A DNA stretch of 45,526 nucleotides. Origin: Candidatus Saccharimonadota bacterium. GTDB taxonomy: Bacteria; Patescibacteriota; Saccharimonadia; Saccharimonadales; Saccharimonadaceae. The position numbers and the translations under genes were made by a program. Every line of letters begins with the position of its first letter. Within the stretch, counting starts at the first letter, position 1. The notes under the pieces are model-generated. The model worked only from the letters and a program-made list of their open reading frames with translations. It was not told the origin of the DNA and did not search any database. The stretch spans positions 1 through 45,526 of the forward strand of contig JAPUDQ010000033.1 of NCBI GenBank assembly GCA_027493025.1. Reading direction: 5' to 3'. Positions 1-45,526 of the stretch are shown one piece after another.

Positions 1-57
1 TGTCCATCACTATGCTCCTTTCGATGGACTTGTACCAAGTGGTTTAGATTACCCTCC
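1..57. other. Structured non-coding DNA at the window edge
   Basis: No open reading frame is supported here. GTCCATC (2-8) can pair with GATGGAC (23-29), and CTTG/CAAG form a small hairpin just after it. This may be the end of a feature that begins outside the window. Confidence 0.3.
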
Positions 58-185
58 ATACCTGAGACTCAAAACCCCCGCTCCAGACAAATTCGGCCAG
101 CCGCTAACTGATACAGCCTTCGCTCTTGGCTGGCCTCAGCCGAGAGGCTGACTGTCTGTCTCGGGAGGTTTTAAGACTCAGGTAT
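58..185. repeat. 128-bp inverted-repeat element with three-way-junction fold
   Basis: Two 22-base arms, 58-79 and 164-185, are inverted copies of each other with three mismatches (each begins ATACCTGAG when read inward). Inside them CAGACA (84-89) pairs with TGTCTG (153-158), and two further hairpins follow: GGCCAGCC/GGCTGGCC (95-102/128-135) and TCAGCC/GGCTGA (136-141/146-151). Together they make a closed, Y-shaped fold on either strand. The right arm is an exact reverse complement of 8069-8090, at the 5' end of the large RNA candidate. No target-site duplication is visible. It could be a small mobile element (MITE-like) or a structured RNA; the sequence does not settle which. Confidence 0.6.
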
Positions 186-264
186 CCATCTTTGGTGAGA
201 GGTGTGGTTTTGACAGCAGGCAGTAGTGGTATAGATAAGAGTATGAGCGTAAGCGAGATTGTTG

Positions 265-270
265 TATAAT
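265..270 (+). promoter_or_regulatory. -10 box of ftsA-like gene
   Basis: A perfect TATAAT lies just before the gene. The first in-frame ATG (273) is only 2 bases beyond it, inside the expected melted region. The second ATG (282) is 11 bases beyond and would follow a start of transcription near 277. No convincing -35 box is visible. Confidence 0.6.
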
Positions 271-281
271 CTATGGTATCT

Positions 282-1550
282 ATGATTCTGGATAAACTTA
301 AAAGCAAACTACCTGTCAAAAAACAACCCGAAGACAACCTCATTGTGGGGCTTGATATCGGTACGGAATTTGTCAAAGCGTTGATTGCTCGTTTGGACGG
401 GGATAATCTGGAGATTATTGGAGTTGGCCGAGCGCGACAGTCTGTTGATGATATGCACAGTGGGGCAATTGCGGATATTGGCGGGGTTGTTAGAAACTGC
501 GAAACGGCGCTTGCTAAGGCTGAAGAGCAAGCTGGAATGCAAGGCAAACGAGCGGTTATCGGTATTGCTGGCGAGCTGGTCAAAGGGCTGACACAGACGA
601 TTCGCTACAAACGGCCCCAACCAGATCGACCGCTGGACATTAGTGAGATGGAGCTAATTATTGAGAAAGTTCAGGAGCGCGCCCAAGGCAAAGCTCAGCA
701 ACAAATCGGTCTGGAAACGGGCAATCAAGAAGTTGAGGTGAAGCTGGTTAACTCGGCAATCGTCAGTATTCATATCGATGGCTATAAAGTTAGCAATCCA
801 ATTGGTTTTCAGGGCAAAGATGTCGCTATTCAGATATATACAGCGTTTGCGCCGATGGTGCATATCGGAGCGTTGGAGCGGGTTGCATCGGAGCTTGACC
901 TCGATCTTATCGCAGTTGCTGCCGAGCCGTTTGCTGTTAGCCGTAGTGTCCTCGGGACGGATGCGAGCAGCACGTTTACCGCCATCTTGGTGGATGTTGG
1001 GGGTGGTACGACTGATATAGCCGTCGTTAACGATGGTGGGGTTGAAGGGACAAAGATGTTTGGGATTGGTGGGCGGAGTTTTACGAAAACGATTGCGGCT
1101 GACATGGGTCTGACATATGAGGATGCCGAGAAGCTTAAGGTCAACATCGATGAGCCGAACCTACGAACATCCGTAGCCCAAAAACTGATACAATCTGTCG
1201 ATAAAACGCTTGAGGTTTGGCTGGGTGGGGTAGAGCTAGCACTTAGTGAATTTGATTCGGTCGATCATTTACCTCCACGTATTTTACTCTGTGGTGGAGG
1301 AGCAAGTTTAGTGAGGCTGGTTGACTCTCTCGAAAAAAGTAATTGGCATCAAGAGCTACCCTTTACGAGGAAACCTTCGGTGCAGCTTATTAAGCCAACT
1401 GACGTCGTGGGAATTATGGATTCGACTGGTGACGCGAAGGACCATACATTTATAACCGCCATGGGACTTTTGCGGGTTGGATATGATACAATTATCGGTA
1501 GTGATAACGATAGTATAAAAGACAAATTAAACCGAATCTTACGCGTATGA
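282..1550 (+). CDS. ftsA: FtsA/PilM-type actin-like ATPase (cell division)
   Basis: An actin-fold ATPase of about 420 residues. The phosphate-1 motif GLDIGTEFVKALIAR lies near the N-terminus, an FtsA-like insertion (SHS2-type) follows in the region with IGIAGELVKG, and the phosphate-2 motif LVDVGGGTTDIAVV and adenosine-side CGGGASL lie in the C-terminal half. FtsA tethers FtsZ to the membrane; PilM proteins of the same fold serve pilus assembly. The C-terminus (DKLNRILRV) could be an amphipathic membrane tip, as in FtsA. The longest frame starts at 273, but that ATG touches the -10 box, so 282 is chosen. The stop overlaps the start of the next gene by 4 bases, so the two are co-transcribed. 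FtsA is favoured over PilM because no pilN/pilO genes follow. Confidence 0.75.
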   Translation: MILDKLKSKLPVKKQPEDNLIVGLDIGTEFVKALIARLDGDNLEIIGVGRARQSVDDMHSGAIADIGGVVRNCETALAKAEEQAGMQGKRAVIGIAGELVKGLTQTIRYKRPQPDRPLDISEMELIIEKVQERAQGKAQQQIGLETGNQEVEVKLVNSAIVSIHIDGYKVSNPIGFQGKDVAIQIYTAFAPMVHIGALERVASELDLDLIAVAAEPFAVSRSVLGTDASSTFTAILVDVGGGTTDIAVVNDGGVEGTKMFGIGGRSFTKTIAADMGLTYEDAEKLKVNIDEPNLRTSVAQKLIQSVDKTLEVWLGGVELALSEFDSVDHLPPRILLCGGGASLVRLVDSLEKSNWHQELPFTRKPSVQLIKPTDVVGIMDSTGDAKDHTFITAMGLLRVGYDTIIGSDNDSIKDKLNRILRV

Positions 1551-3214
1551 AACTCGATACTCCCACTTCTCATGGCAGCACGCCTAAAAAAGATGTTATT
1601 TATGTTGATATTGAAGATGACATTACGTCAATCATTGGCAAGGTTAAAGAAAGCTCCGCTCCAATTGTGGCGCTGGTTCCGCCAAAACGTATCGGAGTCT
1701 TGCAGAGTATTGTTAATCTCAAGCTACTAACACGTGCTGCGGAAGGATCAAAAAAGCGAGTAGTACTGATCACGAATGACCATGCTTTGTCAGCGCTAGC
1801 AGCGGGCGTGGCTATACCCGTTGCAAAAAATCTTCAGAGTAAACCAGAGATTCCTGAAATTCCTGCGCTTCATGTTGATGATGAAGATGTGATTGAGGGT
1901 GAAGCCACCTCTTCTCAAGCTGAGCCGTCTGTAGCAGAGGCCGATACCAAAAAGCCTACTCCAAGTGTAGTTCCGGTAAATAACCCCTCTACTCAGGAGA
2001 AGCTTACATCAGCCAGTGCGACGACACGCGGCAAATCTACGAGAGTGCCAAACTTTGACATGTTTAGAAACCGCATGGCATTGATCGTTGGTGGTGGACT
2101 GTTAATCATCGGGTTTTTTGTTTGGGCGGTATTTTTTGCACCGCACGCGACGGTGATAATCTCTGCCAAGACAACGCCGTACAGCGTTAATAAACAAGTA
2201 CGCGCTGGAGCTGGGCGCCAACTGGATGCCGAAAAAGGAATATTGAGTGCTGTTACCAAAGAAATAAAGAAGACGACGAGTGCAGATTTTACGGCTACGG
2301 GCAAAAAAGACGTGGGTGAGAAAGCTACGGGTACAGCTACTTTTAGCACAGCATCTCCAGATGTGTTTGCCGATGGGGCAACTATACCATCAGGAACAAC
2401 ACTGACAACCTCAGGGGGATCGACATATACGACTAATGAAACGGTGACGTTACCGCAAAGTGATAGTTTCCGCGAATGGTTAAGTGGACGTCGACCAAGT
2501 AAAACCGTCGGAATAACTGCTACAAAGTCAGGTAGTTCTTCTAATGGTGCTTCCGGGCCTGTTCAGGGTGCACCTACTGGTGTAAATGCATCCATCACAC
2601 AGCCTACTAGCGGTGGAACGGACAAAACCGTCACGGTTGTGAGCGAGTCGGATGCAGCAAGCGCACGGGATAAACTAACCGTGGCAGATGCCAATACGAT
2701 CAAAGCTGAGCTCAAAAAACAATTTGGTAATGATGTCATCGCAGTCAATGAAAGTTTTGAGATTATTCCTGGAACACCGTCAGTAGTTCCGGCAGTTGGC
2801 CAAGAAGCGGCTTCGGGTAAAGTAAGTCTAGAGACGACGTACATGATGATTGGCATCAGCCGATCCGATATCCGTGCGGTATTGGAAAAAGATTTGCAGC
2901 GACAACTAGGTGGTTTACCAAACCAAAGCATTTATGATCAAGGGCTGGGAACAGTTAAGTTCTCCGGCTATTCGCGAGCTGACTCAGGCTATCAGGTCAC
3001 GATTCAGACAACGGGTTATATCGGGCCATCGATCGATTCAGCTCAGCTAGCCAAAAAAATATCTGGCAAACGCGAGGGTGAGATTCAGCAGATGATTAAA
3101 ACCTATGAGGGGATTCGTAATGTTGAGGTCAAATTCTCCCCATTTTGGGTGTCGACAGCTCCTGCGCCAGAGAAAATTACCATTCGTTTCCAAATTGACA
3201 ATGGCAAAAACTAG
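1547..3214 (+). CDS. Baseplate J-like, single-pass membrane protein
   Basis: 555 residues. The N-terminal part (about 10-110) has a compact alpha/beta pattern with VIYVDIEDDITSIIGKV and RVVLITNDHALSALAAG. A linker rich in Glu, Ser and Pro follows, then one membrane segment near 180-200 (ALIVGGGLLIIGFFVWAVFF), and a long extracytoplasmic part beginning ATVIISAKTTPYSVNKQV. This arrangement is what is usually annotated as a baseplate J-like protein in Saccharibacteria and related CPR genomes; that family name is from memory of the family, not a search. Its role is unknown. Tight coupling to the FtsA-like gene (ATGA overlap) suggests the pair works together at the membrane, with the FtsA-like ATPase inside and this protein reaching outward. 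Confidence 0.6.
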   Translation: MKLDTPTSHGSTPKKDVIYVDIEDDITSIIGKVKESSAPIVALVPPKRIGVLQSIVNLKLLTRAAEGSKKRVVLITNDHALSALAAGVAIPVAKNLQSKPEIPEIPALHVDDEDVIEGEATSSQAEPSVAEADTKKPTPSVVPVNNPSTQEKLTSASATTRGKSTRVPNFDMFRNRMALIVGGGLLIIGFFVWAVFFAPHATVIISAKTTPYSVNKQVRAGAGRQLDAEKGILSAVTKEIKKTTSADFTATGKKDVGEKATGTATFSTASPDVFADGATIPSGTTLTTSGGSTYTTNETVTLPQSDSFREWLSGRRPSKTVGITATKSGSSSNGASGPVQGAPTGVNASITQPTSGGTDKTVTVVSESDAASARDKLTVADANTIKAELKKQFGNDVIAVNESFEIIPGTPSVVPAVGQEAASGKVSLETTYMMIGISRSDIRAVLEKDLQRQLGGLPNQSIYDQGLGTVKFSGYSRADSGYQVTIQTTGYIGPSIDSAQLAKKISGKREGEIQQMIKTYEGIRNVEVKFSPFWVSTAPAPEKITIRFQIDNGKN

Positions 3215-3226
3215 GGCTAATGGTTG

Positions 3227-3640
3227 ATGGCAACAAAATACTACCTGTCCCTCGATGTCGGCACGAAGCGTACTGGTATCGCTATGGCAGATAGTGATGT
3301 ACGACTAGCCTATCCGGTAGAGACCGTCACGATGGACGAGGGAGCAATTGAGAAGATTATTGCTCTAGCCGGGGAGAAGAATGTTCACCGCATCATTGTG
3401 GGATATCCGCGCAATCTTTCTGGTGAGCCGACTGCGCAGACAAAACTAGTTGAAGATTTTGCCACGAAATTGGCTGCTCGGACTACATGTCCGCTCCTGT
3501 TTCAAGATGAGTCTCTTACCTCAGTTGAAGCAGAAAAGCGGTTACTGTCTCAACCTAGCAAGCAACTCAAGTATGGAGCTGTTGATGCGGAAGCGGCTTG
3601 TATTATTTTGCAGGATTATTTGGAGCAATCTCATGAATGA
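3227..3640 (+). CDS. ruvX: RuvX/YqgF, pre-16S rRNA nuclease or Holliday junction resolvase-like
   Basis: 137 residues, the usual size for YqgF/RuvX. It has the RNase H-like opening YYLSLDVGTKRTGIAMAD, the central HRIIVGYPRNLSGEPTAQ, the conserved DESLTSVEAEKRL and the closing VDAEAACIILQDYL. The family processes the 5' end of 16S rRNA in E. coli and was earlier proposed as a junction resolvase. A TTG codon at 3224 is in frame, but ATG at 3227 is the more natural start. It lies 12 bases after the baseplate-J-like gene and overlaps mltG by 8 bases. Confidence 0.9.
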   Translation: MATKYYLSLDVGTKRTGIAMADSDVRLAYPVETVTMDEGAIEKIIALAGEKNVHRIIVGYPRNLSGEPTAQTKLVEDFATKLAARTTCPLLFQDESLTSVEAEKRLLSQPSKQLKYGAVDAEAACIILQDYLEQSHE

Positions 3641-4724
3641 TGGTGGTCGATTTGCACGGTTTACAGATGATCAGCAGCCAGGGTTTTCTCTGCAAAAACC
3701 GCGCAAGCGTTTGCCGTGGAGATGGCCAGTCGCATTGCTGAGCATCTTGGTTGTTGGTATTGGTACGATTATACTGTATGTAACTTCGTTGCAGCCAGTA
3801 GATCCGACTGCGAAGTCCTCCGTACGAATCGTTATTGATCAAGGAGAGACAGCCGCCTCAATAGCGGCAAAGTTGTATGATCATGGTCTGATACGAAATC
3901 CCAAAGTTTTTGAACTGTACACCCAGCTAAGCGGTATAAAAGGCAAGTTACAGGCAGGGGGTTTTATGCTCAAAAAATCACAATCAGTTTCGGAAATTGC
4001 TGATCATCTGACTAGCGGCAAAAGTGATGAGATGAATCTGACATTTTTGCCAGGGTTGACACTGGAGGCACTCGCTGATCCACAAGTAAAAGGTAGCCTG
4101 GCTCATCAGGGATTTAATACTGAGGAGATACGTAGAGCTTTTGCAAAGACCTATAATTCGCCTCTGTTCGCGGGACGACCCTCTGGAGCCAGCCTAGAAG
4201 GATATATTTATCCTGAAACCTATGTCGTTGCTGCTGACACAGCGCTTGATACAGCTATTAAAATGACGCTTGATGAATTTTATAAGCAAGTTAAATCACG
4301 TGATCTTGAAGAAAAACTCAAAAAACAGAATTTGTCATTGCGGCAGGGTATCATTCTTGCATCGATTGTTCAAATGGAAGTCTCTAACAAGACGGATCAA
4401 AAGCAGGTTGCGCAAGTGTTTTTACGCCGTCTTCAAAAAAGCATGGTATTGGGTTCTGACGTAACGTTTATGTATATCGCCAAAAAGGAAGGCCGTACGC
4501 CAAGCGTCAATGATCCGTCACCATACAATACACGCAAAAACCCTGGCTTGCCACCTGGACCGATCGCTAACTTCCATATCGAAGCGCTTGAGGCTGTCGC
4601 TGAGCCAGCATCGGGAGATTATGAATATTTTGTGGCAGGTGATGATGGTAAAACGTATTTTGCCCGAACAGAGGCGGAGCATAACCAGAATGTTGCCAAA
4701 TATTGTACCGAACTATGTCGATAG
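3633..4724 (+). CDS. mltG: MltG endolytic murein transglycosylase
   Basis: 363 residues: a basic cytoplasmic N-terminus, one membrane anchor near 31-52, then a YceG/MltG domain. Family motifs are SLEGYIYPETY near 187-197 and the catalytic block ILASIVQMEVSNKTDQKQVAQVFLRRL near 241-266, with the universal glutamate at E249. The first Glu of the common VEKE block is Gln here. The C-terminal NPSPYNTRK...GLPPGPIANF region (found as NDPSPYNTRK) and the final YFVAGDDGKTYFARTEAEHN are typical. MltG cuts nascent glycan strands and sets their length. A longer frame reaches back to 3450 inside ruvX, but the membrane-anchor topology and the 8-base overlap support ATG 3633. Confidence 0.9.
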   Translation: MNDGGRFARFTDDQQPGFSLQKPRKRLPWRWPVALLSILVVGIGTIILYVTSLQPVDPTAKSSVRIVIDQGETAASIAAKLYDHGLIRNPKVFELYTQLSGIKGKLQAGGFMLKKSQSVSEIADHLTSGKSDEMNLTFLPGLTLEALADPQVKGSLAHQGFNTEEIRRAFAKTYNSPLFAGRPSGASLEGYIYPETYVVAADTALDTAIKMTLDEFYKQVKSRDLEEKLKKQNLSLRQGIILASIVQMEVSNKTDQKQVAQVFLRRLQKSMVLGSDVTFMYIAKKEGRTPSVNDPSPYNTRKNPGLPPGPIANFHIEALEAVAEPASGDYEYFVAGDDGKTYFARTEAEHNQNVAKYCTELCR

Positions 4725-4739
4725 ATTATGTTAAAAAAT

Positions 4740-4761
4740 GTATTGACTCATGTGTCAATAC
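4740..4761. promoter_or_regulatory. 22-bp dyad overlapping the -35 box
   Basis: GTATTGAC and GTCAATAC form a perfect 8-bp inverted repeat with a 6-base loop. The left arm contains the -35 box of the next promoter, so it could be an operator. It also follows mltG by 15 bases and could act as a weak terminator hairpin. Confidence 0.45.
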
Positions 4762-4771
4762 GGAGTATACT
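4743..4771 (+). promoter_or_regulatory. Sigma-70-type promoter of the LysM/CHAP gene
   Basis: TTGACT (4743-4748) and TATACT (4766-4771) are separated by exactly 17 bases. Transcription should start near 4778. This is one of the few promoters in the window with a good -35 box, and it creates a long leader. Confidence 0.75.
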
Positions 4772-4777
4772 AAAAAA

Positions 4778-4962
4778 GTAAACCGGAGGGGTAAAACAAG
4801 AGAAATCTTGGGTGGATTTATCTAACCGGTTACCTACCGACAAATGTCGCACGGATGCTAAAACGAACAATATAAAGCAATTAATCCAAAGCGAAATAAG
4901 GTCGACGCGTATCCTGTCCACCAGCGGGTGGAGTAAGACAGAGTATCGGTAGCAGGTACACG
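4778..4962 (+). promoter_or_regulatory. Structured 5' leader, possible c-di-AMP (ydaO-type) riboswitch
   Basis: The leader is about 185 nt. AACCGG near its 5' end can pair with CCGGTT around 4830. A GNRA-capped hairpin (CAAGA-GAAA-TCTTG) sits between GGGGTAAAA and GGGTGGATTTATC, and the later block CACGGATGCTAAAACG resembles the CCGUCAGCUAACC block of ydaO riboswitches. TCCACC and GGTGGA near 4920-4932 form another hairpin. c-di-AMP riboswitches are known upstream of cell-wall hydrolase genes, which fits the gene that follows. The match is by eye and imperfect; another structured leader is possible. Confidence 0.45.
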
Positions 4963-6120
4963 GTGACGTGTTCCACGGAGAACGTAATTAGTGCTCATCT
5001 ATCAGGTTCGCCTGTATTAACCAAGCTTACAAAACGGTCGCGGTCGCGCCGACTGAAAAAGATAACAACATTTACCATGTATGCAACGGCAGTTGCCTTA
5101 ATTGCAAGTGTTGTTTCTGTTGGCTATGAGTCTCCGATTGAACAAAAAGTAGTGGCGCAATCCAGCGGTTCCACGGCGATGCAACTCGCTAATCCTTCAG
5201 TTGATCAGCTCCAGGCTGCTGAACTGGCGGCTGGTGCAGCACAAATCAGTAACTTATCAGTTGCGACAAATGTGACGAATCTTTCGATTTCGCTTGGCGC
5301 TAAAAGCGAATTAGCGCAGACAAGTGATACGATTCTTTCTAAACCGCAAATTGTTCAATCGGGGACTGACCGCCGTGGAATTAGCGAATACACAACCGTT
5401 ACCGGTGATTCTGTGCAAACGATAGCTGAAAAATATGGAGTTAGTGTCCAGACTATCAAATGGGTTAATCGTTTAACGAGTGACGCGTTAACCCCTGGTA
5501 CAAAATTATCAATTCCAGGTGTTGATGGCATTATTCACACGGTTGCTGCCGGTGATACTGTTGATACGATAGCCAGTAAATATAGCGCTGACAAGTCTCG
5601 CATCCTTACCTACAATGACCTTGAACTCGCGGCAGTTCAGCCTGGCCAAAAAGTTGTGGTGCCTGCTGGGATTCTCCCTGTCAATGATCGTCCAGAGGCT
5701 ATCCAGCGTGCTCAAACAGCCTATGCTGGCATTGCAACAACTCGGGCTTCGAGTGCGCCGCAACAAACGTATACGAACGCTACGATTGCTGGTAATCGCT
5801 ACGATTACGGTTACTGTACGTGGTATGCCTATAACCGTCGTGCGGAATTAGGACGTCCAGTGGGTAGTTTCTGGGGTAATGCGGCAACCTGGGCAAGTTT
5901 CGCGCGCGGTAGCGGGTACGTGGTGAATAATTCACCAGCAGTTGGTGCAGTGATGCAAGATAGCTACTCGGCCGGTGGGTATGGTCACGTTGCGGTTGTT
6001 GAGTCAATTGGTACTGATGGATCAGTGACAATATCTGAGATGAACTATGCAGGATGGAACCGCTATTCGACCCGCACGCTAGATCCAGGTCAAGCCGCTC
6101 GCTACAACTTTATTCACTAG
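4963..6120 (+). CDS. Secreted LysM-LysM-CHAP peptidoglycan hydrolase
   Basis: 385 residues starting at GTG. A basic stretch (KRSRSRRLKK) precedes a hydrophobic export signal near 39-55. LysM repeats begin at about 141 (TTVTGDSVQTIAEKYGVS) and 189 (HTVAAGDTVDTIASKYSA). The CHAP domain occupies the C-terminal 110 residues, with catalytic Cys285 in YGYCTWYAY and His342 in GHVAVVE. LysM binds glycan strands; CHAP is usually an amidase or endopeptidase. The enzyme may remodel the cell's own wall or act on the wall of a host bacterium. It has its own promoter and long leader. The start is uncertain; no strong ribosome-binding site is seen (AGCAGG is the best). Confidence 0.85.
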   Translation: MTCSTENVISAHLSGSPVLTKLTKRSRSRRLKKITTFTMYATAVALIASVVSVGYESPIEQKVVAQSSGSTAMQLANPSVDQLQAAELAAGAAQISNLSVATNVTNLSISLGAKSELAQTSDTILSKPQIVQSGTDRRGISEYTTVTGDSVQTIAEKYGVSVQTIKWVNRLTSDALTPGTKLSIPGVDGIIHTVAAGDTVDTIASKYSADKSRILTYNDLELAAVQPGQKVVVPAGILPVNDRPEAIQRAQTAYAGIATTRASSAPQQTYTNATIAGNRYDYGYCTWYAYNRRAELGRPVGSFWGNAATWASFARGSGYVVNNSPAVGAVMQDSYSAGGYGHVAVVESIGTDGSVTISEMNYAGWNRYSTRTLDPGQAARYNFIH

Positions 6121-6159
6121 AACGTAGTATCTGTAGTAGGATAACAGAGGTACGTTTGG

Positions 6160-6165
6160 TATACT
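6160..6165 (+). promoter_or_regulatory. -10 box of obgE, leaderless spacing
   Basis: TATACT ends 6 bases before the ATG at 6172, so transcription should start at or next to the start codon. No Shine-Dalgarno sequence is present. Confidence 0.6.
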
Positions 6166-6171
6166 GGAAAT

Positions 6172-7470
6172 ATGTTTGTAGATAATGCGCTCGTGATGGT
6201 TCGGGCTGGCAAAGGCGGTGACGGTATCGTCAGTTTTCGGCATGAAAAATACGTGGAATATGGCGGGCCGGATGGTGGTGATGGTGGCCGCGGGGGAAAC
6301 GTTGTTTTCAAGGCGGATGAACGCAAGAATACTCTGGTTGATTTTCGATACAAACCAGAGATTAAGGCTCATGACGGTCAGGTTGGTGGCAAACGGCAAA
6401 AACACGGTAAAAACGGCGCAGATATTACGGTATCAGTACCGATTGGAACGCAAATTTATCGTGATAATGAGCTGATTGCTGATCTAACAGAGAAGGATCA
6501 GATTGCGGTTGTAGCAAGAGGTGGAGACGGCGGATTTGGAAACGCACACTTCAAAAGTTCGGTGCGCCAGACGCCACGCGTTGCCGAACTCGGTGAGAAA
6601 GGTGATGAGTTTGAGGCTCGTCTTGAGCTAAAGTTGCTGGCGGATGTCGGACTGATTGGTTTTCCAAATGCGGGAAAATCAACCTTTTTGAGTGTCGTTA
6701 GTAATGCTAAACCAGAGATAGCTGACTATGAGTTTACGACTCTGACGCCAAACCTTGGTGTGGCGGACATTGATGATACGAGTCTGCTCATTGCGGATAT
6801 TCCGGGTTTGATCGAAGGCGCAAGTGAGGGTAAAGGGCTGGGGGGTACATTCCTTCGCCATGTAGAGCGAACGGCAGTTTTGCTGCATCTGATCGATGCC
6901 TATAGCGATGATATCGCTGAGCAATACAGGATTATTCATAATGAATTGAAAAAGTATAACCCGTCACTTTTAGAGCGGCCTGAGATAGTGGCGCTTACCA
7001 AGATCGAGGGCTTGGACAAAGAGATGATTAGCATGCAGACGACGGAGCTTCGTCAGGTGGTTCCGAATGCTACTCCGATCATGGCCATATCTTCATCGGC
7101 TCATATCGGACTAGAAACGGTGTTGCGTGAGCTGGCAAAAATTGTTGCCGAAACTCGTGCGAAACGACAGGCTGATACTGAAAAAAGCCTTGATACTGGT
7201 GAGATTCCGACAATATCACTCTCTGAGCGTGAGCTTGATACGGCGTGGCGCGTCACAAAAGACAAAAATACGTATATTGTGACCGGTCCAAAGATTGAGA
7301 AGTTTGCTGCGCGGACGGACTTTGAGAATATCCATAGCGTGAATCGTCTGAGGGATATCATGCGCAAAATTGGCATTATGCACGAGTTATCCCGTGCTGG
7401 TGCAACTGGCGATAGCGAGGTGTATATTGGTGAAGACCGTGTGCATCACTTGACAATGCTTGAGCAGTAG
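6172..7470 (+). CDS. obgE: Obg/CgtA GTPase, ribosome assembly
   Basis: 432 residues with all three parts of a full Obg. The glycine-rich Obg fold (1-158) contains MVRAGKGGDGIVSFRHEKYV and GGPDGGDGGRGGNV. The G domain has G1 GFPNAGKS (163-170), the switch TTLTPNLGV, and G3 DIPGLIEGAS. The C-terminal OCT domain (about 345-430) includes WRVTKDKNTYIVTGPKIEKF. Obg binds the large ribosomal subunit and couples assembly to nucleotide levels. The G4 motif, normally NKxD, reads TKIE in IVALTKIEGLD, a change at both defining positions. It has its own promoter and appears monocistronic. Confidence 0.95.
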   Translation: MFVDNALVMVRAGKGGDGIVSFRHEKYVEYGGPDGGDGGRGGNVVFKADERKNTLVDFRYKPEIKAHDGQVGGKRQKHGKNGADITVSVPIGTQIYRDNELIADLTEKDQIAVVARGGDGGFGNAHFKSSVRQTPRVAELGEKGDEFEARLELKLLADVGLIGFPNAGKSTFLSVVSNAKPEIADYEFTTLTPNLGVADIDDTSLLIADIPGLIEGASEGKGLGGTFLRHVERTAVLLHLIDAYSDDIAEQYRIIHNELKKYNPSLLERPEIVALTKIEGLDKEMISMQTTELRQVVPNATPIMAISSSAHIGLETVLRELAKIVAETRAKRQADTEKSLDTGEIPTISLSERELDTAWRVTKDKNTYIVTGPKIEKFAARTDFENIHSVNRLRDIMRKIGIMHELSRAGATGDSEVYIGEDRVHHLTMLEQ

Positions 7471-7475
7471 CGGTC

Positions 7476-8039
7476 TTATGGAGTCAGTTGAAAATAGCGC
7501 AGTAATTTTCGGGTAGTGGAAGGATCAAAATGAGTGATTGTGCCGTAGCTGACAAAGGATTGAAGGTTTGTATAAGTGATGATTTGCTCAAGTATAGCCG
7601 TACATTCGTAGGGATGAACCCATGTACTGTTGCGGATCATATAAAATCCCAAGCGTTTGAGCTGTGCCGTTAGCAAGTAGCGGGATTGACTATGGCGTGA
7701 CGGGATATCAAAGAAAATGACTTGCCATGAATTGCTCCAGACTTTGGGGGGCGAAATAACCAGGCGATCTATGACAGACTTTTGTAGTCGATAAAACCCT
7801 TTCGTCGATAGCTGAATTTTGAGGATATATCCGTCGCGAGCCAGCTCAACAAGCTGTTGCCGACGTAATTCGTGAGCAATTCGAGAACGGATTTCGGGTG
7901 GAACGGCTCGTGGAATGCCGAGATGGTTAAGAGCTTCAACAAGCGATCGGGCATGGATGCTAAGGCCCGAAAAACCTTCATTGCCGATCAGTTGCAAGGT
8001 TGTGTCGACATAACGAGGAAGAGACGGTTTCATATACAT
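7476..8039 (-). CDS. PaaX-like regulator with Cas2-like domain
   Basis: 187 residues. The N-terminal half looks like a winged helix (IRSRIAHELRRQQLVELARDGYILKIQLSTKG). The C-terminal half has the PaaX/Cas2-type ferredoxin block SWQVIFFDIPSRHSQSRYLL followed by LKRLGFYMIRNSTWVHPYEC. Similar proteins in CPR genomes are labelled either PaaX family or CRISPR Cas2; with a winged helix, no CRISPR array and no cas genes nearby, a transcriptional repressor is the better reading. It is convergent with obgE (5-base gap) and divergent from the large RNA, with which its promoter overlaps, so it may control both itself and that RNA. ATG 8039 is followed by a second ATG at 8033. Confidence 0.6.
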   Translation of the reverse strand: MYMKPSLPRYVDTTLQLIGNEGFSGLSIHARSLVEALNHLGIPRAVPPEIRSRIAHELRRQQLVELARDGYILKIQLSTKGFYRLQKSVIDRLVISPPKVWSNSWQVIFFDIPSRHSQSRYLLTAQLKRLGFYMIRNSTWVHPYECTAILEQIITYTNLQSFVSYGTITHFDPSTTRKLLRYFQLTP

Positions 8040-8049
8040 ATTTTAACAG

Positions 8050-8057
8050 AGTATAAA
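8050..8057. promoter_or_regulatory. Overlapping divergent -10 boxes (regulator / large RNA)
   Basis: On the - strand TATACT (8055-8050) ends 10 bases before the regulator ATG at 8039. On the + strand TATAAA (8052-8057) would start an RNA near 8064. The two hexamers share bases, so the two transcripts probably compete. The + strand -35 (TTCATA, 8029-8034) is weak. Confidence 0.45.
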
Positions 8058-8063
8058 AAATGT

Positions 8064-8730
8064 CAGAAATACCTGAGTCTTAAAACCTCCTTAACGTATC
8101 AGATAGTTTTCAAGTCATCTCGTCCGACACGTCACTCTTTTCGCAAAACGAATAGATGTGAGGGTGGCGTATCGGACGAGATGCGTCGAAGCGACTCGTC
8201 ACTCCACGCGTTCCTACTCCATGAGAAAGGCTGTGGATGAATTTCACATCAGGATTCATCTAGGTGTAGCATTTGCCCTCCGAGAGAAAGGATGACCATG
8301 TGGTCGGCTGGCTTTGTCTAGCAAATTCGGTGGCTCCGTCGCCATCTGTCTCGTAAACCTCAACGAGGCAAGAGTACTGCAGAGGTACCCAAGTCCCCAA
8401 CGACACCGACTGATTGCCTAGGCGGCTGCCTCCCCTTAAAGACGGGGACCTCAAGCGTCAGCACGCACCATAGTATGGGGCAGAACTTGTTCCGCAATGA
8501 GCATCTCACTGGTGCACATTTGCGGAGCAAACAGTCGAACAAAACTGAATACCAATCGAATAGCTTCTGTAGTGGGGCGAATAGTGCTGTCAGGATGACT
8601 GCATCTCCCGGATCTATATCCGGAGTAGATGAGGACGGATGTCCTCCTATTCGCCCCATCGCGGCACTCTCTATCTGATACGTTATTTTCCATGATCTTG
8701 TAGTAGCGCCTGAAAAGGCGTGTTTTTATT
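8064..8730 (+). ncRNA. Large structured non-coding RNA, family not recognised
   Basis: The span has no credible protein gene but is full of long exact helices. AACGTATCAGATAG (8093-8106) pairs perfectly with CTATCTGATACGTT (8671-8684), closing a 592-nt domain. Within it lie a 12-bp helix CATCTCGTCCGA/TCGGACGAGATG (8116-8127/8172-8183) continued by 7 bp inside; an 11-bp helix TTGTTCCGCAA/TTGCGGAGCAA (8487-8497/8520-8530); and a 12-bp helix TGGGGCGAATAG/CTATTCGCCCCA (8573-8584/8647-8658). GAGGAC/GTCCTC, GACCA/TGGTC and CTCCCC/GGGGA add smaller hairpins. An intrinsic terminator follows at 8707-8730. Conserved RNase P and tmRNA blocks were sought and not found. The size and terminal helix recall ornate large RNAs such as OLE, ROOL or GOLLD, but no match to any of these could be shown. 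The exact 5' end is inferred. Confidence 0.7.
8707..8730 (+). terminator. Intrinsic terminator of the large RNA
   Basis: CGCCT-GAAA-AGGCG (8707-8720) is a GNRA-capped 5-bp stem followed directly by TGTTTTTATT. It lies 22 bases after the terminal helix of the RNA and fixes the + strand as its sense. Confidence 0.75.
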
Positions 8731-8782
8731 GTAGATATTCGTTTGCGCTCATGATGTATAGATTATATACTCTCGGCTAGTT

Positions 8783-8788
8783 TATACT
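8783..8788 (+). promoter_or_regulatory. -10 box of sbcB, leaderless spacing
   Basis: TATACT ends 7 bases before ATG 8796. A second TATACT at 8766-8771 would give a leader of about 18 nt. No ribosome-binding site is evident. Confidence 0.55.
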
Positions 8789-8795
8789 GGGAGAC

Positions 8796-10220
8796 ATGAC
8801 GCGTCAATCATCTGCTCCAAAAACATATTTCTTTTATGACCTGGAAACGAGTGGACTCAGCCCGCGCGATGATCGGATTATGCAGTTTGCGGGTCAACGT
8901 ACTGATATGTCTATGAAGCCGATCGGTGAGCCAGTCAATGTACTCGTGCAACTATCAGACGATATTCTCCCGAGCCCTGAGGCAATTGTTGTGACGGGGA
9001 TTACGCCGCAACAGACACTGGCGGATGGAATGAAAGAATCAGAATTCTGCCAATTTATCAGTGAAGCTGTTTTTACGCCTGGTACGATTGCAGTCGGGTA
9101 CAATAACGTGCGGTTTGATGATGAATTTATCCGGCATACTTTGTGGCGGAATTTTTATGATCCCTATGAGTGGACGTGGGCAGATGGACGTGGACGCTGG
9201 GATCTCCTCGATGTCATCCGAATGACTCGGGCACTTCGTCCCGAAGAGATTGAGTGGCCCGTTGATGAAACCGGCAAATCAGTCAACAAACTTGAACTTC
9301 TGGCGAAAATTAACAAGCTCGTACATACGCGCGCGCATGATGCGCTCAGTGATGTGGAGGCATTGATTGCGCTTAGTCGACTTGTTAAGAAAAGCCAACC
9401 CAAGCTTTTTGACTATCTCTTTATGATGCGCAGTAAACAGGAAGTTGCAAAGCTTGTTAATCTTGATAATCCGCAGCCGTTTGTCTATATCTCGGGGAGA
9501 TATGATCCGGCACATGAGAAGACGACGGTCGCGTTGCCGATAGCGCCGGGTACAAAGCCGGGTTCAGTTTTGGTCTATGATTTGCGGTTTGATCCTAGTC
9601 AATTTCTTTCGGCCACACCAAAACAGCTCGCCAGTATTATTTTTGCCGATCGTGATACTCGTCGGCAAGAAGGCTTTGTGTCATTACCTGTTAAGGAATT
9701 GAGCTACAATCGGTGTCCAGCGGTAGCACCGCTTGGTGTTTTGGATGAGACTGCGCAAAAAAGATTAGAGCTTAATATGGATATGATTCGTCAGCATTAC
9801 GCAACCTTGGTGGCGGCAAAACCATTTGCGGTAGCAGTCCAAGAAGCCTTTGCGATGCGTGAGCCGTATGCACCAACGGCTGATGTTGAGCATAAGCTCT
9901 ACGATGGCTTTATGCCAGATGGCGATAAAGTCCGTGCGGCAGCAGTCCGTGCCGCAGATACAGATATACTCGCTGATTTTGCGCCTGAATTTTCAGATCA
10001 ACGACTTTCGGAGTTGCTACTTCGTTATAAGGCACGTCAATTTCCAACGAGTTTGAATGAATCGGAGTTTCAAGCGTGGGAAGCATACCGCAGTCAAAAG
10101 TTAAAAACCCAGTTACCAATCTATCTTGCGAGTTTGCAGCGTCTCCAGCAACAAGGGGTCAATGAGTATCTCCTTCAAGAGCTTCAGTTGTGGGCTGAGA
10201 GTATTGTCCCCTTGGATTAG
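8796..10220 (+). CDS. sbcB: Exonuclease I (SbcB), 3'-5' single-strand DNA exonuclease
   Basis: 474 residues, close to E. coli ExoI. The DEDDh exonuclease fold is complete: FFYDLETSGLSPRDDRIMQF holds D15 and E17, GYNNVRFDDEFIRHTLWRNFYDPY holds the next aspartate and the ExoI-specific aromatic run, and RAHDALSDVEALIALS holds the H...D pair. The C-terminal half corresponds to the SH3-like and helical domains that clamp ssDNA. ExoI removes 3' single strands during recombination and mismatch repair. It is convergent with a small membrane-protein gene (4-base overlap of the ends). UvrA and UvrC also occur in this window, so DNA repair is comparatively well represented. Confidence 0.9.
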   Translation: MTRQSSAPKTYFFYDLETSGLSPRDDRIMQFAGQRTDMSMKPIGEPVNVLVQLSDDILPSPEAIVVTGITPQQTLADGMKESEFCQFISEAVFTPGTIAVGYNNVRFDDEFIRHTLWRNFYDPYEWTWADGRGRWDLLDVIRMTRALRPEEIEWPVDETGKSVNKLELLAKINKLVHTRAHDALSDVEALIALSRLVKKSQPKLFDYLFMMRSKQEVAKLVNLDNPQPFVYISGRYDPAHEKTTVALPIAPGTKPGSVLVYDLRFDPSQFLSATPKQLASIIFADRDTRRQEGFVSLPVKELSYNRCPAVAPLGVLDETAQKRLELNMDMIRQHYATLVAAKPFAVAVQEAFAMREPYAPTADVEHKLYDGFMPDGDKVRAAAVRAADTDILADFAPEFSDQRLSELLLRYKARQFPTSLNESEFQAWEAYRSQKLKTQLPIYLASLQRLQQQGVNEYLLQELQLWAESIVPLD

Positions 10221-10573
10221 TTTGAGACGACAGAGGGAGCTGGTTGATACCGTTTACGCGTATGACGCGTGCTTGCAAGAGAGGGAGAGGCCTTTATACG
10301 GGCTACTTTGACACTAGCACGTGCGCGCTCTCGAGCGCGTGTCTGGGTATATGGATCATCACCAATGAATAGTGATTGCTTCATAAGCCAGTTGATCGCT
10401 ACAACTCCGATATAGCCAAGTATGAGTGACATTGCCCAAAATGGCAGAACATAGCCAGTGCCAGGGATAATACCCGCAAATAAAAAGGCGCAGATATAAT
10501 TTAAAAGAGGCGATATGCTGAAAATGACACCGATGCCAATCATACTAGCTAAAATAATTACAGCTTTTTTCAT
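10217..10573 (-). CDS. Small two-pass membrane protein, unknown
   Basis: 118 residues: two or three hydrophobic segments (about 5-38 and 43-65) and then a basic, Arg-rich cytoplasmic tail (TRARERARASVKVARIK). AGGAC lies 4 bases before ATG 10573 and can serve as ribosome-binding site. No family is recognised. Its stop overlaps that of sbcB tail to tail. Confidence 0.55.
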   Translation of the reverse strand: MKKAVIILASMIGIGVIFSISPLLNYICAFLFAGIIPGTGYVLPFWAMSLILGYIGVVAINWLMKQSLFIGDDPYTQTRARERARASVKVARIKASPSLASTRHTRKRYQPAPSVVSN

Positions 10574-10678
10574 GCCGTCCTCTCATAACCTGCTCATATA
10601 CTATTGTGCTTATGATAACATAAATTTTTAATAAAGTCAAATTATTTCTTAAATTATGTACTTTTGAGCTTAGCAATG

Positions 10679-10684
10679 TACACT
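10679..10684 (+). promoter_or_regulatory. -10 box of TVP38-family gene
   Basis: TACACT ends 9 bases before ATG 10694, again leaving almost no leader. Confidence 0.45.
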
Positions 10685-10693
10685 AAGTAGCAG

Positions 10694-11395
10694 ATGATAC
10701 AGAAAAAAATATGGCGTGATTGGCGTGTGATTGTCGGACTATTCGTAGCTATCGTGGTGATTGTAGGCGGATACTATCTTTTTATGACGCATGATCTAGG
10801 GCGGTTTTTTACGAATCGGCAGGAGCTGGAACGGGTCATTGAGCAGGCAGGTCCGATGGGGCCAATCGTTTTTATGATGATGCAGGTGCTGCAAATTATT
10901 ATTGCGCCAATACCGGGTCAAGCTATAGCGCTACTGGGTGGTTATATTTTTGGCGGACTACTCGGGACGGTTTATTCGATGATCGGTACAGTCATTGGTT
11001 TTACGATCGTGCTCCTGGTATCGCGACGGTTTGGACGACCACTCATCGAACGGTTTTTTGACAAGCAACAAATCAAAAAGTTTGATTATCTGACGAATAC
11101 GGCTGGTCCAGCCGTTTTTTTCTTTATTTTTTTGGTTCCAGCTTTTCCGGATGATATGATTTGCTATCTGGCGGGACTGACGAAGATTCGTATGTCTACG
11201 CTGTTAGTTATTTCTTTTCTTGGTCGGTTTCCGAGTACGCTTTTAACGAGCTATATGGGAAGCGGAGTTGCGAAAGCAGATATGAAACTGATTGCAAGTA
11301 TTGCTATTATAACGATGATTGTCATGGCGCTAGCGTACTGGAAGCGTGAATGGCTTGAAGCGCAAGCCCATAAGCTAGCACAAAAAATAGAATAA
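10694..11395 (+). CDS. TVP38/TMEM64 (SNARE-associated, DedA superfamily) membrane protein
   Basis: 233 residues. After an N-terminal anchor (VIVGLFVAIVVIVGGYYLF) comes the family core: IIIAPIPGQAIALLGGYIFG with the re-entrant GG-phi-phi-FG motif, SMIGTVIGFTIVLLVSRRFGR, then FFFIFLVPAFPDDMICYLAG and SFLGRFPSTLLTSYMGSG. These proteins are linked to lipid handling or scrambling; the actual substrate here is unknown. A DedA-family relative lies on the other side of uvrA (14269-14916). Confidence 0.85.
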   Translation: MIQKKIWRDWRVIVGLFVAIVVIVGGYYLFMTHDLGRFFTNRQELERVIEQAGPMGPIVFMMMQVLQIIIAPIPGQAIALLGGYIFGGLLGTVYSMIGTVIGFTIVLLVSRRFGRPLIERFFDKQQIKKFDYLTNTAGPAVFFFIFLVPAFPDDMICYLAGLTKIRMSTLLVISFLGRFPSTLLTSYMGSGVAKADMKLIASIAIITMIVMALAYWKREWLEAQAHKLAQKIE

Positions 11396-11435
11396 ATCTA
11401 GCGGTATGTTCTCTGTATAGGCGCTATATATTGTG

Positions 11436-11441
11436 TATAAT
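11436..11441 (+). promoter_or_regulatory. -10 box of uvrA, leaderless spacing
   Basis: A perfect TATAAT preceded by TG (TGTATAAT) ends 9 bases before ATG 11451. No SOS-type operator is seen by eye. Confidence 0.6.
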
Positions 11442-11450
11442 AATTAGGAT

Positions 11451-14267
11451 ATGGCAGAGTTTATTACGGTTACGGGCGCGCGCGAGCACAACCTCAAAGA
11501 TATCTCGGTTGAGATTCCGCGTGATACGTTGGTTGTGATTACGGGTTTGAGTGGTTCAGGTAAATCCAGTCTAGCCTTTGACACAATCTATGCTGAAGGG
11601 CAACGACGGTATGTGGAAAGCCTGAGTAGTTACGCGCGACAATTTCTAGGGCTAATGGAAAAGCCTGATGTTGATCAGATCGATGGTTTGAGTCCGGCAA
11701 TCTCGATTGATCAAAAGTCTACCAGCCGAAACCCACGATCGACCGTAGCAACGGTGACGGAAATCTATGATTATTTACGGCTTTTGTACGCGCGGATTGG
11801 GGTGCCGCACTGTCCTATCTGCGGCAAAGCAGTCGCCAAACAGACGCCGCAAACAATTGTTGATACGATCAGGGCTCTTGGCGAGGGAAAACGGCTGATG
11901 ATCCTCGCGCCTATTGTGCTGGCGAAAAAAGGTGAGTTTGCCCATGTCGCAGAACAATACGGTAAACTGGGTTTCGCACGAGCACGAGTGGACGGTGTGG
12001 TTTATGCACTTGATGAGTTTCCGGAACTTGATAAAAGTTATAAGCATACGATTGAGATCGTGGTAGACCGTGTTGTTAATGAAGAGTCTTCGGCGGCTCG
12101 AATTGCGCAATCAGTAGAGCAGGCGCTCGAGATAGCGAGTGGCATGGTGATTGCGTTGGATGCTGATACAGAGATGGAGCATCCCTTTTCACAGCAGTAT
12201 GCCTGTGTCGATCACCCTGATGTTGCGATCCCAGAGTTAGAACCACGACTGTTTAGTTTTAATGCGCCGTTTGGCGCTTGTCCGACCTGTACAGGTATTG
12301 GCTCACGCCTGGAAGTTGACCCTGAACTTGTATTCAATCCAAATTTAACGATTGCGGAAGGCGCCCTCAGGCCGTTTAACCGAGTCAATAGTGATGCCTG
12401 GTACGTTAAAAAGCTGGCGGCTGTTGGGCAAGAATTTGGGTTTACGATAAATGAACAGATTAAAAATATATCTGATGAAAATCAACAGCGTATACTGTAT
12501 GGCACTGGCAAACAAAAGTACAACGTCAAGCTCAGTTATGGGCGATATTTTGATACCACCTACGAAGGGGTGATCCCAAATCTGGAACGGCGCCACAAAG
12601 AGACGGATAGTGATTTTATGCGCCGCGATATCGAGCGGTTTATGCGAGAGATGCCGTGCTATACCTGTAAGGGCGCGCGTTTGAAGCCAGAAGTACTGGC
12701 CGTAACCGTGCATGGTCTAAGCATTGTTGATGTGGTTGATCTGAGTGTCGATGACGCGCTGAAGATGTTTCGCGATGATTTGAAGCTAAATGAGAAAGAG
12801 CAGTTTATTGCTCGTCAAATCTTGCGCGAAATCAATGCTAGACTTGGATTTATGTATGATGTGGGGTTAAGCTACCTTGAGCTGGGTCGGGCAGCAAATA
12901 CGCTCAGTGGCGGTGAAGCGCAGCGAATTCGTTTGGCAACACAGATTGGGTCTGGTTTGCAAGGGGTTCTCTATGTGCTTGATGAGCCGTCTATTGGCTT
13001 GCACCAACGGGATAATGACAAGCTCATTGCCACGCTCAAGCACCTTCGCGATATCGGGAATTCTGTTATCGTGGTTGAGCATGATGAGGACACGATTCGC
13101 CAGGCTGATTTTTTGCTGGACATCGGTCCTGGAGCTGGTATCCATGGCGGGCAAGTATGCGCCTCGGGAACACCAGAAGAAGTCGCCCAAAATGCGGATA
13201 GTATAACTGGTCAGTATTTGAGCGGTAAACTGGAAATTGAAGTGCCAAAGAAGCGTCGTAAAGGGAATGGAGCTGTGCTTACGGTCCGGGGAGCACGCGA
13301 GCATAATCTTAAAAACATTGATGTGGCAATTCCTCTTGGTTGTCTAACGATTGTCACGGGAGTAAGCGGCTCGGGCAAATCGACGCTCGTAAATGATATC
13401 ATTGCCAAAGAATTATCGGCGCAGCTACATCGAGCGCATACGGTGGCAGGCGCCCATGATAGCCTTGACGGCATCGATAATCTTGATAAAGTTATCGTCA
13501 TTGATCAAAGTCCAATTGGGCGGACACCGCGTAGCAATCCAGCGACCTATACGGGGGTATTTACGGCCATACGGGAGCTCTTTGCAAGTACGCCAGAAGC
13601 AAACATTCGTGGCTACAAAGCGGGACGGTTTAGTTTTAATGTGCGCGGCGGTCGTTGCGAAAACTGTCAAGGTGATGGCGTTATCAAAATCGAGATGCAC
13701 TTTTTACCGGATGTATATGTGGAGTGCGAGATTTGTCACGGCAAACGCTATAATCGTGAAGCTCTCGAGATCACCTACAAAGGCCAAACGATTAGTGATG
13801 TGCTGAATATGACGGTTGAGCAAGCGGCTGATTTCTTCGAGAACCAACCGAGTATCAAACGCAAGATGGATACACTGGTGGAAGTCGGACTTGGCTATAT
13901 CAAGCTTGGCCAACCGGCAACGACATTTTCAGGCGGTGAGGCGCAGCGGATAAAACTGGCGACAGAACTAAGTCGTCGCGCGACGGGTAAGACGCTTTAT
14001 ATCCTGGATGAACCGACGACAGGCCTACATGCAGCTGACGTTAAGAAGCTGCTTCATGTTCTTCAGGCACTCGTTGATACGGGAAATAGTATGGTTATTA
14101 TCGAGCACAATCTTGATGTTATCAAATGTGCTGATCATATCATTGATATGGGACCCGAGGGTGGCGCTGGAGGGGGTAATGTGATGGTTGAAGGGACGCC
14201 GGAGATGGTTGCAAAGAACCCCAAAAGTCATACTGGCCGCTACTTAAAAGATGCCCTAAAAAAATAA
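11451..14267 (+). CDS. uvrA: UvrA, excision nuclease damage-recognition ATPase
   Basis: 938 residues, the full length of bacterial UvrA. Both ABC cassettes are complete: Walker [21 protein letters not shown] and [14 protein letters not shown], signatures [12 protein letters not shown] and [12 protein letters not shown], and Walker [14 protein letters not shown] and [12 protein letters not shown]. Zinc modules are visible as [14 protein letters not shown] with CPTCTGIG, and [20 protein letters not shown] with [10 protein letters not shown]. UvrA dimers find bulky DNA lesions and load UvrB for nucleotide excision repair. UvrC is at 39997-41508; uvrB is not in the window. The start is fixed by the -10 box and the standard [16 protein letters not shown] opening. 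Confidence 0.97.
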
Positions 14268-14268
14268 T

Positions 14269-14916
14269 TTAACGTCTGAAAATCAGTCGCAGTTGGCGTT
14301 TGCTGCCCTCGATCAGTTTGGCTCGCCGGGAAGGTTCTTTGAGGGCATGGATGACCATAGGCAAAACACTGATAAGAATGATGACTATGGCGGCGACTTC
14401 AACATTGATACCGATATCTTTGAGAACTTTGCCGGCATAAAATCCAAGATAGGTAAATGAAGCTGTCCAAAGAGCAGCACCAATGATATTAAAGAGAAGA
14501 AAAGTTCGGTAATGCATGTTGCTGACACCCGCTACAATCGGTGCAAAGGTGCGAACGATGGGAACGAACCGCGCCAGGATGATAGTTAGCGCGCCATGCT
14601 TTTGGTAGAAACGTTCGGCTTCTTCGAGATGTTTTTTGTTGAAAAAGCGTGTGTTCTCCCGTTCAAATAACTTTCGGCCGACTCGATGGCCAAATGCATA
14701 GCCAGTGCTATCACCGAGTGCTGCGGCAATAAACAGCATCAGGACGAATAAATGAATGTCTACACTAAGGATACCTTGCTGTACTAAAAATCCAGCCGTA
14801 AAAAGTAAGCTGTCGCCTGGCAGGAAAAAACCGATGAGGAGTCCGGACTCGGCAAAAATAACGAACAAAATAGCCAGTATCCCAAAACCAACAATAAAGT
14901 GAATCAATGCTTCCAT
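14269..14916 (-). CDS. DedA-family membrane protein
   Basis: 215 residues with the DedA pattern: an N-terminal membrane helix, the re-entrant segment FAESGLLIGFFLPGDSLLFTAGFL with the conserved E and the F-hydrophobic-PGD motif, AAALGDSTGYAFGHRVGR, and YQKHGALTIILARFVPIVRTFAPIVAGVSNM with the conserved R-F-hydrophobic-P-hydrophobic-R motif. DedA proteins move or flip lipid carriers and help maintain the membrane potential. It is convergent with uvrA, only one base apart. Confidence 0.9.
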   Translation of the reverse strand: MEALIHFIVGFGILAILFVIFAESGLLIGFFLPGDSLLFTAGFLVQQGILSVDIHLFVLMLFIAAALGDSTGYAFGHRVGRKLFERENTRFFNKKHLEEAERFYQKHGALTIILARFVPIVRTFAPIVAGVSNMHYRTFLLFNIIGAALWTASFTYLGFYAGKVLKDIGINVEVAAIVIILISVLPMVIHALKEPSRRAKLIEGSKRQLRLIFRR

Positions 14917-14923
14917 CGCGTTT

Positions 14924-14929
14924 AGTATA
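14924..14929 (-). promoter_or_regulatory. -10 box of DedA gene, leaderless spacing
   Basis: Read on the - strand, TATACT ends 7 bases before the ATG at 14916. Confidence 0.55.
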
Positions 14930-15011
14930 TCATGGTGGAGTGCTACGAGGGAGCTGGGGCTTTTCGCTTGCTATAATTATAACGAATATGGTTAAATAAA
15001 CGAGAACATCA

Positions 15012-15017
15012 TATAAT
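15012..15017 (+). promoter_or_regulatory. -10 box of the large surface-protein gene
   Basis: TATAAT lies 22 bases before ATG 15040, implying a leader of about 16 nt without a clear ribosome-binding site. Another TATAAT occurs near 14972. Confidence 0.45.
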
Positions 15018-15039
15018 TAGTGGGGTTAATCAGCGCAAT

Positions 15040-18000
15040 ATGTCTCGACTCCCTCCGCCTGGCTCTGATTCTGGTAAATGGGGCGATATCCTCAACGACT
15101 ATCTCAAACAAAGTCACAAGACGGACGGTACGCTTAGTGATAACACTGTTAGTAGCTCAACTATCCAGAATAATGCGGTTACGACTGTTAAGCTCGCAGA
15201 TAAAGCGATCACCTCTCCAAAACTGGCTGATAATAGTATCACGTCTGTGCAGCTTGCTCCTGGATCGGTCACCGCTACGGCGATAGCTCAGAATGCGGTT
15301 TCTTCTGTTAGTATTCAAGATGGAGCTGTACCGGGGGCGAAATTGTCGGACAATTCTATTTCTGAGTCCAAGCTAGAATTAGCGATTCGGGATAAGCTTA
15401 ATACCCCTTCAGTTGTTGAGGATGGAACAGTCCTCCCGATCAAGCTCAGTACGACAGGTACTGCCGCACAGAACAATGATATCCTAACCTACGATAATAC
15501 ATCACAGAAGTTCGCATGGTCGTCAGCAAATTCAGTTATCCCCGACCACTCTCTTACCGCCCTCAAACTAAACACCCCCACCACTCCTACTCCCATCAAT
15601 GGTGATGTGCTTGTCCTGGATAGTTCTGCTCCTGGTGGATTCAAATGGCAAGCCGTTTCTTCTGGTTCTAGTGCACCAAGTGGACCAGCGGGTGGTGACC
15701 TCTCCGGAACGTATCCGAATCCGACGGTGCCGGGACTAGCTACCAAACTAAGCACCTCTGCTCTTGATACCGACATAACCCTGGCTGCCAACAGTGATAC
15801 CAAGATCGCCAGTCAGAAAGCCGTCAAGGCATATGTTGACGGAAAAGTCGCCACCAGTATCACTCCCGATACCGATGCAACTCTCGGCGGTAATACGCCT
15901 AGTGACAGTACCGTATCAAGTCAGAAGGCGGTTAAGGGATATGTGGATGGAGTCACCGCGTCAACACTGAGTTCTACGACGAGTTTTGTCAGAAACCAAT
16001 ATACGAGTGCACAGACCGCAGGGCTCTGGGTGAGTGGGAAAATGCGCTCCAATGACATCGTAGATGCAAAAGCTCCGCTTTTTCGTGGCTATTGGACGAA
16101 GAATACAACGAATGCAGCAGCCGGGCAGTGGACAAAGCTTTGTACGGCGACCCTAGGCGGACGGTATAGTGAGAATCGCGTAACTTGCGAAATAGTCTCT
16201 GTTAATGATGCGGGATCAGCCCAACGATGTATGGTGGATTTCCGGCAAAAGCAAGAGAATCTGATGGGTCAAGAACCCTATGTATCGATACGAGTATTTA
16301 ATACCGAAGGAATTGTAGCTGAGGATTTCGCAGCTATTACGACGCAAAAAACAACCACAAGCACTGTCACTGAACTATGGGGAAAAATCACCACCTATTA
16401 TACAGCGTGGGTAATGATGCCCCATACTACGTCTATTGCAGGTAATTCAGCTGTGGTTTGGCATGAAAACCAAACCTTTACGACTACGTTGCCTACCGGT
16501 ACACAAACCAAAGGTTATCTATTGCCTTTAGCCTCCGCTACAGCCGACCCAGTTGGGGCGGTCAACGGGACGGTGTATTACAATACAACTTCGCATAGTT
16601 TTCGAGCGTATCAAAATGGAGCTTGGAATACGCTCGGTGGTGGAAGCGTACAGAGTGTGGTTGGTCAAACCGGATCGATTACCGGAAGTCAAATTGCTAG
16701 TGATACGACCGTAGCTACGGCGTTCTATAAAACGATTGTACGCGCGACCTATGCCGACCTAACGGTAACAGTTTTACCATTTAGTATTGAGGGGTATTCA
16801 CATCCAGGGGGTACGATTACGGCTCTGCCCAATGGCGAATGGTATGTAGGGACAGATATCTTTACGGGTAATATCTTGACGCTACCGAGGCTCGGTCATC
16901 GTGGCTGGGTGCCACTAGCACGTATCACGACTGATGCGACCAAGGTGACCGCGATCTATCCTATGCGCCCGCGATTATATGACTGTCGGATCCCGCGTAC
17001 GATGCAGAAAATCCTTAAAGGCCAGGGAATAAATGTGGTGGTGATGGGCTCGTCGTTGACGGCGGGCGGTGCGGCAACTGATTGGTCGGGAATGGTGTTT
17101 GGGCCTGGTACGACAACAAACTATAAGGTACCAGGCAGTACGCTCGTGAATGTCGGAGTTGGCGGATCGCCAAATCAGTACCAGCTTGCTCAACTAGGGC
17201 TAGCTTCTGGACACACGAGTTATGGATTTAATTCATCTGGAGCTATTACGATGTTTACGGGTAAAAGACCGCCAAACGGACGGAGTCGGTTGCTGCGGGA
17301 TACCGACCTTGTCGTGATTGGTTGTCTGGCAAATGGTGGAGATTATCGCTTAGAAACGATTGAGCCACTGGTTCGCAAGTTGCGCAGCCAAAATGTTGAG
17401 GTCATTATGGTGACAGATAATGCACAAGGACCGACGGGTGACTATATAACTATGAAAAACGCAGGTCTTTACGTGGACGCGCCAGAGGTATTTCGGGTTG
17501 CAGACCTGTATGGAGTTGAAATTGCCGATACGGCTGCGTATGTATTTGAGGCGCATCTACGCAATAATGGCACAATTTACAGTGACAGTATTCATATGTC
17601 ACATGCCGCACCCGCTGGACGTACGGCTATACCCAGCGGCGGACATGAGGTATGGGCTCGCGCTGTCCGATCTATCTTCCCGGTCGATAGTGGCTCTGGT
17701 ATGCCTGTGCAAATCGGTAGCTATGATTTTTCGGCTGGCCAAGGAGCGTGGGTAGCGTATGGAACGCCCTCCTCTCTCGGCGTCGTTAATGGCGCATTAT
17801 CCTGTCAGGCCGACTCTTCTTTTGACGGTATGCAGATTGATGTTGGCTCGATTGGTACTGGCGATATCGTTACGGTGGAGTTTGATCTCACAACGACCGG
17901 ATCGGGCATGGTTGTGCAAGTCGGATTACTCAATGGTCCTTGGTCTTCAACGGGTAATATAGGGTGTACGTCAAGCGGACATTATACGGCAAGTCTGACG

Positions 18001-19008
18001 GCAACCTCAACAGCAGGCATGACCCTTGCCTTTATTGCCTTTGATGCAAATGGTACATTTACCATTGATAATGTCATAATTACTCATACGGTGTCTTCTG
18101 GTGCGATACGTGATCTTATTCCTGCCCGGCAGAACGCCATAACATCACTTCCACCAAGCCGTGTTGTAACCGATTATAAGACGCCAGGTGACGCATTTGT
18201 GATCTTGCCAAAAGATGAACTGTACGTAAATAATCCTGCTAATACGACTCGCGGCACATTGCAGATGCATCCGTGGAAAGCAGGTTCTTTTCAGCGGCAG
18301 TTTATTGGCGGCACCGATGCTGATGCGAATGATATGCTGGTGCTTGCTACGGGCAAAGAGTGCGTAATCGGGGCACATGGGGTTGTTGGCTGGTCATTGA
18401 TTCGGTATGCCGAGTCCTCTGATGCGGCCGTTACGGTCGAAATCCGCATAGACGGTAACCTTCAAAAAACATTGACATTCGCTACTACGCCGTTTGCAAA
18501 CGAATGGTATCATACGATTTATACACCTTCAGAGCTAGCTAAGGGATTTGCAACAGATGATGGTATTAAGAGTATTAGTCTCAAAGTGACGGCCGGTACT
18601 CTCAAAGTGGCAGCTCTTGTTGCGCTTACCGCTGATGTGGAGTTTCTTGGACCGGAGGATATCACGTATGTTGGAACGTGGAGTGCGAAACGTGAGATTT
18701 CACGAACTGATCTACCTGGTTTTTGGACTGATACAGCAGATAGCTATGCGTACGTTAAAAATCCAGGACGGCGGTTGGAATGGATCGTCGAGGGAAGTGC
18801 CAAGTCAAAAACAGTCGATATGTACTCAGGCTCCGAACAGGCATTAGCGCAAAGTTGCGTCGGTACTAATCATGTATTTCCAAGGTCTCTCTATGGACAA
18901 AATGAGATACATACTATAAAGTGCCTCGAAAATAATACGACGAGTACTTCGAATGCGGATGGACGAGCCTTGTATATTTTTGGTGCGGTTGTCTACCACG
19001 ACCGATAA
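15040..19008 (+). CDS. Large surface protein: tail-fibre-like repeats plus SGNH/GDSL hydrolase
   Basis: 1322 residues, the largest gene here. Residues 1-25 are a distinct capsule (PPPGSDSGKWGDILNDYL). Residues 30-130 are short repeats of the type NSI-x-KLADxAI, as in phage tail fibres. GGDLSGTYPNPTV (about 217-230) and two SSQKAVKAYVDG-type repeats (about 260-315) are also tail-fibre-like. An SGNH hydrolase follows, with Ser672 in GSSLTAGG and the Asp849/His852 pair in DSIHMSH. The rest (about 880-1322) looks like beta-sandwich binding domains, including IGTGDIVTVEFDLTTTG. It may deacetylate or de-esterify a polysaccharide and bind a surface. No signal peptide is visible. It is convergent with the lyase-like gene at 19019. 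Confidence 0.65.
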   Translation: MSRLPPPGSDSGKWGDILNDYLKQSHKTDGTLSDNTVSSSTIQNNAVTTVKLADKAITSPKLADNSITSVQLAPGSVTATAIAQNAVSSVSIQDGAVPGAKLSDNSISESKLELAIRDKLNTPSVVEDGTVLPIKLSTTGTAAQNNDILTYDNTSQKFAWSSANSVIPDHSLTALKLNTPTTPTPINGDVLVLDSSAPGGFKWQAVSSGSSAPSGPAGGDLSGTYPNPTVPGLATKLSTSALDTDITLAANSDTKIASQKAVKAYVDGKVATSITPDTDATLGGNTPSDSTVSSQKAVKGYVDGVTASTLSSTTSFVRNQYTSAQTAGLWVSGKMRSNDIVDAKAPLFRGYWTKNTTNAAAGQWTKLCTATLGGRYSENRVTCEIVSVNDAGSAQRCMVDFRQKQENLMGQEPYVSIRVFNTEGIVAEDFAAITTQKTTTSTVTELWGKITTYYTAWVMMPHTTSIAGNSAVVWHENQTFTTTLPTGTQTKGYLLPLASATADPVGAVNGTVYYNTTSHSFRAYQNGAWNTLGGGSVQSVVGQTGSITGSQIASDTTVATAFYKTIVRATYADLTVTVLPFSIEGYSHPGGTITALPNGEWYVGTDIFTGNILTLPRLGHRGWVPLARITTDATKVTAIYPMRPRLYDCRIPRTMQKILKGQGINVVVMGSSLTAGGAATDWSGMVFGPGTTTNYKVPGSTLVNVGVGGSPNQYQLAQLGLASGHTSYGFNSSGAITMFTGKRPPNGRSRLLRDTDLVVIGCLANGGDYRLETIEPLVRKLRSQNVEVIMVTDNAQGPTGDYITMKNAGLYVDAPEVFRVADLYGVEIADTAAYVFEAHLRNNGTIYSDSIHMSHAAPAGRTAIPSGGHEVWARAVRSIFPVDSGSGMPVQIGSYDFSAGQGAWVAYGTPSSLGVVNGALSCQADSSFDGMQIDVGSIGTGDIVTVEFDLTTTGSGMVVQVGLLNGPWSSTGNIGCTSSGHYTASLTATSTAGMTLAFIAFDANGTFTIDNVIITHTVSSGAIRDLIPARQNAITSLPPSRVVTDYKTPGDAFVILPKDELYVNNPANTTRGTLQMHPWKAGSFQRQFIGGTDADANDMLVLATGKECVIGAHGVVGWSLIRYAESSDAAVTVEIRIDGNLQKTLTFATTPFANEWYHTIYTPSELAKGFATDDGIKSISLKVTAGTLKVAALVALTADVEFLGPEDITYVGTWSAKREISRTDLPGFWTDTADSYAYVKNPGRRLEWIVEGSAKSKTVDMYSGSEQALAQSCVGTNHVFPRSLYGQNEIHTIKCLENNTTSTSNADGRALYIFGAVVYHDR

Positions 19009-19018
19009 TAAGATACGT

Positions 19019-19885
19019 TTACTGAACGATAGCGTATGAGGTGCCAATCTTCATTCCCATGTGAAAAATTGTCACGGACCCCATCCCCCAGTTGCTGCCC
19101 ATACCTTTGCGGTACATGTTAATGTAAAGGTCACCTGGCCCATTTGTATCCTTTACCTCTGTGGCTATATGTGCAGTTGTGCCATCGGCAGAGATATATT
19201 GGTCAGTTGTATCGTAGTTTGCCCACGCACGAGGCAAAATCTGCTGTTGTTTTACGCCATCAACCCAGACTTCAAGCAACCCTTGACCACCAACTGTATG
19301 AACGATTAAGTGTTGAGTAATTTTTATCCAACGATCACGTGCAAGTGTGGTGTACCATGTAGGAAAGCCACTACCGTTATCACCAAACAAACAGAGGTTG
19401 CCATTGTAGTTTTTGATCGATGTCGCACAGCCTGGTGCTGTAGAGTAAGGTGGCGAATGAAGCTGGGATATAACATTCCAATCACTATCGGTTCCAACAA
19501 CTGGCCAACTGTTTCCGATGCTGCTTGGTACATAGATTATCCAGCTGTAATACACCTCGCTACCGTTACTAAGCAAAGGTCCCCCATGGGTTTGTGCACG
19601 TATACTGGACATTGCGTTATCATTGTATGACGTAAATGCACCGGCATTTGAGCCCCATGCCGTAAAGGGATCTGGCCACCACGAAGCGTCCTTGGTTGTT
19701 GCGGTGTATATTTTTATGTTTGAACCAGGTACGCCAACATATTCTGCTGAACCCCACGGTGCAGGTGGAGCACCGCTACCATTACTAGCTGCGGTGTATG
19801 TGCCTAAGGTTGTGAAGCGTCCATCAAAAAGAAGCACTCCGGTTTGTGGTTTTGAACGGGTAAATCGACGACTTTGGATACTCAT
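19019..19885 (-). CDS. Polysaccharide lyase-like beta-jelly-roll protein
   Basis: 288 residues. The N-terminus MSIQSRRFTRSKPQ is short and basic and nearly the same as that of the gene upstream. The body is rich in Gly, Trp, Tyr and Thr and has the pattern of heparin-lyase-I-like or concanavalin-like jelly rolls (VYYSWIIYVPSSIGNSW, DWNVISQLHSPP, WIKITQHLIVH, GLLEVWVDGVKQQ). Such folds cut or bind acidic polysaccharides; no substrate can be named. It lies 20 bases after the beta-helix gene on the same strand, so the two share a transcript. AAAAGGC precedes its ATG. Confidence 0.5.
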   Translation of the reverse strand: MSIQSRRFTRSKPQTGVLLFDGRFTTLGTYTAASNGSGAPPAPWGSAEYVGVPGSNIKIYTATTKDASWWPDPFTAWGSNAGAFTSYNDNAMSSIRAQTHGGPLLSNGSEVYYSWIIYVPSSIGNSWPVVGTDSDWNVISQLHSPPYSTAPGCATSIKNYNGNLCLFGDNGSGFPTWYTTLARDRWIKITQHLIVHTVGGQGLLEVWVDGVKQQQILPRAWANYDTTDQYISADGTTAHIATEVKDTNGPGDLYINMYRKGMGSNWGMGSVTIFHMGMKIGTSYAIVQ

Positions 19886-19905
19886 AAAGCCTTTTCTACA
19901 AGTCG

Positions 19906-21861
19906 TTATTGATAAAATATTCGTGAAACATCGATGCCTTTAAACGTTCCAGATCCAACAGTAACACGTGAGGTAGGATCGGCGCTATGAGTAAGAGTAT
20001 TGAGACCGAGGGCGGTTACGGTGAGGTTTTGAATTCCGGTAACTGTGACCTCAGGAATGATAGGGTAATTGTCAATGCCACCCGGTTGTGAGTCAGCGAT
20101 AAGGCAATTTGATACGGTATTGTATTTTGGTGTGGCTGGCTCATCATCGAGTATGTTCGCCAGATGCGGGTACTTGAGCCATGGCACAGACTGATAGGGG
20201 ACTTCGGTAAGTTTTTGACGTAGCTCGGCTTGATTTCCGGTATGATTTGCGCCCCAGTTACCGACATGCCAGGCCATGTTTTGGGCTCGGATAATGACAT
20301 TGTTGTCAAAGAAATTATCGCGCCCGCAATGGTGCAGACCATACCAACTATCAACAATAATATTATTGGTAACCGTGAAGCCAGAGCTACAATCATCGAT
20401 ATAGATGGCTACGGTAAAACGCCCGTCATTCACGCCTATATCGCTAAACCAGTTCCGGTTAATGATATTGCCGCGATCCGTCCAATTACGGCCGGTATAA
20501 AAGGCGCCGGCATCCGAGTTGTCTAACACGCCGTGATGAATCCAGTTATCTTCAATGAGGTGGTCGTTGCCCGATAGGGATATAAGCATTTGCGGGGAGT
20601 TATAAAGATTATTATGTACGACTTTATTGCCAACGCCATAGATACTTACTGCGGGGTTATAGTTTGGCTGACGTTGGGCGCAGTCATGGATGCGGCTGTT
20701 TTGAAGGGTGTTATTGCCCGGGGTGAGTGTGTTTCGATCGCCGCCATACAGGTTAACGCCATTACAGCCAATATTGTATACGTCAACATTTTCGATAAGA
20801 GTGCTAGTTGATCTATCGAGGATAATCCCTGCGTTGAGATTGGTTGCGCTGGCGTTTTTAACCGTTACGTTTGTACAGCCAGATAGCAGATAGCCCATAG
20901 ATCGGCCTTCGCTCACATTGATACCATCGAAGGATATATGAGAGGCAAAATAGCAGTGGACGATCGTTTCTTTTAACTTGGTAACGCTGGACGTTGTGCC
21001 TGGTACGAAGTAGGCTTTGCCTGCCGTTGTATCAATATAATACTCATCTGAGGAATCAAGTGCTTGCGGTAGATTGCAGATATAGTAACGGCCGATAGCA
21101 GGATCAGGCGTACCGAGACCCCAGGCACTATGCGGTTGAGCGGTAATTTTTTTAGTTCCCGCATCGATACCCGTAATATTCATCAGCTGAAAAGCCCATT
21201 GATAAATAATCTCAGCGCCCAGTCGTGCATCACCAGTTTTGCCTGCCCACGACAGTACGGCTGCATCATTGGTCGGTAGGATAACTGGGTCTGTGATCGT
21301 TCCGGCGGTTGATCCAGCTCGTACCGATAGCCAGCCACTATTTGGATAACGGGCGAGAGTCAGTAGCTTGCCATCGACGACAATCGTTGCTCCCGTGGGA
21401 GTCCAGCCATCCCGCTCATTCGTCTCTGCTGGATAATCAACTCCCAGGGCCGCCAGATCAACCATTCGTATTTGAGGACGAATTGAGTCGGGGAATAGCG
21501 GAGCGATATCTGCAGGAACGGCTTGATAGGCGTTAGGTGGAATCAGTACTGAGCCAGTCAATGCTACAGCTCCACCGATAGCTCGCCAACTGATAGGAGA
21601 TGACGCGGTACCACTGTCGCTTTGTAGAAAGGTCAATGTTTCGGTTTGCGGATAGGTACCGGTCATCACATGGACGGCAATACCACCAGCTGGTAAACCA
21701 CTTGATATTATAGATCGGACTTTATTGCGGGCGGCAGCTAACGTTGCAAAGGGCGCAACCTGGGTACCAGGATTGGTATCATTTCCTGAGGTTGCAACCC
21801 AGAAGGTGATTGCGGGTGATCTTTTCTGTGATCTGATTTGGCGTCGACTAACGATACTCAT
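19906..21861 (-). CDS. Right-handed parallel beta-helix protein (pectate lyase-like)
   Basis: 651 residues. The opening after the basic N-terminus (FWVATSGNDTNPGTQVAPFATLAAAR) is the classic start of secreted parallel beta-helix enzymes. Numerous NxI/NxV coils follow (SGCTNVTVKNASATNLN, STLIENVDVYNIGCNG, NTLQNSRIHDC, NDHLIEDNWIHHG, SGFTVTNNIIVDSWYG). Proteins of this type are polysaccharide lyases, epimerases or glycosidases, or phage depolymerases. It lacks a recognisable signal peptide and starts MSIVSRRQIRSQKR, like the downstream lyase. It leads a two-gene transcript. Confidence 0.7.
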   Translation of the reverse strand: MSIVSRRQIRSQKRSPAITFWVATSGNDTNPGTQVAPFATLAAARNKVRSIISSGLPAGGIAVHVMTGTYPQTETLTFLQSDSGTASSPISWRAIGGAVALTGSVLIPPNAYQAVPADIAPLFPDSIRPQIRMVDLAALGVDYPAETNERDGWTPTGATIVVDGKLLTLARYPNSGWLSVRAGSTAGTITDPVILPTNDAAVLSWAGKTGDARLGAEIIYQWAFQLMNITGIDAGTKKITAQPHSAWGLGTPDPAIGRYYICNLPQALDSSDEYYIDTTAGKAYFVPGTTSSVTKLKETIVHCYFASHISFDGINVSEGRSMGYLLSGCTNVTVKNASATNLNAGIILDRSTSTLIENVDVYNIGCNGVNLYGGDRNTLTPGNNTLQNSRIHDCAQRQPNYNPAVSIYGVGNKVVHNNLYNSPQMLISLSGNDHLIEDNWIHHGVLDNSDAGAFYTGRNWTDRGNIINRNWFSDIGVNDGRFTVAIYIDDCSSGFTVTNNIIVDSWYGLHHCGRDNFFDNNVIIRAQNMAWHVGNWGANHTGNQAELRQKLTEVPYQSVPWLKYPHLANILDDEPATPKYNTVSNCLIADSQPGGIDNYPIIPEVTVTGIQNLTVTALGLNTLTHSADPTSRVTVGSGTFKGIDVSRIFYQ

Positions 21862-21868
21862 CTCTATA

Positions 21869-21874
21869 ACTATA
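21869..21874 (-). promoter_or_regulatory. -10 box of beta-helix gene, leaderless spacing
   Basis: On the - strand TATAGT ends 7 bases before the ATG at 21861. Confidence 0.5.
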
Positions 21875-21974
21875 CACGTTTTGACAGATAGACGTTAGCG
21901 GAATTAGAATAGATAACGAATAGTATAAGTCTACTCAGTTGTCATCTATGATACAAAGGTAATGAGGAATATGT

Positions 21975-22790
21975 ATGGCATCAACACGTCGACATCGACA
22001 AAGCGCACGTCCGACAACACCTACCGTACTACCTGATAGTACGGCTCCTATTAACTACTCAAACTATACTGTGCCGTTTGTCGCCAATGCGTATACGAGT
22101 ATTTATAGCTCAAATTGGCGAACTCATCTTCAGGCACCAGCGAGCTCATATCAAGAGTGTCGTCGGCACGTTTCTAACCAGTCTCGGTTTTTGTTTCGAG
22201 TCGGTGAGACTGGTCTACCTTCAGATACGTCGTATAGTTCTCAGCGTGCCGAGTTCGAAGGGACAAATGTTTACATGCCCCGCCGGACAGATTATTGGTG
22301 GTCATTTGCCTATCGGATGACGGGCAATCCTCCAGATAGTGGCTGGTGCTCGATTGTCCAGGTGCATCAGCGACCTGACCCAGGTGAGTTTGAAGGCTCA
22401 CCCCCCTTTGGTATGTTCTGGGTGAGGAATGGTTCCTTACAAATTCATCGTCGTTTTGATCCGAACTCGACAACAACATCTGAATCTGTCACGAATATTC
22501 CAGTTACTATTACGGCTAATATGACAACTAGTCTATGGCATAAGGTGGTTTTGAAGCTGAATTTTGATTATGGTGACGGTACTGGGGCATTGTCATGTTG
22601 GTATGATAGTCAATCCACAGTGCAGCTATCAAATGTCGCAATGGGCTTTAACGATGTGCGTGATGTATATCCGAAATTTGGCATCTATCGAGGTACCTGT
22701 ACTGGTATCAATGAGCTTGAGTTTGCGAATATGGAGTTCGGAACGGCCAGCTTACTGAGTCGTGTTGCGAGTCCGTTACCAATACAATAG
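21975..22790 (+). CDS. Polysaccharide lyase-like (heparin-lyase-type) protein
   Basis: 271 residues. A short basic N-terminus (MASTRRHRQSARP) precedes a jelly-roll body with motifs seen in heparin-lyase-I-like proteins: SQRAEFEGTNVYMP, DYWWSFAYRM, IVQVHQRPDPGEFEGSPPFG, SLWHKVVLKLNFDYGDG and a late YPKFGIYRG. It resembles the 19019-19885 product in architecture rather than in obvious identity. It faces away from the beta-helix gene, separated by 113 bases. GAGGA near 21963 may be a ribosome-binding site. Confidence 0.55.
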   Translation: MASTRRHRQSARPTTPTVLPDSTAPINYSNYTVPFVANAYTSIYSSNWRTHLQAPASSYQECRRHVSNQSRFLFRVGETGLPSDTSYSSQRAEFEGTNVYMPRRTDYWWSFAYRMTGNPPDSGWCSIVQVHQRPDPGEFEGSPPFGMFWVRNGSLQIHRRFDPNSTTTSESVTNIPVTITANMTTSLWHKVVLKLNFDYGDGTGALSCWYDSQSTVQLSNVAMGFNDVRDVYPKFGIYRGTCTGINELEFANMEFGTASLLSRVASPLPIQ

Positions 22791-22877
22791 CGTTTTCAGC
22801 AGGGGTTAGTTATTGGTAGGCCTGTCTCTTAGCATAATAAAATACACATTCCCTTAATAAACGGGCGAACGTCCAAT

Positions 22878-22906
22878 TTTACATGAGATAGTATCTGGGT
22901 TATAAT
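22878..22906 (+). promoter_or_regulatory. Sigma-70-type promoter of rplY
   Basis: TTTACA (22878-22883) and TATAAT (22901-22906) are 17 bases apart. The leader of about 42 nt contains AAAGGGAG before ATG 22955. Confidence 0.7.
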
Positions 22907-22954
22907 ATATGAATTATTAACTCCGAACACATATCCAATGAGAAAGGGAGAAAG

Positions 22955-23719
22955 ATGGGAGACAAGATTACACTAAAAGTCCATGATAGGAATACTCATG
23001 GCAAAAAAGTAAAACAACTTCGTCGTGAAGGTATTGTACCGGCTGTTGTATACGGTCCTGGTATGGAGCCCGTTAGCGTCCAAGTCGATCAGGTTGAAAT
23101 GAGCAAGGTTTATGCGGCCGCTGGTCGACATACACCGATTCACCTGACCGTAAATGATAAGAAAAAGATTGCCATGATTAAAGATGTCGAGGTTGACAAT
23201 GTCAAACGGCGTATTAATCACGTATCGTTTCATGCGGTTCATCAGAACAAACCGATTGAAGCTGAAGTGCCGATTCGTTTAGTTGGTGAAGGCGAGAGTG
23301 AAGCTGAAAAAGCTGGTTTGATTATCCTTCAGACGCTCGATACAATCGAGGTTAAGGCTCTACCTATGGATCTTCCGGAGGCGCTAGAGGTTTCGATACT
23401 TGACCTAAAAGAAGCTGGTGAACGAGTTCTCGTCAGTGATATTGCGGTACCGGAGAATGTCGAAATTGTGGACAACGACGATGGCCGAAGTGATGACGAA
23501 GAAGATGACGAAGAATCGCATAGTGTTATGGACCAGGTGGTGGCGAGTGTATGGGAACCAAGCGCACTTCAGGCTGCCAACGAAGCAACTGGTGGAGATG
23601 CTGAGGACGAGAGTGAAGTTGCCTCCGAAAATGGGGCTGACACTACGCAAGCTGATGACAATAACAGCAAAGCTGAAGCCGACGATCGCAAACATAGCGA
23701 GCCAAAATCGGACAAGTAA
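22955..23719 (+). CDS. rplY: 50S ribosomal protein L25/TL5 (CTC family) with acidic tail
   Basis: 254 residues. The L25 5S-rRNA-binding domain covers 1-90 (LKVHDRNTHGKKVKQLRREGIVPAVVYGPG and HVSFHAV), and the TL5/CTC C-terminal domain covers about 95-180 (IEAEVPIRLVGEGESEAEKAG, LDTIEVKALPMDLPEALEVS). The last 75 residues are strongly acidic and low in complexity (DDDEEDDEE-type runs, then EDESEVASENGADTTQADD). L25 binds 5S rRNA; CTC proteins are also linked to stress. The acidic tail is much longer than in E. coli L25. A strong terminator follows. Confidence 0.9.
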   Translation: MGDKITLKVHDRNTHGKKVKQLRREGIVPAVVYGPGMEPVSVQVDQVEMSKVYAAAGRHTPIHLTVNDKKKIAMIKDVEVDNVKRRINHVSFHAVHQNKPIEAEVPIRLVGEGESEAEKAGLIILQTLDTIEVKALPMDLPEALEVSILDLKEAGERVLVSDIAVPENVEIVDNDDGRSDDEEDDEESHSVMDQVVASVWEPSALQAANEATGGDAEDESEVASENGADTTQADDNNSKAEADDRKHSEPKSDK

Positions 23720-23732
23720 CAATCAGTGATAG

Positions 23733-23760
23733 AAAATAGCCGCCATAAAGCGGCTATTTT
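23733..23760. terminator. Bidirectional intrinsic terminator (rplY / ABC exporter)
   Basis: AAAATAGCCGC and GCGGCTATTTT form an 11-bp stem with a 6-base loop (CATAAA); a T-run follows on the + strand and the A-run provides one on the - strand. It lies between the convergent ends of rplY and the ABC exporter and overlaps the latter's stop codon. Confidence 0.85.
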
Positions 23761-25510
23761 ATTCCTCGATAAATCCGCCAGATTGATGAGTCCAGAGTTT
23801 GGCGTACGTACCGTCGAGAGCCAGGAGTTCCGTATGACTACCATCTTCGACTATCTGACCGTCCGACAGTACAATAATCCGATCAAGTTTAGAAATCGTA
23901 CTGAGTCGATGGGCAATAACAATGCTGGTTCGGTCTTTCATGAGGGTGTCGAGAGAAGCTTGAATTAATTTTTCTGACTCGCTATCGAGCGCCGAGGTGG
24001 CCTCATCAAGAACCAGGATCGGGGCGTCTTTGAGGATTGCTCGTGCAATCGCAATGCGCTGCCGCTGTCCGCCGCTCAGTTTGATACCACGCTCGCCGAC
24101 CAGAGTGTCGTAGCCGTCAGCAAGCTCCCCAATGAATTCATCCGCATTGGCTTGTTTGGCGGCGTGAACGATGTCTTCCGGTGAAGCATCCGGTCGACCG
24201 TAGGCGATATTTTCCGCGAGGCTACGGTGAAATAACATCGGTTCTTGGGATACATAGGCAATATTCTGCCGCAGACTGCGCTGGGTGATATCGGCAATAT
24301 TTTGTCCGTCAATGGTGATCGTACCTGCATCAATGTCGCTAAACCGTAGGAGCAACCGAGTGAGCGTTGTTTTGCCCGAACCGCTATGTCCAACTAAGCC
24401 GACACGCTGACCAGAGGGTATCGCGAGTGAAAAATCACGAAATATCGCCACACCGTTACCGTTATCATGAGTAAACGATATATTAGTAAGCTTGATTTCG
24501 CCCGCGGAAGCCGTGAGCTTTTGCGTGCCTTTGTCAGCAATCTCGATATCTTCTTGCATAATTTCCGTCATATCGTAGGCATCACCCATCAGTCGGTTAT
24601 AGTTACGCATCACATGGTTCATTGACCACAACTGACGAGCTAAAATGAGCGTGTAGGTAAGTAGCAAATAGGCAGCTCCCGCCGTTAAGAGTCCGCGTTC
24701 GCTGGCATAGACGGCAATAATAAGCGCGCCAACGTTGAACAGAACAATAATCGTTGCCCAAATGCCAGAGGCAAACAAAACGCCATTGCGGGTATGGAAC
24801 GAGGCGTGGTTCCAAGTGTTTGCCCGCGTACGGACGCGAGCAGTTTCACGCCTTTCTGAGCTAAAGGCTTTGACTGTAGCAATGTTGGTGATAATATCGG
24901 CGGCTGCACCGGTCAATTCCGTATGTTTACGGGTTTCTTTTTTGACCCGTTCATAGACAAATCGGTTACCGTAATAAATCGCGATAGCCATCAATATCGT
25001 TACGACAAAAAGAAACAGGGCGTATTGCCAGATGATAAATGCCAAGATAGCTGAGGCGCTCACTATACCGACAATGATCGGAACAGTATCCCAGATTAAA
25101 ATATCCCAGAGCCGTTCGGTGGCTGAGACGAGCTTTGTAGACTGGCTGATCAATGAGCCGCCAAATTTGTTGGCATGAAAATTCATACTACGGCGAGAGA
25201 GATGGTCGATGATTCGCACCGCCATATCGCGCATTGCGTAGATTTCAAATGTCCACGTCCCCCACAGAGTGATGCGCCAAGTAATTATCGTGCTGGCTAC
25301 GAGCAGTCCAGCATAGAGGAGGATAAGTGGCATCGAGGTCGAAAGGCTTACGCGTCCGTTTGTTAACTGATCGATAAACGTTGCGAGCACAAGGGGAGCG
25401 AGATAGGTTTCGACGACAACGGATAGTACCGAAAAAACGAGCGCAATATTTCGGTATTTTGCATATGGTTTTGAGGCGGACCAAATAAGCCTGAGGGTGT
25501 TTTTTTGCAT
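23759..25510 (-). CDS. ABC exporter, fused membrane and ATPase domains
   Basis: 583 residues. Six membrane helices occupy about 1-310, followed by an ATPase domain with Walker A GHSGSGKTTLTRLL, Q-loop YVSQEPMLF, signature LSGGQRQRIAIARAIL, Walker B ILVLDEATSALDSES and the H-loop IAHRLSTI. It is a type IV (MsbA/MdlB-like) half-transporter and should work as a dimer; the cargo is unknown. The frame is open back to 25561, but ATG 25510 has AGGAGA 3 bases before it, the clearest ribosome-binding site in the backbone, so that start is chosen. Confidence 0.9.
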   Translation of the reverse strand: MQKNTLRLIWSASKPYAKYRNIALVFSVLSVVVETYLAPLVLATFIDQLTNGRVSLSTSMPLILLYAGLLVASTIITWRITLWGTWTFEIYAMRDMAVRIIDHLSRRSMNFHANKFGGSLISQSTKLVSATERLWDILIWDTVPIIVGIVSASAILAFIIWQYALFLFVVTILMAIAIYYGNRFVYERVKKETRKHTELTGAAADIITNIATVKAFSSERRETARVRTRANTWNHASFHTRNGVLFASGIWATIIVLFNVGALIIAVYASERGLLTAGAAYLLLTYTLILARQLWSMNHVMRNYNRLMGDAYDMTEIMQEDIEIADKGTQKLTASAGEIKLTNISFTHDNGNGVAIFRDFSLAIPSGQRVGLVGHSGSGKTTLTRLLLRFSDIDAGTITIDGQNIADITQRSLRQNIAYVSQEPMLFHRSLAENIAYGRPDASPEDIVHAAKQANADEFIGELADGYDTLVGERGIKLSGGQRQRIAIARAILKDAPILVLDEATSALDSESEKLIQASLDTLMKDRTSIVIAHRLSTISKLDRIIVLSDGQIVEDGSHTELLALDGTYAKLWTHQSGGFIEE

Positions 25511-25611
25511 GAGTCTCCTTTGAGATTGTTTGTAGATTGAGAGGTCGCGCGCGACAGTCAAGAAAAGAGGTCCTTTTCTAGGACGTTAATAGCACGTATT
25601 GTATAGAGTTT

Positions 25612-26070
25612 TTAAGCGTTTGACAAATCAATATCGTATTTCTTGGCCATGACGGTAATCACGCGGTAGATTGCGGGTAAGTGTTTCACGATCGCTTTTT
25701 CGGCAAATACCTTTTCTTCGCGTGTACCCTTTTCGAGTTTGTCGACTAAATGATAAAGGGTGACCACATCTTCTTCTACATAGCCAAAGCGTTTCGTATA
25801 GAGCTCCTCCAAATAGTCGACTTTGGTTTCTAAGGTGTTCAACCGAGAAGTAATGTATGTTTTGAAATCTTGGAACTCACGCTCTAGTTTATCCATACGG
25901 CTTTCTAGTTTATTCATACGGCTTTCTAGTTTATCCATACGGCTTTCTAGTTTATCCATCCGGCTTGTAAGCTCAAGAGTTTGTTGTTCAAACATTGGCC
26001 CAACAACTTCAATAATTGTCTCGACCATAACAGACTTTAAGAGTGTGATATCATCGTTGGTAAGTGCCAT
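25612..26070 (-). CDS. Coiled-coil protein with tandem heptads, unknown
   Basis: 152 residues. The middle (about 30-80) is an uninterrupted coiled coil made of repeats SRMDKLE (four copies, one SRMNKLE), then a second heptad region LNTLETKVDYLEELY. The C-terminal domain (VFAEKAIVKHLPAIYRVITVMAKKYDI) is helical. No transmembrane segment or enzyme motif is visible. Proteins like this are common in Saccharibacteria but without an assigned function; that is a general impression. The gene has its own -10 box at near-leaderless spacing. Confidence 0.7.
   Translation of the reverse strand: MALTNDDITLLKSVMVETIIEVVGPMFEQQTLELTSRMDKLESRMDKLESRMNKLESRMDKLEREFQDFKTYITSRLNTLETKVDYLEELYTKRFGYVEEDVVTLYHLVDKLEKGTREEKVFAEKAIVKHLPAIYRVITVMAKKYDIDLSNA
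25880..25963. repeat. Four tandem 21-bp repeats coding for heptads
   Basis: Units at 25880, 25901, 25922 and 25943 differ by only one to three bases. Each encodes one seven-residue heptad (SRMDKLE) of the coiled-coil protein, so length changes by slippage would stay in frame. Confidence 0.9.
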
Positions 26071-26078
26071 ATAGTGCC

Positions 26079-26084
26079 ATTATA
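26079..26084 (-). promoter_or_regulatory. -10 box of coiled-coil gene, leaderless spacing
   Basis: TATAAT on the - strand ends 8 bases before the ATG at 26070. Confidence 0.6.
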
Positions 26085-26102
26085 CGCGTATTGAATGAAC
26101 AA

Positions 26103-26132
26103 TTGAACCCTGTAATACCAAAATGATATTAT
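26103..26132 (+). promoter_or_regulatory. Promoter of trhO operon
   Basis: TTGAAC (26103-26108) and TATTAT (26127-26132) are 18 bases apart. The hexamer overlaps an upstream in-frame ATG (26131), so the real start must be ATG 26140, 7 bases on. Confidence 0.6.
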
Positions 26133-26139
26133 GAATAGT

Positions 26140-27036
26140 ATGCAGAAAATATTGCTGTACTATAAATTCACTTCACTGGCCGATCCTGAAGCTATTACAT
26201 TATGGCAAAAGGTTTTAACCGACAGTCTTCATTTGCGCGGTCGGATATTGGTGAATAAACACGGAATTAACGGTACAGTTGGCGGTGAGCTTGATGATCT
26301 CAAAACCTATGTCAAAGAAACGAAAAAATACCCTGGTTTTAAAGATATTATGTGGAAATGGAGTGACGGCAGTCGTGATGATTTTCCCCGGATGAGTGTG
26401 CGTCATCGCCGTGAGCTGGTCGGGTTTCGTAATAGCGAAGATGAGTTTACGGTCGATGAGAACGGAGTGGTCGGCGGCGGTACACATCTCAAGCCTGAGG
26501 AAGTTCATGCGATGGTCGAAAGATATGGAGATGACGTAGTATTCTTTGACGGGCGCAATGCGAGCGAGGCGAGCGTTGGAAAGTTCAAAAACGCCGTGGT
26601 ACCTGATACGCGCACGAGTCGGGATTTTATTGCCGAACTGGAGAGCGACAAATATGACGCCATCAAAGACAAGAAGGTGATTAGTTATTGTACGGGTGGT
26701 ATTCGTTGCGAAGTCATCAGTGCTATGATGAAAAAACGCGGTTTCAAAGAGGTTTACCAAATCGACGGCGGTATCGTCAAATATGGTGAAAAATACGGCG
26801 ATGATGGTTTGTGGGAGGGCGCTCTCCGCGTCTTTGATAATCGCAAAGTTACGACATTCACGGATCATGCGAAGACGATCGGGACGTGCATTCACTGCCA
26901 GTCGCCGACCAGTAATTTCGAGAATTGCGCTGATATCAGTTGCAATGAATTGGTACTACTGTGTGATGGATGCAAAACGGATGAACACGCGCGATATCAC
27001 TCTCCGACTTGCCAGCAGAAAGTTTCTGCATCATGA
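26140..27036 (+). CDS. trhO: tRNA uridine(34) hydroxylase TrhO (rhodanese, UPF0176)
   Basis: 298 residues. The N-terminal ferredoxin-like domain starts [19 protein letters not shown], a central rhodanese domain carries the active-site loop [11 protein letters not shown], and the C-terminus has two Cys pairs ([15 protein letters not shown]) that probably bind a metal. TrhO makes 5-hydroxyuridine at the wobble position of certain tRNAs. The gene overlaps the next by the four bases ATGA, starting an operon with a nucleotidase and the NUDIX-deformylase fusion. An upstream in-frame ATG at 26131 lies inside the -10 box and is rejected. Confidence 0.9.
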
Positions 27037-27647
27037 GCAAACAGACAATTGCTGTTGATATTGACGATGTACTGTCAACTAATGCGCAGGATTTCATTGC
27101 TTATACCAACGCTCGATGGGGGACTAGACTAACCATTGAAGATTATGATGAGCATTGGGGCGAGGTTTGGCAAGTTGAACGCGAAGAAGCTCACGAGCGT
27201 GCGTCCGAATATCTGCTCGGCGACACGATGGGTTCATATGGCCAGCATGACTATGCATATGAGGCACTCAAAAAGCTCCATGAAATGTATCGCATTATCA
27301 TCGTGACGTCTCGCGGCAAGATTATAGAAAAAAATACGCAGGATTGGTTGCGAAAGCATTTTGATGGCTGCATCGACGAAGTATTTTTTGCGGGCATATA
27401 TGATACCTCTCCTGATGACGACGACGAATATCATAGCCGATACAAGAAAACAAAAGGCACGTTGCTCAAAGAACTTGGCGCAGATTATTTCGTTGATGAT
27501 CAGCCAAAACATTGCATTGCCGCTGACGAGCTGGGGATTACGACGATTTTGTTCGGCGATTATGCCTGGAATCGTCAGGCAGAAATACCTACCTCGATGA
27601 TTCGTTGTAAAACTTGGCGCGACGTCTGTGCCTATTTCGGAGTGTAG
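27033..27647 (+). CDS. HAD-family 5'(3')-deoxyribonucleotidase-like protein
   Basis: 204 residues. HAD motif I is DIDDVLSTN near the N-terminus, motif II is IIIVTSRGK, the lysine is in [17 protein letters not shown], and motif IV is FVDDQPKH. The layout and the helical cap resemble small 5' nucleotidases of the NT5C type; the nucleotide substrate is inferred. The start is placed at ATG 27033, which overlaps the trhO stop; a longer frame from 27009 would intrude into trhO. Confidence 0.75.
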
Positions 27648-27648
27648 G

Positions 27649-28764
27649 ATGGGGCATATACATACCGAACCGAACCAACACGACTTTACGACCAGCGCAT
27701 ATATTATTCGTAAGGTTGATGACGAGTGGAAATGTCTCGTGCATCATCATAAAAAGCTTGGTAAACTTCTCCAGATTGGTGGGCATATCGAGCTTACAGA
27801 AACGCCGTGGCAAGCGCTTGCCCATGAGATACGCGAAGAGAGTGGCTATGATTTATCTGAACTGCGGCTACTCCAGCCAAAAAGTATATCGACGAGCATA
27901 ATTTCTGATGCAATTGTTCATCCTCTTCCCCTTCTTCTAAACACGCACACTTTCTCATCTGACCACTTTCATACTGATCTCGGTTATGGCTTTATTGCAA
28001 AGCATACTCCAAGTCGACCACCGCATATGGATGAGTCGCAGGATATTCGATGGTATTCGTTGAGTGAGATTGAAGTTGCTCTCGCGGCGGACAAAATTAT
28101 CCCCGATATCGCGATCACCTATCGGCAATTGCTCGGTTCTCTGGAGTCCTACAAGACTGTTGATCCTGCCAGTTTTTCACTTGAATGCGCTAAGGTCTTC
28201 AAGGCAACGCATCGTGAATTATCTTTGACACAATTTGGGAATCCTATTCTGCGTCAAGTAGCCCGCCCTTTGAGTGCACAAGAAATTACCTCAGATGAAA
28301 TCCAACAACTTATAACAGATATACGCTATACGAACCAAACAAAATCTTATGGGGTCGGTTTAGCGGCGCCACAAGTTGGGGTAGGTATTGCTCTTAGCGT
28401 CATCGGTATTAAGCCGACACCCAACCGGCCAAATCTAACGCCATTTGAACAGGTGATTATCAATCCGTCCTATGGAGGAATTGGAAAGCGCATAGGTATG
28501 TGGGAGGGTTGTCAAAGCAGCGGGACAGGGCATAATACTCTGTACGGGAAAGCTTTGCGCTATCGGAAGATCAAAGCTTTTTGGTTAGATGAGAGGGGTG
28601 AAACGCATGAGCAAACACTGGATGGATTTGTGGCACATGTTTTTCAGCACGAAACGGATCATCTCAATGGGATTTTATTTGTAGATCGAGTGCGGGATAC
28701 TAAAACGTACATGCTTGCTGATGAATTTCGCGAACGTATTGTCAAGCCGAGCCAAATAGATTAG
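27649..28764 (+). CDS. NUDIX hydrolase-peptide deformylase fusion
   Basis: 371 residues with two enzymes in one chain. Residues 1-160 are a NUDIX domain with the box GHIELTETPWQALAHEIREE (45-64) followed by SGY. Residues 190-371 are a peptide deformylase with all three metal-site motifs: GVGLAAPQ (235-242), EGCQS (286-290, Cys288) and QHETDHLNG (333-341). Deformylase removes the formyl group from new proteins; the NUDIX half would hydrolyse a nucleoside diphosphate compound. The reading frame is continuous, and ATG 27649 lies directly after the stop of the nucleotidase, so translation is coupled. A sequencing-error fusion is unlikely because the linker is in frame and well formed. Confidence 0.85.
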   Translation: MGHIHTEPNQHDFTTSAYIIRKVDDEWKCLVHHHKKLGKLLQIGGHIELTETPWQALAHEIREESGYDLSELRLLQPKSISTSIISDAIVHPLPLLLNTHTFSSDHFHTDLGYGFIAKHTPSRPPHMDESQDIRWYSLSEIEVALAADKIIPDIAITYRQLLGSLESYKTVDPASFSLECAKVFKATHRELSLTQFGNPILRQVARPLSAQEITSDEIQQLITDIRYTNQTKSYGVGLAAPQVGVGIALSVIGIKPTPNRPNLTPFEQVIINPSYGGIGKRIGMWEGCQSSGTGHNTLYGKALRYRKIKAFWLDERGETHEQTLDGFVAHVFQHETDHLNGILFVDRVRDTKTYMLADEFRERIVKPSQID

Positions 28765-29138
28765 CGGATGAGTTTATAGCCATGTCGCTGGACATCGCCA
28801 ATTCCACCAAGATCAGTGATATTTGTATAGGCGGCCTTGCGGAGAATTTCTGTAGCTTCACGAGAGCGATTCCCGCTACGGCAATAAACGCCAATAGCAG
28901 TGTCGGTTGGTTCGGCTGGACGGATGCCTTTTTGAATATCTTGGAGCGGCAGAAGATAGGCATTCTCAACATGCCCGGCAGCATACTCTTCTGGCGTCCG
29001 GACATCATATATGACTAATTTTTCTTGAGTAGAATTTTTCGCCTCAGACAAAACGTGTGTCTCACCTCGGCGTTGTGAAGCAATCGCCACACCAGCCAAT
29101 ACGAGAAGAAAGATAACCGCAATAATCCATGGTTTCAT
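28761..29138 (-). CDS. Membrane-anchored rhodanese domain protein
   Basis: 125 residues. An N-terminal anchor or signal (WIIAVIFLLVLAGVAIA) is followed by a single rhodanese domain: LVIYDVRTPEEYAAGHVENA, the active-site loop VYCRSGNRS with its cysteine, and LGGIGDVQRHG. It probably works outside the membrane in sulfur transfer or thiol chemistry; the partner is unknown. It is convergent with the fusion gene (4-base overlap). Confidence 0.85.
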   Translation of the reverse strand: MKPWIIAVIFLLVLAGVAIASQRRGETHVLSEAKNSTQEKLVIYDVRTPEEYAAGHVENAYLLPLQDIQKGIRPAEPTDTAIGVYCRSGNRSREATEILRKAAYTNITDLGGIGDVQRHGYKLIR

Positions 29139-29144
29139 ACACGT

Positions 29145-29150
29145 AGCATA
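29145..29150 (-). promoter_or_regulatory. -10 box of rhodanese gene, leaderless spacing
   Basis: TATGCT on the - strand ends 6 bases before the ATG at 29138. Confidence 0.45.
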
Positions 29151-29279
29151 CGAAATATAATAAAAACATGCAATGATATGAGTGACATATATTTGTATTA
29201 ATATCTATTTTAGAGTATAAATATATGCAGACTCAAGTCAATCTGTCTTGAGTAGAGAACGAGTTGATCGGAGAGAAAG

Positions 29280-30191
29280 ATGATTGATCTCGTAGAGAAG
29301 TTCGTCACCTTCTGGCGCAGTTTGATAGGGCGTTATGGAAAGCTGCGAGTAGCGATCAGCTGCTTTGGCATTTTCATGGCAATCTTCGGTCCGTTATTTA
29401 TGCCATATAGTTGGCGTGACGAACTGTTCTTTGCTGTATCGGTGATGATTGTCTACTTCGGCTGGCGTTTGATCAGTAAGACGGTTGTTAAGAAACGCCA
29501 ATCGGTTAAAGCGCAGTCCCGTAATCAAGGTAATATTGATGGGATGGAGCACATCGTGCCTCCTCCAGCAAATGACTTCGAGGAACAGCGGTATGTAATC
29601 GATACAACCAAACTGCTGAGTGAGCTGACAGTTGACGATTTCGTTGCGATCCATGACCGTACTCGTGCGAAGATAAAAGCTCCTTCGGCAAACGATCTTA
29701 TCTACTGGAACGAAAACCCTCATGTCAAACACTTCCTCAAGCGGTTGTGGCGTATTATTGTTGCGTGGATTGCAGTTATTGCTGGGGTGGTATTGGTTTC
29801 AGGAACGCACTATGGGGCATTCGTGATCGTCTTCGTCATCCTATCCGGCGTAATGTATACTTGGCGTCGTGTCAAGAAGTGGCAGGATCTACGCTTAGCG
29901 ATTATTGGTGACTGGGTCTTTATTCAAGAGGCAAAGAACCCCTGGCTGTTTCTTAACGGAGCCCGCAGAGCCGTACCAGTACTAGCCTGCAACAATGTGT
30001 CTTCACGCCAGACAGTAGTGGAGCTTTTGTTGCGTCTCCGCTGCGGTCAGGTAGATATCAATACTCCCATTGACCAGAATGACTGGTTCCGTTTCTTGCA
30101 GGACGTCCGACGTTATGAGGAGTTTGAACGAATCCTGCGCCAGCGTTTCGATGAGATCATGGCTGGCTCCAATCGTGGTTTCGAAACCTGA
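29280..30191 (+). CDS. Four-helix membrane protein, possible bacterial PH-like domain
   Basis: 303 residues. Hydrophobic pairs lie at about 25-65 (AISCFGIFMAIFGPLFMPY, ELFFAVSVMIVYFGW) and 155-195 (IIVAWIAVIAGVVLVSG, FVIVFVILSGVMY). A cytoplasmic loop separates them, and a C-terminal domain starting RLAIIGDWVFIQEAKNPW faintly resembles bacterial PH domains. GGAGAG lies before the ATG. It is the first gene of the GC-richer island and faces the secretion operon. No function can be assigned. Confidence 0.5.
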   Translation: MIDLVEKFVTFWRSLIGRYGKLRVAISCFGIFMAIFGPLFMPYSWRDELFFAVSVMIVYFGWRLISKTVVKKRQSVKAQSRNQGNIDGMEHIVPPPANDFEEQRYVIDTTKLLSELTVDDFVAIHDRTRAKIKAPSANDLIYWNENPHVKHFLKRLWRIIVAWIAVIAGVVLVSGTHYGAFVIVFVILSGVMYTWRRVKKWQDLRLAIIGDWVFIQEAKNPWLFLNGARRAVPVLACNNVSSRQTVVELLLRLRCGQVDINTPIDQNDWFRFLQDVRRYEEFERILRQRFDEIMAGSNRGFET

Positions 30192-30722
30192 AAGGAGAAT
30201 GACCGCCTCAACTCGTTCTTACTTCTGCGTGTCAAGCCAATCAAAAGAGAGGGGCTTGGCACGCCTCTCTCATAAACCCTTATAAAATTAATCAACCCAG
30301 CTCCTGAATTCCTTCAAGCTCTAGGTTGATATAGATTTATAACGACAACTTCTGGATTAGAGGTAAGCATATCCTTTGGGTGTGATTATTTATAAATAAC
30401 ATCCTGCTGCTAAGTGTTAATGCGCAATAACCGAACTAGTCTGCTCAGAGCGTTAATGCACCATAGCAGGTTATATATAAAACATTACCAACCTAAATAT
30501 TCGAACGAGGTTTGAATACTTAGGTTAGTGCCGGTTTATCTACTGAGCTTTCGCTGTTCGATATCACTATACTCGCTTGTGGCGAGGACAGTGCGGACCG
30601 GCGGCCGCGCTATTTTTGCAAGGGCTTTGAACCCTAGCTGAAAGAATCGATCGATGTGAACACCGGATCCTATCAGCCTGCTTTGTGCCTTTGTGAGGCG
30701 CAAGCAGCTCTCGAAATGCTAC
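30192..30722. other. Convergent non-coding region with strong hairpins
   Basis: No gene is supported in these 531 bases. They hold a 14-bp palindrome TTATTTATAAATAA (30386-30399), a nearly perfect 16-bp hairpin with one mismatch at 30490-30526 (outer arms AACCTAA/TTAGGTT), and a GC-rich multi-stem element closed by GCCGGT/ACCGGC (30530-30602). CTGCTT/AAGCAG arms near 30679-30712 sit just after the stop of the secretion-operon lipoprotein. Since genes on both sides end here, some are probably transcription ends; a small RNA is possible. Confidence 0.4.
30246..30270. terminator. Terminator-like hairpin
   Basis: AGAGAGG and CCTCTCT form a 7-bp stem. On the - strand it is followed directly by TTTTGATT; on the + strand it follows the membrane-protein gene by 54 bases. 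Confidence 0.5.
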
Positions 30723-32237
30723 CTATGCGGCAAGGCCGGCTCGTGGAAGAGGTTGCCCAGTGGCGCAGCCGATTGCTGTCAGCCCGCCAGACGAGATGAA
30801 TTTTGGCAGATCAATGAACGTATCGCCTTCTTTCAGCTCGGCATGAAGATGCGGACCGGTTGAGTCGCCGGTATTACCCGACAAACCAATTACCGTACTC
30901 TTCGTGACCTCTTGCCCAACCACTACCTTGATTTCTTGGAGGTGGTTATACGTTGAGACGACTTCCACGCCATTCACTTTGCCGTGTGAAACGACGATCC
31001 TATTACCGTAACCACCGCTCTGCGCTTGGGTTTGGGTTTGTGCGATCGTTCCGTTGGCAATCACCATGACAGGGGTGCCTACGGGCACTCCGTAATCCTG
31101 ACCGGCGTGGAGTTTGCCCCATCGTGGTCCACACGGAGAAGTTTCGACGAGGTTTGCAAGAGGGAATATCCACCCTCCTACGCCTGCTTGCGCGGAAATG
31201 CTCGGGAGCTGCAACCGTCCTGCTTCAACGGTCACCCCCCGGGGAACGATCGACGAGAGGCTTTGGACTTCCATCGCTTGGCTCGAAGATCCGATCCCTA
31301 TGACATTTCCATTCCCGGCATACATCGCAACCCGTGACGAACCGATAAACAGCAAGTCGCCAGGTTGAAGCTTCGCAAGCATTCGTGCGTAGGCGTCTTG
31401 CCCGTTTGCTAGGCCCCATTTAAAGCCTTCAACGGGAGAAGTCTTCTTTTTCTGCTCCTCGGCGGTTAGCGGCAAGTCGATTTGTGCCGACTTGAACACC
31501 CACTGGGTGAATCCTGAACCACCGTCCTTGTCTTGCCACGAGTACGCTTGGCCAATCTGGCTGCGCGCGGCCGTAAGTAGTGTTGACACGGAAGAGCCGC
31601 TAGGTTGGCAGTTAAGCGCGCCGACCTGTTGGAATCCGTGGGCGGCAGATATGGATCCACTGCCAAGCCACTTCTTGATTTTGGCAATATTGTCGACGAT
31701 GTTGTGCGCCGAGCTGTAATACGCAGATGTTGATGGACGTTGGATGGCGATCGCGAGTTTGTCCCAATTATTCCCATCCGCGTATGATTGCCAGTTGGGA
31801 ATATCCACGAGCCCGGGAATTTTGTTCCCATTCGCGCCAGGTCCACCTTTCATGAACATCGTGGTTGCCCACACAGGATCCATTCGTTGTTGTATGGATC
31901 CGTACACGTTCGTTTGCTGGAACAGGTTCACGGAGGTGCCGTCTCCGCCCGGAAGATTGATTAAGCCCGACTCGTGATATGCCACTGCGACCGAGAACAT
32001 GCCTGACCAATCTGGGAGTCCTATGGATTTTGCGACTCCTAGAATGAGCTGAGCATTTTTTCGCTGCTCGCTACTTAGCTGTGGCGTGGTAACGCTCACG
32101 GCAACCGGCACGACATTGATTATGTCGTTCGGCAGGCAGGCAGCAGTATTAGTTGCCAGCTTGTCGCAGGCAGTGAGCGATGGCGTGAAAAAAACGACCA
32201 TCGCGAGGATTGCAATAACCCTATGTAGCCGGTTCAT
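30723..32237 (-). CDS. Lipoprotein with lysozyme-like, dead NlpC/P60 and M23 domains
   Basis: 504 residues. The signal peptide ends in the lipobox LTAC (Cys24). Residues 55-190 look lysozyme-like (AVAYHESGLINLPGGDG, possible catalytic E89, and LFQQ). Residues 217-345 align by pattern with NlpC/P60, but the catalytic Cys position in the DCSG motif is Gly240 (GGSG) and the His position is Arg302 (SRVAMYAGNG), so this part should be inactive. Residues 355-490 are an M23 endopeptidase with H377, D381, H463 and H465 (HAGQDYG, GPHLHAEL) intact. It probably opens peptidoglycan for the secretion machine. It is the last gene of the operon and overlaps the one before it by 17 bases. Confidence 0.8.
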   Translation of the reverse strand: MNRLHRVIAILAMVVFFTPSLTACDKLATNTAACLPNDIINVVPVAVSVTTPQLSSEQRKNAQLILGVAKSIGLPDWSGMFSVAVAYHESGLINLPGGDGTSVNLFQQTNVYGSIQQRMDPVWATTMFMKGGPGANGNKIPGLVDIPNWQSYADGNNWDKLAIAIQRPSTSAYYSSAHNIVDNIAKIKKWLGSGSISAAHGFQQVGALNCQPSGSSVSTLLTAARSQIGQAYSWQDKDGGSGFTQWVFKSAQIDLPLTAEEQKKKTSPVEGFKWGLANGQDAYARMLAKLQPGDLLFIGSSRVAMYAGNGNVIGIGSSSQAMEVQSLSSIVPRGVTVEAGRLQLPSISAQAGVGGWIFPLANLVETSPCGPRWGKLHAGQDYGVPVGTPVMVIANGTIAQTQTQAQSGGYGNRIVVSHGKVNGVEVVSTYNHLQEIKVVVGQEVTKSTVIGLSGNTGDSTGPHLHAELKEGDTFIDLPKFISSGGLTAIGCATGQPLPRAGLAA

Positions 32238-32769
32238 CTGCTGTCACCACCCACCCTTTTCCAATGACTTGCTGCCAAGAAATCTTGCGACGTTCACCGC
32301 CCGTTATGCCGCTAGGAAAGATGTAGGCGATGGTAACGAACGTGATAGCTCGTCCCTCACCCTCATCTCCCCAGCTCGCATTCGTCACGGTTGCTGTGCC
32401 GGTTTGCAAGTTGCGCTGGCGGGAGGCGGTGTTACGCGCCTCCATGTCTTTTTGGACTTCGCCAAGCGAGCCATCGGCGACCAGCTTTTGTAGCTGGTTC
32501 GTGCGTTCGGACACAGGAACTTCGCCGTTCGGATCGATACGATAGACGACCCCCACATACCGCTTGATTGGCAGGCCGTTCTCGTCCACATCCGACAGGG
32601 TCGTTACTGATACTGACGGAGTTGCGGCCGAACTGCTTGTCGTGGCATGAGCTTCTTGTGTGGCTGGACTCACCACGCCTGTCGTTCCACGGGAAAGGAC
32701 GACGATCGTAATGAGCGCAGCAACCATCACGAGAATGATGACGACTAGGTCACTCCTTCTTACTCTCAT
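32221..32769 (-). CDS. Single-pass membrane protein of the secretion operon
   Basis: 182 residues. A basic start (MRVRRSD) precedes one membrane helix (LVVIILVMVAALITIVVL), a Thr/Ser linker and a compact domain (KRYVGVVYRIDPNGEV, TATVTNASWGDEGEGRAITFVTIAYIFPSG). Topology and position fit a VirB8/TcpC-type assembly factor, but no motif proves it. Its start overlaps the VirB4-like gene by 4 bases. Confidence 0.5.
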   Translation of the reverse strand: MRVRRSDLVVIILVMVAALITIVVLSRGTTGVVSPATQEAHATTSSSAATPSVSVTTLSDVDENGLPIKRYVGVVYRIDPNGEVPVSERTNQLQKLVADGSLGEVQKDMEARNTASRQRNLQTGTATVTNASWGDEGEGRAITFVTIAYIFPSGITGGERRKISWQQVIGKGWVVTADEPAT

Positions 32770-34211
32770 GCGATCACCCTATCTTCGTATTGGACGAAAC
32801 GTGGATCGCGGTAACCAAGAACGTTCCTGGGGTCACCGGATTTAAGGAACTCTGAGAGGATCGAGAGGTTTGCACCCTCTGTGTTGTAGGTCGCCAGGTC
32901 GCTAGCCAGCGGCATCACCATGCATCGGCGCGGTGCCTGCCCGGGCATGACCAGTAGGAACTCACCCTGTTTGTAGCTCAGCATGGCTCGCAGCATGCTT
33001 TCAGGGATCGTTGGCAACAGGCGCCTGATTTCGGGAAGACCGGCCTCTACCTGACGGAAGATGATCCAGATCTTGATTTCGTTCATGGCGTTGCGAGCAA
33101 GTTGCAGCGACTTCGGGTTCGAAATCGCCTCTGTCAGGTCACTAAAGCGGTGAAAGATCGTAATCCGAATTCTCGATCCGGCACGGTTAGTCTTTGCCCG
33201 CTCGTAGCCCTCCTGGGCGAATTGCTCGTTGTCCCATCCCTCATAGGATTCGTCGCTGATCGTGACCATAGGCACGCGTTTGGGGTTGCGAAGCCCAAGC
33301 TCAGGACGATCTGGATCGATTGGCAGCATCGCGGCCGTTTCGATCGCGTTCAATACGACAAGAAGGACAGAACGAATGCGAGTGTTCCCAACCTCTTTCA
33401 AGTCGAAGGATACGACCTTTTGGTCAAGGATATCGAACAGGTCGGTACCCTGACTGCCGAACATGCCGAGGAAATCATCGCCAAGGAAGCTTTCGAATGT
33501 GAGCTTCAGCTCGTGCGCCGCTTGCTTCATCGCGTTGGTCGCGAACTTTTCAAGATTGCCCCATCTCTCGTCTTCAAACCCTTGCGGGTAATTATCCAAG
33601 ATTTGACACAGCTGTTCGGTGTCTGGTTTTTCTCTTGAGCGCACGATTTCGACTGCGCGCCCTAGAACCTTGCGTTCAAGCTGGGATGCCGACCGCTCGT
33701 TGGCGACCTCGAACATTCGCACTCCAAGGCGCTTGGTTTCACCAAGTGTAAGCCCTGATTTTTCTGAGGTCCAGTTGATACTTACAGTGCGGGGATCTAT
33801 GATTTTTTCATCCAGCACCTTCGTGACCAGTCCTTGCGCTTCAGGGACGCCATCATTGTGCTTGATCGAGTCGTACCGAAGACTGTTCGTACGGCGTGGA
33901 CCGGGGTCCATACTGAGCATCGTTTCGGCCAGCATACTAGCTAAGAGCGTCTTTCCAAAACCTTGTTCACCGATAATCCCGATATCGATGTTCATGAGCT
34001 CAGCAATGAGCCACTTCATGAGTTGGACATCAAACCCTACAGGGCTGTAGGAACTGTCGGCGGTAAGTGCCACCGGAATACCGCACGTGAGGTTCTGGGG
34101 CGTAAGCCGCCAGCTCAAAGCCAACGCGGTTGCCAGCGGTGCGCTGAACGGGGCAATCCGCTCGAATACGCTTGGCGTGCTATTGAACTTCAGTACGTCG
34201 AGGAGCTTCAT
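32766..34211 (-). CDS. VirB4-like secretion ATPase (motor domain only)
   Basis: 481 residues. Walker A is GEQGFGKT (81-88) in IDIGIIGEQGFGKTLLASML, and a Walker B-like strand is VPMVTISDES (313-322) with D320/E321. The tail block ARNAMNEIKIWIIFRQVEAG with a later LLVMPGQAPRRCMV is typical of VirB4/TraC/ConE ATPases. The protein has only the RecA-like motor; the N-terminal VirB4 domain appears to be in the separate upstream gene. It would power assembly or substrate movement. AGCAGG precedes the ATG, and a 206-base gap with a hairpin separates it from the gene before. Confidence 0.75.
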   Translation of the reverse strand: MKLLDVLKFNSTPSVFERIAPFSAPLATALALSWRLTPQNLTCGIPVALTADSSYSPVGFDVQLMKWLIAELMNIDIGIIGEQGFGKTLLASMLAETMLSMDPGPRRTNSLRYDSIKHNDGVPEAQGLVTKVLDEKIIDPRTVSINWTSEKSGLTLGETKRLGVRMFEVANERSASQLERKVLGRAVEIVRSREKPDTEQLCQILDNYPQGFEDERWGNLEKFATNAMKQAAHELKLTFESFLGDDFLGMFGSQGTDLFDILDQKVVSFDLKEVGNTRIRSVLLVVLNAIETAAMLPIDPDRPELGLRNPKRVPMVTISDESYEGWDNEQFAQEGYERAKTNRAGSRIRITIFHRFSDLTEAISNPKSLQLARNAMNEIKIWIIFRQVEAGLPEIRRLLPTIPESMLRAMLSYKQGEFLLVMPGQAPRRCMVMPLASDLATYNTEGANLSILSEFLKSGDPRNVLGYRDPRFVQYEDRVIA

Positions 34212-34350
34212 GGCCTGCTCGCTTTCGGTTGGATGTGTAGCATGTCAATGTTAAGCTGCTCCAGGATACTATCATTTGATACTGTGATATTTCCTGGGCA
34301 ACGTATCCGATACTCGGCTAGATTGCTAAAAAAACATCAAGTATGAGGTA

Positions 34351-34393
34351 TGGGGCAGGACGCAAACGCTTGCGCGTTCCGCATCCTGCCCCA
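34351..34393 (-). terminator. Intra-operon hairpin, possible attenuator
   Basis: TGGGGCAGGA (34351-34360) pairs with TCCTGCCCCA (34384-34393), with an inner AACGC/GCGTT stem. On the - strand seven T's follow 16 bases later (34334-34328), farther than in a standard terminator. It could lower expression of the VirB4-like gene relative to the genes before it. Confidence 0.5.
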
Positions 34394-34417
34394 AGGACAC
34401 CTCAATTGCACTACTCG

Positions 34418-35986
34418 CTACTCGCGCAGGAGTCCGACGGTTGACGCGAGCAGTTGCTCGCCATCTGCCACGTTGGGCTCAAGCTTGAACAGCAACACAG
34501 ACCGCAGGCCATTGATGACCTGTATCCAGCCGCGATCGGCCTCCTCGGGGATTACTCCCCACACTGCCAAGACCGTCCAGTAATCGGCCGTGAACTCGCC
34601 TGCGTCCACCATCTGCTCTCGATGAGCGATGATTTTTCTCATCTTGGCGTCACCTTCTGCATCCGAAAGGTGTTCAGAGGCAGTTGCCGACCTTTGGAGG
34701 TCACGCCTGATAACCTGCCACCGTTCAGCCTCTTGGCCTTTGACGCGTTCTCCCGTCCTGCCTGTGATGCGCCGTAAACGAAGCACCGTTGCCAGGTTGT
34801 AGTCGACGTCCGGCGGGAGCACGATTAGGTTTTCGTACCCTGCTGGAAGCGCGTCCCTTGTGTGGACATCGCCATAACCGGCAACTACGAAGCCGCCGTT
34901 GATGCCAAGACAGCCATTGTTTTCCTCCGACTTAGCCACGCGGGCATGCGTCGGAGGGCGCAACGGTACGAGCGTTGTGCGCTCGGTGCCGGTTTTGAAC
35001 CTGTCATACCGTGCGCCATATATCTGCGCTAGGTGTGACGAGTTCGTCGCGCTATCCCACCATTCGTGGATCGTCTCCCAGTCAGGGAGCTGCGGGGATG
35101 TGCCATGTTGTTCGAGCGCCAAACTTGTCTTTTCCAAGATCGTCTTGGCTGCGGACATGTCGAACCTGCGCGGGTCCGCGACGTCGATTCGACGCCCCAT
35201 GCGGGTTGGCCAGGGCAACCGTACAATGACGTACATGGTGTTCTCGCCACCGACAGCATTTCCTTCGTCGATGCGCGCGAACATCTTATCGCCAAGATTC
35301 ACCTGCGCAACTTCCGGTTCGCCGTCATTGGGCTGCCGCTGGGCCGCCGTAACGATGTTCCGGTCGGCGCGCCGTTGCACATGTGCCACTGCAGCCATAG
35401 GATTCACCGGTCGGTGGATTAACCCTTGGACTACAATGATGTCCGTGAGAGAGGTCGACTCCAGGGCTTGCTGTAGTGCCCTGGTGAGCGCGTTTTGCCG
35501 CCCAAACCGCAGTTCGCCTTCACTTGTCACGATGTCGGGCGGTAGCCCTTTCGTGAATAGAATGAAGTTGATGTGGTTGCCATCTCTGATTGCCGGTACG
35601 GATTTAACCCTGCCGTCTCCGCCATAGTAGCGCACCTCTACCAGTTCGGCCTGGTCCAAGGTGATTTGTGCGGGCGGCTTTTTCGCCAGCCTACTCAAGG
35701 GTGTGGGTGACAGCTCGCCTTGCCTCGCGACCCGACGTTGACGGATCTTGTAGGCAAGAGCTTGATGCGGCACGCCCCTATCTTTCATGGGAATGGCGAG
35801 TATTCCGCAAATCACGACAGATACAAACGCCACGATCGCGAACTGCTGGGTGGCGTTCTTGTTGTTCTGCGCCATCATCGCGAAGATGAAACCGAGCAGG
35901 AGCCCGGTGCCCAAAAACACCCAGGACATGAGTGGGATGGGCCTGCGCCGCTCCTTAGAAATTGGCAATGCCGGTTCTCGTGTCAT
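34418..35986 (-). CDS. SCO6880-like membrane protein (VirB4 N-terminal-like)
   Basis: 522 residues. Two membrane helices near 19-40 and 48-66 (SWVFLGTGLLLGFIFAMMA, FAIVAFVSVVICGILAI) are followed by a large soluble part. The layout, with PrgI-like helices then a domain with LPWPTRMGRRIDVAD, matches the SCO6880-type proteins that sit before VirB4 ATPases in actinobacterial conjugation regions; this comes from memory of the family and is not proven. It starts four bases inside the VirB6-like gene. No P-loop is present, so the ATPase role falls to the next gene. Confidence 0.5.
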   Translation of the reverse strand: MTREPALPISKERRRPIPLMSWVFLGTGLLLGFIFAMMAQNNKNATQQFAIVAFVSVVICGILAIPMKDRGVPHQALAYKIRQRRVARQGELSPTPLSRLAKKPPAQITLDQAELVEVRYYGGDGRVKSVPAIRDGNHINFILFTKGLPPDIVTSEGELRFGRQNALTRALQQALESTSLTDIIVVQGLIHRPVNPMAAVAHVQRRADRNIVTAAQRQPNDGEPEVAQVNLGDKMFARIDEGNAVGGENTMYVIVRLPWPTRMGRRIDVADPRRFDMSAAKTILEKTSLALEQHGTSPQLPDWETIHEWWDSATNSSHLAQIYGARYDRFKTGTERTTLVPLRPPTHARVAKSEENNGCLGINGGFVVAGYGDVHTRDALPAGYENLIVLPPDVDYNLATVLRLRRITGRTGERVKGQEAERWQVIRRDLQRSATASEHLSDAEGDAKMRKIIAHREQMVDAGEFTADYWTVLAVWGVIPEEADRGWIQVINGLRSVLLFKLEPNVADGEQLLASTVGLLRE

Positions 35987-37146
35987 ACTTCACCTTCTTG
36001 GGAGTTGGTGCGACTAGTTACGTTGGCGTAGTTGAGCTCAGCCGGGTCGCTGCGACGGCCACTTCTTGTTTCGTGCACGGCCGATGGAACGTCCGGTGAA
36101 CTAGGTTGCTCACCAACGTATACCTCGTCGATTGTTCTTGTGTGGCCGCTTCGGCTTGAAGGAATATGGTCACGGCCGTCTTGGGGCTCGCTGCTCGATG
36201 AGCTGCCTGAGTCATTGTCGCGTTGGCGACGTGGCGCAGACGCGTTGTCGCTATACTGGCGTGCTGCCGAATGTTCTTCGTCGGCACGTGTTTGAGTGTG
36301 ACTGGTTGTGGTATCGGAGGATGTTTTGCCTCCGTTACGGATATTGCGCACCTCGTCAAGAGTTCCCTTTACAAAGGTGCGCAAGCGCGACTTAAAGTGC
36401 TTGAACAGCATTCGCGCCGACAACCCGGCAACCACGATGGCAAGGGTATTAACCAAGCCGATCGCAACGCCAGTATCTCCAAATACCCACCTGCCAATCC
36501 TTGAAAATCCTGCAAGGATCCCAAAGAACAACAGGTTTCCAACCGTGCCATACACCGTGATTGCCACGGCCGTTGCCATGACACTCTCGCCATATCGGCC
36601 CGCCCAACGAACGGACGAACCAAGGATGAGCGAGAATGCGCTGACCTCGAACGCAATGTTGATTGCGACCACCATGATGATCGCGTACAGCAACGCGCCG
36701 ATTTGCACGATGGCGAGCAGCCAGTCGATGCTGGCGAATCCGGTGGTAACACCGATAGTCTCGATGAACTTGTCGCGGTCGCCATACATTGATACAACGA
36801 ACACTGAGACGAGGGAGACTGAGATGACGCGCGCGGTGGTGAGGGCTGCCGTGATAGCTGGCGGTCCCGCACCAAAGAGCACGAAGTCTACCAAGAACAA
36901 CTTTCCTTGTTCCTGGTATGTTCCTGCATTGAGCGCAATGCCTAGCCGCACGACGAAACCAATCGCGAACAAGATGAACGCGATCTTCCAGAACAACTGA
37001 ACCTGGTCGAAGTATCCGCTCCAAGACAGGTCCGGCAGTTCCGTCGGCGTCAACAGGTAAACCATCTGTTTCAGCAACTCGCTGCGAGGGCTCGGCAGGT
37101 TAAAAATGCCAAGTTTCTCGAACAGCCATTGGAGCGGATCGGGCAT
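35983..37146 (-). CDS. VirB6/TrbL-like polytopic membrane protein
   Basis: 387 residues. About six or seven membrane helices lie between 50 and 250 (LFWKIAFILFAIGFVVRLGI, LLAIVQIGALLYAIIMVVAI, GTVGNLLFFGILAG, IGLVNTLAIVVAGLSARML). A long hydrophilic tail (about 265-387) is rich in Ser, Arg, Asp and Gln and is probably disordered. VirB6 proteins form part of the inner-membrane channel of type IV secretion systems. AAAGGT precedes the ATG. Confidence 0.6.
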   Translation of the reverse strand: MPDPLQWLFEKLGIFNLPSPRSELLKQMVYLLTPTELPDLSWSGYFDQVQLFWKIAFILFAIGFVVRLGIALNAGTYQEQGKLFLVDFVLFGAGPPAITAALTTARVISVSLVSVFVVSMYGDRDKFIETIGVTTGFASIDWLLAIVQIGALLYAIIMVVAINIAFEVSAFSLILGSSVRWAGRYGESVMATAVAITVYGTVGNLLFFGILAGFSRIGRWVFGDTGVAIGLVNTLAIVVAGLSARMLFKHFKSRLRTFVKGTLDEVRNIRNGGKTSSDTTTSHTQTRADEEHSAARQYSDNASAPRRQRDNDSGSSSSSEPQDGRDHIPSSRSGHTRTIDEVYVGEQPSSPDVPSAVHETRSGRRSDPAELNYANVTSRTNSQEGEV

Positions 37147-37207
37147 GGTGATACCTTTCAGGTGCGTGAGGGCGGGGAGCGGCTAGTAGTCCGCCCCCAG
37201 CCATTCA

Positions 37208-37618
37208 CTACTTGACGATGTTCTGGATCCAGTTTCCTCCTGCCAAGATGAAACTGAGGTAGACTGCAGGCGTAAAGCACATGGCTGCACCGAAAAGAGA
37301 TCCGAGTGCAGGCCCCCATTTCCCTTCGTGCTTGATCACCTTAATCAGCGACAGCAAAAACAGGATGAAGAAATATGCGCCGAACACCACGAGCACAGTC
37401 ATGAATCCTGCCGAAATGAGCTTGACTACGAACGACACGGGCTCACCTTGCGTAATGCTGTCCGGGTCGATCGTGCCCTGCTTGGATCCCCCGCTCGGAG
37501 GCGGTGTAGTGGGGTCGACGAACGGCAGGTTGCTCATGGCGACCGTAACTTTGGCCGCCACATATACATTGGCATTCTGGACTATGCCGGACATGCCGGC
37601 GAATGGTGTGACGCTCAT
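37208..37618 (-). CDS. Small two-helix membrane protein of the secretion operon
   Basis: 136 residues. A Pro/Gly-rich N-terminal segment (DPTTPPPSGGSKQG) precedes two membrane helices (LISAGFMTVLVVFGAYFFILFLLSL, GSLFGAAMCFTPAVYLSFIL). Size, two helices and position before the VirB6-like gene would fit a VirB2-type pilin or a VirB3-like part, but there is no specific motif. It overlaps the ParA-like gene by 4 bases. Confidence 0.5.
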   Translation of the reverse strand: MSVTPFAGMSGIVQNANVYVAAKVTVAMSNLPFVDPTTPPPSGGSKQGTIDPDSITQGEPVSFVVKLISAGFMTVLVVFGAYFFILFLLSLIKVIKHEGKWGPALGSLFGAAMCFTPAVYLSFILAGGNWIQNIVK

Positions 37619-38811
37619 GACAGTTTCTCCTTCGGGAAGTCGATACCCATTGACGGGTCGGTGTTCGTGTAATCCTCGTCTTGGCTGTACATCGCCACCA
37701 GGTACTCCAGGTAGGCGATTTGCGTCGCGAGCTCGATGCTGCCGAACTGTGCCGGGCGACGACTCGCGATGTAGTCGTCGAACGGAATCGGGAAAATGCG
37801 CTCAGGCTTGATGTCGAACATGTCCAGCGTGAGGTTGCTAATCTCGTCGTGGCCATCGTGCTTGAACGTTGTATTCCTCGCCTCATCCTGCAGCATCTTG
37901 TAGATGTATTCAGACGTCTGGCCCTCACACTTGCTAACCGTAATGAGTGCCTTCCTCACCTTGGGCTCGTAGCCACGATTGGTGTATGCAAGCATGGTCG
38001 TCAGAATGCCGCGTAGTGATGCGGGGTCGTCTATCACGGCCGAGAACGTCAATGTTGAGGCGACGTTTACGGCCGCGTGATTGGTTGGTACAACGCTTCC
38101 GTTCCCGCAGTCAATGAACATCGAATGCGCGCCATGATACTTCAGGCGCTGGTACGCCGCGGCGAACGCCTCTTTGGATATGCCGTCGTACATTTGCCCG
38201 TTCGGCACCGATGACACCACGTACACGCTGAGGTCCGGGGGTGTTTTAAACAACTTTCCCCAGATTTCTGCTGGCACGTGGAAGCCGTCGGGGTTGTGAA
38301 CGACGTCAAGAATGCTCGCTGTCTCAACCCTCTCTACCCCAACGGCATGGGATGTTCCGCCATCGTTTTCGTTGGCGTCTACCAGTAGTGTTGGGTGCCT
38401 GGTGGCGGTATTGAGAGTTACGGCCGCATAAACCGAGACGGGGGTCTTGGCCGATCCCCCCTTGGAGTTGACGACCGCGGTCACGTGCTGCTTGTCAGCA
38501 GCCAATTCACGCAGTTCTTCCATAAGGTTGCCAAGGCGCAGGTTTTGCCGTACGCCCGGCAACACGCCATCAATGAACTGAGCGCGTTGCGCAGCCAAGT
38601 CGTCGGGGCGAATCTTAGGGGCCTTTGGCGGGACGAATGCCTGCCGAGTGAGCTCCACGAATCCACCAAAACCCTTGGTGGGCCGAAACACGTGCTCGTC
38701 GGCAAGCTCATTGGCTTTGGCGACGGCACGTTCTTCCAGGTCGAGCCTCTTGGGGTCTTCCTGGAGTTTTGCATGTTCCGTTGTGAATTGGTCAATCACA
38801 GCAGTTGCCAT
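37615..38811 (-). CDS. ParA/MinD-like ATPase with altered P-loop
   Basis: 398 residues. A helical N-terminal domain (1-105) precedes a ParA-type fold. The deviant Walker A is VVNSKGGSAKTPVSVYAA (K117 and K122 present), where KGGxGKT has become KGGSAKT with Ala121 and Pro124 after it. A switch strand reads LLVDANENDGGTSHA, and a Walker B-like strand HSMFIDCGNGS follows. ParA proteins position complexes on membranes or DNA; here it leads the secretion operon and may place the machine. The changed P-loop may weaken ATP use. AAGGAGA precedes the ATG. Confidence 0.65.
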   Translation of the reverse strand: MATAVIDQFTTEHAKLQEDPKRLDLEERAVAKANELADEHVFRPTKGFGGFVELTRQAFVPPKAPKIRPDDLAAQRAQFIDGVLPGVRQNLRLGNLMEELRELAADKQHVTAVVNSKGGSAKTPVSVYAAVTLNTATRHPTLLVDANENDGGTSHAVGVERVETASILDVVHNPDGFHVPAEIWGKLFKTPPDLSVYVVSSVPNGQMYDGISKEAFAAAYQRLKYHGAHSMFIDCGNGSVVPTNHAAVNVASTLTFSAVIDDPASLRGILTTMLAYTNRGYEPKVRKALITVSKCEGQTSEYIYKMLQDEARNTTFKHDGHDEISNLTLDMFDIKPERIFPIPFDDYIASRRPAQFGSIELATQIAYLEYLVAMYSQDEDYTNTDPSMGIDFPKEKLS

Positions 38812-38829
38812 GAGACACTCTCCTTGTCG

Positions 38830-38858
38830 TATGATGTTGGATGTAGTGCAATTGTCAA
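38830..38858 (-). promoter_or_regulatory. Promoter of the secretion operon
   Basis: On the - strand TTGACA (38858-38853) and ATCATA (38835-38830) are 17 bases apart. A short leader carries AAGGAGA just before ATG 38811, unlike the leaderless backbone genes. Confidence 0.55.
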
Positions 38859-39326
38859 GGTGCGCTCGACGGATCGAGGCACGGAGGAGACGGCAAATGC
38901 AAATGCGAATGCTATCTCAGACCATGTGCTCGTCCGGAGCACGTAGTGACACGTATCTCCGCGTCGTACAACGCTCCTGGTTTCGTACTAACCTGAGCGC
39001 TGCATGACGCGGACATAGTACTGTCCTACGCCTGGATTTTCGTCCAGGTTAAAATTCTGTCGCCACGAAGCCATTATCTTATCAAGAGAATGTCTCTGCA
39101 GTACGAATACAGAACACTAATCCAAACGAAATCCCCATAGGTACGAATTCTGTGGTTACGTTTGTTTATTTTGGTATATTTTAAAACGTAAATCATAAAT
39201 TGAAAAGACTTGAAAAAAATATAGTAAATTGTATAAAAATTGCAATTATATTGTATTGTGGTTGTAATATTCCGTTTGATTCGCTAAGATGATGAAGTAT
39301 GTACAGCTCCTCGTTCTCGTGAGAAA
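38859..39326. other. Divergent non-coding region, AT-rich in its second half
   Basis: No gene is supported. CCTGGA-TTTTCG-TCCAGG near 39030-39050 is a clean hairpin followed by TTAAAATT, terminator-like on the + strand. Two inverted or related GTACGAAT-type words lie near 39100 and 39140. The stretch from about 39160 to 39290 is very AT-rich and ends with TAATAT near 39267, which may be a promoter for the membrane gene at 39327. Confidence 0.4.
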
Positions 39327-39875
39327 GTGGTGAATGGCATGTTCCTTGCAGTACAGGTAGTGAACGGAATCCCAGCGCCTATTCACACTGAATCCGGACA
39401 TTTTCTGCGGATCATCAGTGCAATTACGCTCTACGCGGTTGTTGCGTGGGTGGGGTATGGACTAGCCCGGAAAAAGAAAAGCGCAGAGAAGGAAAATGCG
39501 CGAGTTATTCAAGCGACAAACTTCATCCTGGTGGTTATTGGAATGGTGGTGTTTGCGGCATTTGCCGTGACCCCATTCTTCAACAAACCACTTGCCGGTC
39601 TTAGTGAAAAGCTTTCTACTACTGCCGGTAACCAGATTACGGTCGGCGGTTCAGCTACCGCGACGATTGGGTTCGTACTGTTTCTCGTTGTGGTGATCAT
39701 CGCCTTCAAGCTGATCTCGTCGCTGAAGCGTCCCTCATGGCTAGGAATGGCACTGCTGGCGTTCTTCCTCTACGTTTTTGGCTGGTCGGTTCCTTTGTTG
39801 CCTGAGATGGTCGAATGGACGTCCAACTTGCCAAGTGTACTTGTTGGGCTGATCGATGGCATCTTGGCTGCATAA
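39327..39875 (+). CDS. Four-helix membrane protein at the island edge
   Basis: 182 residues counting from GTG 39327; ATG 39339 is equally possible. Membrane segments are IISAITLYAVVAWVGYGLA, FILVVIGMVVFAAFAVTPFF, ATIGFVLFLVVVIIAFKLI and LGMALLAFFLYVFGW. An extracytoplasmic loop (AGLSEKLSTTAGNQITVGGS) lies between the second and third. No family is recognised. It faces away from the secretion operon but shares its higher GC content and lies inside the same interval, so it is probably part of the same island. Confidence 0.55.
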   Translation: MVNGMFLAVQVVNGIPAPIHTESGHFLRIISAITLYAVVAWVGYGLARKKKSAEKENARVIQATNFILVVIGMVVFAAFAVTPFFNKPLAGLSEKLSTTAGNQITVGGSATATIGFVLFLVVVIIAFKLISSLKRPSWLGMALLAFFLYVFGWSVPLLPEMVEWTSNLPSVLVGLIDGILAA

Positions 39876-39911
39876 TCTCAATCCCCCCTCAGAGACTCAG
39901 AACTGTACATT

Positions 39912-39947
39912 GCGCCCGTCTGTCGTGATAATTTGACAGACGGGCGC
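39912..39947. terminator. Perfect 13-bp hairpin at the island end
   Basis: GCGCCCGTCTGTC and GACAGACGGGCGC are exact inverted copies with a 10-base loop. It follows the membrane gene by 36 bases. A run of T's is absent, so it may be a terminator of weak type or a boundary element. Confidence 0.6.
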
Positions 39948-39977
39948 GTGTCCATGTATATTTTGGTATCTTGTAGC

Positions 39978-39983
39978 TATAAT
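39978..39983 (+). promoter_or_regulatory. -10 box of uvrC
   Basis: TATAAT touches the first in-frame ATG (39985), which therefore should not be transcribed. The next ATG, 39997, lies 13 bases after the box and would have a leader of about 6 nt. Confidence 0.6.
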
Positions 39984-39996
39984 AATGCGTAGCAAA

Positions 39997-41508
39997 ATGA
40001 TAAAACATAATACTGTTATAAAAAAAATACCCCGTACCCCCGGTGTTTACTTTCACAAGTCTGCCTCTGGTGAAGTCATTTATGTCGGCAAAGCAGCAAA
40101 TCTTAAGAATCGGGTTGGCCAGTATTTTCAAAAATCGCGAGCTAGAGATGTAAAGACGGATGCTCTTGTTGCGGAAATTGCAACGACTGACTGGATAGAG
40201 GTAGAGACTGAACTCGATGCCTTATTTCTTGAGTCAGAGATGATTAAACGCTACATGCCCCGCTATAACATTTTGTTACGCGATGACAAAAGCCAGACAT
40301 ACATACGAATCCCGATGAACGACGCATATCCAGCGATCTCATTCACGCGTGGTCCGTTAGATGATGGGGCAATCTACTATGGTCCATATTACAACGCTGT
40401 GCCCATAAAAAAAGCCTTGCGTTATCTTAGAAAAGTTTTCCCGTATAGTACCCACGAGACGATGCCGAGCAAGCTATGTCTTCAATATCATCTTGGTTTA
40501 TGTCCAGGGGTTGAAGCCCAAAAAACAACATCTATCGAGTATAAGAAAACGCTTAAAAAGCTCCAACGATACCTGGAAGGTGATCGCAAGCAGCTTGTGC
40601 GCGAGCTTGAACGTGATATGAAATCGCTCGCAGGCGAGCATAAGTATGAAGAAGCGGCTATTATGCGTAACCGTCTTCGTGATCTTAAGCAATTAACGCA
40701 GCGGATTGTGTTTGGCGATCGTGAATTTATGGATATCAGCAAAGATCAAGGGTTGTCAGATTTGCAACGCCTCCTACAGCTTAGTCGTATTCCGAAGCGA
40801 ATTGAAGGCTATGATATTTCCCATATGAGCGGTACAAATAACGTCGCGAGTATGGTCGTTGCGACTAATGGCCTGGCCGACAAATCTCAGTATCGTAAGT
40901 TCAAGATGCAGCTTCCGGGTAATAACGATTTTGGGCATATGCGCGAAACCATGACGAGACGGTTTAGCGATCGACATAAAGATTGGCCCACTCCTGATTT
41001 ACTACTTATTGACGGCGGTAAAGGTCAATTGGCCGCAGCGCTTGCCGCGCTGGATAGTACCGGCAATGATGTGGCAGCCATCGGGCTCGCAAAGCGAGAT
41101 GAGCAAATTGTCATCAAACAAGACGACCGCTCACATATGCCACAGCTTGAATATGAGGTGATGCAGGAGCTTCATGGAGTAGTGGAGCGTAGCGATGACT
41201 TTTTACTGGTGACGCTGCCCAAAAACTCGCATGTCGTGAAGCTGCTGCAGCGTATTCGTAATGAATCCCATCGGTTTGCGGTTAGCTATCATAGTACTTT
41301 GAAACGAAAAGCTGCTACCAAAAGTATTTTAGATGATATCCCCGGAGTTGGGCCGTCTACTCGTAAAAAGCTAGTAACAAGCTTTGGGAGCGGACAAGGA
41401 ACAAAGCTGGCATCAGAGGCACAGTTGTCGGCGGTAGTCGGTCCAAAACTCGCCAAAAATATCTATGAATGGCTGCATAGTAGCGGCGACAACATGAATA
41501 CGCTATAA
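39997..41508 (+). CDS. uvrC: UvrC, excision nuclease subunit
   Basis: 503 residues. The GIY-YIG nuclease domain opens with IPRTPGVYFHKSASGEVIYV and GKAANLKNRVGQYF, the UVR domain is LAGEHKYEEAAIMRNRLRDL, the RNase H-like nuclease has IEGYDISHMSGTNNVASMVV and LLIDGGKGQLAAAL, and a helix-hairpin-helix (ILDDIPGVGPSTRKKLVTSF) closes it. UvrC cuts on both sides of a lesion. It is somewhat shorter than E. coli UvrC because the linker is short and the second helix-hairpin-helix is reduced. ATG 39997 is chosen over 39985 because of the promoter position. The TATAAT of the next gene overlaps its stop. Confidence 0.95.
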   Translation: MIKHNTVIKKIPRTPGVYFHKSASGEVIYVGKAANLKNRVGQYFQKSRARDVKTDALVAEIATTDWIEVETELDALFLESEMIKRYMPRYNILLRDDKSQTYIRIPMNDAYPAISFTRGPLDDGAIYYGPYYNAVPIKKALRYLRKVFPYSTHETMPSKLCLQYHLGLCPGVEAQKTTSIEYKKTLKKLQRYLEGDRKQLVRELERDMKSLAGEHKYEEAAIMRNRLRDLKQLTQRIVFGDREFMDISKDQGLSDLQRLLQLSRIPKRIEGYDISHMSGTNNVASMVVATNGLADKSQYRKFKMQLPGNNDFGHMRETMTRRFSDRHKDWPTPDLLLIDGGKGQLAAALAALDSTGNDVAAIGLAKRDEQIVIKQDDRSHMPQLEYEVMQELHGVVERSDDFLLVTLPKNSHVVKLLQRIRNESHRFAVSYHSTLKRKAATKSILDDIPGVGPSTRKKLVTSFGSGQGTKLASEAQLSAVVGPKLAKNIYEWLHSSGDNMNTL

Positions 41509-41509
41509 T
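41504..41509 (+). promoter_or_regulatory. -10 box inside the uvrC stop region
   Basis: TATAAT overlaps the uvrC stop codon and ends 8 bases before ATG 41518, a leaderless spacing. Confidence 0.5.
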
Positions 41510-41517
41510 ATACTGCA

Positions 41518-41916
41518 ATGAAACAACAGTTTGGATTTTTCTTGTTACGATGGCTTGCTAATTCACTTGCGCTTTGGATTGCGGTCCGGATTTTAACGAC
41601 GGGTGATTTTGCAAGCAGTAATGCTGGATTTGCCACCTTTTTGTTTGCTGGAGCGGTCTTGTCTCTGGTTAATGCAATTTTACGACCGATCATTGTCATC
41701 TTAGCTCTGCCCGCAATCCTCCTGACACTTGGACTGTTTATGCTCGTCGTGAATGGCTTAGTGGTCGGCATTGCAATCGCTATGGTGCCAAGTATCAAGA
41801 TTACGCCGATTGGTGCTATACTCGCGGGGATGATTGTTAGTCTAGCGAACTATATTATCAGCGGTTTATTAGAAAAATATAGATATTCCAAGGAGATGCC
41901 CCATGCCCATAAATGA
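41518..41916 (+). CDS. Phage-holin-4/DUF360-like membrane protein
   Basis: 132 residues with four hydrophobic helices. The conserved core LSLVNAILRPIIVILALPAILLTLGLFMLVVNGLVV is typical of the widespread bacterial family called Phage_holin_4_2; most members are chromosomal and not holins. Function is unknown. It overlaps secG by 14 bases. Confidence 0.85.
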   Translation: MKQQFGFFLLRWLANSLALWIAVRILTTGDFASSNAGFATFLFAGAVLSLVNAILRPIIVILALPAILLTLGLFMLVVNGLVVGIAIAMVPSIKITPIGAILAGMIVSLANYIISGLLEKYRYSKEMPHAHK

Positions 41917-42127
41917 TATCCTGCGTGCTATTATCGTCATATCGGGAGTGATTATGGTACTGTTTATTCTACTCCAAGCCCGCGGCGCAACATTGGGAGC
42001 AGGGTTCGGCAGTTCGGGGGAGCTGTATACAACTCGACGCGGCCTAGATAAAAGCTTATACGAAGCGACTATTGTGGTGGCAACAATATTTGTCTTGGCT
42101 ATTCTAGCCGGACTACTTATAGGATAA
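41903..42127 (+). CDS. secG: SecG, preprotein translocase subunit
   Basis: 74 residues, two membrane helices (ILRAIIVISGVIMVLFILLQ and EATIVVATIFVLAILAGLLIG), joined by the SecG loop ARGATLGAGFGSSGELYTTRRGLDK (25 residues at about 26-50). SecG assists SecYEG in protein export. AGGAG lies before the ATG at 41903. Confidence 0.9.
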   Translation: MPINDILRAIIVISGVIMVLFILLQARGATLGAGFGSSGELYTTRRGLDKSLYEATIVVATIFVLAILAGLLIG

Positions 42128-42131
42128 ATGT

Positions 42132-43925
42132 GTGAGCGATAGACCCTCGAAATCATGGCGGTCATTCCGATCGCTCAAGCCATCGCGAACATCATTCCAG
42201 AGGCGTGCTCGTCAGTTGGAGACAATTTCAATCAAGCATGCGCACAAGTTTATTTTGGAGCGTGTAGACAGTATCCGTACCGTCAAACGACATGCAATTG
42301 GCTGGCTTGTTGTTATGGGGTTGCTAATCGGAGTTAGCACTTTGCAGCTTTTTGGATATCAGCGTTCATTTTTGACGACAAGTCCTGTCTCTGGCGGTAC
42401 TTTTGCCGAGGGAGTAGTAGGACCAATCGAGACGTTTAATCCTATTTTTGCGCGTACGGCAGCGGAGCAGTCAGCTACTCGGTTGTTGTTCTCAGGCTTA
42501 CTTAGTTATGATATGACTGGACATTTACAGGGGGAACTTGCAGATAATTGGACGATTGAGAATGGTGGTAAGCGGTACATTGTCAATTTGCGCAACGATA
42601 TAAAATGGCATGATGGTAAACCGTTTACGGCAAACGATGTTATATTTACCGTTAGTCTTATTAAGAATCAGTTCGTGCGTTCGCCTCTCTATAGCAGCTG
42701 GACGAGCATTAAAGTCACAAAGTTATCAGACACTGCTGTGGCGTTTGATCTAGCACGGCCCTATGCGGCCTTTCCCTATGCTCTGACATTCGGTATTTTA
42801 CCAAGACACGTTCTCGATGGGGTGCCTCCAGAGCGCTTGCGTGAATCGGATTTTGAGACGCAACCAGTTGGTACTGGACCATTTATGTTCGGACGTCGAC
42901 AGATTATTAATACGGACGAAGGACGGTCCATTGTTTATATGAGTCGAAATCCACGGTACTTTCATGGCGAGACAAAACTCGAAAAGTTTCAGCTTCACGT
43001 CTTTAAGGACACGGCCCAAATAAAAAAATCATTTGAGATGCAGGAAATCAATGCAGGGACAGATTTTTCGAGCCAGGAACTGATTGATATCATTCATGAA
43101 CGTCCTGAAACATTGGTCTACGATACTAAAACCCTTAACGGTATGTATGCTTTTTTGCGGAACGATGCCGCAATGTTTGGAGACAAAAATGTCCGAAAGG
43201 CATTCCTGATGGCGACTGATCGGAGGGCTATTATCAAGGCTTTGCATGGATATGCTTCGCCGCTTGAGGGGCCATTGACGGTCGAGCAGTTGCCGAGTAT
43301 GGCGAGTCGCAAACAAGCTGGCTATAATCTCAAGGAAGCTAACTCAATACTTGAACAAGCTGGCTGGAAATTACAGGGCGACAAGCGTAGCAAAGATGGC
43401 TCACCCTTACTAATTAATCTTTTGAGTGTTAAATCCGGAGATTATCCGGTTATTACCGATCAGCTTAAAAAGCAGTGGGAACAGCTGGGGGCGATTGTCG
43501 TTGTTCGTCTCATGGACGCTGACCAATTTCAACAAACCGTCCTCCTGCCGCGCAATTATGACGCGCTTGTCTATGAACTAGAGCTTGGTGCGGATCCAGA
43601 CGTTTTTGCCTACTGGCACGCATCGCAGGCAGATCCTCGAGGACTAAACCTAGCAAATTACAAATCAGACGTGGCAAGTGAAGCGCTTTCTAGTGCCCAA
43701 CTTCGGCTTGAAATGAACGTTCGACAGCCAAAATACGATATATTTGCCGATACATGGCTTGCGGATGTGCCGGCTATTGCGCTCTATCAGCCTCAGTTGC
43801 ACTATGCGACGACTGAAAGTGCGGATACGATTCAGGTATCAAGCTCAGTAGTCACGCGTACGGGACGCTATCGCAGCGTTGATCTCTGGACTGTCGAAAG
43901 CGGCTGGCGGTATCGATCGCAGTAA
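42132..43925 (+). CDS. Peptide-binding protein of ABC-transporter type (SBP family 5)
   Basis: 597 residues from GTG. A basic N-terminus and one membrane helix (HAIGWLVVMGLLIGVSTLQL) replace the usual lipoprotein signal. The body follows the OppA/DppA pattern: GGTFAEGVVGPIETFNPIF, LADNWTIENGGKRYIVNLR, NDIKWHDGKPFTANDVIFTV, AFPYALTFGILPRHVL, PVGTGPFMFG and VRKAFLMATDRRAII. It should bind peptides or nickel-like ligands outside the membrane. No permease or ATPase gene is adjacent, so its partner is elsewhere or it has another job. It starts 4 bases after secG. Confidence 0.9.
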   Translation: MSDRPSKSWRSFRSLKPSRTSFQRRARQLETISIKHAHKFILERVDSIRTVKRHAIGWLVVMGLLIGVSTLQLFGYQRSFLTTSPVSGGTFAEGVVGPIETFNPIFARTAAEQSATRLLFSGLLSYDMTGHLQGELADNWTIENGGKRYIVNLRNDIKWHDGKPFTANDVIFTVSLIKNQFVRSPLYSSWTSIKVTKLSDTAVAFDLARPYAAFPYALTFGILPRHVLDGVPPERLRESDFETQPVGTGPFMFGRRQIINTDEGRSIVYMSRNPRYFHGETKLEKFQLHVFKDTAQIKKSFEMQEINAGTDFSSQELIDIIHERPETLVYDTKTLNGMYAFLRNDAAMFGDKNVRKAFLMATDRRAIIKALHGYASPLEGPLTVEQLPSMASRKQAGYNLKEANSILEQAGWKLQGDKRSKDGSPLLINLLSVKSGDYPVITDQLKKQWEQLGAIVVVRLMDADQFQQTVLLPRNYDALVYELELGADPDVFAYWHASQADPRGLNLANYKSDVASEALSSAQLRLEMNVRQPKYDIFADTWLADVPAIALYQPQLHYATTESADTIQVSSSVVTRTGRYRSVDLWTVESGWRYRSQ

Positions 43926-43939
43926 ACTATATAAATTGA

Positions 43940-45424
43940 CTAGAGAAGTGAGGTAAGTTTGCTGATTCGTTCTTCAAGCTGGGGAATAGTAGATTCAATT
44001 TGAATGATTGTCTCATACGGAACATTTTTTATTGCGCGTGCACGGAGTTGATAATACTTTACATATGCATCAAATGAATCAGATCCAAATTTAGTATCAG
44101 CAACTGGGAATTGATTAGCGGAAACATATCGACATGCATGGTATAGATCCCCAGATTCGGTCGTGATTTTATCTGACGGATTTTTATCACCCATGGCATA
44201 TTCTCGGGCTGGGCATAAGAATCGTGATCTGCGCATGAGTTCTAATTCATTATTTTCATCTGATTCACGAATAATAAATTCTTTTTGAGCAGGATCATAA
44301 TCAGCAAAATAGGTATCGCCATGTGTTCTATTTGCTCCAACCGTATGAATGTTACAGAGCGAGATAGCTCCTCGCCCTAGTTTCCCGTCAAGACTAAATA
44401 CATATACTTGGGGGATATCCAAAGAAGGGCAGACTCTCACGGGCGATGGTTTATCAACACCCTGACCAAGAGTTAAAAGGTGTTCCTCATATCGGCGTAC
44501 ACCATCTTCCGTACCGATGATGCCCTCGTCAAGCTCCTGTTTTGTAAAGAAAATATAAGGAATAGTAAAATCGCGTAACTCATCTTTGTGAGAGTCTCTA
44601 AAAGCAATAAGCTTTGCACACAAGGCTCGCCATGCCAATGGATCAAGATGGCTAAGCTTCGCCTTGTTTAGGTCAGGTATACCTTCCACCGATCCACAAT
44701 GAAAAGCAAACCCACGCACTCCCATATCGTACAATTGTTGAACAGAATCGATGATTGTCGGGTAGTTGTCTGGCCATATAGTCATGTTTATTTTTATAGG
44801 ATCGTTTTTCTCAATGGCATGACGTATTGTTTCCAGTGTTTTCTCAAACGCAAAATTTCTGCCTCGTAGTCTGTTATGGACATCTTTATCCATAGAATCT
44901 ACGCTTATGATTATTTTATATAGGCTATTATCATAGAGGGCTTCTCTAAATGCGTTATCATAACCTTCGGGACCACTTGCTCCATTAGTAATTGACATAC
45001 AGGTCGCGCCTATAGATTTTGCAAATTCTATAGCCTGTTTTGTATTTGGTATGTCTAGGGTTGGTTCCACACCTAATGGATAAATATCTTGGAGTCCATC
45101 TCCTAATGCATTAAGCTGGTCGGTAATTTCATCTGGTGAGACCTCGGTCTTGTCATGTCCCAAACGTATTTTTCCATGTGGATCAGTCCATTCTTTAACA
45201 TAGCAACCGTCGCACCGTAACTGGCACTTATCATTCGTTTGTAGTGTAGCACGCATTGGTGTTAGTTCGCGAAGCGTGTCGGGTAAGGGGTAGTTATCTT
45301 GCGATACCCGAACATCATAAGGGGGGAACGAAGCTTCATCTGGCTGAATTATTCCACGTCTAACCTGGACGGGACTATAGGTCATTCCTTTTTTTGATAT
45401 AGGTTTCTCAAACTCTAGAGGCAT
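43940..45424 (-). CDS. Radical SAM enzyme, unknown substrate
   Basis: 494 residues. The radical SAM cluster motif is C67-x3-C71-x2-C74 in NDKCQLRCDGCYVKEW. The following core (YPLGVEPTLDIPNTKQAIEF, SITNGASG, KIIISVDSMDKDVHNRLRGR, KINMTIWPDN) has the usual strands. Later cysteines (VCPSLDI, SLCNIHT, FLCPAREYAM, HACRYVS) may hold a further iron-sulfur cluster, as in SPASM-type maturases. It is divergent from a partial gene with which it shares a mirror-image promoter. Confidence 0.8.
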   Translation of the reverse strand: MPLEFEKPISKKGMTYSPVQVRRGIIQPDEASFPPYDVRVSQDNYPLPDTLRELTPMRATLQTNDKCQLRCDGCYVKEWTDPHGKIRLGHDKTEVSPDEITDQLNALGDGLQDIYPLGVEPTLDIPNTKQAIEFAKSIGATCMSITNGASGPEGYDNAFREALYDNSLYKIIISVDSMDKDVHNRLRGRNFAFEKTLETIRHAIEKNDPIKINMTIWPDNYPTIIDSVQQLYDMGVRGFAFHCGSVEGIPDLNKAKLSHLDPLAWRALCAKLIAFRDSHKDELRDFTIPYIFFTKQELDEGIIGTEDGVRRYEEHLLTLGQGVDKPSPVRVCPSLDIPQVYVFSLDGKLGRGAISLCNIHTVGANRTHGDTYFADYDPAQKEFIIRESDENNELELMRRSRFLCPAREYAMGDKNPSDKITTESGDLYHACRYVSANQFPVADTKFGSDSFDAYVKYYQLRARAIKNVPYETIIQIESTIPQLEERISKLTSLL

Positions 45425-45464
45425 ATTTACAATTATATCATAATAATATATAATTGTAAATATG
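45422..45464. promoter_or_regulatory. Mirror-symmetric divergent promoter
   Basis: CATATTTACAATTATAT (45422-45438) is repeated exactly in inverted form at 45448-45464. Each strand thereby carries TTTACA, a 17-base spacer and TATAAT: + strand 45426-45431 and 45449-45454; - strand 45460-45455 and 45437-45432. Each -10 box ends 7 bases before an ATG (45462 on +, 45424 on -). Confidence 0.8.
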
Positions 45465-45526
45465 CGAAACGCGGGTTATCTTAACCTCTTGGTACAAGAA
45501 TTAATGTTTTTTCACAATATAACTGA
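45462..45526 (+). CDS. Partial gene, start only, unknown
   Basis: The frame opens ATG CGA AAC and reads MRNAGYLNLLVQELMFFHNI before the window ends, with no stop. The support is positional: it has the same promoter and start spacing as the radical SAM gene on the other side. Nothing can be said about function. Confidence 0.45.
   Translation, partial: MRNAGYLNLLVQELMFFHNIT

Follow-up and report, generated by a model that had tools for sequence, protein, structure and literature searches.

RNAIII of the agr system in Staphylococcus is a structured RNA of ~500 nt that has a small peptide ORF, long-range pairing of its ends and a terminator. The type I toxin mRNAs (hok, AapA1) are stable mRNAs for small peptides and show 5'-3' end pairing, and the bar minigenes of lambda are SD-led ORFs of only a few codons. 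GOLLD, ROOL and OLE are bacterial RNAs that span several hundred nt, are highly structured and have an unclear function. They form RNA-only multimers (PMC12286853).

We analysed contig C33 in full (45,526 nt; the window). It belongs to a 0.91-Mb Saccharibacterial genome (G000), whose genus is represented by that species alone in our comparison. A preliminary description had placed a large structured RNA of unknown family at positions 8064-8730. This RNA shares with RNAIII the structured fold, the end-closing pairing and the small ORF. The likeness is one of analogy and not homology, and none of the searches made revealed homology to RNAIII. RNAIII also differs in having one conserved peptide and antisense regulatory domains, whereas the Saccharibacterial RNAs described below have a variable coding content (cargo) and several micro-ORFs. 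End pairing is shared with the type I toxin mRNAs, but scaffold and cargo are different. A simple promoter scan of 7950-8800 gave no minus-strand promoter for an antisense RNA, which is a weak indication, and the peptides of the GF micro-ORFs (4-9 aa) seem too short for a membrane toxin. The lambda bar minigenes, in turn, are not structured end-closed RNAs, and nothing seen here points to toxicity. GOLLD, ROOL and OLE are likewise large and highly structured, but the RNA studied here has no Rfam match, and its family has SD-led ORFs and little conserved sequence. By analogy, the design resembles that of dual-function RNAs and end-paired toxin mRNAs, yet with a conserved scaffold around a changing cargo.

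Locus and fold of the window RNA

The RNA is found between obgE (6172-7470, + strand), the upstream anchor of the locus, and sbcB (exonuclease I; 8796-10220, + strand), which marks the locus in relatives. The order is RNA (8092-8685), terminator and then sbcB from 8796. A free-standing gene for a PaaX_M/Cas2-like protein of 187 aa (7476-8039, - strand) lies beside the RNA on the obgE side, and the closest relatives (L072, L073, and L074) have a similar gene in this position. Elsewhere in the window, a lysM-TM7 RNA motif (RF03005, 75 bits) covers 4832-4980 directly upstream of a gene starting at 4963, and the 1322-aa protein at 15040-19008 has no Pfam or NCBIfam match.

The minimum free energy of 8064-8730 is -252.4 kcal/mol compared with -199.6 ± 4.9 kcal/mol for shuffled sequences (z -10.8), and the interior still reaches z -8.1 when the P1 arms are removed. 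All features of the RNA given here lie on the + strand. Its ends are closed by P1, a perfect helix between the 5' arm at 8092-8106 (TAACGTATCAGATAG) and the 3' arm at 8671-8685, with a covarying equivalent in 31 relatives and a score of 35 against a shuffle maximum of 28.9. The helix had been described as 14 bp long (8093-8106/8671-8684); it is real and perfect, and its actual length is 15 bp. The internal helices of 11-12 bp were recovered as well. I1 (8109-8138/8161-8190) is the region of P2, a hairpin at 8116-8183 with a 12-bp stem (8116-8127/8172-8183), a C.A mismatch (8128/8171) and then an inner stem. I5 (8487-8497/8520-8530) forms an internal hairpin at 8487-8530 in the MFE fold. I4 (8573-8584/8647-8658; 12 bp, 100% paired) was found in the helix search and closes P3, the long 3'-side hairpin at 8573-8658, through TGGGGCGAATAG/CTATTCGCCCCA. 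The P3 counterpart in the relative L142 is TGGGGCGGAAGT/ACTTCCGCCCCA, which lies at the same place with both sides of the stem changed. The closing intrinsic terminator was also borne out, with a terminator-like site at 8706-8721 (GCGCCTGAAAAGGCGT) and then a T run (predicted terminator 8706-8731).

The pseudoknot that had been suggested between CGAATAG at 8149-8155 and CTATTCG at 8647-8653 is doubtful, because the latter bases are already paired with 8573-8584 in the competing 12-bp P3 helix, and it was set aside. A motif before P3, AACTGAATA, was also rejected as too weak: it was present at 7 of 40 loci, and shuffles gave 1.3 (maximum 5).

The leader and promoter region of the window copy is atypical. 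A solo 22-nt end of a MITE-like inverted repeat (8069-8090, + strand) sits at the position of the leader hairpin of the relatives, in place of that hairpin, and the scan of 7950-8800 gave no sigma-70-like promoter before P1. The MITE-like element itself is ~128 bp with 22-bp inverted repeats (ATACCTGAGNCTNAAAACCNCC) and has four paired copies in this genome (window 58-185; C10:11704-11832; C27:3713-3839; C34:6246-6374). The repeat is also found at L045 1480-1525, and two of its ends stand back to back in G127.

Searches for known RNAs

Scanning the window against Rfam with Infernal (cmscan) gave no family at the gathering score, and only chance matches to microRNA hairpins were obtained for 7950-8830 up to E<=10. 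Ten loci from relatives were scanned at the gathering score without a match to GOLLD, ROOL or OLE. With no Rfam family matching, the kinship with these RNAs raised in the preliminary description is unsupported. RNase P RNA (RF00010) and tmRNA (RF00023), the latter likewise structured with an internal short ORF, are ruled out at this position. Their signatures had been reported absent, and both RNAs are indeed found elsewhere in the same genome, on contig C7 (17933-18278 and 14597-14984, respectively). ARAGORN predicted neither tRNA nor tmRNA in the window. Searches of 101 relatives and 394 family genomes with blastn returned short matches only, and phages and plasmids gave no full-length homolog either. 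We found no description of such an RNA in the open-access literature, a scope that leaves most subscription papers and preprints outside.

A family of RNAs upstream of sbcB

Sequence searches miss the family because only shape and position are conserved. Relatives were found by synteny: the DNA upstream of sbcB was taken from ~130 relatives, and the best long-range helix in each was scored. Around 30 loci scored at least 31, and the best of 39 shuffles scored 28.9. Two high scorers were dropped by hand, L091 with its AT-rich interior and L092, in which the obgE-sbcB gap is 8 nt and the helix lies within coding sequence. Two lower scorers (L098 and L146) were added for a family motif, which gave a final set of 31 relatives and the window. 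About 30 relatives thus have an RNA of 280-780 nt immediately before sbcB, and in the accepted members 24-150 nt separate the 3' arm of P1 from this gene. The insert is absent in some relatives, where the gap between obgE and sbcB is 4-100 nt, and the majority of relatives have no detectable copy.

Most relatives share the same anatomy. A TTGACA-N17-TATAAT promoter ~43 nt before P1 is followed by a leader hairpin, P1 and P2. After a variable interior come P3 as the 3' hairpin, the other arm of P1 and a terminator. P2 typically has a stem of 10-15 bp, which one or two 1x1 mismatches separate from an inner stem. All 19 RNAs tested have interiors that fold better than shuffles (z -3.0 to -10.9). 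Some loci carry tandem arrays with differing cargo upstream of sbcB: two RNAs in G137 (L182) and apparently three in G140 (L177, 1500-2600), each with its own promoter-like sequence.

Compensatory changes were observed in both P1 and P2. The two P1 arms of a locus form on average 12.6 of 13 Watson-Crick pairs, compared with 6.2 at the best register when arms are swapped between loci; the high own-arm score is partly by construction, since the loci were chosen by P1 strength. The informative point is that the sequence of the arms varies among loci while the pairing is kept, at a fixed place before sbcB. P2 played no part in picking the loci. In a MAFFT alignment of 15 sequences, 87% of the P2 cells are paired and 20 of the 21 pairs show double changes. 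The P2 covariation is 0.716, against 0.244 ± 0.026 for shuffled alignments and 0.11-0.15 for slid ones, where the slid control leans towards the drawn structure because this was taken from one aligned sequence.

From 15 of these loci we built a covariance model (R1) that covers the end of the leader, the P1 arm and P2. It matches 30 of 295 genomes of the family, mostly at the sbcB locus; the matches to the 15 source loci are by construction, and the new members include L183, L191, L194, L195, L200, L202, and L211. In a class-wide sample R1 found two more genomes, outside the family. P1 is also present in one of them (L211), but it is missing from L210 (family f31), which was rejected as a member. 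The L211 RNA (1512-2406), from another Saccharibacterial family, has a 15-bp P1 and a secreted-looking, Thr/Pro-rich ORF with an LPxTG-like sorting signal at its end (judged by eye).

The best match of R1 in the window region, at 8081-8182, falls exactly at P2 and is weak (12 bits). The window copy has the place upstream of sbcB, P1, P2 and two GF micro-ORFs. It does not have the sigma-70 promoter and leader hairpin; as these are found in most, not all, relatives, they are not required for membership. Judging from synteny, the compensatory changes and the Rfam result, these Saccharibacterial RNAs almost certainly form a real and hitherto undescribed family, to which the window RNA belongs; the family is conserved in shape and position and little in sequence. 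The structure and novelty in the preliminary description thus stand, while the coding content of the RNA had been missed.

Reading frames within the RNAs

The stretch had been called gene-free. This is only partly correct: the window copy has no long cargo ORF, but two SD-led micro-ORFs lie within the RNA, both on the + strand. Micro-ORF 1 (8237-8263, ATG..TAG) encodes MNFTSGFI and is preceded by the SD-like GAGAAAGG at 8223-8230. Micro-ORF 2 (8298-8321) encodes MWSAGFV, or MTMWSAGFV if read from 8292, and follows a second GAGAAAGG at 8284-8291. The two SD-like sequences were found by direct reading and belong to the two copies of a direct repeat (D1). Both micro-ORFs start six bases after GAGAAAGG, and it is the ATG at 8298 that keeps this spacing.

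SD-led micro-ORFs ending in [AST]GF[TIV] directly before the stop codon occur 12 times in the 32 RNAs, compared with 0.025 expected from dinucleotide shuffles (maximum 1 in 200). The motif was spotted in the same data before counting, and the excess is far larger than such a post hoc choice could give. No GF micro-ORFs were found on the antisense strand of the 32 RNAs. Ten of the 32 members have a micro-ORF with GF[TIV] before the stop, the window carrying two, and the shortest form is MGFT in L195. Among 13 GF micro-ORFs the Gly and Phe codons differ at the third base only, their first two bases being fixed, and serine is written as both TCN and AGT. The GF micro-ORFs show no uniform high-GC bias, and those of the window are too short for a test of codon usage.

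A second class of tiny ORFs also recurs (MRRHM, MKKRHM, MHRRCM, MLRQLSV, and others, each followed by a stop), to which the statistics for the GF class do not apply. These ORFs are SD-led, 4-10 codons long and often basic, and a small hairpin often follows immediately on the stop codon. Carriers include L134, L189, L100, L144, L098, L124, L119, and L195.

Many relatives contain longer ORFs (26-215 codons) whose codon usage is actinobacterial. Fifteen small cargo ORFs have a GC3 of 0.91 and a GC12 of 0.55 (Fisher P 3e-59), while the native genes of the same genomes have a GC3 of about 0.43. The pooled codon usage of the cargo correlates with that of Rhodococcus and Arthrobacter plasmid genes (r=0.91) and of a betaproteobacterial plasmid (r=0.86), and with that of native genes at 0.1 or less. 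The cargo prefers CTC over CTG, GTC over GTG and GCC over GCG, in line with actinobacteria. An unbiased pick of the longest SD-led ORF in each RNA gave 12 ORFs with GC3 of at least 0.8 compared with 0.1 in shuffles. Exceptions are L196 (0.50) and L203 (0.44), which are native-like, and L211 (0.61) and L213 (0.65), which are moderate. Between the cargos of G017 and G161 there are nine residue-changing codons, two synonymous ones and two whole-codon indels, and a change from G/C to A/T is seen at none of the third positions; the argument that GC3 is maintained rests on this species pair, the one that can be aligned.

By eye, the N-termini of L017, L036, and L095 are signal-peptide-like, and L200b has a lipobox. 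The 1.09-kb L200 RNA (1512-2602) holds two cargos, a membrane-type protein of 109 aa and a lipoprotein-type protein of 183 aa, with GC3 of 0.86 and 0.89. Comparison with Pfam, NCBIfam, phage and plasmid records gave no convincing homolog of the cargo and none recognisable outside Saccharibacteria, so that a known or phage protein as cargo was rejected. For L200b there is only a weak match in PHROG (phrog_902, 1e-6), as its lipoprotein N-terminus could give, and the L201 cargo has a sub-threshold cold-shock-domain signal. When 84,980 species genomes were scanned with this 215-aa cargo, it matched its own source record only, a Patescibacteria MAG.

Taken together, there is good support for the RNA family and for its coding content, and the ORFs are very probably translated somewhere.

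Where the RNAs may be translated

Known Saccharibacteria live on high-GC actinobacteria. We read the stretch as a gene for a structured mRNA of small peptides that is probably translated in the host, and give this reading a probability of about one half. The RNA would be transcribed with its ends sealed by P1 and, as we infer, would be stabilised by P2, P3 and the terminator. The scaffold would hold SD-led ORFs: in the window the two micro-ORFs with GFI and GFV at their ends, in many relatives ORFs of 26-215 codons. The epibiont would then export the protected RNA into the host, where host ribosomes would translate it, so that a conserved scaffold would serve as an RNA-borne effector for fast-changing cargo kept in host codon usage. 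The case for host translation is argued mainly from the codon usage of the cargo, and whether the cargo and micro-ORFs are read there is at best an even call. More tentatively, we propose that the end-sealed mRNAs are exported to bacterial hosts and translated there, the RNA itself being the effector, and that they may travel via the relaxase-less T4SS. Epibiotic growth requires the Saccharibacterial T4SS, for which no substrate is known and in which neither a relaxase nor a coupling protein can be recognised (PMC10633639, PMC12102498). These facts make an RNA substrate conceivable, no more.

The main rival is a dual-function structured RNA or mRNA used within the epibiont, comparable in kind to RNAIII/hld or the end-paired type I toxin mRNAs. 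The epibiont would then make the peptides itself, as secreted peptides, as leaders or from minigenes, and host DNA would be the source from which the high-GC cargos were captured. End closure and small ORFs in one RNA, the native promoters upstream and the lack of a uniform high-GC bias in the GF micro-ORFs all suit such use, and the signal-peptide-like N-termini fit secretion by the epibiont equally well. The high GC3 could likewise reflect repeated recent capture of actinobacterial genes that are translated in the epibiont. Against this, a GC3 of 0.91, confined to third positions, recurs in unrelated small ORFs from many genera whose native genes are at ~0.43; it is kept between G017 and G161, and donor genes were not found in phage and plasmid records or, for the L201 cargo, in the 84,980-genome scan. 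We consider use within the epibiont unlikely, if still to be taken seriously.

A purely structural or regulatory non-coding RNA, such as an ornate-like scaffold, a sponge or a regulator with incidental ORFs, would agree with the folding (z -10.8), the covariation of P1 and P2 and the absence of an Rfam match. It is quite improbable in view of the 12 GF micro-ORFs against 0.025 expected, the conservation by codon position and the third-position GC bias of the cargo. The locus could also be seen as a place where foreign genes are captured at the DNA level, a cassette or mobile element between obgE and sbcB, with the fold as a by-product. This view is highly improbable. A MITE-like end does adjoin the window copy, the content varies, copies are in tandem in G137 and G140 and the insert is missing from some relatives. 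Against it, one set of promoter, leader, P1, P2 and terminator is met again with unrelated cargo, the pairing of P1 and P2 is kept by compensatory changes, and an unsystematic look noticed no element ends beside the other copies.

Implications

The comparisons demonstrate a structured family with P1 and P2 and with coding ORFs inside it. If real and translated, it would add to the Candidate Phyla Radiation a class of large structured RNAs to which searches by sequence are blind. The preferred reading, in which the mRNA is translated in the host, goes further. If host ribosomes read the cargo, this would be mRNA-level delivery of effectors between bacteria, and the RNA would be a candidate substrate of the T4SS that Saccharibacteria need and that has no recognisable relaxase. 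Candidate hosts could also be compared with the cargo by codon usage, which offers a computable handle on the identity of the host.
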